From: a virus | Reading direction: 5' to 3' (one strand) | Length of the DNA stretch: 64,000 nucleotides | Virus record (IMG/VR): IMGVR_UViG_3300040801_000524 | Location: 1-64,000 of that record | Shown here: positions 1-64,000 of the stretch, one piece after another | Layout: every line of letters begins with the position of its first letter | Position numbering within the stretch: position 1 is the first letter of the stretch | Program-made: the position numbers and the translations under genes | Notes under the pieces: model-generated | The model's database searches: none | The model's input: only the letters and a program-made list of their open reading frames with translations | What the model was told of the DNA's origin: nothing

Positions 1-1
1 C

Positions 2-61
2 TTCCTGATCGCATACGGCATTGGTAGCCTGATTGGAATGACCCACGGTGACGGGGAGTAA
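2..61 (+). CDS. C-terminal end of an unidentified, probably membrane, protein (partial)
   Basis: Only the last 19 codons before the TAA at 59-61 lie in the window. They read FLIAYGIGSLIGMTHGDGE, a mostly hydrophobic run with a short polar tail, as expected for the end of a transmembrane segment. The next gene starts two bases after the stop, so the two are probably co-translated. Nothing more can be said without upstream sequence. Confidence 0.5.
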   Translation, partial: FLIAYGIGSLIGMTHGDGE

Positions 62-63
62 CC

Positions 64-204
64 ATGAAGTACGTGAACAAATTTCTGGATTGGTACCTGA
101 TCAACGAAGAAGGTGAAGGGACCATCGGTATGGCCAACGGCTTCCGGCTGTGGCTTTTGGTGATGGTACCGCTTCTGATTGCCGGATACGCAATCTGGGG
201 TTGA
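64..204 (+). CDS. Small single-pass membrane protein, 46 aa
   Basis: ATG at 64 follows the previous stop by two bases, and GGGGAG at 53-58 is a plausible ribosome-binding site. The protein has a polar N-terminal half (about residues 1-27) and a hydrophobic C-terminal half, with LWLLVMVPLLIAGYAIW near residues 29-45, so one membrane segment is likely. The family is not recognised. The stop codon overlaps the -35 element of the promoter for the stable-RNA region. Confidence 0.55.
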   Translation: MKYVNKFLDWYLINEEGEGTIGMANGFRLWLLVMVPLLIAGYAIWG

Positions 205-230
205 CAAACCGATACCAAGGATGGTAGCAT
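201..230 (+). promoter_or_regulatory. Probable sigma70-type promoter for the tmRNA and tRNA region
   Basis: TTGACA at 201-206 is a perfect -35 match. It is followed after 18 bp by TAGCAT at 225-230, a 4 of 6 match to the -10 consensus. It lies directly upstream of the structured RNA that begins before position 300 and just inside the end of the preceding gene. Activity is inferred from sequence only. Confidence 0.55.
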
Positions 231-299
231 ACATACAACGGTGCAGAAATGCCGGTGCCCCACGAAGTGGGTCCCGATGTTGGATCGAATTGCGGTGAG

Positions 300-392
300 A
301 TTCCGTTAGTAGTACCCAACATACCAATTATGGTGGTATGAAGCTGACGATAGCTTTTCTGGACGGGAGTTCGAATCTCCCCGTCTCCACCA
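300..392 (+). ncRNA. ssrA: tmRNA acceptor piece (3' half of a circularly permuted tmRNA)
   Basis: This is the tRNA-like 3' part of tmRNA, lying upstream of the 5' part. GGAC at 361-364 leads into a T-arm with stem GGGAG (365-369), loop TTCGAAT and stem CTCCC (377-381). The acceptor strand CGTCTCC (382-388), A389 and an encoded CCA (390-392) follow. The acceptor strand pairs over all 7 positions, with one G-U, with GGGGACG at 487-493, about 95 bases downstream. TTTTCT (355-360) can pair with AGGGAA (509-514) as the helix next to the acceptor domain, and GTGGT (333-337) with ACCAC (529-533). The 5' boundary is approximate. tmRNA acts with SmpB to rescue stalled ribosomes; no smpB gene was seen here. 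Confidence 0.85.
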
Positions 393-486
393 AGAACGCT
401 TTGAGATGCACCGGACTACTTGGGGGTGTGCATACCCCAAGGACAAAGGCCCTTTAGGTGGGCCGTCCGCTTAGAGTGTTCTTGAT
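393..486 (+). other. Intervening segment of the permuted tmRNA precursor
   Basis: The segment between the CCA end and the 5' acceptor strand folds back on itself. Positions 392-405 pair with 470-483 over 14 consecutive pairs (10 Watson-Crick in type, the rest G-U). Inside are two hairpins: CTTGGGG (419-425) with CCCCAAG (435-441), and GGAC/GGCCC (441-452) with GGGCC/GTCC (460-468). The long stem stacks next to the acceptor stem, as in pre-tmRNAs of permuted genes, where this piece is removed by processing. Removal here is inferred. Confidence 0.8.
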
Positions 487-640
487 GGGGACGACACAGG
501 CATTCGACAGGGAAAGGACAATAGGTTGACCACTCGGTGAAGCAAGAGACCGTAACTCTCACGAACTAAAGTAATCGCAAACGATGACTTTTACGGGGTA
601 GCCTTGGCTGCATAACCCGCATTGAACGTGCCCTTTGGGC
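487..640 (+). ncRNA. ssrA: tmRNA coding piece (5' half with the tag reading frame)
   Basis: GGGGACG (487-493) is the 5' acceptor strand. It is followed by a tmRNA-type D-loop region, including GGCATTCGAC (499-508). The tag frame opens at GCA 577 and ends at TAA 613-615, encoding ANDDFYGVALAA. This has the AND start of bacterial tags and an ALAA end of the kind ClpXP recognises. TAATC precedes the resume codon, close to TAGTC in E. coli. The tag end lies in a helix: GTAGC (598-602) pairs with GCTGC (607-611), and CGGG with CCCG around it. The 3' end of the piece is uncertain; the GCCC TTT GGGC hairpin (630-640) may mark it. Confidence 0.85.
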
Positions 641-642
641 CT

Positions 643-670
643 GTTGGTTCGATTCCAACCACATCCACCA
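643..670 (+). other. Orphan tRNA 3' half (T-arm, acceptor strand, CCA)
   Basis: GTTGG (643-647), loop TTCGATT and CCAAC (655-659) make a perfect T-arm. The acceptor strand CACATCC (660-666), A667 and CCA (668-670) follow. A full tRNA would need a 5' strand like GGATGTG about 75-90 bases upstream, but that region is the tmRNA tag and contains none. No convincing D-arm or anticodon arm was found. It may be a tRNA remnant or a second tRNA-like end linked to tmRNA processing. It does not pair with the tmRNA 5' strand. Confidence 0.5.
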
Positions 671-710
671 ATTCCTACATATTGGATCAACCCACCAAAA
701 GGAATCCAGT

Positions 711-1058
711 ATGCATCATAGACGTGCCCGACAAGTGGCATTGAAGTTGATGAATTTATATCTTGGTCCGTCATGGAAATTTGAGTTCTTTCAAGAAGAT
801 ACGCACTATGCCGACTGTGATGTCGAGAAGTACGTGATAAGGCTTTCAAAGCCAATGTTGGAAGGCGAAACTGAAGACCACGTGCGTGACACGATCCTAC
901 ATGAGATCGCACACGCATTGGCACCACACGATGACGAAAACGAACATTCGCATCGTTGGAAGCGCATTGCTACAGACATCGGGGCACTCCCAGTGTCGCA
1001 CAAGTACAGTAGCAAGACGCACCCGTTCTCATGGAGACGCAAATCCATGGAAGTTTAA
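711..1058 (+). CDS. SprT-like zinc metalloprotease, 115 aa
   Basis: The protein has a HEIAHAL motif near residues 65-71, the HExxH zinc site of zincin proteases. A further histidine follows in EHSHRWKRIATDIGA, matching the spacing of SprT/SprT-like domains (Spartan family). It is short, essentially a bare catalytic domain with an N-terminal helix and a basic C-terminal tail. Cellular SprT-like proteins cleave DNA-bound proteins; a role on phage or host DNA is inferred. ATG 711 has AAGGA seven bases upstream. The TAA at 1056-1058 directly abuts the tRNA-Asp gene. Confidence 0.8.
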   Translation: MHHRRARQVALKLMNLYLGPSWKFEFFQEDTHYADCDVEKYVIRLSKPMLEGETEDHVRDTILHEIAHALAPHDDENEHSHRWKRIATDIGALPVSHKYSSKTHPFSWRRKSMEV

Positions 1059-1133
1059 GGCTCGGTAGTCTAACGGTAGGACACCACACTGTCGATGTGG
1101 CTGATGAGGGTTCGAATCCCTTCCGGGTCGCCA
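1059..1133 (+). tRNA. tRNA-Asp (GUC)
   Basis: The acceptor GGCTCGG (1059-1065) pairs with CCGGGTC (1123-1129), including G-U pairs. The anticodon arm is CCACA CTGTCGA TGTGG, with GUC in the loop. The T-arm has TTCGAAT, the discriminator is G1130 as usual for Asp, and CCA is encoded. The first base immediately follows the stop codon of the SprT-like gene. Confidence 0.93.
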
Positions 1134-1138
1134 ATTCT

Positions 1139-1214
1139 GTCTCTGTAACATTGTTGGTCAATGTGCCGGGTTGAAATTCCGGAAAAGGTGGTTCGATCCC
1201 ACCCGGGGACACCA
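1139..1214 (+). tRNA. tRNA-Phe (GAA)
   Basis: GTCTCTG (1139-1145) pairs with CGGGGAC (1204-1210). The anticodon stem CCGGG/TCCGG holds loop TTGAAAT, giving GAA. The T-arm is GGTGG TTCGATC CCACC, with discriminator A and encoded CCA. It lies five bases after tRNA-Asp, so both are probably cut from one transcript. Confidence 0.92.
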
Positions 1215-1252
1215 GATTTGAATATTACCTTTCGTTGTGATACCATGGTGAT

Positions 1253-1702
1253 ATGAGAAAACCAAACACCAAATGTGTAACATGTGGAAAGCCACTGTAT
1301 AGAAGACCATCTGACTTGAAAAGGTCGAATAATTCATACTGCCAAGAACATCTTGACGATCATTCTCATGCTCGGGAACGTGGGAAGGAAAGGCATAGAA
1401 AGAAGGTGTACGAAGAATATATTGGTAGATGGAAATTAGGAAAAGAGACTGGAATGAAGGGGAAAACTTCTATATCCAATCACATCCGAAAGTACATGTT
1501 TGAGAAATACGATTCAAAGTGTTGTAAGTGCGGTTGGTCTGAAACAAATCGGGTGACCGGGTTGATACCACTTGAAATCAACCACATTGATGGTATCCAC
1601 ACTCATAACCACGAAGACAATCTTGAATTGTTGTGTCCAAACTGTCACAGTCTGACAAAAAATTTCAGATCGTTGAATAATGGCAACGGTCGCACAAGAT
1701 AA
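1253..1702 (+). CDS. HNH homing endonuclease, 149 aa
   Basis: Two zinc-binding cysteine pairs are visible: CVTCGK near residues 8-13 and CCKCGW near residue 88. They flank an HNH core, LEINHIDGIHTHNHEDNLELLCPNCH written in parts: the EINHIDG segment, an asparagine in EDNLELL, and the CPNCH knuckle. The layout is that of free-standing phage HNH nucleases, which cut a related genome lacking the gene and spread by repair. The sequence is more AT-rich than its neighbours. It sits between tRNA-Phe and tRNA-Ser, and its TAA directly abuts the tRNA. The target is unknown. Confidence 0.85.
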   Translation: MRKPNTKCVTCGKPLYRRPSDLKRSNNSYCQEHLDDHSHARERGKERHRKKVYEEYIGRWKLGKETGMKGKTSISNHIRKYMFEKYDSKCCKCGWSETNRVTGLIPLEINHIDGIHTHNHEDNLELLCPNCHSLTKNFRSLNNGNGRTR

Positions 1703-1802
1703 GGAAGGGTTAGCCGAAAGATTCTGGGTAGCGGCAACTGTCTTGAAAACAGTCGGTCCACGTGAGTGGATGTCGGGGTTCGAATCCACCGTCCTTCCGC
1801 CA
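1703..1802 (+). tRNA. tRNA-Ser (UGA)
   Basis: GGAAGGG pairs with TCCTTCC (1792-1798). The anticodon arm ACTGT CTTGAAA ACAGT gives UGA. A long variable arm, TCCAC GTGA GTGGA, marks a class II tRNA, with discriminator G and encoded CCA. The T-stem needs a one-base bulge: CGGGG pairs with CC-A-CCG. The gene starts immediately after the HNH stop codon. Confidence 0.9.
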
Positions 1803-2004
1803 ATTTAGGGTCGAGGAATTCCGGTAATGGGTTTTGGCATGCTCGCCCACGGGTGGAGTGGATAAAAACAGTAGCCAAATCAAAGAACAGTGTTCGCCAA
1901 CCCGACATGAATCAAACGATTCAATTTCAGAAAAATGTTGCACTTTTCCTGAAAATGTCCGATACTATGGTTGTGGGTTGAGACAACTGAGTGAGGAAAA
2001 AATC

Positions 2005-2325
2005 ATGGGTCTTCGAGTTTCGGTTTATCGCAGTAGCCTTGGGGATTGCACCAACGGTGGTGTGTCTTCCCGAGTCAACAATCTGACCGTGGTCAATGCT
2101 GACGGTCCCTTCGATCCTTCTGAGGATGCACCGGCTGCCAAGCTGGTTGTGGGTCCATACGACACCATTCGCCTTGTGCCGGTCGATCTTCTTGAGACCA
2201 ACGCATGGGTCATGTTCGGTGGAAATCTCGCTGCAACGTCTGACAGCCGCTTTGGTGAGGCCATCGAGAAGTTGGGTGGTGACCGCTTTGCCGCTGCCGT
2301 CAAAATCTTCGACCGGGTGGAGTGA
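2005..2325 (+). CDS. Hypothetical protein, 106 aa
   Basis: I chose the ATG at 2005 because GAGGAAAAAA lies just upstream; an in-frame ATG at 1834 would run through a region with no site. The protein begins MGLRVSVYRSSLGDCTNGG and is rich in short hydrophobic segments typical of a small beta-rich domain (for example KLVVGPYDTIRLVPVDL). The family is not recognised. It is one base from the next gene (TGAGATG), so translation is probably coupled. Confidence 0.65.
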   Translation: MGLRVSVYRSSLGDCTNGGVSSRVNNLTVVNADGPFDPSEDAPAAKLVVGPYDTIRLVPVDLLETNAWVMFGGNLAATSDSRFGEAIEKLGGDRFAAAVKIFDRVE

Positions 2326-2326
2326 G

Positions 2327-2833
2327 ATGAACATCTACACAGAGTGGGATGATGGTGACGATGGTAAAATCTACATCGTTGACAATGAAGCCGGGGAAGT
2401 ATCCATCGAAGTTGAATCAAACTACGTGTGTTTCAACGATGCTGAAGAATTGATGGACTTCTTGGACGACTTTATGGAATACGCTGCCGACCGGTCTCCC
2501 CCGGTTGGTGATGATGAAGACATCGAATCAGAATGTAGTTTCCGTCACAGGATTGGATTTGATTGGTCGAATATGTGGCAGACTGAACAGGGTGACATCT
2601 TCATCGAATTTCAGAAAAGGGGAACGAGTAAAAGTCCATCATTGACCATCTACGAAGGTGGTGACTTTGATGGGTTCACGATCAGTCAAATGAATGGAAC
2701 GTTCACCCTGACCAACGATATTGAAGTATTTCAATTCGCATTGGCTATCAATCGATTCTTCGATTACTATCAACTGAAACTACCCCTGTTACCAACTGGA
2801 CAGGAAGCCGCAACAAGGCCGGACGATGCTTGA
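2327..2833 (+). CDS. Hypothetical acidic protein, 168 aa
   Basis: ATG at 2327 follows the preceding stop by one base. The protein is strongly acidic, with a DDGDDG start, an acidic stretch near residues 38-66 and repeated aromatic-glycine turns (EGGDFDGF). No catalytic motif or membrane segment is seen and the family is not recognised. Its last eight bases overlap the start of the next gene, which fits an operon of small early proteins. Confidence 0.65.
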   Translation: MNIYTEWDDGDDGKIYIVDNEAGEVSIEVESNYVCFNDAEELMDFLDDFMEYAADRSPPVGDDEDIESECSFRHRIGFDWSNMWQTEQGDIFIEFQKRGTSKSPSLTIYEGGDFDGFTISQMNGTFTLTNDIEVFQFALAINRFFDYYQLKLPLLPTGQEAATRPDDA

Positions 2834-3071
2834 ACGTAGACGCAAGCCGGGACTGGGTACCTACAACGGTACCCGGGCCGAATGGAAGGAAGCGTGGAGA
2901 CTCGCACGGGTGCGCAAGGCCCGGGGGGACGGACCAGACGAAACCGGTACCAGCCTCGAATGGAAGGCCGACCTGATCGTGAACTACGAACGACAGGAAC
3001 CCCGGTACCATTCGCCAGCGTGCAACCTTGCTGCCCGGAAGATCATTGAACAGATTCTTGCCGAAACGTAA
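2826..3071 (+). CDS. Hypothetical basic protein, 81 aa
   Basis: It starts at an ATG inside the end of the preceding gene. The N-terminal half is rich in Arg and Lys (MLERRRKPGLG; EAWRLARVRKARGD), suggesting contact with nucleic acid; this is inference only. The C-terminal half is a likely helix (AARKIIEQILAET). The family is not recognised. It is the last gene before an intergenic region containing a hairpin and a strong promoter. Confidence 0.6.
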   Translation: MLERRRKPGLGTYNGTRAEWKEAWRLARVRKARGDGPDETGTSLEWKADLIVNYERQEPRYHSPACNLAARKIIEQILAET

Positions 3072-3101
3072 TGTGACATATATGACGCATTAAGCCGGTT
3101 T

Positions 3102-3124
3102 ATGTGCTATAAAGCGCACATTTT
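3102..3124 (+). terminator. Weak hairpin, possible terminator or operator
   Basis: ATGTGC (3102-3107) and GCACAT (3116-3121) form a 6 bp inverted repeat around an 8-base loop, followed by TTT. It ends at the -35 box of the following promoter. It could end transcription of the upstream operon weakly, or be a protein-binding site next to the promoter. Sequence alone does not decide. Confidence 0.35.
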
Positions 3125-3151
3125 GACGACTTATCCGCAATTGCGTATAAT
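3123..3151 (+). promoter_or_regulatory. Strong sigma70-type promoter
   Basis: TTGACG (3123-3128), a 17 bp spacer and a perfect TATAAT (3146-3151) precede the gene at 3180. This is the best host-type promoter in the window with no competing features, and it implies early transcription by host RNA polymerase. Confidence 0.85.
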
Positions 3152-3179
3152 GACCGTTTATCGGATATAGGAATATATC

Positions 3180-3380
3180 ATGCCACTGCCACTACATGAG
3201 ATCAAGCACAACCACTCGGATGGCCTACGCAAGGCCAGCTACGAACGTGACAAGTACGGTGCCCGGTTGGGTACATGTCGGAACGGGTACCAGTGGTCCA
3301 GCATGGAAGTTGACAGGGAATTCCTGATCGTGCTACAGTCGATCATCGAACAAGCATTACAGGACCCCGGACTTGAGTGA
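3180..3380 (+). CDS. Hypothetical protein, 66 aa
   Basis: This is the first gene after the strong promoter; GATATAGGAATATATC lies before the ATG, with AGGA as a possible ribosome site. The protein is polar with several charged and aromatic residues (HEIKHNHSDGLRKASYERDKYG) and a C-terminal helix (FLIVLQSIIEQALQ). The family is not recognised. As the first host-promoter gene it is a candidate early host-takeover protein, but that is inference from position only. Confidence 0.6.
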   Translation: MPLPLHEIKHNHSDGLRKASYERDKYGARLGTCRNGYQWSSMEVDREFLIVLQSIIEQALQDPGLE

Positions 3381-3924
3381 ACGCTTCCATAAACCATTCG
3401 AAGGTGACATCCATTCGGTAACCGACAAACCCGGACGTGACCTTGTAGCCACGTTCTTGTCGAACCAAGGTGCTGATGTACGTCCGCACCCGGACGACTA
3501 TGACATCGATCTACAGGTGTTCAAACCGGGTACCGACATCCTGATTGCCGAAGCTGAAGTTGAAGTTCGGGTTTCGTGGACTGATCACGAATACATGGAA
3601 GAACGGTGGGGACCATACCTTCACGTTCCCACACGCAAAGAGAAGTTCCTTGACGGGGATGTCCCGTTCATGTTTTTCAGCATCAACCGGAACCTTACCG
3701 GTATGCTATGGTGTTTCGGGAAGACCATCAAGGAATCCCGGATCGGTCGGAACATGAAACAGAAGAAATACTTCAATGAGAAGTTCTTCAAGGTGGAATG
3801 GACCAAGATGAACTGGACAGACCTTCAAGCCGAAGGAATCCAGATTCCGGACTATGAACAGTACCTTCGGGACGTTGACGAACTGGAACGTGCGAAGGGT
3901 TGGGGGAAGTACAAGCATGCGTAA
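3373..3924 (+). CDS. Hypothetical protein, possible restriction-like nuclease fold, 183 aa
   Basis: The frame opens at TTG 3373, overlapping the previous stop; no ATG is near, so TTG is the likely start. Residues near 40-70 carry the series YDIDLQVFKPG then IAEAEVEVRVSW. The D...ExE pattern on adjacent strands resembles the core of PD-(D/E)xK nucleases or related inactive folds, but a clear lysine is missing. The C-terminal third is helical and charged. I would call it unknown, with only weak support for the nuclease fold. Confidence 0.6.
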   Translation: MSERFHKPFEGDIHSVTDKPGRDLVATFLSNQGADVRPHPDDYDIDLQVFKPGTDILIAEAEVEVRVSWTDHEYMEERWGPYLHVPTRKEKFLDGDVPFMFFSINRNLTGMLWCFGKTIKESRIGRNMKQKKYFNEKFFKVEWTKMNWTDLQAEGIQIPDYEQYLRDVDELERAKGWGKYKHA

Positions 3925-4114
3925 AGTCTACCTGAGAGACCTGAAGCCGTTCTTTCAGAAGAATCGGTGGGCACTGAGACCAGTATCCGTCTTGTTGCTT
4001 CTCTTCGTGGCATGGTGGCTTGTACCAGCCGTGGTTTTGTGGGAGAATCGCAGAGAAGTGTTCAATGCAATCGAAGACCTGTGGGCAATGGTCTGGACGA
4101 AACCGATAGAATAG
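3917..4114 (+). CDS. Small membrane protein, 65 aa
   Basis: ATG 3917 overlaps the end of the preceding gene. A basic N-terminus (MRKVYLRDLKPFFQKNRW) precedes a hydrophobic segment, VSVLLLLFVAWWLVPAVVLW, near residues 23-42, followed by a charged tail. One inner-membrane span is expected, with the N-terminus inside by the positive-inside rule. The family is not recognised. The TAG at 4112-4114 directly abuts tRNA-Ser. Confidence 0.65.
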   Translation: MRKVYLRDLKPFFQKNRWALRPVSVLLLLFVAWWLVPAVVLWENRREVFNAIEDLWAMVWTKPIE

Positions 4115-4205
4115 GGTAGGGTGTCTGAGTGGTCTAAGGTGCCCGGTTGCTAACCGGTGTGGACCCTAACCGGTCCCGTGGGTTCGAATCCCACCCCTAC
4201 CGCCA
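4115..4205 (+). tRNA. tRNA-Ser (GCU)
   Basis: GGTAGGG (4115-4121) pairs with CCCTACC (4195-4201). The anticodon loop TTGCTAA gives GCU. A long variable arm, GGACCC TAAC CGGTCC, fits a class II serine tRNA. The T-arm is GTGGG TTCGAAT CCCAC, with discriminator G and encoded CCA. It starts on the base after the upstream stop codon. Confidence 0.93.
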
Positions 4206-4220
4206 ATTATTGAGGTTGAT

Positions 4221-4571
4221 ATGAGTCTGGAAGATTGGTTCGAAGATGTACCACAAGAAGGTCCCGTGGTCGATAAGAATGCCATCAAGGCCCTGATCAA
4301 GCGCAGACGCCTTCAGATGGTGTATCACAGCTACATATACTACAGACTTGACAACAACATCGTTTCAGACGATACTTGGCAGAAATGGGCAGATGAATTG
4401 ACGCATCTGCAACAGGAACACCCTGATTGCTGCAAGATCAACTGCTACGACAAAGAATTTGAAGGTTGGGATGGTGCGACAGGCATGCATCTCCCGGCCA
4501 CGGGGCATGAACGAATGAAGGCCGAGTACCTTGTTGAGATTGCCCAAAAGTACAATGCATCGGTGGTGTAA
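4221..4571 (+). CDS. Hypothetical protein, 116 aa, resembling ligase domain Ia
   Basis: ATG 4221 has TTGAGG before it. The middle contains YYRLDNNIVSDDTWQKW, which resembles the Y-Y-x-x-D-x-x-x-V-S-D pattern of the small N-terminal domain (Ia) of NAD-dependent DNA ligases. The rest of a ligase is absent. The function is therefore unknown; a nucleotide- or DNA-binding role is only a guess. Its last 15 bases, including the TAA at 4569-4571, lie inside the tRNA-Trp gene. Confidence 0.65.
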   Translation: MSLEDWFEDVPQEGPVVDKNAIKALIKRRRLQMVYHSYIYYRLDNNIVSDDTWQKWADELTHLQQEHPDCCKINCYDKEFEGWDGATGMHLPATGHERMKAEYLVEIAQKYNASVV

Positions 4572-4630
4572 AGGCAACACAGCGGTCTCCAAAACCGTTA
4601 ATTGGGGTTCGAGTCCCTACCGGTGTGCCA
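4557..4630 (+). tRNA. tRNA-Trp (CCA)
   Basis: GCATCGG (4557-4563) pairs with CCGGTGT (4620-4626), including G-U pairs. The anticodon arm GCGGT CTCCAAA ACCGT gives CCA. The T-arm has TTCGAGT, with discriminator G as in bacterial tRNA-Trp, and CCA is encoded. The gene overlaps the 3' end of the preceding coding sequence by 15 bases. Confidence 0.92.
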
Positions 4631-4820
4631 AATTGGAACTGACGGATCGTGGTGGATCGTACTCAAAAAGCGCATGGAGTACGCACGTGAAGGTGAATCC
4701 CAATAAAGGTGGACAACATAGTTTTGGGGGGTTTTCTCCACCCTGTTCCGGAACGGCTTATCCAAGGCTGTGAAGAGATCAGCGCAACCCCCACGAATTT
4801 CAACATGACTGGTGAGGATA

Positions 4821-5126
4821 ATGTGTGAAAACGGAAAGTTAGAACCGGTGATCGACCGTGATAGGCTTTTCAAGTTGGTTGATGAAATCAGCAACAAGAA
4901 ACTTGATCTTGAAGTGGGATCATATCGAGATGCCGCAACAATTCAGTCTCAGGCAAACCATATTGCCGCACTGATAAAGAAGGTTGATAGACTCGAATCA
5001 GCGATCAAAGAACATGCCGCAAATTTCCCAGACGAACCCCTTAGTGGTGAAGTGAAACTCTGGAAAACGGTCGGTATCGAGGTATCAACGTTTCACGGAC
5101 GCTTTCAAAATCCAAACCGTCAATAG
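4821..5126 (+). CDS. Hypothetical coiled-coil protein, 101 aa
   Basis: ATG 4821 is preceded by GGTGAGG with only three bases between; an in-frame GTG at 4812 is an alternative but has no ribosome site. The middle of the protein (IQSQANHIAALIKKVDRLESAI in parts) has heptad spacing of hydrophobic residues, suggesting a coiled coil. The family is not recognised. The 190 bases upstream contain no gene that I can support. Confidence 0.6.
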   Translation: MCENGKLEPVIDRDRLFKLVDEISNKKLDLEVGSYRDAATIQSQANHIAALIKKVDRLESAIKEHAANFPDEPLSGEVKLWKTVGIEVSTFHGRFQNPNRQ

Positions 5127-5134
5127 ACAACAAT

Positions 5135-5210
5135 AGCCCTGTGGTGTAAGCTGGCAACACATCTGACTTTGACTCAGACATTTCAGGTTCGAACCCTGAC
5201 GGGGCTGCCA
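5135..5210 (+). tRNA. tRNA-Gln (UUG)
   Basis: AGCCCTG (5135-5141) pairs with CGGGGCT (5200-5206). The anticodon arm TCTGA CTTTGAC TCAGA gives UUG. The T-arm has TTCGAAC, with discriminator G and encoded CCA. The weak A-U first acceptor pair is typical of tRNA-Gln. Confidence 0.92.
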
Positions 5211-5225
5211 TTTTAGGAGTACATT

Positions 5226-5468
5226 ATGATCGGTGACTTCCAACACTTCATCGTGTTCTGGCACGATGGTTCAAATTATCCGGACAGCATCGTTGGTCTG
5301 GATCACATGGCACACGTTGGTGACATCTTCGATGCCCTGACACACTTCACATCGACCGTGGCCCCTTCATTGGGTCTCAAGAACGAAGAATGCCGCATGG
5401 TCCAGATGGATCGTAATACGGTACTCAAAATGTGGTTCGGGGGTGAAGAGAATGTATCTGGAAATTAG
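5226..5468 (+). CDS. Hypothetical protein, 80 aa
   Basis: TAGGAG at 5214-5219 gives a good ribosome site for ATG 5226. The protein is compact, with aromatic and histidine residues at the start (FQHFIVFWHDG) and no recognisable motif. Its end overlaps the start of the P-loop gene that follows, so the two are likely translated together. Function unknown. Confidence 0.65.
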   Translation: MIGDFQHFIVFWHDGSNYPDSIVGLDHMAHVGDIFDALTHFTSTVAPSLGLKNEECRMVQMDRNTVLKMWFGGEENVSGN

Positions 5469-5997
5469 CCCCCGACAATCCGGCAAGACCAAGCGGATGA
5501 TCGATGCCATTCTGGCCCACGTGTCGGCCGGAAATGTGGCATACGTCCAGACTCACAGCGAACACTACTTTCGGGACATGTTGAACTCCCGACTGAAGCC
5601 GAAGTTGCACATGACGGCCAAACACAAGAACATCGTGTTCCTTCGTGATGAAGACCATTTCACTCAACTGAGACGTGGTATGGTTCACTTCGAAGACCGG
5701 CCACGGGTGTTTGCCGATGAAGTTGATTTCGTTGGGGATCGGTTGGTTCTCAACCCACAAGGGTACTACTGTGGTACCCCTAAATATCAGCGAACACAGA
5801 AAGACATCGTTCTCTGGATGATGGGTGAACGGGTTGACAAGTTGCTGGATGCCATCGAAATGAATGGTGGAAAGCACGAATCATATTCTCCGTTCAACAT
5901 GTTCATGAACCGGACTATTGCCGACATCAAGTCGATGCGGATGTGTATGTCCAAAGAACAGTACCAGAACGAAGTCTTCGGATCGATTTACGGGTAG
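5452..5997 (+). CDS. Small P-loop NTPase, 181 aa
   Basis: ATG 5452 follows GGGGGTGAAGAG; an in-frame GTG at 5443 is less likely. The N-terminus carries PRQSGKT near residues 7-13, a P-loop of the terminase/helicase style (compare LPRQMGKT in gp17 of this phage). VFADEVD near residue 86 is a plausible Walker B. It is only about a third the length of a terminase and has no nuclease domain. It may be a stand-alone DNA-dependent ATPase; the substrate is unknown. Its stop codon lies inside the acceptor stem of tRNA-Ser. Confidence 0.7.
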   Translation: MYLEISPRQSGKTKRMIDAILAHVSAGNVAYVQTHSEHYFRDMLNSRLKPKLHMTAKHKNIVFLRDEDHFTQLRRGMVHFEDRPRVFADEVDFVGDRLVLNPQGYYCGTPKYQRTQKDIVLWMMGERVDKLLDAIEMNGGKHESYSPFNMFMNRTIADIKSMRMCMSKEQYQNEVFGSIYG

Positions 5998-6082
5998 GTT
6001 GGCAGAGTGGTCGATTGCGCACGCTTGGAAAGCGTGTGGACCCTAACGGGTTCCGTGAGTTCGAATCTCACACCTACCACCA
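5993..6082 (+). tRNA. tRNA-Ser (GGA)
   Basis: GGTAGGT (5993-5999) pairs perfectly with ACCTACC (6072-6078). The anticodon arm CACGC TTGGAAA GCGTG gives GGA. A long variable arm and a GTGAG TTCGAAT CTCAC T-arm are present, and CCA is encoded. The discriminator is A, unusual for serine, where G is normal. Its first seven bases include the TAG stop of the upstream gene. Confidence 0.9.
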
Positions 6083-6084
6083 AT

Positions 6085-6113
6085 TTGACACACGTATATA
6101 CGTATGTTATACT
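6085..6113 (+). promoter_or_regulatory. Strong sigma70-type promoter with a palindromic spacer
   Basis: TTGACA (6085-6090) is followed after 17 bp by TATACT (6108-6113). The spacer contains the perfect 12 bp palindrome ACGTATATACGT (6092-6103), which would place a dimeric repressor on top of the promoter. It sits just after tRNA-Ser and drives the operon starting at 6142. The operator role is inference. Confidence 0.8.
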
Positions 6114-6141
6114 CTCATTGTGAAGTGATGGGAGTATAACT

Positions 6142-6315
6142 ATGCGTGCAAACGGTACCTTCATTCAGAAGGTTGAAGAGAAGATTGCCAAGATGCGCAA
6201 GGACGATGCCATATCGTATTTGCGTGGAACAGTGAACAAAGGGTTCAACGGCAGTGTGAACAACGCTACCACCATAGCCCTTGAGAAGATTCTTGAACGA
6301 GTGAGGGGTTCATAA
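6142..6315 (+). CDS. Hypothetical protein, 57 aa
   Basis: ATG 6142 has GGGAG seven bases upstream and is the first gene behind the promoter at 6085. The protein (start MRANGTFIQKVEEKIAKMRK) is basic and helical in its first half and ends in another helix (TIALEKILERVRG). It could be a small DNA-binding or antirepressor-type protein, but no family is recognised. Its TAA overlaps the next ATG (TAATG). Confidence 0.6.
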   Translation: MRANGTFIQKVEEKIAKMRKDDAISYLRGTVNKGFNGSVNNATTIALEKILERVRGS

Positions 6316-6629
6316 TGGCAAGGGCAAAGGTAACACACAGTCAAGATGGTGTGACGATCACGTTCCGTGGAGACCCAAAGTCTCCGGAACCGTCAACCGG
6401 GGTGATCCGATTCCCCGGGGGACATGTTGAAGTGACCCGCTGTACCGATGGTACGTACTGGGCACATTTGGAAGTCGATGAACCGGCCAACACGGTTGAC
6501 AGCCGGATCGACCACGATTACGAAGGCTACCGAAAGATGAACGGGCAAATCCCCGATCTTCCGGAAGCCAATCATGTGAAAAAGATCGCTATCCGGGTCG
6601 ATGGACCATTCAGGGAGAACGGTCAATGA
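6315..6629 (+). CDS. Hypothetical protein, 104 aa
   Basis: It is translationally coupled to the preceding gene by TAATG. The sequence alternates polar and hydrophobic residues (VTITFRGD; GVIRFPGGHVEVTRC) and looks like a small beta-sheet domain with a helical tail. No catalytic residues or known family were recognised. It lies in the operon leading to the RNase H-like gene. Confidence 0.65.
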   Translation: MARAKVTHSQDGVTITFRGDPKSPEPSTGVIRFPGGHVEVTRCTDGTYWAHLEVDEPANTVDSRIDHDYEGYRKMNGQIPDLPEANHVKKIAIRVDGPFRENGQ

Positions 6630-6645
6630 AGTAAAGGGGGTTCCT

Positions 6646-7113
6646 GTGTTTACCGAAAAGCAGAAAGAAGAAATCATGGACTACCTGATCGAAACACCGG
6701 GTTCGATCTACCTTGGCTGTGACTCAGTGAAGTACAAAAAAGGTGGACGCTGGTATGCAAGATATGCTACAGTTTTGGTTGTCCACATTGAGGACCGTCA
6801 TGGTTGCAAAGTCTTCGGATACATCGAACATGAACCAGACCATGACGACAAGGAAGACAAGCCCCGTCTTCGTCTGATGAACGAAGTGTACAAGGTTGCT
6901 GAATGCTACCTTGCCTTCGGTGAACTATTCGAAGACCGCAATGTCGAAATTCACCTTGACGTGAACCCGAAGGAAGAACACGCTTCTTCTGCTGTGGTGA
7001 AGCAAGCCGTTGGTTACATCTTGGGTGTGACCGGCATACAACCGCTGATCAAGCCTCAAGCGTTCGCTGCATCCTATGCGGCCGATGCCGGGGCAAGAAA
7101 GGACTTGTACTGA
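6646..7113 (+). CDS. RNase H-like nuclease of the DUF458/YkuK type, 155 aa
   Basis: GTG 6646 is chosen because AAAGGGGG lies five bases before it; an ATG at 6601 in the same frame has no site. The protein shows SIYLGCDSVKYKKGGRWYAR near the start, a conserved acidic residue in the middle and IHLDVNP later. These are the acidic positions of an RNase H fold, in the arrangement of the DUF458 family. Its place upstream of 33-59-32 is where T4 has rnh, so removal of RNA primers is a reasonable inferred role. Confidence 0.7.
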   Translation: MFTEKQKEEIMDYLIETPGSIYLGCDSVKYKKGGRWYARYATVLVVHIEDRHGCKVFGYIEHEPDHDDKEDKPRLRLMNEVYKVAECYLAFGELFEDRNVEIHLDVNPKEEHASSAVVKQAVGYILGVTGIQPLIKPQAFAASYAADAGARKDLY

Positions 7114-7119
7114 TTCTAT

Positions 7120-7198
7120 GGTGTGTGTAGCATAATTGGAGTAATGCCCCTGACTGTGACTCAGGTAGATGCCAGTTCGATTCTGGTCACACACCCCA
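7120..7198 (+). tRNA. tRNA-His (GUG)
   Basis: GTGTGTG (7121-7127) pairs with CACACAC (7188-7194). The extra G at 7120 faces C7195, the G-1:C73 pair that identifies histidine tRNA. The anticodon arm CCTGA CTGTGAC TCAGG gives GUG. The T-arm is GCCAG TTCGATT CTGGT, and CCA is encoded. Confidence 0.93.
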
Positions 7199-7218
7199 AA
7201 CAACGTGAGGATGAAACA

Positions 7219-7434
7219 ATGCCAAAAGATTGGAAAGTGACAAAGACCGCTGATGGTGCCACCAAGCGCACCCGCACATCACAGGCGAACAAGATCGGTG
7301 GTCGCAAAGCCGGTAAGGCCGCACGTCTGATGTCTGATGAAGACCTTCAGCGTTACGCCAAGCCCGGTGGCCGTGGGAAAGATCGTGTGCGTGCACGTGC
7401 GGAACTCGAAAGACGTGGTGTGACGTATGCGTGA
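7219..7434 (+). CDS. Small very basic protein, 71 aa, in the dsbA position
   Basis: ATG 7219 follows GTGAGG. The protein is rich in Lys and Arg (KVTKTADGATKRTRTSQANK; GGRKAGKAARL), as expected for a nucleic-acid-binding protein. It sits between the RNase H-like gene and the gp33-like gene, where T4 carries the dsDNA-binding late-transcription helper dsbA. I see no clear sequence similarity to DsbA, so the functional link is positional only. Confidence 0.6.
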   Translation: MPKDWKVTKTADGATKRTRTSQANKIGGRKAGKAARLMSDEDLQRYAKPGGRGKDRVRARAELERRGVTYA

Positions 7435-7660
7435 GGTTGAAGTGACTTCCAAAGAGAAATTCGCCACCGAAATACATCGGATGTGTCGAGATGAAGACCT
7501 TGACGTGTTCGAAGCGGTGGTTGAATTTTGCTCACGGCATGAATGTGACATGGAAGATGTCATTCCACTACTTGACAATGGCCTTCGTGAAGACATCAAG
7601 GTGGCGTCAATCCGCAACCGCTACGTCCGGGGGTTCAAACTGAATCAACTGGACCTGTAA
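7427..7660 (+). CDS. 33: gp33-like late-transcription coactivator, 77 aa
   Basis: The pattern FATEIHRMC...FEAVVEFCSRHECDMEDVIPLL resembles the gp33 late-transcription coactivators of T4-like and cyanophages, which start with a short helix and a Y/F-C-E-x-x-x-x-(I/M)-E segment. gp33 binds the RNA polymerase beta flap and links it to the sliding clamp, giving strong late promoters. The position directly before gene 59 is the same as in T4. The gene overlaps the preceding one by eight bases. The assignment is from similarity and order, not a search. Confidence 0.65.
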   Translation: MREVEVTSKEKFATEIHRMCRDEDLDVFEAVVEFCSRHECDMEDVIPLLDNGLREDIKVASIRNRYVRGFKLNQLDL

Positions 7661-8260
7661 ATGCTGCCAGATGCTTATGATGCTTATGTGATGTGGATGG
7701 CTATGAAACGCCATTTCACAAGCAAGTACGACTTCATCAAATACAATGGGAAAGTGAAGGCTTCCCGTGAATCCTTCGAGAAGAAGAACTTCAAGAAGTT
7801 TCTGTACGCACTCTCCACGAAATACAAACAAGACCTGAAGGCTTTTCTTGTTGCCGTCTACTGTCGTGATGGCAATGGGGACGTTTGGTGTGGGGAATTG
7901 CTTGAAGACAAGTATCACCAAGAGTTTTTGGCACGTGAGAAGCGTGTACAAGCCCTGACAAAGACTTTCAAGACGGATGTGACCACCATTGCCGACTTCA
8001 TGGAAGAGACCGGTATGAGCTTCAGGGACGTTCTGGTGGGGCACAATGGTAACCTTCCACCCATCATCCAACTTGAGAACAAGGACCTTATTTGCCCTGA
8101 GACGGTGTACATCGTTCACAAGCTGACTGGATTTTTAGACAAAGAAAATGTCCACCCATCGTGGGATGACAACAAACTTCGCTTGACTAAATTGAAGGGG
8201 TTTATTCGTATTGATGATATAGGAAATCTTGCTAATGTCCTTCGATCTGCAATCGGCTAA
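7661..8260 (+). CDS. 59: gp59-like helicase loader, 199 aa
   Basis: Residues about 10-45 read MAMKRHFTSKYDFIKYNGKV, closely matching the KYDVIKYN signature of T4 gp59. The length is near that of T4 gp59 (217 aa) and the protein lies between 33 and 32 as in T4. gp59 loads the replicative helicase gp41 onto gp32-coated forked DNA. The coding sequence follows gene 33 without a gap. Its last 26 bases overlap an HNH gene, and the final ~45 codons are AT-rich, so the C-terminus may have been altered by that insertion. Confidence 0.85.
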   Translation: MLPDAYDAYVMWMAMKRHFTSKYDFIKYNGKVKASRESFEKKNFKKFLYALSTKYKQDLKAFLVAVYCRDGNGDVWCGELLEDKYHQEFLAREKRVQALTKTFKTDVTTIADFMEETGMSFRDVLVGHNGNLPPIIQLENKDLICPETVYIVHKLTGFLDKENVHPSWDDNKLRLTKLKGFIRIDDIGNLANVLRSAIG

Positions 8261-8702
8261 AAAATACCTCAGATACGACAATGGGTCTTTCTTTTGGAAA
8301 GAGAGACCGGGCATTCGTTCACGTGTTCGTGTAGGGGATCGTGCTGGACATCTAAACAAACCATCTGGATATAGAATTATTTCTCTGTTTGGTAAAAAAA
8401 TTCCTGAACACAGATTGGTGTGGTTATTTTTTGGAAACACTATCGAAGATGGGCATGTAATAGATCATATAAATGGAATCAGAGATGATAACAGATATGA
8501 GAATCTTCGACATTGCACCCCACACGAAAACATGCAAAATGTTGAAGCGGTTGGTGCATATTGGAGAGAACATGCCAAAAAATTTCAAGCAATGATCATG
8601 GTTGATGGGAAATCCAAATCACTTGGGTATTACGATACGTTAGAAGAAGCCCGAAAAGAATACTTGACAGCGAAGAAGAAATACCATACTATATACAGAT
8701 AG
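8235..8702 (+). CDS. HNH homing endonuclease, 155 aa
   Basis: The protein contains an HNH core: PEHRLVWLFFG, then GHVIDHINGIRDDNRYENLR, followed by a C-terminal segment (SLGYYDTLEEARKEYLTAKK) typical of phage HNH nucleases with an AP2-like DNA-binding tail. ATG 8235 lies within the end of gene 59; a TTG two codons earlier is an alternative. Base composition is clearly AT-richer than the flanking replication genes, a sign of transfer. It separates 59 from 32. Confidence 0.85.
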   Translation: MSFDLQSAKKYLRYDNGSFFWKERPGIRSRVRVGDRAGHLNKPSGYRIISLFGKKIPEHRLVWLFFGNTIEDGHVIDHINGIRDDNRYENLRHCTPHENMQNVEAVGAYWREHAKKFQAMIMVDGKSKSLGYYDTLEEARKEYLTAKKKYHTIYR

Positions 8703-8786
8703 TGTTTCACACGACACTATACTCTGAAACCTTAGCCTCATTTTAGGGGAAATCCCACTTAGGCACAACAATGGAGAAAATCATCT

Positions 8787-9806
8787 ATGTCATATTTCAG
8801 TTCCATGAAGAAAAACCGAAAGAATCGTTCCGCAAAACTCCGTGAGAAAATCGAGAAGGACTCCCAGAAGGGTGGTTCCAGTCACGATGATCCCCGAGAG
8901 TGGAAGCTGACCCGTGACAAGGCGTCAAACGGATTTGCGGTAATCCGATTCCTTCCCCCATCCGAGGCCGACATCAAAGCGGCCGGTCCCGATGCCAGTC
9001 CTGAAGACATCGAACCGTGGGCACTGCTGTACAAACACGGTTTCAAGGTCAACGGCAAGTGGTTCATCAACGAATGTCCCCGCACCATTGGTAAAGACTG
9101 CCCGGTCTGTGAGGCCGAGAAAGAAGCGGTCGAAGCTGCCGGTGGTTGGGATTTGCCCCGTGAACATCCCGCACGCAAGCGTTACACTGAACGCAAGGGT
9201 GGCAAAAACTACTACAGCAACATCCTTGTGGTCAAGGACCCGGCCAACCCGGAGAACGAAGGCAAGGTCTTCATCTTCCGGTACGGTGCCAAGATTCATG
9301 AAAAGCTGGTTGCCCCGATGTTCCCGGAGTTCGAAGATGAAGAATCCATGGACCCGTTCTGCCCTTGGGAAGGTGCGAATTTCAAGCTGAAGGTCATGAA
9401 GAAAGACGGTTACGTGAACTACGACCGTTCTGAATTCGAATCTCCGTCTGCCATCGCTGATGATGACGAAGAGATCGAAGCCATTCTCGGCCAGATGCAT
9501 GAACTGAGTTCCTACCTGAAGGAAGACAAGTTCAAGGACTACGACAAGCTGAAGGCTGAGTACGAACGCATCATCAACGGCAAGGCCCCGACCCGTTCAT
9601 CCATCGAAGACGATGACGATGAAGCGGCCGGTGGTACCCGTGATCGCAAGGTCAATGACGATGACGACAAGCCCGCACGCACGTCTGGCAGACGCACCAA
9701 ACCCGCAAAGAAGGAAGAAGCTGAAGAACCGGCCGAATCCAACGACAGCGGTGAAGAAGATGGGGATGACATGGCCTACTTCCAAGGTCTCTTGGATGAA
9801 GACTGA
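8787..9806 (+). CDS. 32: Single-stranded DNA-binding protein gp32, 339 aa
   Basis: The N-terminus has a basic stretch, SMKKNRKNRSAKLREKIEK, like the cooperativity (LAST) region of T4 gp32. The core contains FINECPRTIGKDCPVCE near residues 90-106, supplying cysteines for the structural zinc. The last ~70 residues are extremely acidic and low-complexity, the protein-interaction tail. T4 gp32 is 301 aa. It coats single-stranded DNA and recruits gp59, the polymerase and primosome. ATG 8787 follows an AT-rich leader; a strong terminator lies behind the gene. Confidence 0.92.
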   Translation: MSYFSSMKKNRKNRSAKLREKIEKDSQKGGSSHDDPREWKLTRDKASNGFAVIRFLPPSEADIKAAGPDASPEDIEPWALLYKHGFKVNGKWFINECPRTIGKDCPVCEAEKEAVEAAGGWDLPREHPARKRYTERKGGKNYYSNILVVKDPANPENEGKVFIFRYGAKIHEKLVAPMFPEFEDEESMDPFCPWEGANFKLKVMKKDGYVNYDRSEFESPSAIADDDEEIEAILGQMHELSSYLKEDKFKDYDKLKAEYERIINGKAPTRSSIEDDDDEAAGGTRDRKVNDDDDKPARTSGRRTKPAKKEEAEEPAESNDSGEEDGDDMAYFQGLLDED

Positions 9807-9828
9807 TAAATCCGCAACTTAGGAGAAG

Positions 9829-9858
9829 GGGGACCCGGGAGACCGGGTTCCCTTTTTT
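9829..9858 (+). terminator. Rho-independent terminator after gene 32
   Basis: GGGGACCCGG (9829-9838), loop GAGA, CCGGGTTCCC (9843-9852) and six T residues form a 10 bp stem with one G-U pair and a U-tract. It separates the replication genes from the following small regulator. Confidence 0.93.
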
Positions 9859-9864
9859 GGTGAT

Positions 9865-10053
9865 ATGAGCAACAAAAAACTATACTCTTTCCGATTCGAC
9901 ACTGGTCTGATAGAACAGATTGACGAAATCGCTGTAGACAACTACACCAATCGAACCGAGTACCTTACCCGGCTGATGGTGAAGGACCTACAAGAACGTC
10001 AGTTACGCCAGACCGTGGGTAATGAATCGGTCGGTCACTCGCTGCAAGGTTGA
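9865..10053 (+). CDS. Ribbon-helix-helix DNA-binding protein, 62 aa
   Basis: The sequence KLYSFRFDTGLIEQIDEIA followed by NYTNRTEYLTRLMVKDL is a textbook ribbon-helix-helix pattern: a short strand, a helix, a turn with N-R-T/S, and a second helix. Such proteins bind operators as dimers (Arc/CopG/MetJ type). The ATG lies seven bases after the gene 32 terminator, so it may rely on readthrough or on weak local initiation. Its last 51 bases overlap the end of the convergent tape-measure gene. It is a candidate ligand for palindromic sites such as that at 6092, which is inference. Confidence 0.7.
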   Translation: MSNKKLYSFRFDTGLIEQIDEIAVDNYTNRTEYLTRLMVKDLQERQLRQTVGNESVGHSLQG

Positions 10054-12858
10054 GTCTCCATTTCTGGCTGACTTCTGACCACCACCGGTTGAACGACCAG
10101 TGCTTGCTGACTGTTGTGCCAATGAATGACTTTTCTGCGGTGGTAGCTGGACCGGTGCCTGTGGCTTGTTGGCCATAGCTTTGGCATCATTGTACCCAAC
10201 AATAGAACGTTCCAACGCTGCCGTTTGAATCTTGCCCGGGGTTTCATCCGGACTTTCCAACTTGGCCGCACGCATCGCTTCACGAATTTCATCACTGGAT
10301 GTTCCTGTGGCCTGTCCATAAGCAGATCGACCACTTCGTGGGTCTGCAACAGATGCCCACTCACGTGACAATTCACGCTGGAACTGTGCTTCCGACATCT
10401 CCCCACGTTGGAACTTGGCAAGACCACGTTTCATCAACAGGGAATCACCGATCTGTTCCTGAAGGGTGGAATCGAACAACGCATCATCCGAGAACCCAAG
10501 TTTCTTCTGTTGTTCAGCAAGGGTTCCCTGAGTAACCTGATACTTACCTACCGCACCCGTACCCATGCGTGTGCCCGGGATGGTTCCCTTGGTGGCTGCA
10601 ATCTGTTTCTTTTGGAATGCCTTGACTTCGGCCACGGTCATCTGTGACAATGGCTTGTCTGGCATTGCGTACTGACCATATCCGTAGGGAACATCGTACC
10701 CGGATTCAAAACCATGTTTGCGTGCCTTCGCATCGCTGGTACCTTCACCTTCGGCAATCTCATTGCGCAGACGATCAAATCCAGACCCGGTTAGAACACC
10801 GGCATTGTCTTTTGCCTGATCGACAGTCGGTCCACCCATGGTACCACGGCCAGCCGGTTTCCCACCCGATTCTTCCGTCCACGGCTTTCCAGCCGCATCT
10901 GTAAGGATGTCACCAGTGTAATTCTCACCTTCGTAGATCGGGGCACCGGTATCAGTGTATGCAACCGGCTTCGCTTCATCTGACCAGAAGTCATACCATG
11001 CCGGACCTTCCCGAGCTTCCTTGTTCACATTGGAGATTCGCTTGTCAACACCGGCCATTGCCTGTTCCTGTTCCTTCTTCACGTCATCCTTGGTAATGTC
11101 ACGTGCCAGAAGGGCCGCATCGATACCAGCGGACACGGCTGTACCCGCACCCGGGACAAGGGATACCGCACCGGATGCAAGTTCCGCACCGGCACCGGCA
11201 TAATCACCCTCAAGCAAACGGGAAATAGCGAATGCGCCACCGGCCAACAGACCAATGACTGGAATCTTCTTCAACAGGGACTTGCCGATACCTTTACCAG
11301 CCGACTTGGTAGCAGACTTGGCAACACCACCGGTTGCTTTCGCTGCCGCTTCTGTAGCTGCCGGGGCAACCTTTTCCTGTAGCTTGGTGAAGCTGCCAGT
11401 CAACTTGTCACCCATCTTGGACATGCCAACCATACCAGCAAGACCGGCCGCACCGGTTACAGCCGGTTTGGCAAACTTCAGAAGGGCCGAAGCTGGCTTC
11501 TTGAACTTCCCGGCCATCTTCCCAAGAATACCGGCACCAGCGGCCCCGGCAACACCACCGACCACTTCATCAAACATGCCACCATCACCACCCCCACCAA
11601 ATCCACCGGCTTTGCCGATCTTGGTGAAGGACTTGTCCATTTTCTCAAGGTGGCCGATCATGGTGTCGAACTTCTCAAGGACTTCTTCTTGCCACTGGAC
11701 ACGTTCAGCATGACGTTCATCATCTTCACGTTCATCATCACGGCCACGGATTCTCTCAAAGTTCTCCATGGTCTTGGATTCGAGATCGTCCACACGTGAA
11801 CTTGGATCGATGGCTTCCTCAAGGACTTCGGCCGAACGTCTCATGCTGGCCATGGCTTCTTGACGTTGTTCTTCCATCTCGGCATCATGATCACGAACGA
11901 ATGATGCTGACGCACCACCGGTTACACCGAAGATGTCTGCCAGATCATCGGCCGACAGCGGGGCATCACCGGTATCCGAGTATTCGTCTTCAGGGAATGC
12001 GAACCCACCGGCAAACGCTTCGGCAATACCAGCCTGAATGCCTTCTTGGAGACCTTCTTGGAATGCTTCTTGCATCTCTTCGCTGTCGAAACTCTGGGCC
12101 GCTTCCATGTTGGCCTTGTCAATTTCTTCTTGACGTTTGGCAGCAAGGTCCTGATCCTTCTTTCGATCTTCTTCGATGACCTTGGCGTAGTTCTGTCTGC
12201 GAAGGTCTTCCGCAACCATCTTGCGTTCCATTTGCTTACGGCCACGATACGAACGGACGGCATCGGCACCGACCTTAAACAGACCCATGGCAATCGGGTT
12301 GTTGTCAAAGAAGCCCGCTGCCAGTGATTGGATGTCAAGGTACTGTTCGGTCAGTTCCCCCATCTTGTTCATACCACGGGTCAGAAGGTTGGAACGCTTC
12401 TCATGTTCACGTTGCATGAACTTCAAGGACTTGCCATACTGTTCCAGAAGGAAATCACGTTCCTGAAGTTCATCATCGTTGATGATCTGTTCAGTCAACG
12501 CTTGCATTCTGGTGATGTTGGCCTTCAATTCATCCCGGGTCATTCGGTGCACATCCGAGACCACATCTTTCAGGGAATCCACGTAGAGTTTGGTGACTTC
12601 GTTTGACTCAAAGGGATTTTGGACATCCCGGGTGTCGGTTTGTCCACGGATGTAGGCCGCTTCTTGCTGCGCTTCCAGATCGGCAATGCGATTGCTGATC
12701 TTTCGTTCGATCTTGTGAACAGCCTTGGTGACATCGAACGCATCGTCTTTCATCTGTCGATTGATCGAATCCAACAGACGATTTGTCTCTTTTGCGGTCG
12801 CTTTATCACGAATCGCATCAACGATTTGTCCGAATCCACCTTTGTTGTCTATTGGCAT
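10003..12858 (-). CDS. 29: Tail tape measure protein with muramidase-like domain, 951 aa
   Basis: The N-terminal ~400 residues are long charged helices and coiled coils. Residues about 430-600 hold hydrophobic, glycine-alanine-rich segments (for example PVIGLLAGGAFAISRLL and AVSLVPGAGTAVSAG), as in tape measures that enter the membrane. Residues about 690-880 resemble a phage muramidase or transglycosylase: IAEGEGTSD with a likely catalytic Glu, GYDVPYGYG and GTGAVGKYQVT. It follows gp26 and a 58-aa protein, fitting the T4 gp29 role, though T4 gp29 (590 aa) has no lysozyme. It sets tail length and may help the tail pass the cell wall. Confidence 0.75.
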   Translation of the reverse strand: MPIDNKGGFGQIVDAIRDKATAKETNRLLDSINRQMKDDAFDVTKAVHKIERKISNRIADLEAQQEAAYIRGQTDTRDVQNPFESNEVTKLYVDSLKDVVSDVHRMTRDELKANITRMQALTEQIINDDELQERDFLLEQYGKSLKFMQREHEKRSNLLTRGMNKMGELTEQYLDIQSLAAGFFDNNPIAMGLFKVGADAVRSYRGRKQMERKMVAEDLRRQNYAKVIEEDRKKDQDLAAKRQEEIDKANMEAAQSFDSEEMQEAFQEGLQEGIQAGIAEAFAGGFAFPEDEYSDTGDAPLSADDLADIFGVTGGASASFVRDHDAEMEEQRQEAMASMRRSAEVLEEAIDPSSRVDDLESKTMENFERIRGRDDEREDDERHAERVQWQEEVLEKFDTMIGHLEKMDKSFTKIGKAGGFGGGGDGGMFDEVVGGVAGAAGAGILGKMAGKFKKPASALLKFAKPAVTGAAGLAGMVGMSKMGDKLTGSFTKLQEKVAPAATEAAAKATGGVAKSATKSAGKGIGKSLLKKIPVIGLLAGGAFAISRLLEGDYAGAGAELASGAVSLVPGAGTAVSAGIDAALLARDITKDDVKKEQEQAMAGVDKRISNVNKEAREGPAWYDFWSDEAKPVAYTDTGAPIYEGENYTGDILTDAAGKPWTEESGGKPAGRGTMGGPTVDQAKDNAGVLTGSGFDRLRNEIAEGEGTSDAKARKHGFESGYDVPYGYGQYAMPDKPLSQMTVAEVKAFQKKQIAATKGTIPGTRMGTGAVGKYQVTQGTLAEQQKKLGFSDDALFDSTLQEQIGDSLLMKRGLAKFQRGEMSEAQFQRELSREWASVADPRSGRSAYGQATGTSSDEIREAMRAAKLESPDETPGKIQTAALERSIVGYNDAKAMANKPQAPVQLPPQKSHSLAQQSASTGRSTGGGQKSARNGDSTLQRVTDRFITHGLA

Positions 12859-12859
12859 T

Positions 12860-13036
12860 TTACTGGCCTTTGTTCATCCGTTCTTGTTCTTTGTTCAGGT
12901 GATCTATCAACATGAGAGTGTAAATCTCACGTTCGAAGGGAACCACCCCTTCCAAGTCTTCGAGTCGATAACCAAAATTGTGCATCATCAAGAAGTTGGT
13001 CCGATACAAGGACATCAACTCCCCATCACCAAACAT
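12860..13036 (-). CDS. Small tail-assembly protein overlapping gp26, 58 aa
   Basis: The ATG overlaps the gp26 stop (TGATG on the minus strand) and the stop lies one base before the tape-measure ATG. The sequence begins MFGDGELMSLYRTNFLMMHN and continues with GYRLEDLEGVVPFEREIYT. The tight packing between gp26 and the tape measure, plus the pattern of an aromatic-rich helix followed by a PFER(E/D)I segment, suggests a small assembly partner in the place of T4 gp51 or a tape-measure chaperone. This is inferred from context. Confidence 0.75.
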   Translation of the reverse strand: MFGDGELMSLYRTNFLMMHNFGYRLEDLEGVVPFEREIYTLMLIDHLNKEQERMNKGQ

Positions 13037-13779
13037 CACGCTAAAAAATCATTCAATCCGGTCAACGTGATCTTGTCTTCATTGCCACACTTCGGGCACT
13101 TCAGCGGCAACACCATTTCCAAACGGGGCATGGTGTCAATGAAGGTTTCGAGCTTCTTCAGGTTATCCTCATGAAGGTTGCCCAAAAACACTTCCAGTTC
13201 ATCCGGGGTGAAATCCTTGCCCGGGGTGTGAACCCTGTCGGTGTCGAACACGTTCACGATACACGAAGAAATCACATCAAGCCCCTTCTCCAACAGGTTC
13301 TTGGCCGATTGGGTCTTGTACACCCCATACGGAAGATCACGCATGGTCACACCGATGTTGTCGGTCAACATGATCTTGTATTCATGCCCTTCCGGCCGGA
13401 AGACCTGAACATCGTTCAGCGGAATCTGAACCGGGATTTTGGTACCACACTTGGTTGCCATACCCACCGGCTTGTCTTCGCTGATTTCAGCGTTGCATCG
13501 GTAGAACATGTTCACCAGTTCCCCCGAGGACTTCGCCCGCACGTTCAGCATGACGTATTCAACATCGTAGACCGGGCTGGAATCGATGTCGAAGGCATCA
13601 AAGGTACACTGTCGAATCACGTCTTCAACAGCGTTGTTCAACTGCCCTTCATCCTTCATTTCGATTGCCTGAAGCATCAATTTCTGTTCACGTACCACGA
13701 ACGGTCGATACTTCAGTTGTTTTCCCGTAGACGGCACCGTCAAGGTGTACTTCGGGGTTTCAATTGTTGGTAGACTCAT
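13036..13779 (-). CDS. 26: gp26-like baseplate hub protein, 247 aa
   Basis: The protein starts MSLPTIETPKYTLTVPSTGK followed by YRPFVVREQKLMLQAIE, the characteristic opening of the T4 gp26 family (hub assembly; T4 gp26 is 208 aa). Near the C-terminus CPKCG, with an earlier cysteine pair (MFYRCNAE and MATKCG), suggests a small metal-binding site. In T4 it is needed to build the central hub of the baseplate. The start has AACATG preceded by GGAGTGAAAT on the minus strand, a good site. Confidence 0.85.
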   Translation of the reverse strand: MSLPTIETPKYTLTVPSTGKQLKYRPFVVREQKLMLQAIEMKDEGQLNNAVEDVIRQCTFDAFDIDSSPVYDVEYVMLNVRAKSSGELVNMFYRCNAEISEDKPVGMATKCGTKIPVQIPLNDVQVFRPEGHEYKIMLTDNIGVTMRDLPYGVYKTQSAKNLLEKGLDVISSCIVNVFDTDRVHTPGKDFTPDELEVFLGNLHEDNLKKLETFIDTMPRLEMVLPLKCPKCGNEDKITLTGLNDFLA

Positions 13780-13796
13780 GTTATTTCACTCCAAAA

Positions 13797-14384
13797 TCAA
13801 AAGGCTATGTTTCTCCATCGTCTGTAGGCTAAACTCACGGTTACCGAAACGAATTCGTTTTGGCTACCATAGGAATAGTCCACCGCACCGATATTTATGG
13901 GGTATGCTTCATCCAGTTTCACCCCGTACATGATGTTGTTGTTCTTGTCCAATTGATACATTTCCACGGTGGAGATGTACTCATTGTAGAAGTTCAAACT
14001 GTTCATCCCCACGTTCATGACGGTCTCTTGCCAGATTTCGAAGAACTTGCGTTCACGAAGGTCTTCAGATGCCACGAAGGTGAATGACACTTCATCGTAC
14101 ATGGCTGAGTACGGAAGTTTGTACGGAACCCCGGTGTGACGGGTTTCGACCGTCATCAAAGACCGTGGTGGGAATGACATGTTGATGCATCTCATTGACA
14201 ATTGAGGACCGTTGTTGTACTCATTGTTCACCCGGCCGATTTCCCCGGCCAAGCTGGATTGGTTCAAGGCACCCCAGTTGTCCCCCTGAATACCCGATGG
14301 CATGCTGAATGTCACCCAATAGCGGTTGGGTGAGGCAACCCCCTGTCTCCCCAACTTGTTGATGAATTCGTTCATTGAGATCAC
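13797..14384 (-). CDS. Tail-tube-fold protein (gp54/gp19 family), 195 aa
   Basis: The sequence has the pattern of T4-type tube proteins: an N-terminal ...PNRYWVTFSMPSG strand, a central LSMRCINMSFPPRSLMTVET, and a C-terminal YNEYISTVEMYQLDKNNN followed by YPINIGAVDYS. It could be gp54, which starts the tube on the baseplate, or gp19. Its place among hub genes, with a separate sheath gene 18 on the other strand, favours gp54. GTG 14384 has GGAG eight bases upstream; an ATG three codons in is too far from it. Confidence 0.7.
   Translation of the reverse strand: MISMNEFINKLGRQGVASPNRYWVTFSMPSGIQGDNWGALNQSSLAGEIGRVNNEYNNGPQLSMRCINMSFPPRSLMTVETRHTGVPYKLPYSAMYDEVSFTFVASEDLRERKFFEIWQETVMNVGMNSLNFYNEYISTVEMYQLDKNNNIMYGVKLDEAYPINIGAVDYSYGSQNEFVSVTVSLAYRRWRNIAF
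13892..13898 (-). promoter_or_regulatory. Candidate late promoter element upstream of gp26
   Basis: On the minus strand the sequence reads CATAAATATC inside the tube-protein gene. It is about 110 bases upstream of the gp26 start. It matches the ATAAATA core seen before other virion genes in this window. Being inside a coding sequence, it could be chance. Confidence 0.4.
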
Positions 14385-14398
14385 TGTCTTTTCTCCGG

Positions 14399-15241
14399 TT
14401 AGCTTCTACTATCTGCCCACACTTCACGCTTGTTGGCCTTACGGAACTGTTCGACCGGCAAGAATGCGGCATTCTCCCATTCGTCAGAGAGAACTTCAGC
14501 GAACGGTGATCTGACGTGGGAATACAGATACCGCTTGATGGTTGGTTCAAAAACCGGGGTACCGGCCAACCCTTTCAAAATACCGTAGGATACGGCCATG
14601 TACTTCTCTTTCTTCCCGTTCACGGTATGGGAATGTTCGAGGCTGAACAGATGGTCCAGCAACTTGGCACGCATGATGTACGGCAGATAGTGAAGGTTCA
14701 TCCCGAGGAACCCATCGTTGTAGTATTCGATGGGGATCACCAACGGGAATACGTCATAGTAAGGAAGGATTTTCTTCCACTTCGGATCATAGATGTAGAA
14801 GTACATGTGCCCGATCATCGGACGATTGGTGTTCCGAAGGTTGCGCTTGAATTCGGCATCCATGGTGGTGTTCGACTTCAACGCTTTGTTGATCTGTGCA
14901 CGTCTGTTGGAAACCCGAACGTCTGGATCGTTCTGAGACACCCCAGATCGTTGCGCACGCTGTCCTACTCTGACTTCCTGTTCAGGCGTGCGTGCCCGTG
15001 CGGGAGTGGGTCTTGGGGCCGTTTTGGATTCCTTGGCACGCTGTTGTGCCATGGCTGCCTGTTGTGCTTCGAGTTCTTTCTTGTTGAAAGCCCCGGCTGT
15101 GCGCACACGCTTGCCCCCGAAGGCATCTGTGACCCTACCCTTGAACCAGTCCATGGACGACTGGGTGGCCTTCTTCAAGGCTTGACCAGTCATCTTCTTG
15201 AACTTGTTCTGGATTACGGGGAAAATTCGAAATAGTGGCAT
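14399..15241 (-). CDS. Conserved T4-type structural protein of unknown role, 280 aa
   Basis: The first ~110 residues are basic and low-complexity (AAMAQQRAKESKTAPRPTPA), probably disordered. From about residue 135 comes a conserved domain with IGHMYFYIYDPKWKKILPYY, DVFPLVIPIEYYNDGFLGMN and LHYLPYIMRAKLLDHL, ending AAFLPVEQFRKANKREVWADS. I recall this domain pattern from tail regions of cyanophages and other T4 relatives, but I cannot place it with a T4 gene number. The start at 15241 overlaps the stop of the HNH gene. Confidence 0.7.
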   Translation of the reverse strand: MPLFRIFPVIQNKFKKMTGQALKKATQSSMDWFKGRVTDAFGGKRVRTAGAFNKKELEAQQAAMAQQRAKESKTAPRPTPARARTPEQEVRVGQRAQRSGVSQNDPDVRVSNRRAQINKALKSNTTMDAEFKRNLRNTNRPMIGHMYFYIYDPKWKKILPYYDVFPLVIPIEYYNDGFLGMNLHYLPYIMRAKLLDHLFSLEHSHTVNGKKEKYMAVSYGILKGLAGTPVFEPTIKRYLYSHVRSPFAEVLSDEWENAAFLPVEQFRKANKREVWADSRS

Positions 15242-15678
15242 TATCGATTCCCCTTTGACGCATTGTCTGGACCGGTAAGAACCTGAAGATTTTCATGCAC
15301 ATGAAGACCGCATACCCAATCGGATTGAAGTGGGTAGATGTGATCAACATGGTGCTGAACTCCGGTTGTTTCGGTCATTCGATCCCTTTCCTCATAGACA
15401 AGGATGCACTTTTTCTTGTCATACCAACTTGGTGTTGCCAACTTTTTGGCTGCCCTTCTGTGTGCTTCATGTTCTGCATATTTGGCCTTGTTGATTCTCT
15501 TGTGGCTGGCTTTGAGGTCATTCCAGTGACTATTCCCAGAATAATACTCTTTGTGGCAATCGACACAACGACCTGTTGACGTGTATCGTTCTGCCACATG
15601 ACCATTCTTACACGGCTTTCCTGTAAAGTACCGAACATCACCCCGATTCTTGGCATGGTATCTCTCAGAAATATTCAT
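15241..15678 (-). CDS. HNH endonuclease (GKPCxxGH type), 145 aa
   Basis: It opens with YFTGKPCKNGHVAERY and a CVDCHK knuckle, then a basic middle part and an HNH core VQHHVDHIYPLQ followed by VCGLHVHENLQVL and NASKGNR. It is clearly a paralogue of the gene at 58219, sharing the GKPC.GH, VDHI.PLQ and NLQVL blocks. It is wedged between gp4 and the next structural gene, overlapping both by a few bases. This indicates neat insertion as a free-standing mobile gene. Confidence 0.85.
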   Translation of the reverse strand: MNISERYHAKNRGDVRYFTGKPCKNGHVAERYTSTGRCVDCHKEYYSGNSHWNDLKASHKRINKAKYAEHEAHRRAAKKLATPSWYDKKKCILVYEERDRMTETTGVQHHVDHIYPLQSDWVCGLHVHENLQVLTGPDNASKGNR

Positions 15679-16148
15679 TGGGGTCTCTTCTTAATCCCAA
15701 GGTCATATTCATCTGCAACCACGAATTTCATGCCACGTTTGCGTGCGTACTCTCTGGCCGCATCCCATTTGTCTTGGTTGACTTGGTAAGTCATCATTTC
15801 TTTCAGGTACCTTGCCTTTGCCTTTCCGGTCATTCGTTTGGGTGGTTTCGGTAGATTCCGTTCCTTGTTTGGCTTCACTTCGATCATCAAGTTCTCCACG
15901 GTTCCATCCCGCTTTTTGATCTTGATGATGAAGTCAACGAAGTACCTACGCCACTTCTTGTTCACCTTCGAGTAGTAAGGTATCGGGTGCGGTTCAGATG
16001 CCCACTTCAAAATCGATGGGTCTGTGTCGCACCGGACCATGAGTTTCCTTTCCCATGATGACCTAAATACTATGTTGTTGACATCACCCACATATTTCTC
16101 TGGATTGGTGGGTGCGAAGAATCCTTGCAATGTTTTTGAATTACTCAT
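15675..16148 (-). CDS. 4: gp4-like head completion protein, 157 aa
   Basis: The pattern FFAPTNPEKYVGDVNNIVF then RSSWERKLMVRCDTDPSILK and WASEPHPIPYYS matches T4 gp4 (head completion, about 150 aa). The later YFVDFIIKI...LMIEVKPNKE gives D and ExK residues, like a TnsA-type nuclease fold. gp4 acts on filled heads before tail joining. The ATG is only 28 bases from the divergent gene 48 and has no clear ribosome-binding site, so the messenger may have a very short leader. Confidence 0.85.
   Translation of the reverse strand: MSNSKTLQGFFAPTNPEKYVGDVNNIVFRSSWERKLMVRCDTDPSILKWASEPHPIPYYSKVNKKWRRYFVDFIIKIKKRDGTVENLMIEVKPNKERNLPKPPKRMTGKAKARYLKEMMTYQVNQDKWDAAREYARKRGMKFVVADEYDLGIKKRPQ
16063..16069 (+). 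promoter_or_regulatory. Candidate late promoter for the gene 48 operon
   Basis: CTAAATAC lies on the + strand within the gp4 gene, about 108 bases before gene 48. The gp4/48 intergenic gap is too short for a promoter with leader, so a site inside gp4 is expected. Evidence is motif and position only. Confidence 0.45.
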
Positions 16149-16157
16149 ACATACAGT

Positions 16158-16164
16158 TATTTAG
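16158..16164 (-). promoter_or_regulatory. Candidate late promoter for the minus-strand block
   Basis: On the minus strand the sequence is CCCTAAATAACTG, and gp4 starts ten bases after the core. If transcription starts about six bases past the core, as at T4 late promoters, the leader would be only four or five bases long. Confidence 0.5.
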
Positions 16165-16176
16165 GGCTGATTTCGA

Positions 16177-16977
16177 ATGGCAAAAGACCTACACTACCCA
16201 AGACAACTCGAAGATTCCTTGGTGGACTCATATTTCGATGATTCCGCTGTGTCGGCTGTGAAGTTTTCTATCTTCGGCCGTCCGAATTCTCAGTCGGCCA
16301 ATTTTGAACGTAACATCGTGTTATATATGCCAGAATCCCTATCCAACCCGACCAACGTGTCATGGGATTCTCAGGCTTTCGGGGCCGGTGGTTCAAACGT
16401 GGTTGACGGGGCTGGACTGGGGAACATTGCATCGGATGTCATGGACCAAGCGTCAGAGAACGTGCAAAGCTACCTGAAACTTCTTCAGGGTAAGCTGTCT
16501 GGTTCAACGGCCGCATCTGGGGAAGACCTTCGTGCACTGGCCACATCCAAGATCAGAAACCCGTATCTGAAGATGCTATTCCGTGGCCTGAACTTCAGAA
16601 ACTTCGAGTACCTTTTCAAGTTCACACCGCACACCGAAGAAGAATCGGATCAGGTGTTCGAGATCATCCAAGAATTCAGACGGGCCGCACTTCCAGCAAC
16701 ATCCGGTGGAACCGAGGGGAAGCCCGATCCAAACGCATTCAAATTGGAGTACCCGAAAGAAGTCCAGATCGAATACCTGTATCAGGGTGACACCCACAAA
16801 TGGCTGAACAAGTTCAAACGATGTGTCATCACCGATCTGAACGTCAACTACACAGGTGCGGGCTTCTATGCATCCATGCGCAACGGGTTCCCGGCACAAA
16901 CGGAACTGCGTCTGGTGTTCTCTGAAATCGAACTGGTGTACAGAGAAGACGTATCAACAACAGGACCAAGCTACTGA
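16177..16977 (+). CDS. 48: gp48-like baseplate tail-tube cap, 266 aa
   Basis: The central block RNPYLKMLFRGLNFRNFEYL followed by FKFTPHTEEESDQVFEIIQE is the signature of gp48 in T4 relatives. The end has ITDLNVNYTG, a glycine-rich loop and LRLVFSEIELV. T4 gp48 is 364 aa, so this is a shorter version. The protein caps the hub and starts tube polymerisation with gp54. No clear ribosome site precedes ATG 16177. Confidence 0.8.
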   Translation: MAKDLHYPRQLEDSLVDSYFDDSAVSAVKFSIFGRPNSQSANFERNIVLYMPESLSNPTNVSWDSQAFGAGGSNVVDGAGLGNIASDVMDQASENVQSYLKLLQGKLSGSTAASGEDLRALATSKIRNPYLKMLFRGLNFRNFEYLFKFTPHTEEESDQVFEIIQEFRRAALPATSGGTEGKPDPNAFKLEYPKEVQIEYLYQGDTHKWLNKFKRCVITDLNVNYTGAGFYASMRNGFPAQTELRLVFSEIELVYREDVSTTGPSY

Positions 16978-17507
16978 TGTTCTTCAACAAATTCGACAAA
17001 GTTACGTATGGTGGGAAAGAAGCGACCAATATCATCAATTCGATTTTGGTCAAATACCACCCGGCAACAAACACAACTCAGTTCCTTTACCACACGGTCA
17101 AGGACGGTGAAACCCCCGAGGTATTGGCACACAAATACTACGGGAACCCCTATTTCCACTGGATCATCATTCTGATGAACAACATCGTGGACCCAAACTA
17201 CGATTGGCCGCTGGACCCCCAGAAGTTCAATGCCATGATGACCAATCGCTATGGGTCCGGGAATGAAGACAAGGTACATCACTTCACAGACCAGAACGGA
17301 AAACGTCTGGACGAAGTGGCTGCCTTGGATGCACAAGAATACTTCGACATCAACGGGAACTACCCCGTGAATGTTCTCCCTGTGTCCAACCGTGAGTACG
17401 AAATCGAGAAGAATGACGAAAAACGAGAAATCAAAATCCTACGGTCCCGGTATCTGAATGAATTCGTGAACCAATTTGAAGACCTGATGTCAAGAGAGAC
17501 CGCATAA
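16977..17507 (+). CDS. 53: gp53 baseplate wedge protein, 176 aa
   Basis: The block DGETPEVLAHKYYGNPYFHW followed by IIILMNNIVDPNYDWPL is highly typical of gp53, whose N-terminal half is a LysM-like fold. T4 gp53 is 196 aa. It joins the wedge gp6/gp7 to the hub. The ATG overlaps the previous stop (TGATG), and its own stop overlaps the next ATG (TAATG), so the three genes are translationally coupled. Confidence 0.9.
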   Translation: MFFNKFDKVTYGGKEATNIINSILVKYHPATNTTQFLYHTVKDGETPEVLAHKYYGNPYFHWIIILMNNIVDPNYDWPLDPQKFNAMMTNRYGSGNEDKVHHFTDQNGKRLDEVAALDAQEYFDINGNYPVNVLPVSNREYEIEKNDEKREIKILRSRYLNEFVNQFEDLMSRETA

Positions 17508-18745
17508 TGGCAAACCCCGTAATCTACCCCGGTGACCTGAAGTTCCATGAGGTTCGAATCAACGGAACCGATGTGACAGAGTTCACCGTTCTGACGTACA
17601 TTTTCCAAGACATCTTCACCCCGTTTTGGTCTGCGCAAATCGGTCTTGCAGACTCACAGAACTTGGTGATGAACCTACCCATCACCCCGGGTTCAAAGGT
17701 GGAGATCGTCATCGAAACCGATGCACCGAAACCATGTACCGGCCGAAAGAAGTTCACCTTCTACGTGTACAAGGTCTCTGATCGTGAAATCGAGAAGCAA
17801 GAAACGTACACATACACCCTTCACTGTGTGACCAAAGAGTTCTTCGAGAACGAGAAGGCACGTATTCAGAAGGCTTTCAAGCGAATGGCACCCCAAGACA
17901 TCGCTTCCGAAGCCGTTGGGTACATGGGTGGGGGTATGTCTAAAATGGACAACGATCCTACTAAGTACGATCTGATCGTACCGAACTGGTCCCCGGTGGC
18001 AACCGTTGAATGGTTGTCCAAGATTGCAAAGGTTCCCAACGGTGGGGCCGACTTCGTGTTCTACCAGTCGGACATAGGTTCCTTCAAATTCCGATCAATT
18101 GAAAAGATGTTCAAGGACCGTTCCGGGCTGGAACTGAGACAGGTGAACCCGAACATCCGTGAGGCAAACGGGAATGAGAACGAAAATGCGTTCGTCAACG
18201 TGGAGTCGTTTGAGTTCATCGTTCACCACGATGCTGTCCGCAACTTCCAGACCGGCTACTATGCGAACTCGGTTCTGACCCATGACATCGTGAACAAGAC
18301 GGTGACCACAACACCGTTCCACTATGGTGACGACATCAAGGCCGATGCACAGAAAAAGCCGTTCAAAGGACCCCAGTTCGAGGGGGCAGAATTGTCCAAT
18401 CTGTCATTCTACCCGAGACACCCGGGCATTATGGATGGTATCACACCGGGTGACACACACACCGACTGGCTTGGAAGTCGAAAGACCAACCAGACAAAGC
18501 TGGAAGAGAACCGTTTGATCGTACAGGTGCCCGGGTTCGTGTGCGGGTGGGAATGGCTTGGGAAACAGTGCTACATCGAACTCCCTTCCCACCAAGACCT
18601 GAACGAAGACAAGATTTACGATGAATATTTCAAGGGTGACTACCTGATCACTGCCATCAAGCACGTGGTGACCTTCGGGAAGTACCAGACTGTCATGGAA
18701 CTTGCGAAAAAGAGACTCGAAAAACCATACCAAACAACATCATAA
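17507..18745 (+). CDS. 27: gp27-like baseplate hub protein, 412 aa
   Basis: The protein has the domain course of phage hub proteins related to T4 gp27 (391 aa): an N-terminal beta domain (FHEVRINGTDVTEFTVLTY), a tube-like domain with the segment TYTLHCVTKEFFENEKARI, and a later region with APQDIASEAVGYMGGG and WLSKIAKV. It would form the trimeric torus that carries the gp5 spike. Order 53, 27, then 5 supports this. Assignment is from overall pattern rather than one motif. Confidence 0.75.
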   Translation: MANPVIYPGDLKFHEVRINGTDVTEFTVLTYIFQDIFTPFWSAQIGLADSQNLVMNLPITPGSKVEIVIETDAPKPCTGRKKFTFYVYKVSDREIEKQETYTYTLHCVTKEFFENEKARIQKAFKRMAPQDIASEAVGYMGGGMSKMDNDPTKYDLIVPNWSPVATVEWLSKIAKVPNGGADFVFYQSDIGSFKFRSIEKMFKDRSGLELRQVNPNIREANGNENENAFVNVESFEFIVHHDAVRNFQTGYYANSVLTHDIVNKTVTTTPFHYGDDIKADAQKKPFKGPQFEGAELSNLSFYPRHPGIMDGITPGDTHTDWLGSRKTNQTKLEENRLIVQVPGFVCGWEWLGKQCYIELPSHQDLNEDKIYDEYFKGDYLITAIKHVVTFGKYQTVMELAKKRLEKPYQTTS

Positions 18746-18760
18746 ATAACAGGAAGAACC

Positions 18761-19117
18761 ATGAACATCAAAGAGTGGAGTATTCAAAAAATGATTACCA
18801 TAGGTGCAACAGTCCTATCGGCTACCATTGCTGCTGGTAGTGCCGGATGGACTCTTCACACCATGTACGAAGATCAACCCCAAATTGATCAGCTACGTAC
18901 CGAGATGGTGGCATTTGGTCAGAAGTCAACCGACACCATTCTGATGCAAATGATGTCAACCGAACAGACCCGCTACGAAGACGAAATCGAGCGTATCAAT
19001 GCCCGTGAGCGTGCCGGTCATGCGTCTGACTACGATCTGAACCGTAGAGACACCATTCAAAACCGAATCAATCAAATCGAACGTGAAAGAAACCTGATGC
19101 TAAAGGACAGACAATAA
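18761..19117 (+). CDS. Small membrane-anchored coiled-coil protein, 118 aa
   Basis: A hydrophobic segment at about residues 11-33 (MITIGATVLSATIAAGSAGW) is followed by a charged region with coiled-coil character (EQTRYEDEIERINARERAG; NRINQIERERNLMLK). The shape resembles Rz-type spanins or tail accessory proteins, but no partner is seen. AGGAAG gives a ribosome site. CATAAATAAC lies 13-20 bases before the start. Function unknown. Confidence 0.65.
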   Translation: MNIKEWSIQKMITIGATVLSATIAAGSAGWTLHTMYEDQPQIDQLRTEMVAFGQKSTDTILMQMMSTEQTRYEDEIERINARERAGHASDYDLNRRDTIQNRINQIERERNLMLKDRQ

Positions 19118-20010
19118 TGAAATCCCTATCCGAATTTTCCAAAGATATGTGCGTACTCTCCGAGGAAGCCCGAGAGTACCTTGAAGAAAGACTTCTTCAA
19201 ATCGGTGGTGGCCAGAAGTATGGTCAGATCGTATTCTTGGCCGGTGGTGGTGGTTCCGGAAAGGGGTTTGCCGCTTCCAACTTCATGGAATCCGACAAGT
19301 TCAAGGTCCGTGACGTGGACGAATGGAAGCGTCTGTTCCTGAAGGCCGAACAAGAAGCCGGGAAGCATCCAGAACTGAAGGACCTGAACCTTCGCAACCC
19401 GAAGGATGTGTTCAAGCTACACAAGTTCGTTGACGATCTGGACATCAAAAACAAAACCCTGACGAACCTTCTTCGTGACACCAAACCGGATCGGCTGCCG
19501 AACATCATGTTCGACATCACTGCCAAAAACGTCAAGTCAATCGAGAAGGTCATTCCCCTTCTTCTGGCTGTCGGTTACAACGTCCGTGACATCAACCTTG
19601 TATGGGTTCTGACCAACTATCGTGTTGCTGTTGAACGCAACGCTGGCCGTTCCCGTGTGGTTCCTGAAGACATCCTGTTGCAGACTCATGAGGGTGCGGC
19701 CCGCACCGTGTACGACATCGTGACCAAGGGAACCCTTGGCCGCAATCTGTTGGACGGTGGCATCTACGTGATCCTGAACAACAAGGAGAACACCGTCTTC
19801 TGGACCGATTCAGAAGGCAAGGCAATCAAGAACACCAAAGGCAACCCGGTGATCAAGGACTTCACGTACCTGACCCTGAAACGTCCCGGTGGTTCTATCG
19901 TCAAGGAAGGCGAAGTGAAGAAGCAACTTCTTCAGTGGATTCTGGACAACGTGCCGAAGACCAAGCTGACTGCCGACATTTTCGGTGAAAACCCTGACAA
20001 CGTGAAGTAA
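19117..20010 (+). CDS. P-loop kinase-like protein with capsid-targeting-like N-terminus, 297 aa
   Basis: VFLAGGGGSGKGFAASNFM near residues 39-57 contains a Walker A motif of the kinase/zeta-toxin type. VRDVDEWKRLFLKAEQ follows, and later VVPEDILLQTHEGAARTVYD suggests a lid region. The first residues, MKSLSEFSKDMCVLSEE, resemble T4 capsid-targeting sequences (compare MKTYQEFIAE of T4 internal protein III) and contain L-S-E, a possible prohead-protease site. It lies between hub genes, unusual for an enzyme. Substrate unknown. Confidence 0.7.
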   Translation: MKSLSEFSKDMCVLSEEAREYLEERLLQIGGGQKYGQIVFLAGGGGSGKGFAASNFMESDKFKVRDVDEWKRLFLKAEQEAGKHPELKDLNLRNPKDVFKLHKFVDDLDIKNKTLTNLLRDTKPDRLPNIMFDITAKNVKSIEKVIPLLLAVGYNVRDINLVWVLTNYRVAVERNAGRSRVVPEDILLQTHEGAARTVYDIVTKGTLGRNLLDGGIYVILNNKENTVFWTDSEGKAIKNTKGNPVIKDFTYLTLKRPGGSIVKEGEVKKQLLQWILDNVPKTKLTADIFGENPDNVK

Positions 20011-20067
20011 AGTCATATTTGATATAATAGATTTATTATCATCCGGCAAGGGCAAGCGGAGTTTATC

Positions 20068-20097
20068 ATGAAAACCGGAGACTGTCAAGAGTGCTGA
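20068..20097 (+). CDS. Possible 9-aa leader peptide before gene 5
   Basis: ATG 20068 has GGAG six bases upstream and encodes MKTGDCQEC, stopping at 20095-20097. The stop overlaps the GTG start of gene 5 (20091). The frame differs, so it is not an extension. Termination here could feed ribosomes to the GTG. It is too short to claim as a product without data. Confidence 0.35.
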   Translation: MKTGDCQEC

Positions 20098-21056
20098 ACC
20101 AACAACACGAAACCCATTCGTTTTCAATGGGTCAATTCGTTTGGTGGATCGGTGTCGCTGAAGACAGAATGGACCCGAAGAAACTCGGACGCATCCGTGT
20201 CCGCATGTTCGGGTATCATACTGACGACAAGGCCCTGATTCCAACCGAACAACTATTCTGGGCCTACCCGATGCAACCTATTGTGTCGGGTGCCATGAAT
20301 GGTATCGGTGTGTCTCCGACAGGCATTGTCGAGGGCACCCACGTCATCGGTTTCTTCCGTGACGGCCACAACGCACAAGACCCTGTGATCCTTGGTACCA
20401 TTGGTGGTATCCCGGGTGACAAACGTCCGTCAAAAGGCTTCTTCGATCCCAACGGCCAATACCCCCGTGACGACTTCATGGACGAACCAGACACCAACCG
20501 TCTGGCCCGTGCTGAGAAAATCGAAGAGACTGTTGTCCAAACCAAGAAGGATAATCTGGACGAAGATGTCAAGATGTCGCTGGACGATGGTGAATGGACC
20601 GAGCCTGAGACCCCCTATAATGCCCGCTACCCGTTCAACCATGTAAGGGAAACCGAGAGTGGGCATATCGAGGAATGGGATGACACAGAAGGTTCTGAAC
20701 GCTTCCACCGCTATCATCCGTCTGGTACCTTCATCGAAGATCATCCGGATGGGGTACAAGTCCGCAAAATCCAGAATGACAAGTATGAAATTGTCCTTGG
20801 GGACGAATACATACACATCAAGGGTGGTACCGATGGCAAATCCGGCAATCTGACTGTCACCATTGAAGGTGACGCCAACATGCTTGTCAAAGGAAACACC
20901 AGACTTGAGACTGAGGGTGACCGGGATGAATACGTCCACGGTGACTATCAGCTATTGGTCGGGGGCACCATGAAGGTGAAGTGTAACAACCGCATCTACG
21001 TGGATGGTGGACCCCGAATCGACTTGAACCTACCGGGACCGAGTATCAACTTCTGA
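20091..21056 (+). CDS. 5: gp5-like central spike without lysozyme domain, 321 aa
   Basis: The N-terminal part, FVWWIGVAEDRMDPKKLGRI followed by RVRMFGYHTD and later THVIGFFRDGHNAQDPVILG, is the OB-fold domain of gp5/VgrG-type spikes. The C-terminal part (KGGTDGKSGNLTVTIEGDAN; YVHGDYQLLVGGTMKVKCNN) has the repeated strands of the spike beta-helix. T4 gp5 (575 aa) has a lysozyme between these; here it is missing. GTG 20091 is the only start that keeps the full domain. Confidence 0.85.
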   Translation: MLNQQHETHSFSMGQFVWWIGVAEDRMDPKKLGRIRVRMFGYHTDDKALIPTEQLFWAYPMQPIVSGAMNGIGVSPTGIVEGTHVIGFFRDGHNAQDPVILGTIGGIPGDKRPSKGFFDPNGQYPRDDFMDEPDTNRLARAEKIEETVVQTKKDNLDEDVKMSLDDGEWTEPETPYNARYPFNHVRETESGHIEEWDDTEGSERFHRYHPSGTFIEDHPDGVQVRKIQNDKYEIVLGDEYIHIKGGTDGKSGNLTVTIEGDANMLVKGNTRLETEGDRDEYVHGDYQLLVGGTMKVKCNNRIYVDGGPRIDLNLPGPSINF

Positions 21057-21832
21057 TGACTGTAGAAAGAATCCAATACCTGACTGACTTCGACACCAAC
21101 TCTGGCGTGACCGAGGATTTCACTTCGTTCCATGAAGAATCACCGAGCGTGAAGGTTGAGTCTGGTCAGTACATCGAAAAGGACATCGGCCAGATGACCA
21201 ACTTCGCCATGGCCGCATGGGTGAACTTCTCCAATATCGATAATGGCAAACTGCGCATCCTTCTGGGTACCAATGCCAGCGGCATCGGCAAAGCAATCGA
21301 CTTCACCATGTCTGCGGCCGGGTGGAAGGTCCAATACGTGGAGATCGCTTCTCACACGGGTGTTCCATCTTCCATCGATCAGGAAGCCGAGTTCAAGAGA
21401 CGTGGGTTTGAGTTCTACAGCAACAAATACTACAAGGTTCTGGTGTACCTATCCGGTGGCACACTGACCGTCAAATTCGATGGGAAGCCCGCACTACACA
21501 TCACCAACTATGTGCCGACAGGTACATTGTGGGGACTGAGTGGTCGAGATTCATTCTCATATGTGAACGTTTCTGACATCCGAGTCTATGAAAACCAAGT
21601 CTTCTACGGCAACGTGAACATCAACGGTATTCACCAAGGTGATCAGGGTCGTGTGCGCATGTACGATCAGACCTTCTACACCATTGTTGAGGATGTCGAG
21701 TGTGATTCTTCAGGCAACTACATGATTTTCCTTGAGGATGATCCCCTGAGCCTCAATAAATACTTCATGATCGGCTATGTGGATAACCGAAAGGATATTC
21801 AACCACGTGGCGTTGCCAATATCACACTGTAA
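21056..21832 (+). CDS. LamG-like structural protein, 258 aa
   Basis: Residues about 1-180 follow the LamG/concanavalin pattern seen in the next genes (MTNFAMAAWVNFSNIDNGKL; YYKVLVYLSGGTLTVKFDG). The last ~75 residues form a small beta-sandwich, FYGNVNINGIHQGDQGRVRM then DSSGNYMIFLEDD, which recurs in three other proteins here. ATG overlaps the gene 5 stop. A role in surface attachment or host binding is inferred from fold and place. Confidence 0.7.
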   Translation: MTVERIQYLTDFDTNSGVTEDFTSFHEESPSVKVESGQYIEKDIGQMTNFAMAAWVNFSNIDNGKLRILLGTNASGIGKAIDFTMSAAGWKVQYVEIASHTGVPSSIDQEAEFKRRGFEFYSNKYYKVLVYLSGGTLTVKFDGKPALHITNYVPTGTLWGLSGRDSFSYVNVSDIRVYENQVFYGNVNINGIHQGDQGRVRMYDQTFYTIVEDVECDSSGNYMIFLEDDPLSLNKYFMIGYVDNRKDIQPRGVANITL

Positions 21833-21841
21833 GGTTACAGA

Positions 21842-24800
21842 ATGCACTACAAACAGCTTATTGACTTTTTCGGTCCCCTTGAGCATTGGACATTTGAGAA
21901 TTCTTCGGGAGACAACACCACCGTTTATGGTGAGTACACCCGTGATCTTCTGAACTCGAATGCTACCCTTGGGGAAGAAGGCCAAACCAACCACAACTTC
22001 TCAGGCCGTTCGGCCAACCTGAAGAACGGTCATCTGATCGTTGCTGACGGTGCATTCTTGCAACCACAAATCTCAGACCACGATTTCGCCATTCACTTCT
22101 GTTTCAAGACCAATGGAAGCCAAGTGGCCGGTTCCCATGCGCTGATTTCAAAGTGGACCCCCGTTCCTCAGTTCTGGATCGGTTTTGAATCTGGCAATCT
22201 TGTAGCCAAGGTGGAGACATCTTCGGCCGGTCAGATCAGTCTTGTTCACGACAACAAGGACATCATCTACAACGACTATTGGAACATGGTGACATTCCTG
22301 ATCCATTCCAATGGTACCTATCGCTTCATTCTGAACGGGATCGAGCAATCCACGTCTGATAGCAACCCGCTTCAGGGTTCGATTCTATCGCAGTTCACCA
22401 TCGGTGACCCAACCAACCCGTTCTCAGATGACATCTGGATCAACGATGTTGCCATTCAAGACTCTGTTGAATACACCTATTTGCCGTTGTTGATTTACCG
22501 CATGACCCGTTCCGACAAGGAAGCAATTCAAGGTCTGGCACCGAAGTACCTGTTCGACTTTGTTGAAGGTTGGTTGAGAGATGGTTTTGGACCAATCCCA
22601 AACGAAGGGTCTGAGGGTGGTGTTGGATACCTGATGTCAAAAGACGGTACTGAACCGAATGTTGTGACACCTTCAGCGGAATACTCCCAGACCACCCTAA
22701 ACATGCCGAAGGGTGTGTACTTCACTATCGACAACGATCTGGATTTCGATTGGGCTAATACCGTTTCGTTCCTTTTCGTTGGTCACCAGACAACAATCGA
22801 CAATTCCGGTGAATTTGGTCACAACGACAACAATCTTCACTGGAACTACGAATGGATGGATTTGGGTGAGTCACGTGCGAACCCGGACAACTGGCGCATT
22901 CGCATGGCTTACATGGACGGTGGTAATAATGAATTGTTTGGGTTCCAGACCAAAGATGGTTCTGGTAATCAGCTTGGGTCGCTTTCCCCGGCAAATGGTG
23001 ATTGGGATGCTTACAACACCACATATGATAATTGGGGAATCTTCCGATACAAGTTCGATTCCACAACTTTCTATGTTCACCACCATGATCACAACGATTG
23101 GACTGGAAGTGATGAAAGCGACATCGCTGGTGGGGTTGGTGGATATGCCCCCGGGGTTCCGCTGGCATACAACCGTTTCTTCTACCGTGATGACGTGACC
23201 GATCCTTTGGATTTTGGGTCCATTAACTGGCACCGTTGCCGTTATATGGCCATTTTCGATTATGACATCACAGACAATCATGTGAACATCATCCAGTACC
23301 CGAGAATCATGTTGTTCAACAACTTCTTCATGAGACGACTTGGTAATTCCATGTGGTACGGAATGCTTCGTGATGATTCTTCACCCGAATGGAGATATAG
23401 ACATGATGGAACGTTTAATACATTGTGGGATTACAAAAACGGGTGGTTTGGCAACTCTGGTATAGACCCATTGTTCAACCGTCCTAACGAATTTACATAT
23501 TCGTGGTACATGGCTGACACAAGTAGATACATCTCTCAGTATTACAATACCGACAACAACCCGCTTGGAACCAACAATCTGACCATCAACTTCTGGATCA
23601 GAAACCAGAACACAACTTCGATGTACGAACTGTTTGGGTTGCATTACAATAGTGGATACACCCAAACAACCATGGCCGCTGGTTACAGATTGGGTATCGC
23701 TGTGAACAGTCACAACCGTTCGTTTGGAAACGTTGGTGATTTGGAGTTCACAACGAATGACTATTCCGCTGATTACACCGTTTATGTTCCTGAAGCTATC
23801 GCTGATGATGGCTGGCACATGGTCACCGTTGTCCGAAATAGTACCAGAATGGAAGTGTGGGTCGATGGTATTCTGAAAGAGTACAAGATTACTCCAACCG
23901 TTCAGGATTTTGGTACTTCGAACCGTGCCATGCAATTCCGTGGTGGACCGTGCTTCCTTCGTGAAATCATAATCGATTGGTATGATGCGTGGGCTGCCGA
24001 TAAAGTCGAATTCGCATTTCAGGGATTCGCTGATGTGGTCAAGGGACAGACTCTTTTGAACACCGTTCCGATTCAATCACAGCTTTTGGCCGTTGACCAC
24101 AAGACTGGTCATCTGATTGCGGCCGGGGCTTCTGAACCGGACGGAGACTTCACGTTCAAGCTGGTCAAGAACGATCAGGAAGACCGTGACGTGGACATCA
24201 TCGCACTCCCATACGATTCGGCTGCCACCAACCACGTGGTTGTACACGGTCCATACAACGCAAATACGGTGTATAGCCGTTACATTGAAGAAGTCTTGAG
24301 TCAGTCCATGAAGGACATGATTCTGGACATGGACCCGTATGTCTATTACCCGATGGATGACACCAGTGGCACCACCATTGTGGACAACTCTGGAAACGGC
24401 CGAAATGGTACCATCTCCGGGGACTACACGCTGGCACAGGAAGCCATGGAAGTGGATTCCAAGTCCATTGACTTTGGTGGCACCAATGCTTTCATCGACA
24501 TGCCGGATGGGTTTGACAATTTCCCAGATGGTGTTACACTCGAAGTGTGGGCACGTACAGACTCAACTTCCCTTTGGGCACGATACATCAACTTGGGTTC
24601 TGCCCTTGAGGGTGTTGATGAAATCCGTCTGGCCCGTGAGTCCAGTTCGTCAAACCTGAACGCATTCGTTCCTTCTGTCACCCTGACCGGTGCCGGGAAC
24701 ATTCAGAACGGTGTGTGGCAACACTTTGTCTTCAGAATCGATGCTGACGGAACCGGTTCCCTATGGGCTTCTGGTACAAAAGTTGCAGAATCCGGTGGTA

Positions 24801-25624
24801 TGACCCCGGCAAACGTTCTGCGTGACGAAAACTTCATCGGTCGATCCTTGTTTGCCGCTGATGCATACTTCCACGGCCGCATGTCGCATGCTGTGGTGTA
24901 CGATCACGCACTATCAGACGAAGACATCTACAAGCATTACTTCCGAGGAATCGGGTTGAATCACGCTACCCTGAAGGGTGCCATCGAGTTCGATAACCCG
25001 GAAGTGTACTGGACGTTCGACCGTCAACAGGGTCTTGTGGATGAAATCGAGGGTCACACCTTCACGGTGAATGGTACCCACGACATCCAGAAGAACGCAC
25101 TGGTTCTGAACGATTCTGCTGTGGGTAACAACTACCTTCACACGGATCAGTATGTTCTGAACCAATCCAATAACGATGAATGGACTATTGAGTTCGGGTT
25201 CAAATGTCCGACAACTCAATCCGATGCTGTTCTGGTTGCCCAATGGGATGAAGCCGGGAACGATGGTTCGATCAAGATTGCGTTGATGAACACCAACAAG
25301 ATCGTGGTGTACATGAACGACAACACCAATTCGATTTCATCAACCACCGACTACAATGACGGCAAATGGCACCATGTCATGGTGACCTATGATGGTGCGG
25401 TTGTCAGACTGTATGTGGATGGTGACGAAGAAGCCTACTTCAACATCACTATGGCTTACCCGGGCCACGACTTGACCGTGGGTAACACATCTGACGGACA
25501 CGTTTCATGGCACTTGGAGTCACGTGCGGAAATCGATGACCTTGCCATCTACGGCACGCTTCTTGGGTCTGCCCGCATCGAAGCGCATTACAACAGATTT
25601 GAACAGAAGAAGGGTACACTATAA
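21842..25624 (+). CDS. Multi-LamG adhesin, probable tail fibre, 1260 aa
   Basis: At least four or five LamG-type domains can be traced by their start and end patterns: near residues 12-200, about 225-460, about 500-720, 830-1030 and 1052-1250 (for example YVYYPMDDTSGTTIVDNSG and VYWTFDRQQGLVDEIEGH, each later followed by GxWxHxVxxxD-like strands). A different beta domain with KTGHLIAAGASEPDGDFTF lies at about 736-830. LamG domains bind sugars or proteins, so host-surface binding is likely. No protease or chaperone domain was seen. Confidence 0.75.
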   Translation: MHYKQLIDFFGPLEHWTFENSSGDNTTVYGEYTRDLLNSNATLGEEGQTNHNFSGRSANLKNGHLIVADGAFLQPQISDHDFAIHFCFKTNGSQVAGSHALISKWTPVPQFWIGFESGNLVAKVETSSAGQISLVHDNKDIIYNDYWNMVTFLIHSNGTYRFILNGIEQSTSDSNPLQGSILSQFTIGDPTNPFSDDIWINDVAIQDSVEYTYLPLLIYRMTRSDKEAIQGLAPKYLFDFVEGWLRDGFGPIPNEGSEGGVGYLMSKDGTEPNVVTPSAEYSQTTLNMPKGVYFTIDNDLDFDWANTVSFLFVGHQTTIDNSGEFGHNDNNLHWNYEWMDLGESRANPDNWRIRMAYMDGGNNELFGFQTKDGSGNQLGSLSPANGDWDAYNTTYDNWGIFRYKFDSTTFYVHHHDHNDWTGSDESDIAGGVGGYAPGVPLAYNRFFYRDDVTDPLDFGSINWHRCRYMAIFDYDITDNHVNIIQYPRIMLFNNFFMRRLGNSMWYGMLRDDSSPEWRYRHDGTFNTLWDYKNGWFGNSGIDPLFNRPNEFTYSWYMADTSRYISQYYNTDNNPLGTNNLTINFWIRNQNTTSMYELFGLHYNSGYTQTTMAAGYRLGIAVNSHNRSFGNVGDLEFTTNDYSADYTVYVPEAIADDGWHMVTVVRNSTRMEVWVDGILKEYKITPTVQDFGTSNRAMQFRGGPCFLREIIIDWYDAWAADKVEFAFQGFADVVKGQTLLNTVPIQSQLLAVDHKTGHLIAAGASEPDGDFTFKLVKNDQEDRDVDIIALPYDSAATNHVVVHGPYNANTVYSRYIEEVLSQSMKDMILDMDPYVYYPMDDTSGTTIVDNSGNGRNGTISGDYTLAQEAMEVDSKSIDFGGTNAFIDMPDGFDNFPDGVTLEVWARTDSTSLWARYINLGSALEGVDEIRLARESSSSNLNAFVPSVTLTGAGNIQNGVWQHFVFRIDADGTGSLWASGTKVAESGGMTPANVLRDENFIGRSLFAADAYFHGRMSHAVVYDHALSDEDIYKHYFRGIGLNHATLKGAIEFDNPEVYWTFDRQQGLVDEIEGHTFTVNGTHDIQKNALVLNDSAVGNNYLHTDQYVLNQSNNDEWTIEFGFKCPTTQSDAVLVAQWDEAGNDGSIKIALMNTNKIVVYMNDNTNSISSTTDYNDGKWHHVMVTYDGAVVRLYVDGDEEAYFNITMAYPGHDLTVGNTSDGHVSWHLESRAEIDDLAIYGTLLGSARIEAHYNRFEQKKGTL

Positions 25625-26721
25625 TGGCCGCACCAACAGTTTACAAGTGGGATGATCCCGGGGCACCGGTTATCGATTCATCAACCGCTTCAACAAGAAG
25701 AAATCAACTGCAAGCGATTTTTCGCCAGTGTCTTACAACCGGTTACGGTGCGAAGGCTGGTGCCGGGTGGACGCTTGTTGATGATGGTGTTACCGATTCT
25801 GATGTGATGATTTTCCAACAGGGTGGTACTGGATTTGCCGTCAACGCCAAACTTCGCATTTCAACCAGACGAATTGGTGAAAACTACGGTTGTTTTCAGG
25901 TTGCCGGGGCCGAAGATTATTCACCGGACATCAATACCCCGGTCGGCCCTATGGGGGCTATCATTCATCTACACAACACAACCCAATTTGGGTCGTACAT
26001 TTACGCAAGGAATTCGGCAACCAATGGTTATCCTTCAACATGGGTGATTGTTGCAAACGAAAGAACTGTGTACGCATGGTTTGGTCGGCACAGTAACAAC
26101 AATGGGGTTCTACCGGCTGATACTTCTTCTACACACCAAAACACGTATTCTGGTTTGTATGGTGGTTTCTGTTTTGGTGACTATGAGAACAACATACCCG
26201 GGTTCCAATACAACCAGTTTTTCTCAAGCTGGAATCCAGATTTTACTGGATATTTAAGTGATGCCCCACGTGATTTTTCCGGCCTGATTTCTGGAATGGA
26301 TGCTGTTGGTCCACGTTACGATTCAAGAACTTTTCAAAAACATGCACGGTACTGGGCTGGTGTTGGTGTCGGTGATTACACATCATACAAAGTCTGTACA
26401 TGGATTCCTTGGATGGATACAACACCGGCAAATGGATATGAAGGGCCACGTCTTGGATATGGGTGGGCTGGTTTGACATATCCATATCCAGACAACAATG
26501 AACTGTTCCTTGAGAAGATTGGTTTGAGTGTGGGTGGTGTAATCCAAGGCTATTATCCGGGTCTCCACCAGACTCTTCACAGAAATGCCCCGAACACTTG
26601 GTACCCCGACACCTTCCAAGGAACCGGTGATTTTTCTGGACAGGAATTCATCGTCATTCCCCTGTACCGTGGAAAACTGATCCTTCGGATTGATGCCGAT
26701 TGGAACTCGCTTGGGGTATAA
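25624..26721 (+). CDS. Structural protein of a widespread phage family, 365 aa
   Basis: The start YKWDDPGAPVIDSSTASTRR then IFRQCLTTGYGAKAGAGWTL matches a recurring phage virion family in which V..W.D.GAP and LxxCLxxGYGxKxxxGW are hallmark strings. The rest is beta-rich with many aromatic residues (WAGVGVGDYTSYKVCTWIPW). The ATG overlaps the preceding TAA. It lies among adhesin-like genes, so a tail or fibre component is likely; the exact role is unknown. Confidence 0.65.
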   Translation: MAAPTVYKWDDPGAPVIDSSTASTRRNQLQAIFRQCLTTGYGAKAGAGWTLVDDGVTDSDVMIFQQGGTGFAVNAKLRISTRRIGENYGCFQVAGAEDYSPDINTPVGPMGAIIHLHNTTQFGSYIYARNSATNGYPSTWVIVANERTVYAWFGRHSNNNGVLPADTSSTHQNTYSGLYGGFCFGDYENNIPGFQYNQFFSSWNPDFTGYLSDAPRDFSGLISGMDAVGPRYDSRTFQKHARYWAGVGVGDYTSYKVCTWIPWMDTTPANGYEGPRLGYGWAGLTYPYPDNNELFLEKIGLSVGGVIQGYYPGLHQTLHRNAPNTWYPDTFQGTGDFSGQEFIVIPLYRGKLILRIDADWNSLGV

Positions 26722-26723
26722 TC

Positions 26724-27200
26724 ATGGCCGATCTTGGTCCATTGGGAACAACTGCCAGCGTTGACATCAAGGGTGATCCTGTTCGAGTAGTTCCCGACAG
26801 CATCGCTACCATGCTTGCGTCTGGCATGAAGTTCTACCAAAAGCGTAGCACACACCCCGGAAAAGTCATGATGGTCATGGTCAAGAAACATGAGATTCGT
26901 GGGGCCGGTGGACGTGCGTTCTTCAAAGAATATGGTGCGCTGGCCGATCAGGTAAAACACGGCATCTATGGCACTGTCACATATGAAGACTTGCCGGGTG
27001 CCGGTCTACTTCTTCGACTGTATGATCGAACAACTGGCGAACTTCTCTCCGAGACCACTTCAGATGGTTCCGGAAACTACGATTTCAACTATTGGGTCCC
27101 CGAGGGGCATAAATATTACGTGGTTGCGTTTGATTCGAATTTGGTTCCGATCTACAACGCAAAAATCCGTGATTACCTTGACCCAAAGTTGATACCGTAA
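26724..27200 (+). CDS. Structural protein with C-terminal regulatory-type beta domain, 158 aa
   Basis: ATG 26724 is preferred over an in-frame TTG at 26700 inside the previous gene. The second half, GIYGTVTYEDLPGAGLLLRL then YDRTTGELLSETTSDGSGNY, is a carboxypeptidase-regulatory/Cna-B-like beta-sandwich that also ends the proteins at 21056 and 28281. Such domains often act as stalks or linkers. It probably belongs to a tail adhesin complex with its neighbours. Confidence 0.65.
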   Translation: MADLGPLGTTASVDIKGDPVRVVPDSIATMLASGMKFYQKRSTHPGKVMMVMVKKHEIRGAGGRAFFKEYGALADQVKHGIYGTVTYEDLPGAGLLLRLYDRTTGELLSETTSDGSGNYDFNYWVPEGHKYYVVAFDSNLVPIYNAKIRDYLDPKLIP

Positions 27201-27201
27201 T

Positions 27202-27774
27202 ATGGCAATTCCAGCACTTCCCCCAGTAACAGGATATGACTTTCATTTGGCAGTCGAACACCCCGACTGCTACGTTGGTGTGGCCAACCATGCCGGTGCG
27301 TTTGATGGTTCTTCTGGTCAAAGTCCATTGGCTGGACAAACTCAGTGGACCATCGAAGCGTGGATTCAACAGAATAGCACTACCGATTCAGGGTACATCT
27401 ACGTTGAAGCAATCATGTCTTCTGGTCGCATCTTGGAGTTCAAGACCACCAATGACGGCCGACTTGTCTGCAACTTCCACAACGGTTCTACGTGGGGAAC
27501 CACAATCGTTTCTGTTGACAGATTTCACCCGTTCAAACCAAACCACGTTGCGTGGACCAGAAATGGTAACGTAGGAAAGCTGTACATCAACGGTCGTTTG
27601 TCATACACCGGGGACATGACGCTGACCAACGGTCTGGCTTCAAACGCTGATGGTGTTGCCATTGGTCAAACTGCGCACCTTACCCAAGACCTGAATGGTT
27701 TCCCGGGATACATCGATGATGTGGTGGTGTACAGAACTGCGTTGTCGGATTCGGGACCACGTGATCCCCGATAA
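27202..27774 (+). CDS. Single-LamG-domain protein, 190 aa
   Basis: Nearly the whole protein is one LamG-type domain: TQWTIEAWIQQNSTTDSGYI, then FKPNHVAWTRNGNVGKLYIN and GYIDDVVVYRTALSDSG. The W-T-I-E-A-W start and the D-D-V-V-V-Y end are classical. It follows the previous gene by one base. The likely role is carbohydrate or receptor binding at the tail. A late-promoter-like element follows immediately. Confidence 0.75.
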   Translation: MAIPALPPVTGYDFHLAVEHPDCYVGVANHAGAFDGSSGQSPLAGQTQWTIEAWIQQNSTTDSGYIYVEAIMSSGRILEFKTTNDGRLVCNFHNGSTWGTTIVSVDRFHPFKPNHVAWTRNGNVGKLYINGRLSYTGDMTLTNGLASNADGVAIGQTAHLTQDLNGFPGYIDDVVVYRTALSDSGPRDPR

Positions 27775-27782
27775 CAAACCCT

Positions 27783-27790
27783 TATAAATA
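27783..27790 (+). promoter_or_regulatory. Candidate late promoter, TATAAATA
   Basis: TATAAATA is identical to the T4 late-promoter consensus. It lies in the gap between genes, 43 bases before ATG 27833, with AGGAG in the expected leader. Confidence 0.7.
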
Positions 27791-27832
27791 CTACCTGAAC
27801 AACTACTTGTGAAGAACCATAGGAGATAAACT

Positions 27833-28264
27833 ATGCCGAGTGCAACAACTTCCAACTATCTGTACCAAAAGCAGATGGACTACTTGCTGTCCAACACCGC
27901 TTGGACTGCCCCGGGCACCATTTTCGTAGCCCTTTTCACCACGGTCGCTGGCCTTGACGGTACCGGTGGTGTTGAGGTTTCCAACTCCGGTACTGGCTAC
28001 GGCCGTATTGGCGTTGCTGCCGGTGGCTGGTCTGGCCCGTCTGGTGCGAACCTTGAGTACAACAACACAGCCGACATCCAATTCGGAACACCGACCGCAA
28101 ACTGGGGTACCATCAACGGTGCGGGTCTGTACGACTCAGACATCGGTGGCACCAACAACCTTCTGTTCGTGGCCTACCTGACCACTCCGAAGGTTGTGAA
28201 CAATGGTGACGGTGCACCGAAGATTCTGGCTGGACAGCTTCGTATCACCCGAGCTACCTGTTAA
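27833..28264 (+). CDS. Phage tail-fibre-associated protein, 143 aa
   Basis: The sequence LYQKQMDYLLSNTAWTAPGT then IFVALFTTVAGLDGTGGVEV and SGTGYGRIGVAAGGW has the layout of a common phage structural family (N-terminal helix, VALFTT strand, GTGGVEVSxxGYGR loop). Members sit next to tail fibres. It is directly behind a strong late-promoter match and an AGGAG site, so it should be made in large amounts. Confidence 0.7.
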   Translation: MPSATTSNYLYQKQMDYLLSNTAWTAPGTIFVALFTTVAGLDGTGGVEVSNSGTGYGRIGVAAGGWSGPSGANLEYNNTADIQFGTPTANWGTINGAGLYDSDIGGTNNLLFVAYLTTPKVVNNGDGAPKILAGQLRITRATC

Positions 28265-28280
28265 TCTGAGGCCGTAACCT

Positions 28281-30098
28281 ATGGCTGGCCTGAAAGAGAC
28301 AATGTTCTCTGACGGCCCTGTGGCGTTTTGGTCGTTTGACGAAGACTTAGCGGGGTTTGAGGGGAACCAGATTCTTGACGAACTGAACAACGCAAATCCG
28401 TTGGTGATTCATAGTGCCAACACGGATCACTATTTGCTTGAACAGTTGTCTCTGAACGATCTGGAAGTCACCGATCAGCACAGTATTCGTATTGCCCAAA
28501 ACGGGAAGTACGATACTAACTGGTCTGACTATGCAACGTTCTTCGAATGCATTCACACGACTGCATTCGATTTCCCGAATCGTGGTTCTTTCTCAATTGA
28601 GTTCTTGTACTACAAGGACAAACCCGATAACATTCGTGACAACGGAAACCCCGGATGGTACAATAACGTGGTATCACCCCTGATCAAAAAGGGGACCATG
28701 GTGAACATTTACGTCTCCGACAACTGGTCTGGGTCTGATTATCTGTACTTCGACATGTTCAACGCAAGTCGAAGACTGACCGTCCGTCATGATGATTCAC
28801 CGGCTGCCGACCAACCCGAGTACAAAGTCTTCGAGAAGGTCAACCATGTGGTATGCACATACAACGTTGAACAGATCGATGTGAACGAATATCGTTCTAC
28901 CATGAGTCTGTACCTGAACGGCCGTCTGTGGGGGACCAACACCGAAACGCACGTTGACTCATGGCCGAACACCGCTGTGATCGACTCATGGCTTTTGTGT
29001 GGCAACGGGGGTGGAAACCCGGCAAGTGACTTCAACACCGAATTGCTTATTTTTGACCAAGTGGCTGTGTATCCATACGCACTCGACTCTTCACAGGTTA
29101 GCAACCACTATCGCAAAACTAAGCACTACGATCAGATGATCAAGGATGATTATCCGAAGCACTACTGGCGTTTGGATGAATTTCAAGACATCTTCAACCT
29201 GACTCTATACCCTGATGTTGGTGGTGTAGATGGTCGTTACTATGGACAGGTTGACCGTCATGAACCCGGCCCGGAAAAGCTGATTGAAGCACGTTCCGTA
29301 AGGTTTGACCTTGACGCATGTGCCGTTATCGACAGCTATGGAACATACGGCACACCAAACGTCATTCTTGACATCAACCAAGCAACCTACACCTTTGAGT
29401 TCTGGTTCAAGGCCGGTGACTCGAATCGTGGGGTTCTTGCTGCGTGTGTTCAAGAGAATCACCCGTGGAATGGTCTGGTTGTCTGGCTGAACTCGAAAGA
29501 CAATGCCCATTCTCCGGGTAACATCCAAGTAAATGAGAGTCTTTCTCAATACGTCAACTCCGTTGACTTGGACCCGATCACCGGGGACCGTAACAACTGG
29601 AATGACAACAATTGGCACTTGATCAACATCGTCAGAACGGGTAACCGTCTGAAGCTGTATATCGATGGCCAACTTGACTCAGAAGGACAGTTCTCACCGG
29701 TTGATAACGATACACCATCCCAGTTGCATTTGATGGGTATGGCACCGGGTGAATTGAACATCAACGGGCATCTTTCAGAAGTTGTGTGGTATGACTACGC
29801 ACTCCAAGAAATGCAAATTCAACATCGCTGGTTGTTCACCACCCGGTACCGCATTTCTGGATACACCTTGCTTCAGGGTAACCCAATTTCTGCGACTGTT
29901 CGCTTCTACAACCACCTTACCGGTGATCTTATGGGGGAAGTTGAATCCGATTCCATCACCGGGGAGTACACATACGAACCACCGACCAATCGGTATGTGG
30001 ACGTGCTGTCGTTTATCCCCGACAACAAGACCACTCGTTACCGTGTCCATGGACCAGTAAAACCAGCCGAGTATGACGATTCACACCTAATTACCTAA
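28281..30098 (+). CDS. Two-LamG-domain adhesin, 605 aa
   Basis: It begins LKETMFSDGPVAFWSFDEDL, a LamG start, and a second unit begins near residue 290 (DDYPKHYWRLDEFQDIFNLT). Strand signatures FSIEFLYYKDKPDN and YTFEFWFKAGDSNRG support the fold. The last ~85 residues repeat the beta-sandwich found at 21056 and 26724 (ISATVRFYNHLTGDLMGEVE then TGEYTYEPP). A role in host-surface binding is inferred. Confidence 0.75.
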   Translation: MAGLKETMFSDGPVAFWSFDEDLAGFEGNQILDELNNANPLVIHSANTDHYLLEQLSLNDLEVTDQHSIRIAQNGKYDTNWSDYATFFECIHTTAFDFPNRGSFSIEFLYYKDKPDNIRDNGNPGWYNNVVSPLIKKGTMVNIYVSDNWSGSDYLYFDMFNASRRLTVRHDDSPAADQPEYKVFEKVNHVVCTYNVEQIDVNEYRSTMSLYLNGRLWGTNTETHVDSWPNTAVIDSWLLCGNGGGNPASDFNTELLIFDQVAVYPYALDSSQVSNHYRKTKHYDQMIKDDYPKHYWRLDEFQDIFNLTLYPDVGGVDGRYYGQVDRHEPGPEKLIEARSVRFDLDACAVIDSYGTYGTPNVILDINQATYTFEFWFKAGDSNRGVLAACVQENHPWNGLVVWLNSKDNAHSPGNIQVNESLSQYVNSVDLDPITGDRNNWNDNNWHLINIVRTGNRLKLYIDGQLDSEGQFSPVDNDTPSQLHLMGMAPGELNINGHLSEVVWYDYALQEMQIQHRWLFTTRYRISGYTLLQGNPISATVRFYNHLTGDLMGEVESDSITGEYTYEPPTNRYVDVLSFIPDNKTTRYRVHGPVKPAEYDDSHLIT

Positions 30099-30117
30099 AG
30101 GGGCAAGGACAATGATC

Positions 30118-30137
30118 CTTCCTATTCAACAAGGAAG
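30118..30137 (+). promoter_or_regulatory. Possible hairpin hiding the ribosome site of the 1188-aa gene
   Basis: CTTCCT (30118-30123) can pair with AGGAAG (30132-30137), which is the likely Shine-Dalgarno sequence seven bases before ATG 30145. The stem is only 6 bp, so the effect on translation may be small. Confidence 0.35.
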
Positions 30138-30144
30138 CGCATAA

Positions 30145-33100
30145 ATGCCCGCTGGTCTGAATCTCATATTTCCTTTTGATACCGGTGCCAATCAGGACCC
30201 GGCCAACACCTATCCGTTTTCTACGGGTGGTGGCCCGGGTATTCCTGATCCGGAACCCCTTGGCACGCTTGATGCATACCACGGGATCATTGGGGACTAC
30301 AAGTTTTACACCTACACGGACAGGGTGTTTGCGCTGTGTGAGTACAGCACTTCCCAACTTCAGTACAACATCATCGAATTCAATTGGCTTTGCCCGGATG
30401 GCATCTTCTGGGAAGGGGCTTCTGTTGACTTTGATTTGACCGTTTCCGAACACACCAATGTCAACCTGAACCTGTGTGATTCGCCAGACTATCACCTAAC
30501 CATTTTTGAGTTTGAGCAAGCATGTGGTCTTGTCAATCTGGCCGTTGAATCCAGACTTGACTTTGATCTGTGGACATCCGGTCGTCAAACAGGAATCAGA
30601 ATCGATCTTCCTGTTTGCTGTGAGTATGAAGTTCCTGATCCACATCAAATGGACTTCTTCTTGGGTGCGACTGAAGTTCGATACAACATCGAAACCGAGG
30701 GCAACACCCCCTACGATTTCGTCTTCGAAACATCATCTCCGCTGATTCAGGAAACAAACTATCAACTTGATGTTGGTGGCACCCCGAATGCTGATTACTT
30801 CAGCCTTTGTGACACCTATGTCATTGCGGCTTCCGTGTGTGCCGTTGCTGACCTGACAACAGAACCGAGAGACCTTCTTTCAAACGATTTCTGGCTGTGC
30901 CCGACCAGTCCGCAAGTTACCCCACGATTCGAGGGTCTACAAACCCCGATTGAGCCGGACACTGGTGACACCAATCTACCACAATTCTCATTCAGTTCCC
31001 ACTATTGGCTGTATGAGTTCACCCCGAAGGCATGTAACCCGGGCATCTGGCCGATTGCACACCACGACAGTCAGATTGACGTTGAACTGGATGTTGACAA
31101 GCGCACCAATTGGGATTTCCCGATCTGTTCCGAAGACCTGAACCCGGCCCCGGATTACAGCGAGAACCCGAACCACGTCTTCGAGTTCAAACCCGATTAC
31201 ATCTATGAGTGTGGTGCGTTCGAATTCGTCTTCTACCACGGTTCGAACTGCTACATCAACATCCTTGAATCTATCGAAATCGAAGGGGTGTTTGCCTTCC
31301 ATGGGGCATACGCTGACGCTTCTCTGTCTCCGTTCCAGAACTTCTCCGCTGACGCACGTCACGGTGGGTACGGAAACCTTGATTTGACCATTTTCCCATC
31401 CATTGAACTGGATGTTGACTGTTATTATGGTCATTTTGCGGATGCTACCTTGTTCACAGTCGTTGTCTTCTATGACATCGATGGATACCATGGTGGAACC
31501 GGTGCGGCTGATCTGGCAACCTTCGGTCCCCCGACATTCGAGCCGAATGCCTACCACGGTGGCAATGGTGAGTTCGAGATGCTTACCGAGCCGAACATTC
31601 AGGACGTGGAAGGGTACCACGGTTCCTACGGTGACCTTGACTTCACCAGCTTCCCGGCTGCCTTGCTTGAGCCGAATGCGTACCACGGTGGCAACGGTGT
31701 TGTCGATACCATCATCCTGACGCCTCAGTTTGAGCCTGTGGCGTACCACGGGGCATATGGTGATACCGACTTCACTGATGTTCCATCGGCCGGTATAGGG
31801 GATGTGAGAGTCTACCACGGTGGTTACGGTGATGTGACCATGGCCGTTACCTTGGGTCTGCGTGACATCGAGGGATACCACGGTGCGTATGCGGAAGGAA
31901 CGCAACTTTCCTTCTCAACCACCTTCTCCGTGGATTACTACCAAGGTGCCTACGCTGATACCGACTTCACCGAGACCCCACCCCCGACATTCGAACCAAA
32001 TGTGTACCACGGTGGACACGCTGTTCTTGATGACATGGCTGTCACCAAGGCACTGTTCCCACGTGCGTATGCGGGTGCGTATGCGGATGCGGGCCTACAG
32101 GACTTCCCGGCACAAGAACTTCAGATTCCGAACTACCACGGTGGCTATGCGGTTGTTGATGCGTTGACCGAAGATGAATTCAACTTCTTCAACTACCACG
32201 GTGCGTTTGCCGAAGCCGAAATGGCTATTCAGGTGAACTTGGGAGAAACCAACTGCTACCACGGTGCTACTTCCAACCTGAACGATCTGAACTACGAATT
32301 CGTGGCACTGGACATTGATTCGTACCACGGTATCCGTTCGATTGTGACCGCTGTTGGTTTTGAAGTTCCCCCGGGTCCGACCATCTTGGCCAATGCGTAT
32401 GGTGGTGAGGTATTCGAGGCAACAACCGACATCCGTGAACATGCGAAGCTGAAGGTTCGTTTCGTACACGATCTGGCCATGTATGATGGATTTGGTGGAA
32501 TCGGTGGTCTGAACCACTGTTACACAACAGACCTGACCTACTCAAGTCACTATCATCCGAACGATCTTGATGGTCCAGATCACGTGATCCGTTTCGAATA
32601 CCCGATCAATGGGGACCTGAACCAGTACGATTCTGACCTGAACTTCGTCTTTGATGAATTCGGGGATCGTCCATGGAACGTCTGCAACAGTCACCACAAC
32701 AATGGACATATGGCCATTGACCTGTTGACCAACCCACGTTTTGAAGCCGAAGCGTACCACGGTCACGGTACCGAAGTGTTCATGAAGAAGGAACTGACCG
32801 CATTTGGTGAAGTTCCGTTGGACATCCTGTACTCAGAAAACGGTGAAGGTGGTCGCAGAGACCACATTGACACCGGTTTCACCCGTGACTTCTTCGAGCT
32901 TGACATCTACGATGGTGCGGCCGGTGCTGTGTGGTGGGAAGATGATCCGGATTCCATACGTGCGTGGGGTGGATACTCTTGCCAAGTTGAATTCACTCTG
33001 GTACCGCTGGCCTACGAAATCGTCCACGACACCAACCTTGTGGTTGACCTTGGTGTTCCGAAACCGTCTTGGAAGGAGTTCATTCGTGAGTTCATGGACG

Positions 33101-33711
33101 GGGCTGGAATCATCATGGACTTCGAACCGGAAATCTGGTTCCGATTCTGCCCGGGTTACATCGTCCCGGTTGGTAACCAAGTCATTTTGGAATTCGCTTC
33201 GTCTGATAACACAGACTGTGTGGCATGGTACGCCAACGGTGGTGAACGTGCTGAAGCCGATCTTTCATGTGAGTACGGTCTGTCCGTCAACTACTATCAC
33301 GGGTCTTATGCACAAGCAACCGTAACAGTTCAAGCCCTGTGGACCCTGTTCGCCCGTCATGGTGCACATATGGCCATGGCTTCAAACGTGGACTTCTCCG
33401 CAATCTTCCGTCATGGTACTCACATCATCGGTGAGTTCTACGAACCCCCGGTTTATGGTTATGGTGGTGAGGTCATGGAACTGGCTGAACTTGTTGTGAC
33501 CGGTGCGGCTGTCGAGTGGGTCACCCCAGAAGGATGTCTACCGAACGAATACGTTCCGCTGACAGATGGTGGTGACCCCGATCTGGCTGCATTGCTGCCG
33601 GACGAATTTGGTGTGATCTACTACGTATCTGTACCGGTGGAAGGTCTTCCATACTTCACACCGCTGAATGCACAGTGTATCACATTTGCTGAATCCGAGG
33701 GTGGATCATAA
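30145..33711 (+). CDS. Large repeat-containing virion protein, 1188 aa
   Basis: Residues 1-360 are beta-rich, with regularly spaced cysteines (LCDSPDYHL; EQACGL; PVCCEYEV; SLCDTYV; KACNPGI). Residues about 363-733 consist of ~18 units of about 21 residues, each ending in (A/G)YHG(G/A)(Y/N)(G/A). Two further units occur after residue 870 and near 1050. Regular short repeats with a fixed turn suggest a beta-solenoid or fibre shaft. I know no family with this unit. It lies between adhesins and PAAR, so a tail fibre or baseplate appendage is likely. Confidence 0.7.
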   Translation: MPAGLNLIFPFDTGANQDPANTYPFSTGGGPGIPDPEPLGTLDAYHGIIGDYKFYTYTDRVFALCEYSTSQLQYNIIEFNWLCPDGIFWEGASVDFDLTVSEHTNVNLNLCDSPDYHLTIFEFEQACGLVNLAVESRLDFDLWTSGRQTGIRIDLPVCCEYEVPDPHQMDFFLGATEVRYNIETEGNTPYDFVFETSSPLIQETNYQLDVGGTPNADYFSLCDTYVIAASVCAVADLTTEPRDLLSNDFWLCPTSPQVTPRFEGLQTPIEPDTGDTNLPQFSFSSHYWLYEFTPKACNPGIWPIAHHDSQIDVELDVDKRTNWDFPICSEDLNPAPDYSENPNHVFEFKPDYIYECGAFEFVFYHGSNCYINILESIEIEGVFAFHGAYADASLSPFQNFSADARHGGYGNLDLTIFPSIELDVDCYYGHFADATLFTVVVFYDIDGYHGGTGAADLATFGPPTFEPNAYHGGNGEFEMLTEPNIQDVEGYHGSYGDLDFTSFPAALLEPNAYHGGNGVVDTIILTPQFEPVAYHGAYGDTDFTDVPSAGIGDVRVYHGGYGDVTMAVTLGLRDIEGYHGAYAEGTQLSFSTTFSVDYYQGAYADTDFTETPPPTFEPNVYHGGHAVLDDMAVTKALFPRAYAGAYADAGLQDFPAQELQIPNYHGGYAVVDALTEDEFNFFNYHGAFAEAEMAIQVNLGETNCYHGATSNLNDLNYEFVALDIDSYHGIRSIVTAVGFEVPPGPTILANAYGGEVFEATTDIREHAKLKVRFVHDLAMYDGFGGIGGLNHCYTTDLTYSSHYHPNDLDGPDHVIRFEYPINGDLNQYDSDLNFVFDEFGDRPWNVCNSHHNNGHMAIDLLTNPRFEAEAYHGHGTEVFMKKELTAFGEVPLDILYSENGEGGRRDHIDTGFTRDFFELDIYDGAAGAVWWEDDPDSIRAWGGYSCQVEFTLVPLAYEIVHDTNLVVDLGVPKPSWKEFIREFMDGAGIIMDFEPEIWFRFCPGYIVPVGNQVILEFASSDNTDCVAWYANGGERAEADLSCEYGLSVNYYHGSYAQATVTVQALWTLFARHGAHMAMASNVDFSAIFRHGTHIIGEFYEPPVYGYGGEVMELAELVVTGAAVEWVTPEGCLPNEYVPLTDGGDPDLAALLPDEFGVIYYVSVPVEGLPYFTPLNAQCITFAESEGGS
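31235..32345 (+). repeat. About 18 protein-level repeats with a YHGGYG core
   Basis: The codons TACCACGGT recur about every 60-66 bases. Examples at protein level are NAYHGGNGEFEMLT, EGYHGSYGDLDFTSFP and VAYHGAYGDTDFTDVP. The spacing residues vary while the core is kept, so the array is old rather than a recent duplication. Confidence 0.85.
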
Positions 33712-35039
33712 TGGCTGTCAACTGCTACCAAAAATTGTTGGATGTGGACAACACACCGTTTGTGTATCTGGTACCCAACCAGACGTACAGTGGCACCGTT
33801 TTGAACTCAAACGATGCGGACTACTACCGCTATGAGATGTTCGAGAACGAGACCATGACGTTTGAGATTCGAGTGTTCCCAAGAACCCTACAGCCGATCA
33901 ACATGCAATTGAAGCTGTACAAGGTTGTCGGGGCCACACTGATCGAACTGGGAACTTCGTTCATCAACCAGTTCTACAACCAGTTCGACTATGATGGAAA
34001 CCCGGGTGAGTACCGTTTCTGTCTTCTGACAGACTTCCCGGTGGATTATGACATGCAAGTCCAGTTCACGGACTACCCGTTTACCCTGTTCCCGCAATTG
34101 GAGATGTACCACGGTGCGTACATGCCCCCGTTCGAGTTCGCCAAGAAGGCTTCTACATGTGACAGTGCGGTTTTCTATCAGTTGATCGGTGGTGAACTTC
34201 CACCGGGTCTGTACTTCTCTTCTTCTGGGTACATTTCGGGGATTCCGGGTGAACTTGACTGTGTGACCCCACCAAACTATGAACCATCGTTCACGTTTTT
34301 CGAGTCTTCACCGGAAAATGGAGATTTCGCAAGAATTTCAACATCGTATGACTGGGAGATTACGGTTCGGGCCGCATTGGTGGATTCACCGGCAACATAT
34401 GCCGACCGAAGTTTCAAAATCTGCATTCGCAACAACTGGGATTATGACCGAGATGCCTACATGGCCGGTCTGCCGAATTTCGAGCGCAAGAAGTACACCG
34501 AAGTCAAAGTTGTTGGTGGTCCGTTGAACCCGGAACAAGAAGTTGATCCGTTGTCAATTGACAACTGCCCGTGCCCCGAACCTGAACCGCTGCCGGAACT
34601 GACCCCGCTGGAAATCGAAGAACTGTGTGCCGTCTGCCAGATCAATGAAGAGTTCGCTGGTTTGGTCCAGATAAATAATGGAAGTTGCGTAGTTTGTGAA
34701 GAACCCGAACCAGAAGGTCCTATCCAACTAAGTGAGATCGAACAACCAATCGTATGTGTTCCATGTGAGGAACCGCAAGTGGTGGAAGGTTTGCAACCAA
34801 TTTCGGCTGTCCCGTGCCCATGTGATGTGGAAACCGTGGCAATCGAGGCTGAAGTAACCCGCACTCTGTATGAAGGAACTCCCGACTTCTGTCTGGACAA
34901 CTTCATTTCCGACATGTTCGGAAACAAGGTGTGTGATGGACCCATTACGTGTCCGGTAAGGCTTCCGATCTATCCGGAACAGCCGAAAGACGTTGGAATC
35001 CAACTACCAAATTTCTGTGAACAGGAGTGTGACATCTAA
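33711..35039 (+). CDS. Virion protein with Ig-like domain and cysteine-rich tail, 442 aa
   Basis: Residues 1-130 resemble a pre-peptidase-type beta-sandwich (YSGTVLNSNDADYYRYEMFE). One YHGAY motif of the preceding protein appears near residue 133. GELPPGLYFSSSGYISGIPG at about 165 is a putative Ig (He-PIG) signature. Residues about 284-375 contain five cysteine pairs (CPC, CAVC, CVVC, CVPC, CPC) spaced by acidic, proline-rich segments; more cysteines follow at the end. The tail could bind metal or be crosslinked. It is encoded next to the PAAR tip protein. Confidence 0.65.
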   Translation: MAVNCYQKLLDVDNTPFVYLVPNQTYSGTVLNSNDADYYRYEMFENETMTFEIRVFPRTLQPINMQLKLYKVVGATLIELGTSFINQFYNQFDYDGNPGEYRFCLLTDFPVDYDMQVQFTDYPFTLFPQLEMYHGAYMPPFEFAKKASTCDSAVFYQLIGGELPPGLYFSSSGYISGIPGELDCVTPPNYEPSFTFFESSPENGDFARISTSYDWEITVRAALVDSPATYADRSFKICIRNNWDYDRDAYMAGLPNFERKKYTEVKVVGGPLNPEQEVDPLSIDNCPCPEPEPLPELTPLEIEELCAVCQINEEFAGLVQINNGSCVVCEEPEPEGPIQLSEIEQPIVCVPCEEPQVVEGLQPISAVPCPCDVETVAIEAEVTRTLYEGTPDFCLDNFISDMFGNKVCDGPITCPVRLPIYPEQPKDVGIQLPNFCEQECDI

Positions 35040-35326
35040 TGCCAGCCGCACATCTCAAGGGGATGATCTGTACAGGACACCATTGCTATCCCCCACGTCC
35101 GAATGTACAGGGGTCCCCAGACGTGTATATTAACGGAATCCCGGAACACCGTCAAGGTGATCTGTGGGCAAAGCACTGTTGTGATTCTTGTCACTCTTCC
35201 GTTCTGGCCAAGGGGGCACCGAACGTCTACGTCAATGGTAAGCAAGCTGCCCGAATCGGGGACCCCGTGGCATGTGGTTCCCGAGCAATGCAAGGTAGCA
35301 ACAACGTATTCATCGGAGATGCCTGA
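35039..35326 (+). CDS. PAAR-type spike tip protein, 95 aa
   Basis: The two-part layout SPDVYINGIPEHRQGD ... APNVYVNGKQAARIGDPVAC, ending NVFIGDA, is the PAAR repeat. His and Cys residues (CTGHHC; KHCCDSCHS) would hold the metal ion at the tip. In T4 the equivalent is gp5.4, which sharpens the gp5 spike. It overlaps the previous stop by one base (TAATG) and its own stop overlaps gene 25 (TGATG). Confidence 0.9.
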   Translation: MPAAHLKGMICTGHHCYPPRPNVQGSPDVYINGIPEHRQGDLWAKHCCDSCHSSVLAKGAPNVYVNGKQAARIGDPVACGSRAMQGSNNVFIGDA

Positions 35327-35724
35327 TGCCAACAAAAAAGACAACCAGACTGTACAAGGACGTTGACCTTGACTTCATGGCACACCCGCTGAATGGTGAT
35401 GTGGCAACGAAGACCAATGAGGATGCTGTGAAGCGTTCCATTCGAAACATCGTGCTGTACAACAAGTATGAAAAGCCGTTCATGCCTGATTTTGGCGCAT
35501 CGATCCGTGAGATGTTGTTCGAGAACGTTTCAACGTCTACCGCTATCGGTATTCAGGACAGAATCAAGCACATCATCCAGCAATATGAACCCCGTGCCAA
35601 TGTCATTGAAATCGTTGCGAAACCAGACATAAATAACTCACAATACGAAGTGATTATCGAATTCTCCGTTGTGAACGTGTTGAATCCGATCACGACAACA
35701 ATCTATCTACAGAGAGTCCGTTGA
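35326..35724 (+). CDS. 25: gp25 baseplate wedge protein, 132 aa
   Basis: The sequence LYKDVDLDFMAHPLNGDVAT then AVKRSIRNIVLYNKYEKPFM and PDFGASIREMLFEN is the gp25/GpW-family signature, and the length equals T4 gp25 (132 aa). It helps start the sheath on the wedge together with gp6. Its stop overlaps the gene 6 start. ATAAATA at 35629-35635 inside the gene is a possible late promoter for gene 6. Confidence 0.95.
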   Translation: MPTKKTTRLYKDVDLDFMAHPLNGDVATKTNEDAVKRSIRNIVLYNKYEKPFMPDFGASIREMLFENVSTSTAIGIQDRIKHIIQQYEPRANVIEIVAKPDINNSQYEVIIEFSVVNVLNPITTTIYLQRVR

Positions 35725-37544
35725 TGGCCAACACCAACCTACAAGTACAAGACCTTGACTTCAACACTGTTCGTGAACAGTTGATTGAGTACCTTCGTGG
35801 AAAACCGGAATTCACAGATTATGACTTTGAAGGGTCTTCTCTGACGGTTCTTATGGACCTTCTGGCTTACAACACCCACTACATGGGATTCTATGCTCAC
35901 ATGCTGGCCAACGAAGCGTTCGTTGACTCAGCACAGCAAAAATCTTCCATGGTCTCAAAGGCCAAGTTGCTGAACTACGTTCCGAAGTCCAAAAAGGCTT
36001 CCGAAGCTGTGGTTACGTTCACCGCAAACATCAATGCCGGGAACGAACCTGATGACCGAAAGATCGTTCTGGAACGTGGATCAACCATCCTGTCGAACAA
36101 CAACCTGTCAGACTCCCGCAAGTTCGTGATTGTGGATGATGTGGTGATCTACAACACCGCACTGACTACCGGGGTGTATGAATACGAATCTGATGAAATT
36201 CTGATCTACGAAGGTTCGTTCGAGGAAGAACGTTTCATTCGTGACAATTCTCTGACCAATCAGCGTTTCGTCATCACCAACCGAGACATCGACATCAACA
36301 CCTTGCGTGTGAACGTGTACGATACCCGTGGATCGACCGAATTCACAACATTCAAGCTGGCCAACGATTTCGCAAACATCGATGGAGAGACACCCGTTTT
36401 CTTCCTATCGGTGAACGAAGATGACTATTACGAAGTTTTCTTTGGTAATGGGGTGTACGGCAAGGCCGTAGAACACAACAACCTGATCAGTTGTACCTTC
36501 GTGGCAACTTCAGGGGAATTGGGTAACAACGCAAAAGCGTTCACATTTGGGGGTGATTACACTTACAACGGTAATCCGTACACCATTGACATTACAACCG
36601 TGGCCCCGGCCGAAGGGGGCATGGAAGCCGAAGGGATTGAAGACCTACGCTTCAACATCCCATATCACTACCGTAGACAAAACCGTGCTGTCACCGTGGA
36701 CGACTACAAGAACATCCTGTTGTCTGAGTACCGCAACATCAACAGCATCAACGTGTGGGGTGGAGAAGACAACGATCCCCCGGCCTACGGTAAGGTGTTT
36801 GTCTGTATCAAACCGCTGTTCGGTGAGTCCCTTTCATCCAAAGCGAAAGAGAACATCATCAACAACATCCTGAAGAAACACAACATTGTGACCGTGGACA
36901 TCGAAATCGTTGACCCGGAATATCTGTATGTGGATTTGGGTGTAACGATTCGTTACAACCCGGTGAACACCGATGTGTCAACCGGTCAGATTCAAACTCT
37001 GGCCAGTGCCGCAATCGATGACTACAACACCAATGTTCTGAACCGATTTGGTGGATTCTACTCCGATGTGGAACTCAACAGCCGTGTTCGAAACGCCAAC
37101 AAGTCCATTCTGACAAGCTACACCGAGATCACTTTGGAGAAGCGTTTTACCCCGGCCCTGAATGCGTTGGAAACCTACTACATCGAATTCCTGAATCAAC
37201 TGATTCCGGGTACCGTTGTATCCGATGAATTCCAGTTCCGTCTGAAGCGTTCGTACTTCAAAGATGACGGCCAAGGCAACCTTGTTGTCTACTGGTACAA
37301 CGATCTGAAATCAGCATTCGAGGTTTACCCCAATGAAACATTTGGTTCCGTGGATTACACGTCTGGTCAAGTCCGCTTGTCTGGCCTTCAGATTGGAAAT
37401 CTCTACACCACTGACGGTCTACTCAAAGTCTTTGCTGGTCCAGAATTCCCAGACTTTTTCACCAAGCGCAACAACATTGTGGTCATCGATGATGTTCAAA
37501 TCAATGTAATCCAAGACCACGAAAACGAGAATCAGAAAGGCTAA
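35724..37544 (+). CDS. 6: gp6 baseplate wedge protein, 606 aa
   Basis: The start VREQLIEYLRGKPEFTDYDF then EGSSLTVLMDLLAYNTHYMG is the typical gp6/GpJ opening. The middle has FFGNGVYGKAVEHNN, and RQNRAVTVDDYKNILLSEY follows. T4 gp6 is 660 aa. It forms the inner ring of the baseplate. ATG 35724 overlaps the gp25 stop; a TTG one codon before is possible but unneeded. Confidence 0.95.
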   Translation: MANTNLQVQDLDFNTVREQLIEYLRGKPEFTDYDFEGSSLTVLMDLLAYNTHYMGFYAHMLANEAFVDSAQQKSSMVSKAKLLNYVPKSKKASEAVVTFTANINAGNEPDDRKIVLERGSTILSNNNLSDSRKFVIVDDVVIYNTALTTGVYEYESDEILIYEGSFEEERFIRDNSLTNQRFVITNRDIDINTLRVNVYDTRGSTEFTTFKLANDFANIDGETPVFFLSVNEDDYYEVFFGNGVYGKAVEHNNLISCTFVATSGELGNNAKAFTFGGDYTYNGNPYTIDITTVAPAEGGMEAEGIEDLRFNIPYHYRRQNRAVTVDDYKNILLSEYRNINSINVWGGEDNDPPAYGKVFVCIKPLFGESLSSKAKENIINNILKKHNIVTVDIEIVDPEYLYVDLGVTIRYNPVNTDVSTGQIQTLASAAIDDYNTNVLNRFGGFYSDVELNSRVRNANKSILTSYTEITLEKRFTPALNALETYYIEFLNQLIPGTVVSDEFQFRLKRSYFKDDGQGNLVVYWYNDLKSAFEVYPNETFGSVDYTSGQVRLSGLQIGNLYTTDGLLKVFAGPEFPDFFTKRNNIVVIDDVQINVIQDHENENQKG

Positions 37545-39193
37545 TGAGAGACAAACTGTCCGCAATTCTGAGGTACAACCTACCCGAGTTCGTCCGTGAG
37601 GATCACGAACTGTTCATTGCGTTCGTCCAAGCGTATTACGAATGGATGGAAGAGTCTGGTAATGCCTTGTACTTCCTTCAGGGGTTTGAGAAAAACCTTG
37701 ATGTCGATCTGGCTGAACCTGAGTTCATCGATCAGTTCATCAAGGAACTGGCTGTCACCTTCCCGAAAAACATTCTGATCAGCCGTGATGAACTGCTGAA
37801 GATCATCCGTGAGTTCTACATCTCCAAGGGGTCGGAACAGTCCTTCCGATTCCTGTTCACCATCCTGTATGATGCTGAAATCGAGATTCAAGAACCCCGT
37901 GAGTTTATCCACAAGTCTTCAACCGGTCAATACCAGTCGAATGACTATGCGTACATCACCGCTGACAACGAATTCAAGATCGCACAAATCCTTCGAGAGT
38001 CCCCCGAGAACATCTCGGCTTCAATCGAGGGTGTAACATCCGGTGCCAAGGCTATCATTGACTTGTTCACAACCACTTTCTTCGATCAACAGAAGATTTT
38101 CAAGATGGACATTTCTTCATATCAGGGGTTCTTCACCCCGGGTGAGGATGTCCTTCTGACTGTCAATGAGTTTCTTGTTCAAGAGAAAATCTATGGCATC
38201 ATCAATGATATTCAAGTCACCGATGGTGGTACCAACTACAAGCTGACCGATTCTGTGACTATCACGGATGCTACCGGCAAGCGTGCCAAAGCCAAGATCA
38301 AGCGTCTGGACTCTGGGGGCTTCGACAGTGTGACCATTCTTGCCCCGGGCACTGGGTATGCTGTTGGTGAGTATATCGGTGCTGTTCCCCTTCTGGACTC
38401 CCAGGGATACGGTTTCTTGGCACAGATCAAGGAAGTGGATACCGGTGGCGAGATTCTTGCCGTGCAAGTTTTGAATCAAGGTTACGATTACACCAAGTTG
38501 GCCCCGGGCTTCGTAAAGAACTCCGCTGGTACCGGTGCGCAATTGGAACTGAATGGTGATCGAATTGGTAAGATCATCGAGATGGAAGTCTTCGATTCTG
38601 GTATCAATTATGAGAACGTTGGTACCATAAACGTTACCATCAACTCCACCGATGGAGTAGGGGCCGTTCTGACTCCAATTCTTCGTGGTGTGTTCAACGA
38701 ACCGAAGGTGTACATCAACCAAGACGACTTCCCATCCAACTATGACCGGATTTTGGATTCCTACCTATATCAAGACTTTTCGTATGTGATTCAGTCCAAG
38801 GTGGCCCCACAAGAGTGGTTGGGGACCGTCAAGCGTATTGCCCACCCGGCCGGTATGCAATTGTTCGGTTCACTGTTGCTGGAAAATGTGTTTGACATCC
38901 ACATCACCCTTCCGGACAACGTGGCTGCAAGTATTTCGTACACCATCAAACTGTTGAATCAGGTTGATGTTCCGAATCACCCGATTTATGAGTCACGACA
39001 GATCACACTGATTCGTGAAAATGACGACTCATGTGGTATGGGCCTGACCCTTTGGGATTTGGACGTTATGAAGTTCTATCCGAGCTTCCCATACCCCATC
39101 GAACCGTTCAAAGATTACACCATCGATGATGTGGTTAGCCGTTGCCAACCACCGATGAAATACATGGAGAGTTCAACGATTACAATCATTTGA
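37544..39193 (+). CDS. Conserved baseplate wedge-associated protein in the gp7 position, 549 aa
   Basis: The N-terminus, REDHELFIAFVQAYYEWMEE then FYISKGSEQSFRFLFTILY, is a conserved block I associate with T4-relative baseplate genes next to 6 and 8. The middle carries repeated glycine-tyrosine modules (VTILAPGTGYAVGEY; VQVLNQGYDYTK), also seen in the gp8-like protein and at 56147. The end has RIAHPAGMQLFGSLLLEN. T4 gp7 is 1032 aa, so this is not a full gp7; the number is left open. Confidence 0.75.
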   Translation: MRDKLSAILRYNLPEFVREDHELFIAFVQAYYEWMEESGNALYFLQGFEKNLDVDLAEPEFIDQFIKELAVTFPKNILISRDELLKIIREFYISKGSEQSFRFLFTILYDAEIEIQEPREFIHKSSTGQYQSNDYAYITADNEFKIAQILRESPENISASIEGVTSGAKAIIDLFTTTFFDQQKIFKMDISSYQGFFTPGEDVLLTVNEFLVQEKIYGIINDIQVTDGGTNYKLTDSVTITDATGKRAKAKIKRLDSGGFDSVTILAPGTGYAVGEYIGAVPLLDSQGYGFLAQIKEVDTGGEILAVQVLNQGYDYTKLAPGFVKNSAGTGAQLELNGDRIGKIIEMEVFDSGINYENVGTINVTINSTDGVGAVLTPILRGVFNEPKVYINQDDFPSNYDRILDSYLYQDFSYVIQSKVAPQEWLGTVKRIAHPAGMQLFGSLLLENVFDIHITLPDNVAASISYTIKLLNQVDVPNHPIYESRQITLIRENDDSCGMGLTLWDLDVMKFYPSFPYPIEPFKDYTIDDVVSRCQPPMKYMESSTITII

Positions 39194-39200
39194 ACCCCCT

Positions 39201-39208
39201 GATAAATA
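39201..39208 (+). promoter_or_regulatory. Candidate late promoter, GATAAATA
   Basis: It lies in the intergenic gap after the stop of the preceding gene, 38 bases before the gp8-like start. It matches the ATAAATA core and is followed by C, as at most other sites. Confidence 0.65.
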
Positions 39209-39245
39209 CCCTAATAGAGACCTTACCAAAAACAGGATTTGACAA

Positions 39246-40565
39246 ATGCCAGCAATCATTAAAAACGACATCCGAGTGTTTGGGGCAAACCAGTTCATCA
39301 ACTCATTCGCCAAGTCAAACTACGATGTTTGGCAAACCGGTACCGCATACACTGCCGGTGACGTTGCTGTCAATGGTTCCTACAAATACATCGCAACCAC
39401 TGCCGGAACTTCCGGTGCCATCGCACCCACCCACACGTCTGGGTCCGCATCTGACGGTGGTGTGACATGGCTGTTCGTGGAAGTTTCCATCAACACCAGC
39501 TTCTTCGAGAACAACCTGTATGTCGGCATCGGCAAGGTTGATCCGTGGGCCGGTGAACCGACCCCAGATAGCCCTCTGGACGATGACGCAACCAAGTACA
39601 ACGACTTGGCACATCTTCTGGCTGCCAAGCGACTGGAAGCCAACTCCGTTTCCTACGCAATCGACCGAATCGATTGGGTTTCTGGCATGGATATTGACCA
39701 GTACGATCCGACTGTCGAGTCTTTCGCATACGCCAACCCGTTCTACGTCTACACAGATGAAAACCACATCTACAAATGTCTGGACAATGCCGGTGGTACC
39801 GCTTCCACATCCAAGCCGACTGGACAGGCTGTTGATCCATTCATCACCGCTGACGGCCTGACATGGCAGTACATGGGTACCGTTTCGGCATCTGATGCCA
39901 TCCAATTCCTGACATCTACCCACGTGCCTGTGGAGAAGAAGCTGTCTGACGATGGTTCCCCGCAATGGAACGTTCAGCAAAACGCACGTGCGGGTTCCGT
40001 GTCAACCGTCAATGTGACTGCGGGTGGTTCCGGATACACAACCGCTACCGTGACATTCGATGCGCCACCGGCCGGTGGTACCCTTGCTCAAGGTACCGCT
40101 GTCGTTCAAGGTGGTGTGGTAACCGCTGTTCAGGTAACCGTCAAAGGTGAAGGATACGAAACCACCCCGAACGTGACAATCGGTGGTGATGGTGCCGGTG
40201 CTACCGCTGAAGCCGTTTTGGCCCCGAAAGACGGCCATGGTGCCAACATCCTGACCGAACTGAATGCCCGCTACGTGGTGTTCAACGCCCGTTTCGATGA
40301 CACAGAAGGTGGCTATTTCCCGATCACTGGTGAGAATGATTTCCGTCAAATCAGCCTGATCGTGGACCCCCGTGATGTCAACGGAAATCTGGCTACGGCC
40401 CCCCGTTACATCGGCCCCGACCATGATGACTGGGATGGTTCAGAGACATCCGGCAAGTCCGAACTGATGAAAGGGTCTGGCTACACCCTGTACATCGAGA
40501 ACATTGCACCGGTTGTGCGTACATCCGGTCAGATCGAAGACGTGAAAGTCGTCTTGAAGTTCTAA
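39246..40565 (+). CDS. 8: gp8-like baseplate wedge protein, 439 aa
   Basis: The ends of the protein fit gp8 of T4 relatives: FGANQFINSFAKSNYDV, then NNLYVGIGKVDPWAGEPTPD followed by YNDLAHLLAAKRLEANSV, and VNGNLATAPRYIGPDHDDW near the C-terminus. T4 gp8 is 334 aa. The extra length includes a chitin-binding-like strand set (WQTGTAYTAGDVAVNGSYKY) and glycine-tyrosine modules around residues 250-320. It forms part of the peripheral wedge. Confidence 0.75.
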   Translation: MPAIIKNDIRVFGANQFINSFAKSNYDVWQTGTAYTAGDVAVNGSYKYIATTAGTSGAIAPTHTSGSASDGGVTWLFVEVSINTSFFENNLYVGIGKVDPWAGEPTPDSPLDDDATKYNDLAHLLAAKRLEANSVSYAIDRIDWVSGMDIDQYDPTVESFAYANPFYVYTDENHIYKCLDNAGGTASTSKPTGQAVDPFITADGLTWQYMGTVSASDAIQFLTSTHVPVEKKLSDDGSPQWNVQQNARAGSVSTVNVTAGGSGYTTATVTFDAPPAGGTLAQGTAVVQGGVVTAVQVTVKGEGYETTPNVTIGGDGAGATAEAVLAPKDGHGANILTELNARYVVFNARFDDTEGGYFPITGENDFRQISLIVDPRDVNGNLATAPRYIGPDHDDWDGSETSGKSELMKGSGYTLYIENIAPVVRTSGQIEDVKVVLKF

Positions 40566-40576
40566 GGAGAACCCCG

Positions 40577-40855
40577 ATGAAATCGTTCAAAGAATTTGCG
40601 GCCCTTAACGAAGGCATGTCGGTTGGTGACTGGATTTACCAACGGGGAAGTGACTTCGAATCATGGGGAATTCTTCTGGAACCCCAAAAGAACGGTGGAT
40701 TCAAGGCCGCTGTTTTTACATCAACCGGTGGTAGCCTTGCTGGACAAGCAAAAATGAAGTCCACCAAAGGGTGGTATCCGGCCCCGAAGGTTATCAAAGT
40801 GGACGAAGTTCCTGATAAAGTTCTGAAAAAGATCAAAGACAAGGCTGGAATGTAA
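40577..40855 (+). CDS. Small protein with capsid-targeting-like N-terminus, 92 aa
   Basis: AAGGAG precedes the ATG at 40577. The protein starts MKSFKEFAALNEGMSVGDWI. This closely resembles T4 capsid-targeting sequences (MKTYQEFIAE), with L-N-E as a possible cleavage site for a gp21-type protease. The remaining ~80 residues form a small basic domain (KMKSTKGWYPAPKVIKVDEV). An internal head protein packed with DNA is a reasonable inference; no function is known. Confidence 0.7.
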   Translation: MKSFKEFAALNEGMSVGDWIYQRGSDFESWGILLEPQKNGGFKAAVFTSTGGSLAGQAKMKSTKGWYPAPKVIKVDEVPDKVLKKIKDKAGM

Positions 40856-40857
40856 GC

Positions 40858-40865
40858 CATAAATA
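40858..40865 (+). promoter_or_regulatory. Candidate late promoter, CATAAATA
   Basis: CATAAATACC lies right behind the stop of the small protein and 33 bases before the 1881-aa gene. Core and position match the other late-promoter candidates. Confidence 0.65.
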
Positions 40866-40898
40866 CCGGAATAGACCTACACCCAAAAAGAGATACTA

Positions 40899-43800
40899 AT
40901 GGCAAAACTGACATTCAACCGTGAACCGTATTTCGATGATTTCGATCAGGAAAAGAACTTCTATCAAATCCTGTTCCGTCCATCACGTGCGATTCAGACC
41001 CGTGAACTGAACCAACTGCAAACCATCCTTGGTCACCAGATCGAAGGTATTGGGGATCATCTGTGGAAATTCGGTTCTATGGTCCGCACCGGTTCCGTCC
41101 GCTTCATGAACCAAGTTCGCTATGTTCGTCTGAAGGACCTGACCCCTTCGGCCGCTGCCATCGATGTATCTCTGTTTGACGGCCGTCAAGTTCGAGGCAA
41201 GACTTCTGGTCTTCTGGCCAACGTTCTGAAGACATCCCCGAAGGATGACTTCGATCCGGCTACCATCTTCGTGGAGTACACCAACACCGCTATCGATGGG
41301 GTAACCCGTGCGTTTGTCAATGGTGAAACACTGGAAGTTCTGGATTCCCAAGGCTACCCGATCTACGAAGCTGTGGTTCGCTGCCCCGACTGTACCGTCA
41401 ACCCTGATTCCGACCTGATCAGTCCGACCGGTTTTGGTTCTCTGTTCGGTGCGGCTGACGCATCGTACTATGTCCATGGCCGCATCATTCCGGTCACTCA
41501 ACAGACCATCGTTCTGGACAAGTACGGTACCACCCCGTCTTACAAGATCGGATTCGACATCGTTCAGACCATCGTAACCGCTGACCAAGACATCTCCCTT
41601 CTGGACAATGCTTTGGGTTCCCCGAACTTCACTGCCCCGGGTGCCGACCGCTACCGCATCAATCTGGTTCTGTCCAAGAAGCCGCTTGACGATGACGATG
41701 ACGAAAACTTCGTTCTACTGGCACGTGTTGACCAAGGTTACCTTCAAGAAGTAGCCGACAAGCCTCAGTATGGCGAAATCATGAACATGCTTGCCAGACG
41801 TACCTATGACGAATCTGGTGACTACACAGTTCGCCCGTTCACCCTGAACTTCCGTGAACACTTGAAAGAAGGTTCCAACGATGGTTGGAAGACCGCTGCC
41901 GAAGGTGGTGATTCTTCCAAATTCATCACCGTGGTTTCCCCGGGCAAGGCATACGTGCGTGGCCGTGAAATCGAGGTCATCTCCGACCGTGTGGTTGAAA
42001 TCGACAAAGCCCGTGACACCGACAAGAAGCGTTCTTCTGTCGTGCGTGCGTACATGGGCAACTACATCATCATCACCATGGACCCGGTTACCAACCTGAC
42101 CCCCGTTACCAGCGTTCAGAATGGAACAGATTTTGCTGTGGATTTCGGCAAGGTCAACCTGTATGACAACACCACATCCGGTGGCAACTACTCAGGTAAC
42201 CAAGTCGGTACAGCACGTGTGAAAGGTATCGAACTTCACTCCGGAACCGCTGGTGACCCGGCTGCCGAATGGAAACTGTACATCTTTGAAATGGTTTTCG
42301 CAACCGGCAAAAACCTTCAGGATGTCGTGGGCCTTCACCGTACCGGTGGTGGTTCTCAAACCTTCGGTGCCAACATCGTTCAAGATGGTGGTGTGAACAA
42401 GATTTACGAACCGATCAACAACAAGCTGTTGTTCACCATCCCGTACCAGTTCAACAAGTCCATTCGTGACGCTGACAACCCGCTTGTGTCCAACACTTCT
42501 GTGACCGTGGTCAAGAAGCTGGTCGGTGCCGTCAACGCACAGAACAAGGTCATCTTCTCCGCTGAAGGTGATGAAACCTTCCTGAACTTCGACTCCCTGA
42601 AATGGATCGGTGGTCTTCAACAAACTGCCGGTGGCAACTTCTTGCCGTATGACCTGACCGTGACTGACCGCATGGTGGTGACACCATCCCAGATCACCGT
42701 TCAGAACTTTGCCGGTGGTGATGTCGGTAAGAACTTCGTTCTGATCTGCGAAGTCCTGAAGTCCAATGCCAAAGAGAAGACCAAGGTTCTGGATACCGTG
42801 TTCCTATCCGCTATCCCGGCTGACGTTGCATCCATCTCTCTTCAATACCCTGACATCTTCCGGGTGGTTTCTGTCTATGACACAACCAACAGTGTTGACG
42901 TGACAGACAACTACGTTCTGGACAACGGTGTCCGTGACAACTACTACGGTATCGGTAAACTGACCCTGAAGTCTGGTGTGGCTACCCCAGACCCGGGCAC
43001 TCTGGTTGACATCGAATTCGAATACTTCCAGCACACCGGTACCGGGTACTACTTCTCCGTGGATTCGTACACAACCATCGTGAACGATCCGGGTCTGGAT
43101 TTCGACTACGAAGACATTCCGGTTTACACCGCACTTGACGGAACCAAGTTCCGCATGACAGACACCATCGACTTCCGTCCGACTATCGGTACCGATGGCA
43201 CATTCTCACATGCGTCCGCTGTTCTGTCAAACACCCCTGTGGATGAATCCAACATCATCTTCGATGTGGAATACTACCTTCCACGAATCGATCTTCTGTG
43301 CCTGACAGATCAGGGTGATTTCATCGCTGTCAAGGGTGATCCGGACCTGAACCCGTCTGTTCCGCATGCGGCCGAATCCAGCATGGCCATTTACCAGATT
43401 CCGATCAACGCATACACCTTCGATGTTCAATCGGATGTGGCCATGCGCTATCTGGACAACAAGCGTTACACCATGCGTGACATCGGCCGTCTGGAAAAGC
43501 GTATCGAGAACCTTGAATACTACGTGACCTTCAACCTGTTGGAGAAGGCAACTGCCGACACTGACGTTCTTGATGGTCTGGGCAACACCCGATTCAAGAA
43601 CGGTTTCCTTGTGGACAACTTCAAGGACTTCATCGCATCTGACACCACTTCCCCGGAATACTCCGTGGCACTGGACACCGATGATGGTATCCTGAGACCG
43701 TCATTCCTTCAGAAATCGATTCGAATGGAACTGGATACCGGTTCTTCCAGCAACTACCATCTGAACGGTAAGGTTATCACCATGCCGTACACCGATGAAG

Positions 43801-46544
43801 AGTGGTTGAAGCAACCTTTCGCTACCAAGTCCATCTCCGTCAACCCGTACCTGATCTGGAACGTCAAGGGTATCATGGCCCTGTCCCCGTCTACCGACAT
43901 GTGGAAGGACGTGAACCAGCAACCGGCCGTGGTGACCAACATCGATACCGGATTCGAGGCTATTCGCCAAATTGCGAACGCTGCCGGTGTTCTGGGTACC
44001 ACTTGGGGTAACTGGCGTACAACCAACACCAGCCGCAACACCCAAGTGAATACAACTGCGAACTGGTTGGGTACCACTACCACAACAACCACTACCACAA
44101 CCAGTGATCAGACCCGTACCGGTGTCAACCGTTCTCTGGAACGTGAGGTAACCCGTAGAAGTCTGGGTACCTTCGTGACCAGCGTGAACCTGATCCCGTA
44201 CATCCGTTCGATCCCGGTTCAATTTGCTGCAACCGGTCTACGTCCACGTACCAAGGTTTACGCATTCTTCGATGGTGTGGATGTGAATGAAGATACCCGT
44301 CCAATGAACGGTTCCAACGGCCAACCGCTGGTGACTGATGCCAACGGTAACATCGTTGGTGTGTTCACCATTCCAAACCGTCCGGACAAGCGTTTCTTCA
44401 CCGGTACCCGTGAGTTCATTCTGACCACTTCTCCGACAAACGCTGATGATGTGGATGAAGTGTTCACCTTCGCACGTGCGCAGTACCATGCGGGTGGCCT
44501 ACGTGAGACCCGTAGAGAATCGGTCATCTCCGTGACAACCCCACGTCTGACCAGCAACGAAGTCGAACAGAATCGTACTCTGACAACTCAGTCCGTCCGT
44601 ACCAACCGAATTCTTAACGACTTTGGTGGTGGTGGTGACGGTGGTGACCCGCTGGCACAATCCTTTGTGGTCGAAGACGAAACCGGTGTATTCCTGACCG
44701 GTATCGATCTGTACTTTGCTGCCAAGGACGAAAAGGTACCAGTATGGTTCCAGATTCGCAACATGATCAACGGTTACCCGGGCACCACGATTGTTCCGTT
44801 CTCGGACATGACCCTGAAGCCGAACAAGATCAACGTATCTGAAGACGGTTCCATTGCCACACGTTTGACCTTCGAGGCACCGGTTTACCTGAACCCGGAC
44901 GAAGAGTATTGCTTCGTGGTTGGTTCCGATGTGAACACCCACCGTCTGTTCGCATGCAAACTGGGTTCCCAAACACTTGGGGCTAACCCGGTTACCGTGT
45001 CCAAGCAACCGACTCTGGGTTCCATGTTCAAGTCTCAGAACAACCGTACATGGACCGCTGAACAGTTCGAAGACATCAAGTTCACCCTGTACCGTGCCGA
45101 GTTCAACACCGGTTCGAACATGAACCTGACCTTCAACAACATCGATTACGGCCTGAAGACCGAACTACCGACCAACCCGTTCGAGACTGAAAACCTGTCC
45201 CGTGACGTGCGTGTGTACATGAAGAACCACGGTCTTGTTGCCAACGACAAGGTGAAACTGGAACTTCTTCAGGACACTTGGTACGAACTGTACCTACAGT
45301 CCGGCAACCTTGTTGTGGGTCAGAAGTTGACCGGTGGTACCAACGGTGGTACAGCCATCATCAAAGAACTGGAACACCCGGGCCTTGACGGACTTGGAAA
45401 CAACGTTTACCGTGTGAAGCTGTCTGAACTGAAAGGCATCTTTGCCGATGGTGAACAGTTCTCCGGTGCGCTGATCTACGAATCATACGACAACAGCCGT
45501 GTACTGGAAGCCCTTGACATCGTTCCTGTGGTCCCGGTTCACAACGTGGCTATCGGTACCTTCCCGACCGGTGTGGACAACACCTTCAACGGTATTCCGC
45601 TGGATGACCTGTCAACCCCGGAACATCTGGTACAACACGTTGACTCCATGGATTCGTTCATCATCCAAGTGGACACCCAAGCAACCGCTTCCGGCCGTGT
45701 CGGTGGTTCTGGAACATGGGCAGTCGGAAACGTTCAAATGGACGCATTCGATTTCCAAGTTTCGTACATCGATTTCAAGGGTGACTCTCAGTGGTCATTG
45801 ACCGGTGTGACACACGGTGGTGTGGGTTCCAATGTAACCAACTACAGTTCTGCCAACCCGGTGGCGTTTGTCCCGAACGTGGAACGTGAACTTCGCACCC
45901 CGTTGAAGATTGCCAACACCATCAACCAAGACATGAACTTGGGTGGCAACCCGTCAATCGTGATCAATGCAACCCTGACTTCTGACGACAGCCGCTTGTC
46001 TCCGGTGATCAACATCGAAGAAATGGGTCTGACATCCATCACCAACCGTGTCGAGTGGAATGACTGCGCAAACTTCTCCGTGTCACCGAACGCAACCGAA
46101 TCGGGTGACCCGGTGATCTGTGATCCAACCAATCCGGGCTACACTGGTGATCATCGCTGGTCTGAAGAAACTGCATACGATGGTGGTTCTGAGGGGGCTA
46201 AATACATCATGAAGCCCGTAAACCTTGAGTCACCAGCGACAAACATCAAGGTTTACATGGACTTGCTGAACACTCTGGACACCGAAGTGAAGATTTTCTA
46301 TCGCACACTTCCTTCCGAGTCTGATGCCGAGATTCAATCCTTCAACTGGATTGAAGCCGATTTCGACAACGAAGTGGTTTCCGAGGGTGAGGAAGACTAT
46401 CGTGAGACCGAAGCAACCATCCCGGCTGGTCCGCTTGACACTCTACCCGAGTTCAAAGCATTCCAGATCAAGCTGGTACTTCGTTCCAAGAACTCGGCAC
46501 GTCCACCGAAGGCACGTAACTTCCGAGCAATTGCGGTAACCTGA
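40899..46544 (+). CDS. Giant baseplate/fibre protein with DUF4815 N-terminus, 1881 aa
   Basis: The opening LTFNREPYFDDFDQEKNFYQ then ILFRPSRAIQTRELNQLQTI is the DUF4815 signature of phage structural proteins. A second recognisable part is around residue 1250, DPLAQSFVVEDETGVFLTGI, common in giant phage virion proteins. Near residue 1065 a run of about ten threonines, encoded by ACC/ACA triplets, looks like a linker. In T4 this place is held by genes 9-12. Probably a baseplate periphery or short-fibre protein; the exact role is unknown. Confidence 0.75.
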   Translation: MAKLTFNREPYFDDFDQEKNFYQILFRPSRAIQTRELNQLQTILGHQIEGIGDHLWKFGSMVRTGSVRFMNQVRYVRLKDLTPSAAAIDVSLFDGRQVRGKTSGLLANVLKTSPKDDFDPATIFVEYTNTAIDGVTRAFVNGETLEVLDSQGYPIYEAVVRCPDCTVNPDSDLISPTGFGSLFGAADASYYVHGRIIPVTQQTIVLDKYGTTPSYKIGFDIVQTIVTADQDISLLDNALGSPNFTAPGADRYRINLVLSKKPLDDDDDENFVLLARVDQGYLQEVADKPQYGEIMNMLARRTYDESGDYTVRPFTLNFREHLKEGSNDGWKTAAEGGDSSKFITVVSPGKAYVRGREIEVISDRVVEIDKARDTDKKRSSVVRAYMGNYIIITMDPVTNLTPVTSVQNGTDFAVDFGKVNLYDNTTSGGNYSGNQVGTARVKGIELHSGTAGDPAAEWKLYIFEMVFATGKNLQDVVGLHRTGGGSQTFGANIVQDGGVNKIYEPINNKLLFTIPYQFNKSIRDADNPLVSNTSVTVVKKLVGAVNAQNKVIFSAEGDETFLNFDSLKWIGGLQQTAGGNFLPYDLTVTDRMVVTPSQITVQNFAGGDVGKNFVLICEVLKSNAKEKTKVLDTVFLSAIPADVASISLQYPDIFRVVSVYDTTNSVDVTDNYVLDNGVRDNYYGIGKLTLKSGVATPDPGTLVDIEFEYFQHTGTGYYFSVDSYTTIVNDPGLDFDYEDIPVYTALDGTKFRMTDTIDFRPTIGTDGTFSHASAVLSNTPVDESNIIFDVEYYLPRIDLLCLTDQGDFIAVKGDPDLNPSVPHAAESSMAIYQIPINAYTFDVQSDVAMRYLDNKRYTMRDIGRLEKRIENLEYYVTFNLLEKATADTDVLDGLGNTRFKNGFLVDNFKDFIASDTTSPEYSVALDTDDGILRPSFLQKSIRMELDTGSSSNYHLNGKVITMPYTDEEWLKQPFATKSISVNPYLIWNVKGIMALSPSTDMWKDVNQQPAVVTNIDTGFEAIRQIANAAGVLGTTWGNWRTTNTSRNTQVNTTANWLGTTTTTTTTTTSDQTRTGVNRSLEREVTRRSLGTFVTSVNLIPYIRSIPVQFAATGLRPRTKVYAFFDGVDVNEDTRPMNGSNGQPLVTDANGNIVGVFTIPNRPDKRFFTGTREFILTTSPTNADDVDEVFTFARAQYHAGGLRETRRESVISVTTPRLTSNEVEQNRTLTTQSVRTNRILNDFGGGGDGGDPLAQSFVVEDETGVFLTGIDLYFAAKDEKVPVWFQIRNMINGYPGTTIVPFSDMTLKPNKINVSEDGSIATRLTFEAPVYLNPDEEYCFVVGSDVNTHRLFACKLGSQTLGANPVTVSKQPTLGSMFKSQNNRTWTAEQFEDIKFTLYRAEFNTGSNMNLTFNNIDYGLKTELPTNPFETENLSRDVRVYMKNHGLVANDKVKLELLQDTWYELYLQSGNLVVGQKLTGGTNGGTAIIKELEHPGLDGLGNNVYRVKLSELKGIFADGEQFSGALIYESYDNSRVLEALDIVPVVPVHNVAIGTFPTGVDNTFNGIPLDDLSTPEHLVQHVDSMDSFIIQVDTQATASGRVGGSGTWAVGNVQMDAFDFQVSYIDFKGDSQWSLTGVTHGGVGSNVTNYSSANPVAFVPNVERELRTPLKIANTINQDMNLGGNPSIVINATLTSDDSRLSPVINIEEMGLTSITNRVEWNDCANFSVSPNATESGDPVICDPTNPGYTGDHRWSEETAYDGGSEGAKYIMKPVNLESPATNIKVYMDLLNTLDTEVKIFYRTLPSESDAEIQSFNWIEADFDNEVVSEGEEDYRETEATIPAGPLDTLPEFKAFQIKLVLRSKNSARPPKARNFRAIAVT

Positions 46545-46750
46545 TGCGAGACAGACAGATAAGGGTAGAAGACAATCGACAGTTCACCAAGAACCCCGTT
46601 CGTGGGTCCGTGGTGAACGTTGACAATTCTGCCTTCTCTGCCCGGAAGCGACAACTGGCCGTACAGAAAACACAACAGCAACGTCTTGACCAAGTGGAAC
46701 AAGATGTTGCCGAGATAAAAGACATGCTGAAACAGCTTTTGGAACGATAA
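46544..46750 (+). CDS. Small coiled-coil protein, 68 aa
   Basis: It starts at an ATG overlapping the previous stop (TGATG) and ends abutting the next ATG (TAAATG). The second half, QQQRLDQVEQDVAEIKDMLK, is a clear heptad pattern. The first half is polar and basic. It may trimerise or link the giant protein to the fibre gene that follows. No family is recognised. Confidence 0.7.
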   Translation: MRDRQIRVEDNRQFTKNPVRGSVVNVDNSAFSARKRQLAVQKTQQQRLDQVEQDVAEIKDMLKQLLER

Positions 46751-48022
46751 ATGGCAATCACACAAGTTACACTACAGACCCGATTCGAAGAGTGGAAGGA
46801 CATCACCAACGACATCATCAACGAACTTGGTGATACCGCTGGTCTGACCACCACAATCAAAACTTCTCTTGTGGCCGCAATCAATGAACTTGACGGCCTG
46901 ATCGGGAACCTTTCTGCCTTGTCAACAACGGCACAAGGGTCCCTTGTTGCTGCCATCAACGAAGCCATTGCCGAGCTTGGGGATGTCACCAACCTGAACA
47001 CCACTGCTACCGATGCCGTGGCTGCCATCAACGAACTTCTGACACAAATCGGAACGATTGGTGATCTGTCAACCACCAACACCACAAATCTGGTTCTGGC
47101 CATCAACTCGGTGAAATCAGAACTGGATGCTCAAGGGATTGCCGATGCGGCTGCCATTCTTGCCGTGGCTGATGATCTTGGGGACATCTCCGGTCTGAAC
47201 ACAGATGACACAACCGATGCCGTGGCTGCCATCAACGAACTTGAAGGTGAAATCGGTGACCTGTCAACTCTGAACACCACTGCGCAGACTTCCCTTGTCG
47301 CTGCCATCAATGAGGTTGAAGCCGAATCTGTAACCGGTGACAAGGTTCAGTACACAAATGGTGAACCAAATGGTGGCCGATACGCTACCGATGCGCTTTC
47401 CAGCATCACGGCTGCAACATTCGCATCAACTGGCACGTTTATTGAATACAACTCTGCCACCTTCTCCGAGGGACAGAAGTTCATCAACAACAACGACAAC
47501 TATGGTGGATCGGCCGGTTCTCTTGGAACAGACATCTCTACTCTGGTGGCCGCACTGGGTACCAAAGGTGGTCGCACGAACCAACGATATGGATTTGAGT
47601 TCTACATCAACGACATCACCATGGGTGCCAACACTCAGGATGCCGAAACCTACCTGACAATCGATTACCACCCGTTCATGGTGACCAACAACAAGATGTT
47701 GGCCCCGATTGGGGGTGTGTTCACGTTCATGGCATGGGTCAAGCTAAAGACGCTTGCGACCCCGGCCAACAACGGTATCCTTCTTGGGGACGCTGCCGGA
47801 AAAGTGACTACATACAGAGATGGAGTACAGGCCGCACAGCAATCCCTGTTGACAACCGCAAATGGTTGGGTGCACATCAAACAGGTTGTGACTCTGGATA
47901 CAGAGTTCTACAACTTCATCCCGGCTATTTTCGCCAACAGTGGTGATGTGATTCAAATTGCGCTGCCTGTGACTGCCAACACAAATCGTGTTTCAGGAAT
48001 GCATGTGGGGCTTGTGAACTAA
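46751..48022 (+). CDS. Tail fibre protein with LVAAINE repeats, 423 aa
   Basis: Residues about 10-195 contain six copies of a helical unit, (S/D)LVAAINE(L/A), separated by GDLSxLxTT-like turns (for example NELDGLIGNLSALSTTAQGS). Such repeats occur in phage fibre shafts as trimeric coiled coils. The C-terminal ~220 residues are a beta-rich head with LamG-like strands (GVFTFMAWVKLKTLA; GWVHIKQVVTLD). It is the first gene of the second fibre region. Confidence 0.75.
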   Translation: MAITQVTLQTRFEEWKDITNDIINELGDTAGLTTTIKTSLVAAINELDGLIGNLSALSTTAQGSLVAAINEAIAELGDVTNLNTTATDAVAAINELLTQIGTIGDLSTTNTTNLVLAINSVKSELDAQGIADAAAILAVADDLGDISGLNTDDTTDAVAAINELEGEIGDLSTLNTTAQTSLVAAINEVEAESVTGDKVQYTNGEPNGGRYATDALSSITAATFASTGTFIEYNSATFSEGQKFINNNDNYGGSAGSLGTDISTLVAALGTKGGRTNQRYGFEFYINDITMGANTQDAETYLTIDYHPFMVTNNKMLAPIGGVFTFMAWVKLKTLATPANNGILLGDAAGKVTTYRDGVQAAQQSLLTTANGWVHIKQVVTLDTEFYNFIPAIFANSGDVIQIALPVTANTNRVSGMHVGLVN

Positions 48023-48366
48023 TGGCAATCGCAATCAACTTTGTAATGGATCAAGGCACGCTTTTCGAAGCGTTTGCCACAATTGAGAATGAAGATGGAA
48101 GCCTGTTCGATCTGACGGGGTTGACACCGTATTGCCAGATGCGCAAGTCGTACTACACCAGTTCCGGCTACGACATCACGGCTTCCGTAGATGGTGATCC
48201 CACACTTGGGGTCGTCAAACTGTCAATGCTACCGGCTGATTCGAGTGCTGTCAAGGCTGGTCGGTACGTGTACGATGTTGAAGTCCACAATGCCGGTGGA
48301 GACTACGTGAAGAGAGTTCTTCAGGGGGTCATCACCGTTTACCCGCAAGTGACCAGAACACCGTGA
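48022..48366 (+). CDS. Fibre-associated beta-sandwich protein, 114 aa
   Basis: The sequence NFVMDQGTLFEAFATIENED then LFDLTGLTPYCQMRKSYYTS belongs to a small phage family of adaptor-like beta-sandwiches located between fibre genes. It ends GRYVYDVEVHNAGGDYVKRV. The ATG overlaps the preceding TAA. A role as an attachment adaptor is inferred from context. Confidence 0.65.
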   Translation: MAIAINFVMDQGTLFEAFATIENEDGSLFDLTGLTPYCQMRKSYYTSSGYDITASVDGDPTLGVVKLSMLPADSSAVKAGRYVYDVEVHNAGGDYVKRVLQGVITVYPQVTRTP

Positions 48367-48380
48367 CGCAGAGATGACGA

Positions 48381-49985
48381 ATGCCAATTCAAGAAAAACG
48401 TGTACGTGTTACACTGGATCAGAATCCCAATCTCAAGGTAACCGCAAAGACCCGTGAGCATATTGGTGTCAATGCCGTTGGCACTGATGAAGTACAAGCA
48501 CGTCTATTAGGCATCCCCGGCCCACAAGGTGATCAGGGGAATCAAGGCATCCCCGGCCCACAAGGTCCCCAAGGTGAGGTTGGTATCATCTGGATGGGGG
48601 AGTGGAATGCTTCGGCTGTCTATCAAGTTGGGAATGCCGTAAAATACTTCGGTTCTTCCTACGTCTACATCAACGGTACCCCAACTCAGGGTCAAATCCC
48701 AACAAACAACCCGGCCTATTGGGATGTACTTTCCGAGAAGGGTGATGATGGTGCCCCGGGTGCTACCGGGAATGAACATGCCGAATTGATGAAGGAACCA
48801 ACTGGGTTCCCGAATCTGACAGATTCCCGCATCTACTACGACAACGGTCAACACCGTTTGTACATTCAACCGGCCATCGATGGTGGGTCCTTCGACTATT
48901 GGATTTCCGGTGTCAAGCGTACCGTGTCCGCACCCGAATCCGTGGTAATCCCTCAGATGCAATCGATGTACTATGTGTACTACGATTCTGATTTCCTATT
49001 GAAGGTCTCCACCACATTTCCAATTCCGCTTGCTGGTATTGCCACCGTGGCGATTCTCTATTACGATGTGGATGCCGGTGCCTACACCTTCTTTGGTGAG
49101 GAACGTCATGGACTGGTCATGGACTGGTCAACCCATTTGTACCTACATGAGACCCAAGGTGCACAATGGGCAAACGGTCTTGATCTATTCTGGAATGATT
49201 CTGGAACCGGCTCAACAGACGATGAACTGAAAATCGGATTCTCAGATGGTGTGATTTATGACGAAGACCTTCGCCATTTCATCCGACACTCAAATGCCCC
49301 TACCAACTTCTTTGAACAAATTCTATACCCAACCGGAAGATTGCCGATTTGGTATCGTGACACTGCGCAAGGATATTGGCGAAAGTTCTCCCCAAACAAC
49401 TACCCGCTGAGATTTGGGGCTTCCCTACCATACTACAATGAGTGGACAGGTAGCGATTGGAGACTGTCAGATGTCCCTGACGGTGATTATTTCGTCATGT
49501 GGGTCTACGCCACCAATGATGTGAATCAACCCGTTGTGGCTGTCATGGGGCAGTCTACGGACTCGAATCTTGAAAACGCACTGATCGCAAACGGTCTGGA
49601 CAAACTGAAACTTGGGGTTCTACCTTCACCCGAGTTCAAACTACTGTACCGTCTGACGTATTTGGCCGATTCCACCTTTGCCAACTCATTCAAGGCAAAA
49701 ATGGTTCGGGTGGACGACTATCGAGCGTTCAAAGATCATTATGGGGTCCCTTCGGCCGTAACACCATCACCCGGACCCGGTACCGGGGGTGACAAACACT
49801 TCTTTCATGAACAATCAACAGCATCGAGCGCATGGACCGTGGTTCATGGTTTGAATAAATTCCCGTCTGTCGAAGTCGTTGATAGTGGGGGAAGTTCTGT
49901 TGAAGGGTGCGTGGAATATGTGGATATAAATACTGTACGCATTGAATTTTCCGCACCTTTTACCGGAAAAGCATTTTTCAACTAA
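48381..49985 (+). CDS. Collagen-like tail fibre protein, 534 aa
   Basis: Residues about 44-66 are collagen-type G-x-y triplets (GIPGPQGDQGNQGIPGPQGP). They are followed by a chitin-binding-like strand set, WMGEWNASAVYQVGNAVKYF, and another short G-x-y run (KGDDGAPGATG). The long remaining part is beta-rich and ends with ASSAWTVVHGLNKFPSVEVV, similar to fibre C-terminal modules. A trimeric fibre is expected. A late-promoter-like TATAAATA lies inside the last 60 bases. Confidence 0.75.
   Translation: MPIQEKRVRVTLDQNPNLKVTAKTREHIGVNAVGTDEVQARLLGIPGPQGDQGNQGIPGPQGPQGEVGIIWMGEWNASAVYQVGNAVKYFGSSYVYINGTPTQGQIPTNNPAYWDVLSEKGDDGAPGATGNEHAELMKEPTGFPNLTDSRIYYDNGQHRLYIQPAIDGGSFDYWISGVKRTVSAPESVVIPQMQSMYYVYYDSDFLLKVSTTFPIPLAGIATVAILYYDVDAGAYTFFGEERHGLVMDWSTHLYLHETQGAQWANGLDLFWNDSGTGSTDDELKIGFSDGVIYDEDLRHFIRHSNAPTNFFEQILYPTGRLPIWYRDTAQGYWRKFSPNNYPLRFGASLPYYNEWTGSDWRLSDVPDGDYFVMWVYATNDVNQPVVAVMGQSTDSNLENALIANGLDKLKLGVLPSPEFKLLYRLTYLADSTFANSFKAKMVRVDDYRAFKDHYGVPSAVTPSPGPGTGGDKHFFHEQSTASSAWTVVHGLNKFPSVEVVDSGGSSVEGCVEYVDINTVRIEFSAPFTGKAFFN
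49925..49932 (+). promoter_or_regulatory. Candidate late promoter, TATAAATA
   Basis: This is a perfect T4-type late core inside the end of the collagen-like gene, 77 bases before ATG 50009, which has CAGGAG as ribosome site. Two codons (ATA AAT) account for most of it, so chance cannot be excluded. Confidence 0.6.
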
Positions 49986-50008
49986 AACCATAATCAGGAG
50001 AAATCAAC

Positions 50009-51058
50009 ATGGCAAGACGCTTCCTGTGCAACGTCAATCTTGAAAAGAACGAGATTCAGAACGTTGTCATTCACAAATTGGCAACCGCACCGTCTACCCC
50101 GGTCGAAGGTCAAATTTACTACAACACATCTGACGAACGCTGGTATCTTCGCCAATCTGGTTCATGGAAAGATGTTTCCGGTCGTCTGGACGATCTTCTA
50201 CAGGCCCCGGGTGCGACATACATCCTTCTGACAGACAACGGTGACGGTACCATCTCTCTGGACGTGGCATCCGCAACCACTTCTACCAAGGGTTTGATGT
50301 CCGCTGCCGACAAGACCAAGCTGGACAACGCAACTGCGCTGAACACCCCGTCCACTCTGGTCCAACGTGACGCTTCTGGCAACTTCGCTGCCAACGACAT
50401 CACCACCAATGCGGTGATCATCAACGAAACCATCAACGGTGCAACCCCGGGCAACCATGCCGTGACCAAGGCTTACGTGGATGCGTTGGTCAACAGCGGT
50501 ATGCAAGTCATCGGTTCCATCGACTGTTCCACCAACCCTGACTACCCGGCCGCTTCTACCGGTGATGCGTACTACGTGTCTGTCGATGGTCGAATCGGTG
50601 GTGGTTCTGGCCCGCTGGTCAAGCAAGGTGACCTGATCGTTGCCGTTGCCGACAACGCTGGTGGTGACGAAGCAACCGTTGGTGCAAGCTGGATCATCAT
50701 CGAACGCAACTTGGACTACGCTACCGAAACCACTCCGGGTTACATCGAACTGGCTACTCAGGCCGAAGTGAACGCTGGTACCGATGGTGTCCGTGCGGTG
50801 ACCCCGGCAACTCTGGCCGCATGGTACGCTACCCAAGCCGTTTCCAACCAGTACGCAGTCAACGTTGGTGATGGTGGTACCACTACCTTCGCTGTCAACC
50901 ATGCGTTGGGTTCCACCGACATTCAGGTTCAGGTGTGGGATAACACCACTGGTGAACTGGTTGAGCCGTGTATCACAATCACCGATGCGAACAACGTGTC
51001 CGTTCAGTTCAACACTGCCCCGGCATCGAACGCATACCGAGTGGTTGTACAAGGCTAA
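50009..51058 (+). CDS. Tail fibre protein, 349 aa
   Basis: It starts MARRFLCNVNLEKNEIQNVV, a short anchor shared with the next gene. APSTPVEGQIYYNTSDERWY and TTSTKGLMSAADKTKLDNAT are fibre-type motifs; ETTPGYIELATQAEVNAGTD is the common fibre repeat seen in many enterophage and marine phage fibres. The C-terminal ~90 residues form a small beta domain (GSTDIQVQVWDNTTGELVEP). It probably forms part of a long or side tail fibre. Confidence 0.8.
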   Translation: MARRFLCNVNLEKNEIQNVVIHKLATAPSTPVEGQIYYNTSDERWYLRQSGSWKDVSGRLDDLLQAPGATYILLTDNGDGTISLDVASATTSTKGLMSAADKTKLDNATALNTPSTLVQRDASGNFAANDITTNAVIINETINGATPGNHAVTKAYVDALVNSGMQVIGSIDCSTNPDYPAASTGDAYYVSVDGRIGGGSGPLVKQGDLIVAVADNAGGDEATVGASWIIIERNLDYATETTPGYIELATQAEVNAGTDGVRAVTPATLAAWYATQAVSNQYAVNVGDGGTTTFAVNHALGSTDIQVQVWDNTTGELVEPCITITDANNVSVQFNTAPASNAYRVVVQG

Positions 51059-51064
51059 TAGCCG

Positions 51065-51400
51065 ATGGCAAGACGGTTCCTATGTACCGTACAGGCACCC
51101 GTCATAAAACTAACCGATGTTCCGCTTTTTCCTGATGAAGCAATTAACAAAGGTTATGTTGACGGGTTGATTGCCTTGCGTGGTCTCCCGGCCGGGGGTA
51201 CCACTGGGCAATCTTTGGTCAAGGTTGACGGAACCGATTACAATGTTCAATGGGCAACGGTATCCGGTGGGGCTTCCACCGGATGTCTCCCATTCATCAA
51301 GACGGATGGAACACCGGACCCCATTACAATCAATGCTGGTCTTCTACCGTTCTTCAAGTCTGATGGAACTCAAGATGATATTAACTTGGTGGCGTGCTGA
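51065..51400 (+). CDS. Short fibre-related protein sharing an N-terminus with its neighbour, 111 aa
   Basis: MARRFLCTVQAPVIKLTDVP repeats the first seven residues of the preceding fibre protein, and INKGYVDGLIALRG corresponds to its AVTKAYVDALVNSG segment. It lacks the rest. It looks like a duplicated and shortened attachment domain. The stop overlaps the start of the next fibre gene (TGATG), so it may supply the base of that fibre. Confidence 0.65.
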   Translation: MARRFLCTVQAPVIKLTDVPLFPDEAINKGYVDGLIALRGLPAGGTTGQSLVKVDGTDYNVQWATVSGGASTGCLPFIKTDGTPDPITINAGLLPFFKSDGTQDDINLVAC

Positions 51401-52335
51401 TGGCTGACATGATTCCTTTGAAAGGCATTTACGATACCGGTGACTCCGTAGCACTGGGTGAATTCAATCCGGGGGATACCGTTGGGGTATTGTTCGGTGG
51501 TACAGGTGCCAACAACCCAACACAAGCCCTGATCAATCTTGGTGCGGCTTCCGCTGCAACCGTGTCTGGTATCAGTGGCACTCTTTCTTCTCACATTGGT
51601 GACACATCGATCCACTTCGTGATCAACGATTCGGGTCTTGCTGCCAATGAAGCGTGGTCTTCGAACAAGATCACTGGTGAACTGTCGTTGAAGTCAGACG
51701 TGGGTCACACTCACGATGACCGATACTACACCGAAACTGAAATCGATGCTTTCTTGAACGCATTGACCCTTGACATGGTATCCGTTTCTTCTGATGACAC
51801 GATTCCCGGTTATCTGGAAGACAAGATCGTGGGTGGTCAAGGTATCACCACATCTGTGTCAAACCCCGGTGGAAATGAAGACCTTGTGATCAACGCACAG
51901 GTGTACATTGCCACAATTGGTGGAAACGTCTGTCCGGTGTACGTGGATTCTTCCAAGGGTGGTAAGGTCCTATCCGTGGCCACACACACGTACCAATGGG
52001 ATGAAACATCGCTGTCTGATGACGACTGGATTCAAATCGGGTCCGCTACTGATACAAACTCCGGTCACATCGTGCCATATAATGGTACCATTGTTGGTGC
52101 CACATATCAATGTGAAGACGACAACGGAAACACCAAGGAACTTGATCTGTACATCAACGGATCACTGAACGGAACCCTATTCACCACCAATGGTTCAAAC
52201 GGTGATCAATATGGAATCGACAACAGTTTGAACATCAATGTGAATGCCGGTGACAAGCTACGCATGCGTGCGGGTACAACCGGTGGCAACATCAACGACA
52301 CAATCGTAGTCCTGTACATCAAGTGGAGAGTGTAA
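51400..52335 (+). CDS. Tail fibre protein with a GHTH motif, 311 aa
   Basis: ATG 51400 overlaps the previous stop; an in-frame GTG at 51394 is possible. LFGGTGANNPTQALINLGAA is a common fibre motif. VGHTHDDRYYTETEIDAFLN near residue 101 is the HxH/YYT unit found in T4 gp37-type needles. The C-terminal half is beta-rich (NGTIVGATYQCEDDNGNTKE). It is probably a distal fibre segment. Confidence 0.75.
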   Translation: MADMIPLKGIYDTGDSVALGEFNPGDTVGVLFGGTGANNPTQALINLGAASAATVSGISGTLSSHIGDTSIHFVINDSGLAANEAWSSNKITGELSLKSDVGHTHDDRYYTETEIDAFLNALTLDMVSVSSDDTIPGYLEDKIVGGQGITTSVSNPGGNEDLVINAQVYIATIGGNVCPVYVDSSKGGKVLSVATHTYQWDETSLSDDDWIQIGSATDTNSGHIVPYNGTIVGATYQCEDDNGNTKELDLYINGSLNGTLFTTNGSNGDQYGIDNSLNINVNAGDKLRMRAGTTGGNINDTIVVLYIKWRV

Positions 52336-52336
52336 C

Positions 52337-53455
52337 GTGGGTACACTGGTAAAGAACAAAACACAGTCACCAATCGAGATCGAAGATTTCGGTTGTACGC
52401 TTCCACCCAATGTGGTTTACGATCTGGATGACGATTATCGTGAATCCCAAGAGTTCATCAACTATGTGAACAGCGGGGACATCGTATTCGTTCGTTCGAA
52501 CAACACAGAACTGACGGTTCAAGAATCTCAACAAGTGGCATTGAATCAGGTTCTTCCTGAGTATGAAACCGGGTATTCGAAAGATCAGATCGATGCCATG
52601 ATGTCCACCCAACAGGCATACACCGACAGTGCCATCTCCAACCTGATCAGCACTGCCCCGGGAACGCTTGACACCCTGAATGAGATTGCGGCTGCCCTTG
52701 GGGATGATCCCAACTTCGCAACCACAATCACCAACGAATTGGCCGGTAAGGCACCGGCTGTACATGCTCACAACGACTTGTACTACACAGAAAACGAGAC
52801 CGACACCTTGTTGTCTGGAAAATCAGACAACGGCCACGTTCATGATGGACGGTATTACCAGAAATCAGAAGTTGATTCCGCTTTGGCACTGAAGGCCAAC
52901 GTCAACCACAACCACTCAGGTGTGTACGCCCCGGTCAACCACAACCACGATACTCTGTACTATCGTAAAAACCAAACGTACACACAGGCTGAAGTAACCG
53001 CACTTCTGAACGCACTCGCTGCAACAATTCCGGTCTTTGGCCAGAACGCAACCAATGAGTTCGATGAAACAGTAACAACCATAACACAATCAAACTTCTT
53101 CGAAAAGCTGACGATGCCATTCACAGTCACCGCTGCAAACCAAGGAATCTATCGATTTGGGTGGGCTTGGATGTGGAACTTAGATGCAACAAACTCAGAT
53201 TTCAACGCTGAAGTCGGGTATCGAAACACGTCAACCGGTGTAGAAGACGTGTTTGTCGAACAATTCCAAGAACCACAAGACGCTGGTGGATCATTTGGTT
53301 CAACGGGGTCTAATCAACGACACTCTTTCAGTGGATTCCAGCGAAGAACCCTTGCACCCGGGTCATATGAGATGTTCATTCGTTTCAGACCGGTCTCTTG
53401 GGGGGTAGAGGCATCAATGTGGAACGCTGGTCTTGAAGTGTGGAGAACACAATAA
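52337..53455 (+). CDS. Tail fibre protein with four HxH motifs, 372 aa
   Basis: The GTG start at 52337 follows the previous stop by one base. Residues about 142-210 contain VHAHNDLYYTENE, GHVHDGRYYQKSE, NHNHSGVYAPVN and NHNHDTLYYRKN. In the T4 gp37 tip such HxH motifs in a trimer bind a row of iron ions; the same is inferred here. APGTLDTLNEIAAALGDDPN is another typical fibre element. The C-terminal ~150 residues form a globular domain, a candidate receptor-binding head. Confidence 0.8.
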   Translation: MGTLVKNKTQSPIEIEDFGCTLPPNVVYDLDDDYRESQEFINYVNSGDIVFVRSNNTELTVQESQQVALNQVLPEYETGYSKDQIDAMMSTQQAYTDSAISNLISTAPGTLDTLNEIAAALGDDPNFATTITNELAGKAPAVHAHNDLYYTENETDTLLSGKSDNGHVHDGRYYQKSEVDSALALKANVNHNHSGVYAPVNHNHDTLYYRKNQTYTQAEVTALLNALAATIPVFGQNATNEFDETVTTITQSNFFEKLTMPFTVTAANQGIYRFGWAWMWNLDATNSDFNAEVGYRNTSTGVEDVFVEQFQEPQDAGGSFGSTGSNQRHSFSGFQRRTLAPGSYEMFIRFRPVSWGVEASMWNAGLEVWRTQ

Positions 53456-54180
53456 TGAAAAAGTTCACATTCCAAAAACAGGCACGTCTGTCGCAACTGA
53501 CAGATGAAATCCGAGCTTCGGACATCACCATCGCATTGGAGTCGGTATCGGCCGAAGGACCCAACGTGATTGTCGAGTTCAAAGCAGACTTGACGGGGCC
53601 ACAAGAATCGACCCTGAACAGCATTGTTCAAAACCACGTTCCGAGTTTCTTGGATGAACCGGCTGAAGTCAAGCTGGCATCCCCAACAACCACTGAAGAT
53701 GGTATTCCATACGTCTACTCAACTTCCAGACCGGTTGATCACTACGTGTGCTTCCTTGGGGCCGGTGATACAGCCGAACGTATTGGTGGTGGTGATAAGT
53801 GTGTATTCCATCTGAAATCAACCATGCCGAAATTGGTCAAAGACTTCACATTCAACGAAGACTTGTACATCAAAGACGGGTACATGATCACCAAAGATGC
53901 CCCGATGGGATCGGCTATCTGCATTGACATCGTTCACCCTCAACTTGGTGTGTTGGTTGGTACATTCGGCCGTCAAGTCCCGATCTTTGGAACAGGTTGG
54001 TTCCCGATGGATACCGAAGACCGTGGCTTTCTTCCGAAGGGCATGATCATTCGAATCACCATTTGGAATTCGACAGGCGAGGGTGGAGAAGACCCACCGG
54101 GAACCTTCTACGTGGCTGGTCGCTTCGAGACATACCGGCCGAAGTGGGGAATGAACGGCACACCCGCATTCAACCGCTAA
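53455..54180 (+). CDS. Fibre-region protein, 241 aa
   Basis: ATG 53455 overlaps the preceding TAA and has GGAG upstream; an in-frame GTG at 53440 is an alternative. The protein is beta-rich (FVGG-free, with strands such as VYSTSRPVDHYVCFLG and GYMITKDAPMGSAICIDIV). No known enzyme motif is visible. It is the last gene of the fibre set; a fibre-tip adhesin or an accessory protein is possible. Confidence 0.65.
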   Translation: MKKFTFQKQARLSQLTDEIRASDITIALESVSAEGPNVIVEFKADLTGPQESTLNSIVQNHVPSFLDEPAEVKLASPTTTEDGIPYVYSTSRPVDHYVCFLGAGDTAERIGGGDKCVFHLKSTMPKLVKDFTFNEDLYIKDGYMITKDAPMGSAICIDIVHPQLGVLVGTFGRQVPIFGTGWFPMDTEDRGFLPKGMIIRITIWNSTGEGGEDPPGTFYVAGRFETYRPKWGMNGTPAFNR

Positions 54181-54183
54181 ATA
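54177..54183 (+). promoter_or_regulatory. Candidate late promoter, CTAAATA
   Basis: GCTAAATACC spans the stop of the preceding gene and lies 20 bases before ATG 54203. The leader would be only about 14 bases long but contains AGAGAATAAG. Confidence 0.5.
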
Positions 54184-54202
54184 CCAAGAAAGAGAATAAG
54201 AA

Positions 54203-54685
54203 ATGAAAGTCGCTTTTTATAAAGGGTACGGTTCCACATGGTGGAAAAGAGTCATTTCGTGGTTGGTCAAGGTATGGACCGGTGGTCCCTACTCGCACGT
54301 TGAATTGGTTGACACAAATGATTCCAAGGCACCACGAAACTGGACTTGGTATTCAGCATCATCTTTCGATGAAGGTGAGGTTCGAATCAAGTCGGTCGAT
54401 TACAAATGCCATCACTGGGATGTGTGGGAAGTTGTTGGGGCCGATGAACAAGCCGCTTTCGACTTCATCAAATCTCATGTTGGGAAGAAATACGACTGGT
54501 TGGGGATTTTCCTGACTCAGGTTATTCCACTTGACAAACACGATCACAACAAGTGGTTCTGTTCTGAAATCTGTCATGCCGCATTGGTTGAAGCCGGGGT
54601 GTGTCCAGAACGTGGGCAGAGTCACAAATTCAACCCCAATCAACTCTTCGAAAGAATGCTTGAACTGAAGGTACTGAGAGACTAA
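54203..54685 (+). CDS. Permuted papain-like (NlpC/P60-related) hydrolase, 160 aa
   Basis: GGPYSHVELVD near residues 28-38 supplies a histidine, and NKWFCSEICHAALVEAG near residues 116-132 supplies a cysteine. Histidine before cysteine is the order of permuted papain-like amidases (YiiX/LRAT group) rather than classical NlpC/P60. KKYDWLGI lies between. Such enzymes cleave peptidoglycan peptides or lipid-linked amides. No signal peptide is seen. It lies between fibre and neck genes; a wall-degrading or virion-maturation role is inferred. Confidence 0.7.
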   Translation: MKVAFYKGYGSTWWKRVISWLVKVWTGGPYSHVELVDTNDSKAPRNWTWYSASSFDEGEVRIKSVDYKCHHWDVWEVVGADEQAAFDFIKSHVGKKYDWLGIFLTQVIPLDKHDHNKWFCSEICHAALVEAGVCPERGQSHKFNPNQLFERMLELKVLRD

Positions 54686-54686
54686 A

Positions 54687-55517
54687 ATGGCAAAACCAGC
54701 TTCCCGAGCCGAATTGAAAGACTGGGCACTCCGTAAACTGGGGTGGCCGGTTATCGAGATCAACGTTGATGACGATCAGGTTGAAGATCGCATCGATGAA
54801 GCATTTTCGTTCTACTTCGACTACCATTACGATGCGGTAGAACGTCTGTTCTATGCGCACAAAGTCACCCAACCAGACATCGACAACGGGTATATCCCGG
54901 TCCCCGATTCACTGATCCATGTCACCCGAGTTCTGACGGTTGGTGGTGCGTTCGGTTCCGGCCTGTTCTACCCCATGGGAGACCCGTCATTGGCTTGGAA
55001 CAGCACATCCGCTAACCCACTGGCCGGACTTGGTTCAAACGGTACCAGCGGCATCCCAATCCGCACAACCAATGATCATGCCGGTGGTGGTTCGGGTGGA
55101 ATGTCCGACAAGGTGTCCTTCTACCTTGCCATGCAATCCATCGAAGAATTCTCCCAGATGTTTGCCGGTGGCGAAACCCCGATTCGATTCTCTCGCCACA
55201 CAGACCGTGTGTACATGGACATGGATTGGGCAACCAAGCTGTCTGTAGACGCATATCTGGTTGTCGAAGGATGGGCATCATTGGACCCGGATGTATATAC
55301 AGACGTGTACAATGATCGCTGGTTGAAAGAGTACCTTACCCAACTGATCAAACAACAGTGGGGTGCAAACCTGATCAAGTACAGCGGGATTCAACTTCCG
55401 GGTGGTGTCACATTCGATGGTGACAAGCTGTATCAACAGGCTTCCGAGGCTATTGAAAAGCTGGAAGAAGAAATGCAATCCAAGTACGAACTTCCAGTTG
55501 ACTTCTATCTTGGGTGA
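54687..55517 (+). CDS. 13: gp13 neck protein, 276 aa
   Basis: The N-terminal block ELKDWALRKLGWPVIEINVD then DQVEDRIDEAFSFYFDYHYD is the gp13 hallmark. PVPDSLIHVTRVLTVGG follows, and the C-terminus has YLTQLIKQQWGANLIKYSGI. T4 gp13 is 309 aa. It closes the portal after packaging together with gp14. Gene order 13-14-15 is kept, although two GIY-YIG genes and two small proteins lie between 13 and 14. Confidence 0.92.
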   Translation: MAKPASRAELKDWALRKLGWPVIEINVDDDQVEDRIDEAFSFYFDYHYDAVERLFYAHKVTQPDIDNGYIPVPDSLIHVTRVLTVGGAFGSGLFYPMGDPSLAWNSTSANPLAGLGSNGTSGIPIRTTNDHAGGGSGGMSDKVSFYLAMQSIEEFSQMFAGGETPIRFSRHTDRVYMDMDWATKLSVDAYLVVEGWASLDPDVYTDVYNDRWLKEYLTQLIKQQWGANLIKYSGIQLPGGVTFDGDKLYQQASEAIEKLEEEMQSKYELPVDFYLG

Positions 55518-55532
55518 GGTTATATTGTATTC

Positions 55533-56099
55533 ATGAGGGTATATTGCATCGAAAACACGGTGAATGGAAAAAAATATGTAGGGGTAACCCGAAATACCAT
55601 TCAAAATCGTTTCAAAAAGCATGTCTACGATGCGAGATACGGTTCTCAAACATCACTCCACAGATCGATTCGAAAACACGGCAAACGTGCCTTCATAATA
55701 ACCCAAATAGATGAAGCAAGTTCCCAAGAAGAGATGTTCCAAAAGGAACGTGACTGGATAATCAAACTCAACACCCGTGAGTGTGGGTACAATTTGACAG
55801 ATGGGGGTGAAGGTGGTCCACATAATCACAGTGAAGAGACAAAAATGAAGATTTCGGTCGCAAACACTGGTGTATCACGAGGGTCGGGTGTACCTAAAAC
55901 TCGGAAACATAGAGAAAACATACGAATGAATCATGGAAGGGCTATCCCCAGAACAATCAAGTATGATGATGGTAGAGAAGAAACTTATTCATCATTGCGA
56001 TTCTTGTGTGAATCGGAAGGAATTCCACTTGTCACCGCAAAATGGTGTCTCAAGAACAAACAAGGAAGATTGAAGAAGCATCAAGCAACAATCAGATAA
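55533..56099 (+). CDS. GIY-YIG homing endonuclease, 188 aa
   Basis: The start VYCIENTVNGKKYVGVTRNT is a GIY-YIG core (VYC...KYVGVT) and RFKKHVYDARYG gives the conserved arginine and histidine. An E in ERDWIIKLNT is the metal-binding residue. NHSEETKMKISVANTG is a NUMOD3-type DNA-binding helix. It is AT-rich relative to gp13. It lies between gene 13 and the 166-aa gene, as a free-standing mobile element like T4 seg genes. Confidence 0.88.
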   Translation: MRVYCIENTVNGKKYVGVTRNTIQNRFKKHVYDARYGSQTSLHRSIRKHGKRAFIITQIDEASSQEEMFQKERDWIIKLNTRECGYNLTDGGEGGPHNHSEETKMKISVANTGVSRGSGVPKTRKHRENIRMNHGRAIPRTIKYDDGREETYSSLRFLCESEGIPLVTAKWCLKNKQGRLKKHQATIR

Positions 56100-56102
56100 A
56101 TA
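56095..56102 (+). promoter_or_regulatory. Candidate late promoter, GATAAATA
   Basis: GATAAATACTC overlaps the stop of the GIY-YIG gene and lies 45 bases before ATG 56147, which has TAGGAG. It fits the late-promoter set. Confidence 0.65.
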
Positions 56103-56146
56103 CTCTCACAGAACCGAATTCTGAATCGAATTTTTAGGAGACCAAC

Positions 56147-56647
56147 ATGGCACAACTACAAAACCCACTTACCCCGGCCGCACTGGACGAATACGTCCGT
56201 GAAGTCTACGAAACCATCATCGCTGGTTCCCCGGCCGATGCCGCTGCAATCGCTACCGCTATCGAAGCCTTTGACGAATCCGCTGCCGTTCAGCAACAAC
56301 GCTACAAGCAACTGATGGATGTCGTCATGAACGTTCGTGGCGTCAATCTGGAACACGGCCAAGTCCTGTCTCTGGCCATCACAACCCCCGGTTCCGGCTA
56401 TGTTGCCGGTGATGCCATCGCTGTCACCACCGCTACCGGTGTCGGTGCATCTGCCCGTGTCAAGACCGTTGACGGTTCCGGTGCCATCCTGACCGTGGAA
56501 CTTCTGGTTGCTGGTGAAGGCTATGATGTAGCCGACACTGCTACCACCATCACTTCTACTGCCGGTGCCGGTGGTGTGGTTGAAGCAACCATTGCCCCGA
56601 ACCACAAGCAAATGCTGGTGGATGCACGTGCAATCCTGATTCCGTAA
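56147..56647 (+). CDS. Small virion protein with GSGY module, 166 aa
   Basis: The N-terminal ~75 residues are helical (EYVREVYETIIAGSPADAAA; QQQRYKQLMDVVMNVRG). The C-terminal half is a beta module, TTPGSGYVAGDAIAVTTATG then VAGEGYDVADTATTI, like those in the gp8-like protein and at 37544. It has its own late promoter and terminator, which suggests strong expression of a single product. A decoration or neck-whisker protein is possible; unproven. Confidence 0.7.
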   Translation: MAQLQNPLTPAALDEYVREVYETIIAGSPADAAAIATAIEAFDESAAVQQQRYKQLMDVVMNVRGVNLEHGQVLSLAITTPGSGYVAGDAIAVTTATGVGASARVKTVDGSGAILTVELLVAGEGYDVADTATTITSTAGAGGVVEATIAPNHKQMLVDARAILIP

Positions 56648-56673
56648 TCTCGCTACCTTACGGGAACCGTGAG

Positions 56674-56701
56674 ACGGGGGCTTCGGCCCCCGTTTCTTTT
56701 T
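56674..56701 (+). terminator. Rho-independent terminator
   Basis: ACGGGGGC (56674-56681), loop TTCG and GCCCCCGT (56686-56693), followed by a T-rich tract, form a very stable 8 bp tetraloop hairpin. It ends the single-gene unit of the 166-aa virion protein. Confidence 0.95.
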
Positions 56702-56704
56702 GTC

Positions 56705-56711
56705 CTAAATA
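56705..56711 (+). promoter_or_regulatory. Candidate late promoter, CTAAATA
   Basis: CCTAAATACAG follows the terminator directly and lies 23 bases before ATG 56734, which has AAGGAG. Terminator-promoter pairing supports a real start site. Confidence 0.65.
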
Positions 56712-56733
56712 CAGTGACAAGGAGAATTCTACA

Positions 56734-56955
56734 ATGATCAAAAGTTTCAAACGATTTGTAGCCGAAGGGTACATGCTGGACATCGACATCGGTGACACCA
56801 TCATGGTCGGCCGCTTCAAGAACAAAAAAATTGTCGTCAAGTCCATCGAGGTTGACGGCAAGGGTGATCTGTTGATCAACGGCAAGAAGGTAGCCAAGTT
56901 CCGACTCTTACCTGCCGCTACAGAAGTTGAGGAACCTGTACCCGAGGAAGAATGA
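56734..56955 (+). CDS. Small protein with capsid-targeting-like N-terminus, 73 aa
   Basis: It begins MIKSFKRFVAEGYMLDIDIG, again like a T4 capsid-targeting sequence, with V-A-E where the protease would cut (T4 prefers L or I two before the E, so this is a weaker match). The remainder is a small beta domain (GDTIMVGRFKNKKIVVKSIE) with an acidic end. I know similar short proteins from cyanophage genomes, without a function. Confidence 0.7.
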   Translation: MIKSFKRFVAEGYMLDIDIGDTIMVGRFKNKKIVVKSIEVDGKGDLLINGKKVAKFRLLPAATEVEEPVPEEE

Positions 56956-57545
56956 TGTTCTATGTCTACTGCTATACACTGAAGGAAGATGGTCGGAAGT
57001 ACGTTGGGAAGACGAATGACGTACATAGACGACACATTCAACATAGATGCCGTGGTGCTTATTTCCACAATGCCCTACGGAAATATGGGGATGATGCATT
57101 CGATTTCAAAATTCTGTGGTCTGGTGAGGATGAATCTGAATGCCTTGAACAAGAGAAGAAACTGATTCGTGAATTGAACAGTCAAGTCTACGGCTTCAAC
57201 CTTGACGATGGTGGTGTAGCATCTGGAAGAAAGCCCGGGTACAAACACTCTGAAGAAACCAAGGCCAAGATCGCAAGGGCAAACACAGGGAAGACCCACA
57301 TGAGGGGTGTTCCCAAATCAGAAGAACATAAGAAGGCCATTGGTGAAGCACATCGTGGTCGCAAGAAGAACTACAGAAACGGTAGATCGAAGATCAGACA
57401 AGTAGAAACACCGTCCGGTGAGATCATCGAAGTTGATGGCCTACAGACGTTTGAGAAAAGCGTTGGGATTCCGGTCGGATCGCTGAGAAATACACTAAGA
57501 ACCGGCAAACCGCACTACAGCGGTTACAGACTGGTCGGAGAATAA
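56952..57545 (+). CDS. GIY-YIG homing endonuclease, 197 aa
   Basis: The core is FYVYCYTLKEDGRKYVGKTN, with RRHIQHRCRG carrying the arginine, and EQEKKLIRELN supplying the catalytic glutamate. KHSEETKAKIARANTGKTHM is a NUMOD3 helix, present twice (also EEHKKAIGEAHRGRKK). It overlaps the end of the 73-aa gene by four bases and ends five bases before gene 14, a very precise insertion. Confidence 0.88.
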   Translation: MMFYVYCYTLKEDGRKYVGKTNDVHRRHIQHRCRGAYFHNALRKYGDDAFDFKILWSGEDESECLEQEKKLIRELNSQVYGFNLDDGGVASGRKPGYKHSEETKAKIARANTGKTHMRGVPKSEEHKKAIGEAHRGRKKNYRNGRSKIRQVETPSGEIIEVDGLQTFEKSVGIPVGSLRNTLRTGKPHYSGYRLVGE

Positions 57546-57550
57546 ATTTC

Positions 57551-58219
57551 ATGCCAACTTCACATTATTTCGACCAATTCACATTCAGCCCAGAACAACG
57601 TCTTTTGGAAGACCTGACAATCGAGGCCATCAAGATTCATGGTCACGATTTCATCTACATGCCCCGGGAAACACTGGAACGAGATGACGTTTTCGGTGAG
57701 GACATCCGTGCCAAGTTCTCGGACAACTTCATGCTGGAAATGTACATCGAGACCGTGGACGGGTTCGAGGGACAACAGGAAATCCTTGCCAAGTTTGGCA
57801 TGCAGGTTGTGGACACGGCCACCCTGATCGTGTCCAAGAAACGATTCGAAGAAACGATCTGGAACAAAGAACGTCCACTGGAAGGGGACCTTGTGTTCTT
57901 CCCAATGACCAACGGTATCTTCGAGATCAACTACGTTGACCATGAAAACCCATTCTATCAACTTGGCAAGCTACACAGCTACAGACTGACAATCGAGATG
58001 TTCACACACACGCACGAAGAGTTCGACACACGCAAGCCCGGGATCGACCGCATTTCTCTGGATCGATCACAGGAAAGCGAACTTGACCGATCTGACAATG
58101 CCGACATTGAAGAAGAGAAGGAATCTGTATTGGATGCATTCTCTTCTGAGGAACAGATTCACATCAAGCGTGAGGCTGATTCCAATTTTGATGAAGGCAA
58201 CCCGTTCGGAGAACTGTAA
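57551..58219 (+). CDS. 14: gp14 neck protein, 222 aa
   Basis: The start YFDQFTFSPEQRLLEDLTIE then AIKIHGHDFIYMPRETLERD is typical of gp14. The middle has RPLEGDLVFFPMTNGIFEIN, and YQLGKLHSYRLTIEMFTHTH follows. The C-terminus is charged and acidic. T4 gp14 is 256 aa. It joins head and tail together with gp13 and gp15. The TAA overlaps the ATG of the HNH gene (GTAATGG). Confidence 0.92.
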   Translation: MPTSHYFDQFTFSPEQRLLEDLTIEAIKIHGHDFIYMPRETLERDDVFGEDIRAKFSDNFMLEMYIETVDGFEGQQEILAKFGMQVVDTATLIVSKKRFEETIWNKERPLEGDLVFFPMTNGIFEINYVDHENPFYQLGKLHSYRLTIEMFTHTHEEFDTRKPGIDRISLDRSQESELDRSDNADIEEEKESVLDAFSSEEQIHIKREADSNFDEGNPFGEL

Positions 58220-58728
58220 TGGAGATCATGACCAGAAAACAGGCTACTGAACTTGGTGAAGATTTCTACTTCACCGGCAAACCCTGTAAACACGGTCATG
58301 TTGAAAAGAGAAGAACCAACAATCGAAATTGTCTTGGGTGTGAAAGAACCAAGTACAAGAAGGTTGAGAAAGAATGGAAAACGAAACAATCGGGGTATTA
58401 TGAAGAGTACCACCGCAACTACAGAGAACAGAACAGAATTCGGCTTGCGAGAACATCATCTGAACATCGTTCAAAACGATTGAAGAGACACGTTCCATGG
58501 GCCAACGATCAACTCATTGAGGAAAAATACACACTTGCGAAAGAAATTACTGAAGAGTCTGGGGTGAAACATGTTGTCGATCACATTTTCCCACTACAGG
58601 GGGAGATGGTGAGTGGACTACATGTTGAAACCAACCTTCAGGTTCTACCAGAAAAGGATAATGTGTCGAAAAAGAATCGACTTGAGTTCATTCCGGTAGA
58701 CATTCAAAGCATGTTGTGGGGGGGATAA
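58219..58728 (+). CDS. HNH endonuclease between genes 14 and 15, 169 aa
   Basis: YFTGKPCKHGHVEKRRTNNR and CLGCER at the N-terminus, a very basic middle part, and VKHVVDHIFPLQGEMVSGLH then NLQVLPEKDNVSKKNR at the C-terminus make it a paralogue of the gene at 15241. It takes the ATG that overlaps the gp14 stop, which was most likely the start codon of gene 15 before insertion. It ends four bases before the presumed gp15 start. Confidence 0.88.
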   Translation: MEIMTRKQATELGEDFYFTGKPCKHGHVEKRRTNNRNCLGCERTKYKKVEKEWKTKQSGYYEEYHRNYREQNRIRLARTSSEHRSKRLKRHVPWANDQLIEEKYTLAKEITEESGVKHVVDHIFPLQGEMVSGLHVETNLQVLPEKDNVSKKNRLEFIPVDIQSMLWGG

Positions 58729-58732
58729 GACA

Positions 58733-59551
58733 ATTCTTGGCAAGAAATTTTACTACGGTACTACCCGCAAGATCATCGTGGCATTCGGTGCGTTGTTCAA
58801 CGACATCGAATTCGACCGTGAGGACTCGAACGGTGTATTCCAAACGATCAAGGTTCCGCTGATTTACACCCCGAAAGAGAAGTTCATTCGCAGAATCCGT
58901 GAGGTAGCGCAACCCAACACAGACGAAGTGTGGGTGAAAGAGACTCTTCCCCGTATGGGATTCGAGATGGTTTCTATTTTGTACGATCCGTCCCGAAAAG
59001 TCAACACCATGGAACGCATCACAGCGAAGAACGTCAATGGGGGTGGACCCAAGTTCATGTACAACCGGGTTCCCTACAACTTCAACTTCAACCTGTATGT
59101 GGCAACCCGCAAGTTCGATGACAGTCTCCGCATCATCGAACAGATCGTTCCGTATTTCACGCCTGAGTTCCAAGTCAAGATCGTGGACCGGGAAGATTTT
59201 GGGTTGAACACCAACGTTCCCTACGTTTTGGACTCGGTTGACTTCGAAATCGATGATGCGGGTGCAATGGACGACACCAGACGTTCGATTGTCTGGACGT
59301 TGGGATTCACTGCCAAGGCATACATGTACCCGGCCGCTGATGAAAGAACCCTGATCAAGAAGTCAATCATCGACATTTCAAACACGGATGCTGAACAGTT
59401 CTACGAAGAATACATGGCGTATGTCGATCCTATGACTGCCAATGAAGACGAACCGCACCAAATCATTGAAACAGTTAATGAAAACCATAGAGATACATAT
59501 ATCATTGGTGGTCAAAGTGGTGCGAACGCAACAATTGATACACTTGATTGA
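58733..59551 (+). CDS. 15: gp15 tail completion protein, 272 aa, probable AUU start
   Basis: The conserved gp15 opening (T4: MFGYFYNSSFRRY...) is found here as LGKKFYYGTTRKIIVAFGAL. This part lies upstream of the first GTG (58778) and has no ATG, GTG or TTG in frame back to the stop at 58697. The codon before it is ATT 58733, with GGGGGGATAAG seven bases upstream, giving exactly 272 aa, the T4 gp15 length. gp15 caps the tail and stabilises the sheath. Starting at GTG 58778 would lose 15 conserved residues. Confidence 0.85.
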   Translation: MLGKKFYYGTTRKIIVAFGALFNDIEFDREDSNGVFQTIKVPLIYTPKEKFIRRIREVAQPNTDEVWVKETLPRMGFEMVSILYDPSRKVNTMERITAKNVNGGGPKFMYNRVPYNFNFNLYVATRKFDDSLRIIEQIVPYFTPEFQVKIVDREDFGLNTNVPYVLDSVDFEIDDAGAMDDTRRSIVWTLGFTAKAYMYPAADERTLIKKSIIDISNTDAEQFYEEYMAYVDPMTANEDEPHQIIETVNENHRDTYIIGGQSGANATIDTLD

Positions 59552-59581
59552 TTGGACAACTGATAACTGAGAAGGTAGTAA

Positions 59582-60223
59582 ATGGACCCGATAGCTTTCA
59601 TCTTTTCCCAGTGGGGATTGGCCGGTGTTGGCGCATTCCTTCTACTGGTTTTCGTAATCAAAAACTGGTCTTGGCTTATGGACAAGATCAAAGATGTGAA
59701 TTCGTCCAGAATGTCACATGACTCATTCGGCATGTTGATGGCAAAACTTGACTACTGGCTGGACTTCAAAATCCAGAACATGTACATCAATGATCCCGGT
59801 CGAAGACAAATCTTCCGTGACCTGATGCACATTCGGTACAAAGTATTCAAAGAACATCTGGAACGATTGAACAAAAACGATTTCAACGCAATGGAACCGG
59901 GGGCAATGTACAGCAAGATCGTTGCATGTCTCCACGATTCCATCGAAGAGTCTGAAATGAAGGCACATGAAGCCGGTATCCCAGATGTGGTGGTACAGAA
60001 ATTCAAGAAATGGTCTGGGAAGAATGTTGAGTTCACCCTGAAGGCCATCGAAATGGTTTGTTACGGCCAAGTCTATGGTAGCAACGTTCTTCGCATGCAA
60101 GCTGTCTACAGTCTGTACACAGCCATGCTTGAGATCACCATAGCCGAAGGTGAACGTTCTCTGAACGAACTGAATGGTGAATTGAATGGCGTGGAGTACA
60201 AAGGGTATGTCTGCTGCGGATGA
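59582..60223 (+). CDS. Membrane-anchored protein between genes 15 and 16, 213 aa
   Basis: Residues about 5-28 are hydrophobic (FIFSQWGLAGVGAFLLLVFV), followed by a basic aromatic stretch, so one membrane anchor is likely. The rest is helical and charged. GAGAAGG precedes the ATG. No family is recognised. Its conserved-looking place between neck and terminase genes suggests a packaging or head-tail role, but a membrane segment is unexpected there. Confidence 0.65.
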   Translation: MDPIAFIFSQWGLAGVGAFLLLVFVIKNWSWLMDKIKDVNSSRMSHDSFGMLMAKLDYWLDFKIQNMYINDPGRRQIFRDLMHIRYKVFKEHLERLNKNDFNAMEPGAMYSKIVACLHDSIEESEMKAHEAGIPDVVVQKFKKWSGKNVEFTLKAIEMVCYGQVYGSNVLRMQAVYSLYTAMLEITIAEGERSLNELNGELNGVEYKGYVCCG

Positions 60224-60722
60224 TGATTTCGATCACGAATACCACTGGGATGGGGTGATCAAGAATATGCAAGAAGCACATGAAGAAGCACAACGTGAGG
60301 GAGACGCTATCAGCGAATTCCTTGATACGCCACCGATGGTGTTCGAGCGTGAACGGGTTCCTGTTCCCGTAGACATGGGTGACGAACAAAATGCCAAGGA
60401 TGACATGGATGAAGTTCGCCACAACCTGAAGCAACTGATTGCTGACGGTTCGGGTGCCATCGAAGGTCTTCTGAAGGTTGCTCAAGAATCTGAATCCCCA
60501 CGTGCGTATGAGGTCTTGGCAACTTACCTGAAACAACTGACTGAAATGAACAAGGACTTGGTGGGTCTACACGAAACCAAGTCGAAAATGGAGACCGAAA
60601 AGGCCAAACGTGCCGGTCTCGGTGGCCGATCTGGGGATGACCCGGGTCAACCACGAACCACGAACAACATCTTCGTGGGATCAACAGAAGAACTACAAGC
60701 GTATTTGGAGAAACAACGATGA
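60207..60722 (+). CDS. 16: gp16-like small terminase subunit, 171 aa
   Basis: The central SGAIEGLLKVAQESESPRAY then EVLATYLKQLTEMNKDLVGL matches T4 gp16, including the SPRxxEVxAT string. The C-terminal TTNNIFVGSTEELQAYLEK corresponds to NATVFMGSPTELM in T4. The subunit recognises DNA and stimulates gp17. Two starts are possible: ATG 60207 (used here, after AAAGGG at a tight spacing) or ATG 60186 without a site. Confidence 0.85.
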   Translation: MSAADDDFDHEYHWDGVIKNMQEAHEEAQREGDAISEFLDTPPMVFERERVPVPVDMGDEQNAKDDMDEVRHNLKQLIADGSGAIEGLLKVAQESESPRAYEVLATYLKQLTEMNKDLVGLHETKSKMETEKAKRAGLGGRSGDDPGQPRTTNNIFVGSTEELQAYLEKQR

Positions 60723-61747
60723 AAGGTTACTCGGATTGGCTGAACGAAGCGGTTGGCGCAAAATTGGCCATCAAGCTATCCAGAAAAGATGCCGAAGCCG
60801 TTCTTGGTCTATCGGGTGACTGGTCAAAGGACGATCTGAAGAAAGCCGTCCGTCTGGCAAAGTCACGTGCGCACCCGGACAAGGGTGGGTCTGCTGAAGA
60901 GTTCAACAAGGTACAGGCTGCCGAGAAGACCCTATCCGGATCAACCGGTCAGACAAATGGTCGAGTGGATTGGGATGACATCAACCGTCAATACCAAGAA
61001 CTGTACCAACAAGTCATGGCCGAACTGAAAGGCATGATGAAGCCGGAAAACTTCGTCAAATACTTCTCCGACTTGTTTGGTGAGAAGTTTGATTCGAACA
61101 TGCATGAGATGGGTGCTACCCGTGGCCGGTCTACCCCGAGCTATGCCGGTCTGCATTTCGAGTTCGCCAACGGTGGCCGAACCAAAGTATTCGAGTTCGA
61201 TGTTCACGTTTCCCTTCACGATGTGAGACACGACAAGACCAAAGCCATCGGTGGTACCGCTGACACACTGGCCTACACCGTGGGTATCACCGCATACGGG
61301 TACGTGAACAAGCGCAAGGTGAAGATGTCACAGCGTGACTACAGCCGTTCGAACAGCCTGAAGGCATTGCAAGACCCGAGCGTTGCTTTCCCAAAAAGCA
61401 AGGTGACAAAAGATCAGAAGGCCCGAAAGTTCTCCCGAAGAGACATGGAACTGTTCTTGAAGAAGGAACTGAAGGCTGAGATCGGAACGTACATCTACAT
61501 CCCCACTCAGACCGATAACATGTACATCTGGATGGATCGTGGCACCTTCATGCGCACCCCATACTGGCAAGTTTCGATCTGGGAGAAGACCGGCATGGCT
61601 TACAAGTCGGCTTCCCGCATGTACGCAACCTTCCCCGAGACTGAAGACACCGCTGATTTGATCAAACAGGCTTCGAAGATGTCCGCACAACAAGCCGAGA
61701 AGTTCCTTCAGGCTGAATATGAAAAGTGGAAGAAAGCCAATTCCTAA
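60719..61747 (+). CDS. J-domain protein between the terminase genes, 342 aa
   Basis: Residues about 26-78 form a J-domain: AEAVLGLSGDWSKDDLKKAV then RLAKSRAHPDKGGSAEEFNK, with the essential HPD near residue 52 that stimulates Hsp70 ATPase. The first ten residues, MKGYSDWLNE, resemble a T4 capsid-targeting sequence with an L-N-E cut site. The remaining ~250 residues are a novel basic mixed domain (FEFDVHVSLHDVRHDKTKAI; RDMELFLKKELKAEIGTYIY). The ATG overlaps the gene 16 stop. Possible roles are an injected host-chaperone recruiter or a packaging cofactor. Confidence 0.8.
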   Translation: MKGYSDWLNEAVGAKLAIKLSRKDAEAVLGLSGDWSKDDLKKAVRLAKSRAHPDKGGSAEEFNKVQAAEKTLSGSTGQTNGRVDWDDINRQYQELYQQVMAELKGMMKPENFVKYFSDLFGEKFDSNMHEMGATRGRSTPSYAGLHFEFANGGRTKVFEFDVHVSLHDVRHDKTKAIGGTADTLAYTVGITAYGYVNKRKVKMSQRDYSRSNSLKALQDPSVAFPKSKVTKDQKARKFSRRDMELFLKKELKAEIGTYIYIPTQTDNMYIWMDRGTFMRTPYWQVSIWEKTGMAYKSASRMYATFPETEDTADLIKQASKMSAQQAEKFLQAEYEKWKKANS

Positions 61748-61765
61748 AACAATGATGCAAGATGA

Positions 61766-63383
<1,618 letters not shown>

Positions 63384-63385
<2 letters not shown>

Positions 63386-63402
63386 TCCAAGGATTGGATT
63401 TT
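63384..63402 (+). terminator. Short inverted repeat before the gene 18 promoter, possible terminator
   Basis: AATCCAA (63384-63390), GGA, TTGGATT (63394-63400) is a perfect 7 bp inverted repeat with a tight loop, followed by TT. It is AT-rich and would end transcription only weakly. It lies between the gene 17 stop and a late-promoter-like element. Confidence 0.4.
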
Positions 63403-63403
63403 C

Positions 63404-63410
63404 CTAAATA
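63404..63410 (+). promoter_or_regulatory. Candidate late promoter for gene 18, CTAAATA
   Basis: TCCTAAATAATGG lies in the gap between 17 and 18, 57 bases before ATG 63467, which has AAGGAG. Sheath protein is needed in many copies, so a dedicated late promoter is expected. Confidence 0.65.
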
Positions 63411-63466
63411 ATGGTAATCAAAACCAAAACCACTGATTATAAAACACACTCTAAGGAGAAAACAAC

Positions 63467-64000
63467 ATGGCATTCCAACTATCTCCCGGTGTAAAGGTCA
63501 ACGAAATCGATCTGACCAACATCATTCCCGCTGTTTCTACCAGCGGTGGTGCCTTCGTGGGTCAATTCCACTGGGGACCGGTCCTTGACTACACCATCGT
63601 GGAAAACCGTTCCCGCTTGGAAGCACTATTCGGCAAACCGTCTGACGTGAACTACGTTGACTGGTTCTCCGCAATGAACTTCCTTGCCTACTCGAACAAC
63701 CTGAACGTCATCCGTGTCGTGGACGAAGCAACCGCTTTGAACGCTTCCGCTGACGGCCTTGGTGTTCTGGTGAAAAACGAAGAACACTACAACCTTGTCC
63801 AGCCTACCGCTGGTTCCGCTGTGATCGCTGCCAAGTACCCGGGTGCACTGGGCAACAGCATCGAAGTTCACATGGCTGACGCATCCACCTTCACTGACTG
63901 GGAGTACGCTTCTCAGTTCGATGGCAAGCCGGGTACTTCCGAGTACGCTGCATCTCTGGGCATTTCCGGTGCCAACGATGAACTTCACATCGTGGTTATC
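63467..64000 (+). CDS. 18: gp18 tail sheath protein, N-terminal part (178 codons, runs off window)
   Basis: The start FQLSPGVKVNEIDLTNIIPA then STSGGAFVGQFHWGPV is the classical opening of contractile tail sheath proteins (SPGV.V.E.D.T). LEALFGKPSDVNYVDWFSAM and FLAYSNNLNVIRVVD follow as in T4 gp18. The gene continues past position 64000. It has a strong ribosome site (AAGGAG) and its own late-promoter candidate. The sheath contracts to drive the tube into the host. Confidence 0.95.
   Translation, partial: MAFQLSPGVKVNEIDLTNIIPAVSTSGGAFVGQFHWGPVLDYTIVENRSRLEALFGKPSDVNYVDWFSAMNFLAYSNNLNVIRVVDEATALNASADGLGVLVKNEEHYNLVQPTAGSAVIAAKYPGALGNSIEVHMADASTFTDWEYASQFDGKPGTSEYAASLGISGANDELHIVVI

What the first reader, a model, noticed from the sequence alone, without database searches (positions are those of the whole stretch)
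201..640. Phage-encoded circularly permuted (two-piece) tmRNA
The tRNA-like 3' end (T-arm, CGTCTCC, A, CCA; 361-392) lies upstream of the 5' acceptor strand GGGGACG (487-493) and the tag frame (577-615). The two acceptor strands pair over all 7 positions, and TTTTCT (355-360) with AGGGAA (509-514) forms the adjoining helix. Permuted ssrA genes are known from alpha-proteobacteria, some beta-proteobacteria and some cyanobacteria; a phage T4-type genome carrying one would let the phage bring its own ribosome-rescue RNA.
Basis: partly seen in the sequence, partly recalled or inferred. Interest (0 to 1): 0.92.

Follow-up and report, generated by a model that had tools for sequence, protein, structure and literature searches.

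The report
Phage two-piece tmRNA, tRNA-Tyr-tailed
A T4-like phage carries its own gene for a two-piece ribosome-rescue RNA, which is a known kind of phage gene; the one unusual feature is that the back half of a tyrosine tRNA sits where related phage copies have a pseudoknot.

Summary
Window 327-615 is a circularly permuted ssrA (tmRNA) gene. Rfam tmRNA_permuted scores 100.6 bits (cut-off 47), ARAGORN calls it permuted, the acceptor stem pairs 7/7 across the permutation with a G3-U70 pair, and the tag is ANDDFYGVALAA-stop. The reading is not new. Two-piece tmRNAs in phages are published, relatives are annotated in Stenotrophomonas Menderavirus phages, and 70 to 80 more turned up in one capped scan of IMG/VR. 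The genome is T4-like (gp17-type terminase, gp59 loader, baseplate wedge gp6). The standard-order alternative fails: the second CCA end at 668-670 pairs only 4/7 with the 5' strand. That second end is the 3' half of a tRNA-Tyr (about 622-670), lying directly behind the tag where several relatives have a terminal pseudoknot. No 5' half was found in the record, and no other viral permuted locus examined shows this. The likeliest cause is a deletion that fused tmRNA to a neighbouring tRNA-Tyr. Whether the tRNA half now sets the 3' end of the coding piece, or is inert or an assembly error near the contig end, is open.

The parts
201..230 (+). promoter-like site TTGACA-18-TAGCAT with TG before the -10
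   Evidence: 3 promoter-like sites found in 1-1400 against 1.5 expected, so consensus match only
237..326 (+). leader of the presumed precursor, folded, no known family
   Evidence: fold z -1.5; no Rfam match; no phage match of note
327..392 (+). acceptor piece: 5' strands of the helices (332-337, 355-361), T-arm 365-381, acceptor 3' strand 382-388, A389, CCA 390-392; the 5' end is approximate
   Evidence: 77% identical to Menderavirus over 323-405
393..486 (+). intervening segment, strong branched hairpin, presumed removed; ends TTGAT before G487
   Evidence: fold -43.7 kcal/mol, z -4.2; GAT precedes the mature 5' end in 54 of 76 viral loci
487..615 (+). coding piece: acceptor 5' strand 487-493, TTCGAC of the D-loop 503-508, helix strands 508-514 and 529-534, PK1 (535-538/549-552 and 545-548/556-559), tag and stop; its 3' end is not known
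   Evidence: the second PK1 stem is read by eye
577..615 (+). tag reading frame ANDDFYGVALAA-stop
622..670 (+). 3' half of a tRNA-Tyr: variable arm 630-640, T-arm 643-659, acceptor 3' strand 660-666, A667, CCA 668-670; no 5' half
   Evidence: blastn to phage tRNA-Tyr genes; no ARAGORN call, no tRNA listed for 560-720, no 5' half found

Best explanation
This is a phage-encoded permuted ssrA gene. It is probably transcribed from its own early-type promoter at 201-230 as one precursor. The acceptor stem and the 94-nt hairpin loop hold the precursor together. Host RNase P would cut before G487 and host 3' processing would end the acceptor piece at CCA 392, leaving two RNAs joined by the acceptor stem and the two helices below it. 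Charged with alanine (G3-U70, A73) and bound by host SmpB, it would rescue stalled ribosomes and add ANDDFYGVALAA for proteolysis, helping translation in infected cells. At the outer 3' end, a deletion has probably joined the region behind the tag to the 3' half of a neighbouring tRNA-Tyr, replacing the terminal pseudoknot; its T-arm and CCA may now help define the end of the coding piece. Shown: gene structure, pairing, tag, phage context, tRNA-Tyr homology, no 5' half found in this record. Inferred: transcription, processing, charging, rescue, and the deletion history.
For: RF04321 100.6 bits over the whole model; ARAGORN permuted call with tag; relatives in Menderavirus, in X1, DLP_6 and Axy11 and in IMG/VR; acceptor pairs 4-69, 5-68 and 6-67 change type while staying paired in 79 of 80 viral loci; T4-type proteins; tRNA-Tyr match behind the tag; pseudoknot at that place in several relatives but not evident in the window.
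Against: No RNA data. beta_tmRNA, the best full-length older model, stays under its cut-off (62.2 against 84). The usual terminal pseudoknot of the coding piece is not evident, so the gene could be impaired. No SmpB in this incomplete record. The pairing set is selected by ARAGORN and by a pattern that fixes positions 70-73 and CCA.
Confidence: 0.85

Rival explanations
1. A permuted tmRNA gene that is damaged: the fusion with a tRNA-Tyr fragment has cost it the terminal pseudoknot, and it no longer makes a working tmRNA.
For: Pseudoknot missing where several relatives have one; only half a tRNA left.
Against: Acceptor stem, G3-U70, T-arm, resume site, tag with ALAA and stop are intact; T-stem and acceptor strand of the tRNA half are unmutated against VCPH and 4_4572 at the CCA end, so the fusion is not old decay.
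Confidence: 0.1
2. Standard-order tmRNA running from G487 to the CCA at 668-670.
For: A T-arm and CCA do follow the tag.
Against: GGGGACG pairs only 4/7 with CACATCC, with three mismatches in a row, against 7/7 with CGTCTCC upstream; no GGAC before that T-arm; no standard tmRNA match listed.
Confidence: 0.01
3. The tmRNA gene was inserted into the anticodon loop of a tRNA, whose 5' half lies upstream at about 275-310 and 3' half at 622-670.
For: GATGT 276-280 can pair with ACATC 661-665; joined halves were called tRNA by ARAGORN in pseudogene mode for a few join points.
Against: With random window segments as 5' half, 20 of 60 gave calls and 9 of 60 gave at least as many as the real one; the upstream region does not align to the 5' half of tRNA-Tyr.
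Confidence: 0.03
4. The tRNA-Tyr join is an assembly chimera; the true gene has an ordinary 3' end.
For: The locus lies within 700 bases of the contig end; a single contig shows the join.
Against: The open stretch continues without a break into SprT-like, tRNA-Asp and tRNA-Phe genes; no long repeat at the join is known.
Confidence: 0.15

Closest known systems
Permuted tmRNA of Menderavirus (Stenotrophomonas phages Yut2, Marzo, Bhz51, Moby, Mendera)
   Same: Permuted order, linker motif, acceptor piece 77-78% identical, T4-like phage, tRNA neighbours
   Different: Tag VAANDDSYTVRIAA; terminal pseudoknot kept; complete tRNA-Leu before and tRNA-Thr behind; intervening segment 56-57 nt, 94 here
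Two-piece tmRNA of methylophage Melnitz and pelagiphages (PMC9004378)
   Same: Phage-encoded two-piece tmRNA in a T4-like myophage
   Different: Reported as alphaproteobacterial in ancestry and linked to a glutamine riboswitch; not compared by sequence here
Rfam RF04321 tmRNA_permuted; RF01850 beta_tmRNA; RF01849 alpha_tmRNA
   Same: tRNA-like domain and order; passes RF04321 and alpha cut-offs
   Different: Below the beta cut-off; no terminal pseudoknot evident
tRNA-Tyr genes of Vibrio phage VCPH and Aeromonas phages 4_4572 and AhP_Mru1
   Same: 3' half matches 82-94%, including the acceptor strand ACATCC in VCPH and 4_4572
   Different: Only the 3' half is present here, behind the tmRNA tag

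Membership tests
permuted (two-piece) tmRNA, RF04321 | Covariance model match over the cut-off | tested here: met
   100.6 bits, cut-off 47, model 1-213/213
permuted (two-piece) tmRNA, RF04321 | T-arm and CCA strand encoded upstream of the 5' acceptor strand, pairing across the permutation | tested here: met
   7/7 pairs, ARAGORN
permuted (two-piece) tmRNA, RF04321 | Alanine identity: G3-U70, A73 | tested here: met
   sequence
permuted (two-piece) tmRNA, RF04321 | Tag frame with stop, ending ALAA | tested here: met
   ANDDFYGVALAA-stop
permuted (two-piece) tmRNA, RF04321 | Terminal pseudoknot of the coding piece, as in several close phage relatives | tested here: not met
   a simple scan, and the feature is not part of the RF04321 model, so it marks a difference rather than excluding membership
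permuted (two-piece) tmRNA, RF04321 | Two mature RNA pieces, alanine charging, SmpB binding | not testable with these tools
   needs RNA from infected cells
beta_tmRNA, RF01850 | Score over the cut-off | tested here: not met
   62.2 against 84; Menderavirus 92-95 passes
alpha_tmRNA, RF01849 | Score over the cut-off | tested here: met
   55.5 against 50, model 40-281/355
tRNA-Tyr gene | Complete cloverleaf including 5' half | tested here: not met

The most novel reading that the evidence does not exclude
The tRNA-Tyr 3' half is a working part of the coding RNA: a captured T-arm and CCA that has replaced the terminal pseudoknot and defines or protects the coding piece's 3' end, giving a two-piece tmRNA in which both RNAs end in a tRNA-like CCA.
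Probability: 0.15. Interest if true: 0.5.

Novelty: new member of a known kind. Interest (0 to 1): 0.3.

Why it matters
It adds a T4-like phage to those that bring their own two-piece ribosome-rescue RNA. The family looks common in viral contigs (most tmRNA-like loci in one capped scan), although several annotated phage records leave it out. A linker motif shared with Menderavirus was found in five viral contigs and in none of 84,980 bacterial and archaeal species genomes, which suggests, for this motif, a lineage kept within phages. The tRNA-Tyr fusion is a possible natural experiment on what the coding piece needs at its 3' end.

Tried and rejected
Standard-order tmRNA to the second CCA: only 4/7 acceptor pairs. 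tRNA split by the tmRNA: joined halves recognised by ARAGORN no more often than with random segments. Complete but divergent tRNA at 580-670: none called. tRNA-Tyr 5' half elsewhere in the 73.7-kb record: GGATGT-type sites inspected, no Tyr anticodon arm. Same T-arm-behind-tag arrangement in IMG/VR: five pattern hits, one a complete tRNA-Leu in a tRNA cluster and four copies of one protein-coding gene. Close relatives through the neighbouring SprT-like protein: none. An exact 20-base piece of the acceptor segment: no hit. Bacterial source of the linker motif: two genome scans empty; the first pattern did not itself fit the window, the second did. Leader 237-326 as known RNA: nothing. Variovorax V45v66, Acidovorax ACP17 and Synechococcus S-H38 phages, similar in terminase: no permuted tmRNA.

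Full report
WHAT IS THERE. The stated elements are all present at the stated positions. The acceptor strands 382-388 (CGTCTCC) and 487-493 (GGGGACG) pair at all seven positions, including the G3-U70 pair used by alanyl-tRNA synthetase (established knowledge). The helix 355-361/508-514 has seven pairs and a further helix 332-337/529-534 has six. ARAGORN calls a permuted tmRNA at 300-706 with tag ANDDFYGVALAA-stop. Rfam tmRNA_permuted (RF04321) matches 332-615 over its whole length at 100.6 bits against a cut-off of 47. alpha_tmRNA passes its cut-off over part of its model (55.5 against 50); beta_tmRNA covers the whole gene but stays below its cut-off (62.2 against 84). No match to the standard tmRNA model was listed.

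CONTEXT. A TTGACA-18-TAGCAT promoter-like site with TG before the -10 lies at 201-230. A SprT-like protein (711-1058), tRNA-Asp and tRNA-Phe follow. The contig is a 73.7-kb virus record with T4-type proteins: gp17-like terminase, gp59 helicase loader, gp6 baseplate wedge (the gene numbers are my reading of the family names). Its terminase is about 50% identical to those of Menderavirus, Variovorax phage V45v66, Acidovorax phage ACP17 and cyanomyoviruses. No SmpB is encoded in this record, which is probably incomplete.

RELATIVES. The nearest isolates are Menderavirus phages of Stenotrophomonas, 77-78% identical over the acceptor piece and themselves RF04321 members at 118-119 bits. One capped scan of IMG/VR for the tmRNA T-arm gave 119 loci, of which roughly 75 to 80 are called permuted by ARAGORN; a few of those calls, such as L017 and L062, look spurious. 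Across 80 permuted viral loci 79 keep 7/7 acceptor pairs while pairs 4-69, 5-68 and 6-67 change type. ARAGORN requires pairing, and the search pattern fixed positions 70-73 and CCA, so this supports but does not prove the pairing. A linker motif shared with Menderavirus occurs in five viral contigs and the window, and in no bacterial or archaeal species genome. A tree of the core puts the window with Menderavirus, DLP_6, Axy11 and several IMG/VR contigs (local support 0.96). Three phage records, Xanthomonas phage X1, Stenotrophomonas phage DLP_6 and Achromobacter phage Axy11, carry permuted tmRNAs over the cut-off with no tmRNA in the annotation shown.

THE ODD PART. Behind the tag, 622-670 carries a variable arm, a T-arm with consensus loop, a seven-base acceptor strand, A and CCA. 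Its best phage matches are tRNA-Tyr genes: 94% over 627-659 (Aeromonas phage AhP_Mru1), 85% over 631-670 (Vibrio phage VCPH), 82% over 627-670 (Aeromonas phage 4_4572). No 5' half was found upstream, in the intervening segment or elsewhere in the record. In relatives this place holds a pseudoknot (clear in L002, L137, L138, L139, L147; weaker or not found by this simple scan in others), and none stands out in the window. Apart from the complete tRNA-Thr found 70 bases behind the tag in Menderavirus, no other permuted locus examined has a T-arm of that kind there; L028 has a complete tRNA-Gly further down. In Yut2 a complete tRNA-Leu ends only six bases before the first tmRNA helix; tRNAs abutting tmRNA ends are therefore part of this gene neighbourhood, and a deletion fusing tmRNA to a neighbouring tRNA-Tyr is plausible (inference). 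An assembly chimera cannot be excluded, because the locus lies within 700 bases of the contig end.

HOW IT PROBABLY WORKS. One precursor, held by the acceptor stem and the strong intervening hairpin (fold z -4.2), is cut by RNase P before G487 (GAT precedes the mature end in 54 of 76 viral loci) and trimmed to CCA 392. The two pieces stay paired, are charged with alanine and rescue stalled ribosomes with host SmpB. All of this is inference from the family; only the anatomy is shown.

NOVELTY. Phage two-piece tmRNAs are published: 53 unique two-piece structures by ARAGORN among phage genomes, Melnitz included in that study (PMC9004378), and RF04321 with a database holding 79 phage tmRNAs of all forms (PMC11915505). 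This is a new member of a known kind, with an unusual 3' end seen in a single contig.

Noticed in passing
L054, L089 and L061 (IMG/VR contigs): Permuted tmRNA genes whose intervening segment is only 4 nt (CTGC, CTAT), next to a near-identical gene (L061) with a 76-nt hairpin there: the intervening segment can apparently be gained or lost whole.
   Followed up: partly
OQ427096 121009-121337, KU682439 102838-103059, MK962630 15628-15917: Permuted tmRNAs without a tmRNA annotation in Xanthomonas phage X1, Stenotrophomonas phage DLP_6 and Achromobacter phage Axy11.
   Followed up: yes
L002 2922-3010: In Menderavirus phage Yut2 a complete tRNA-Leu ends six bases before the first helix of the tmRNA acceptor piece, so its 3' processing could set the 5' end of that piece; in Bhz51 an insert separates them.
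   Followed up: partly
window 1059-7198: Seven tRNAs (Asp, Phe, Ser-gct, Trp, Gln, Ser-gga, His) scattered singly between small genes behind the tmRNA.
   Followed up: no
window 711-1058: SprT-like metallopeptidase gene between the tmRNA and tRNA-Asp (Pfam PF10263, 45 bits).
   Followed up: no
window 19117-20010: Protein with a Zeta-toxin-type kinase domain (Pfam PF06414, 25.8 bits) among tail and structural genes.
   Followed up: no
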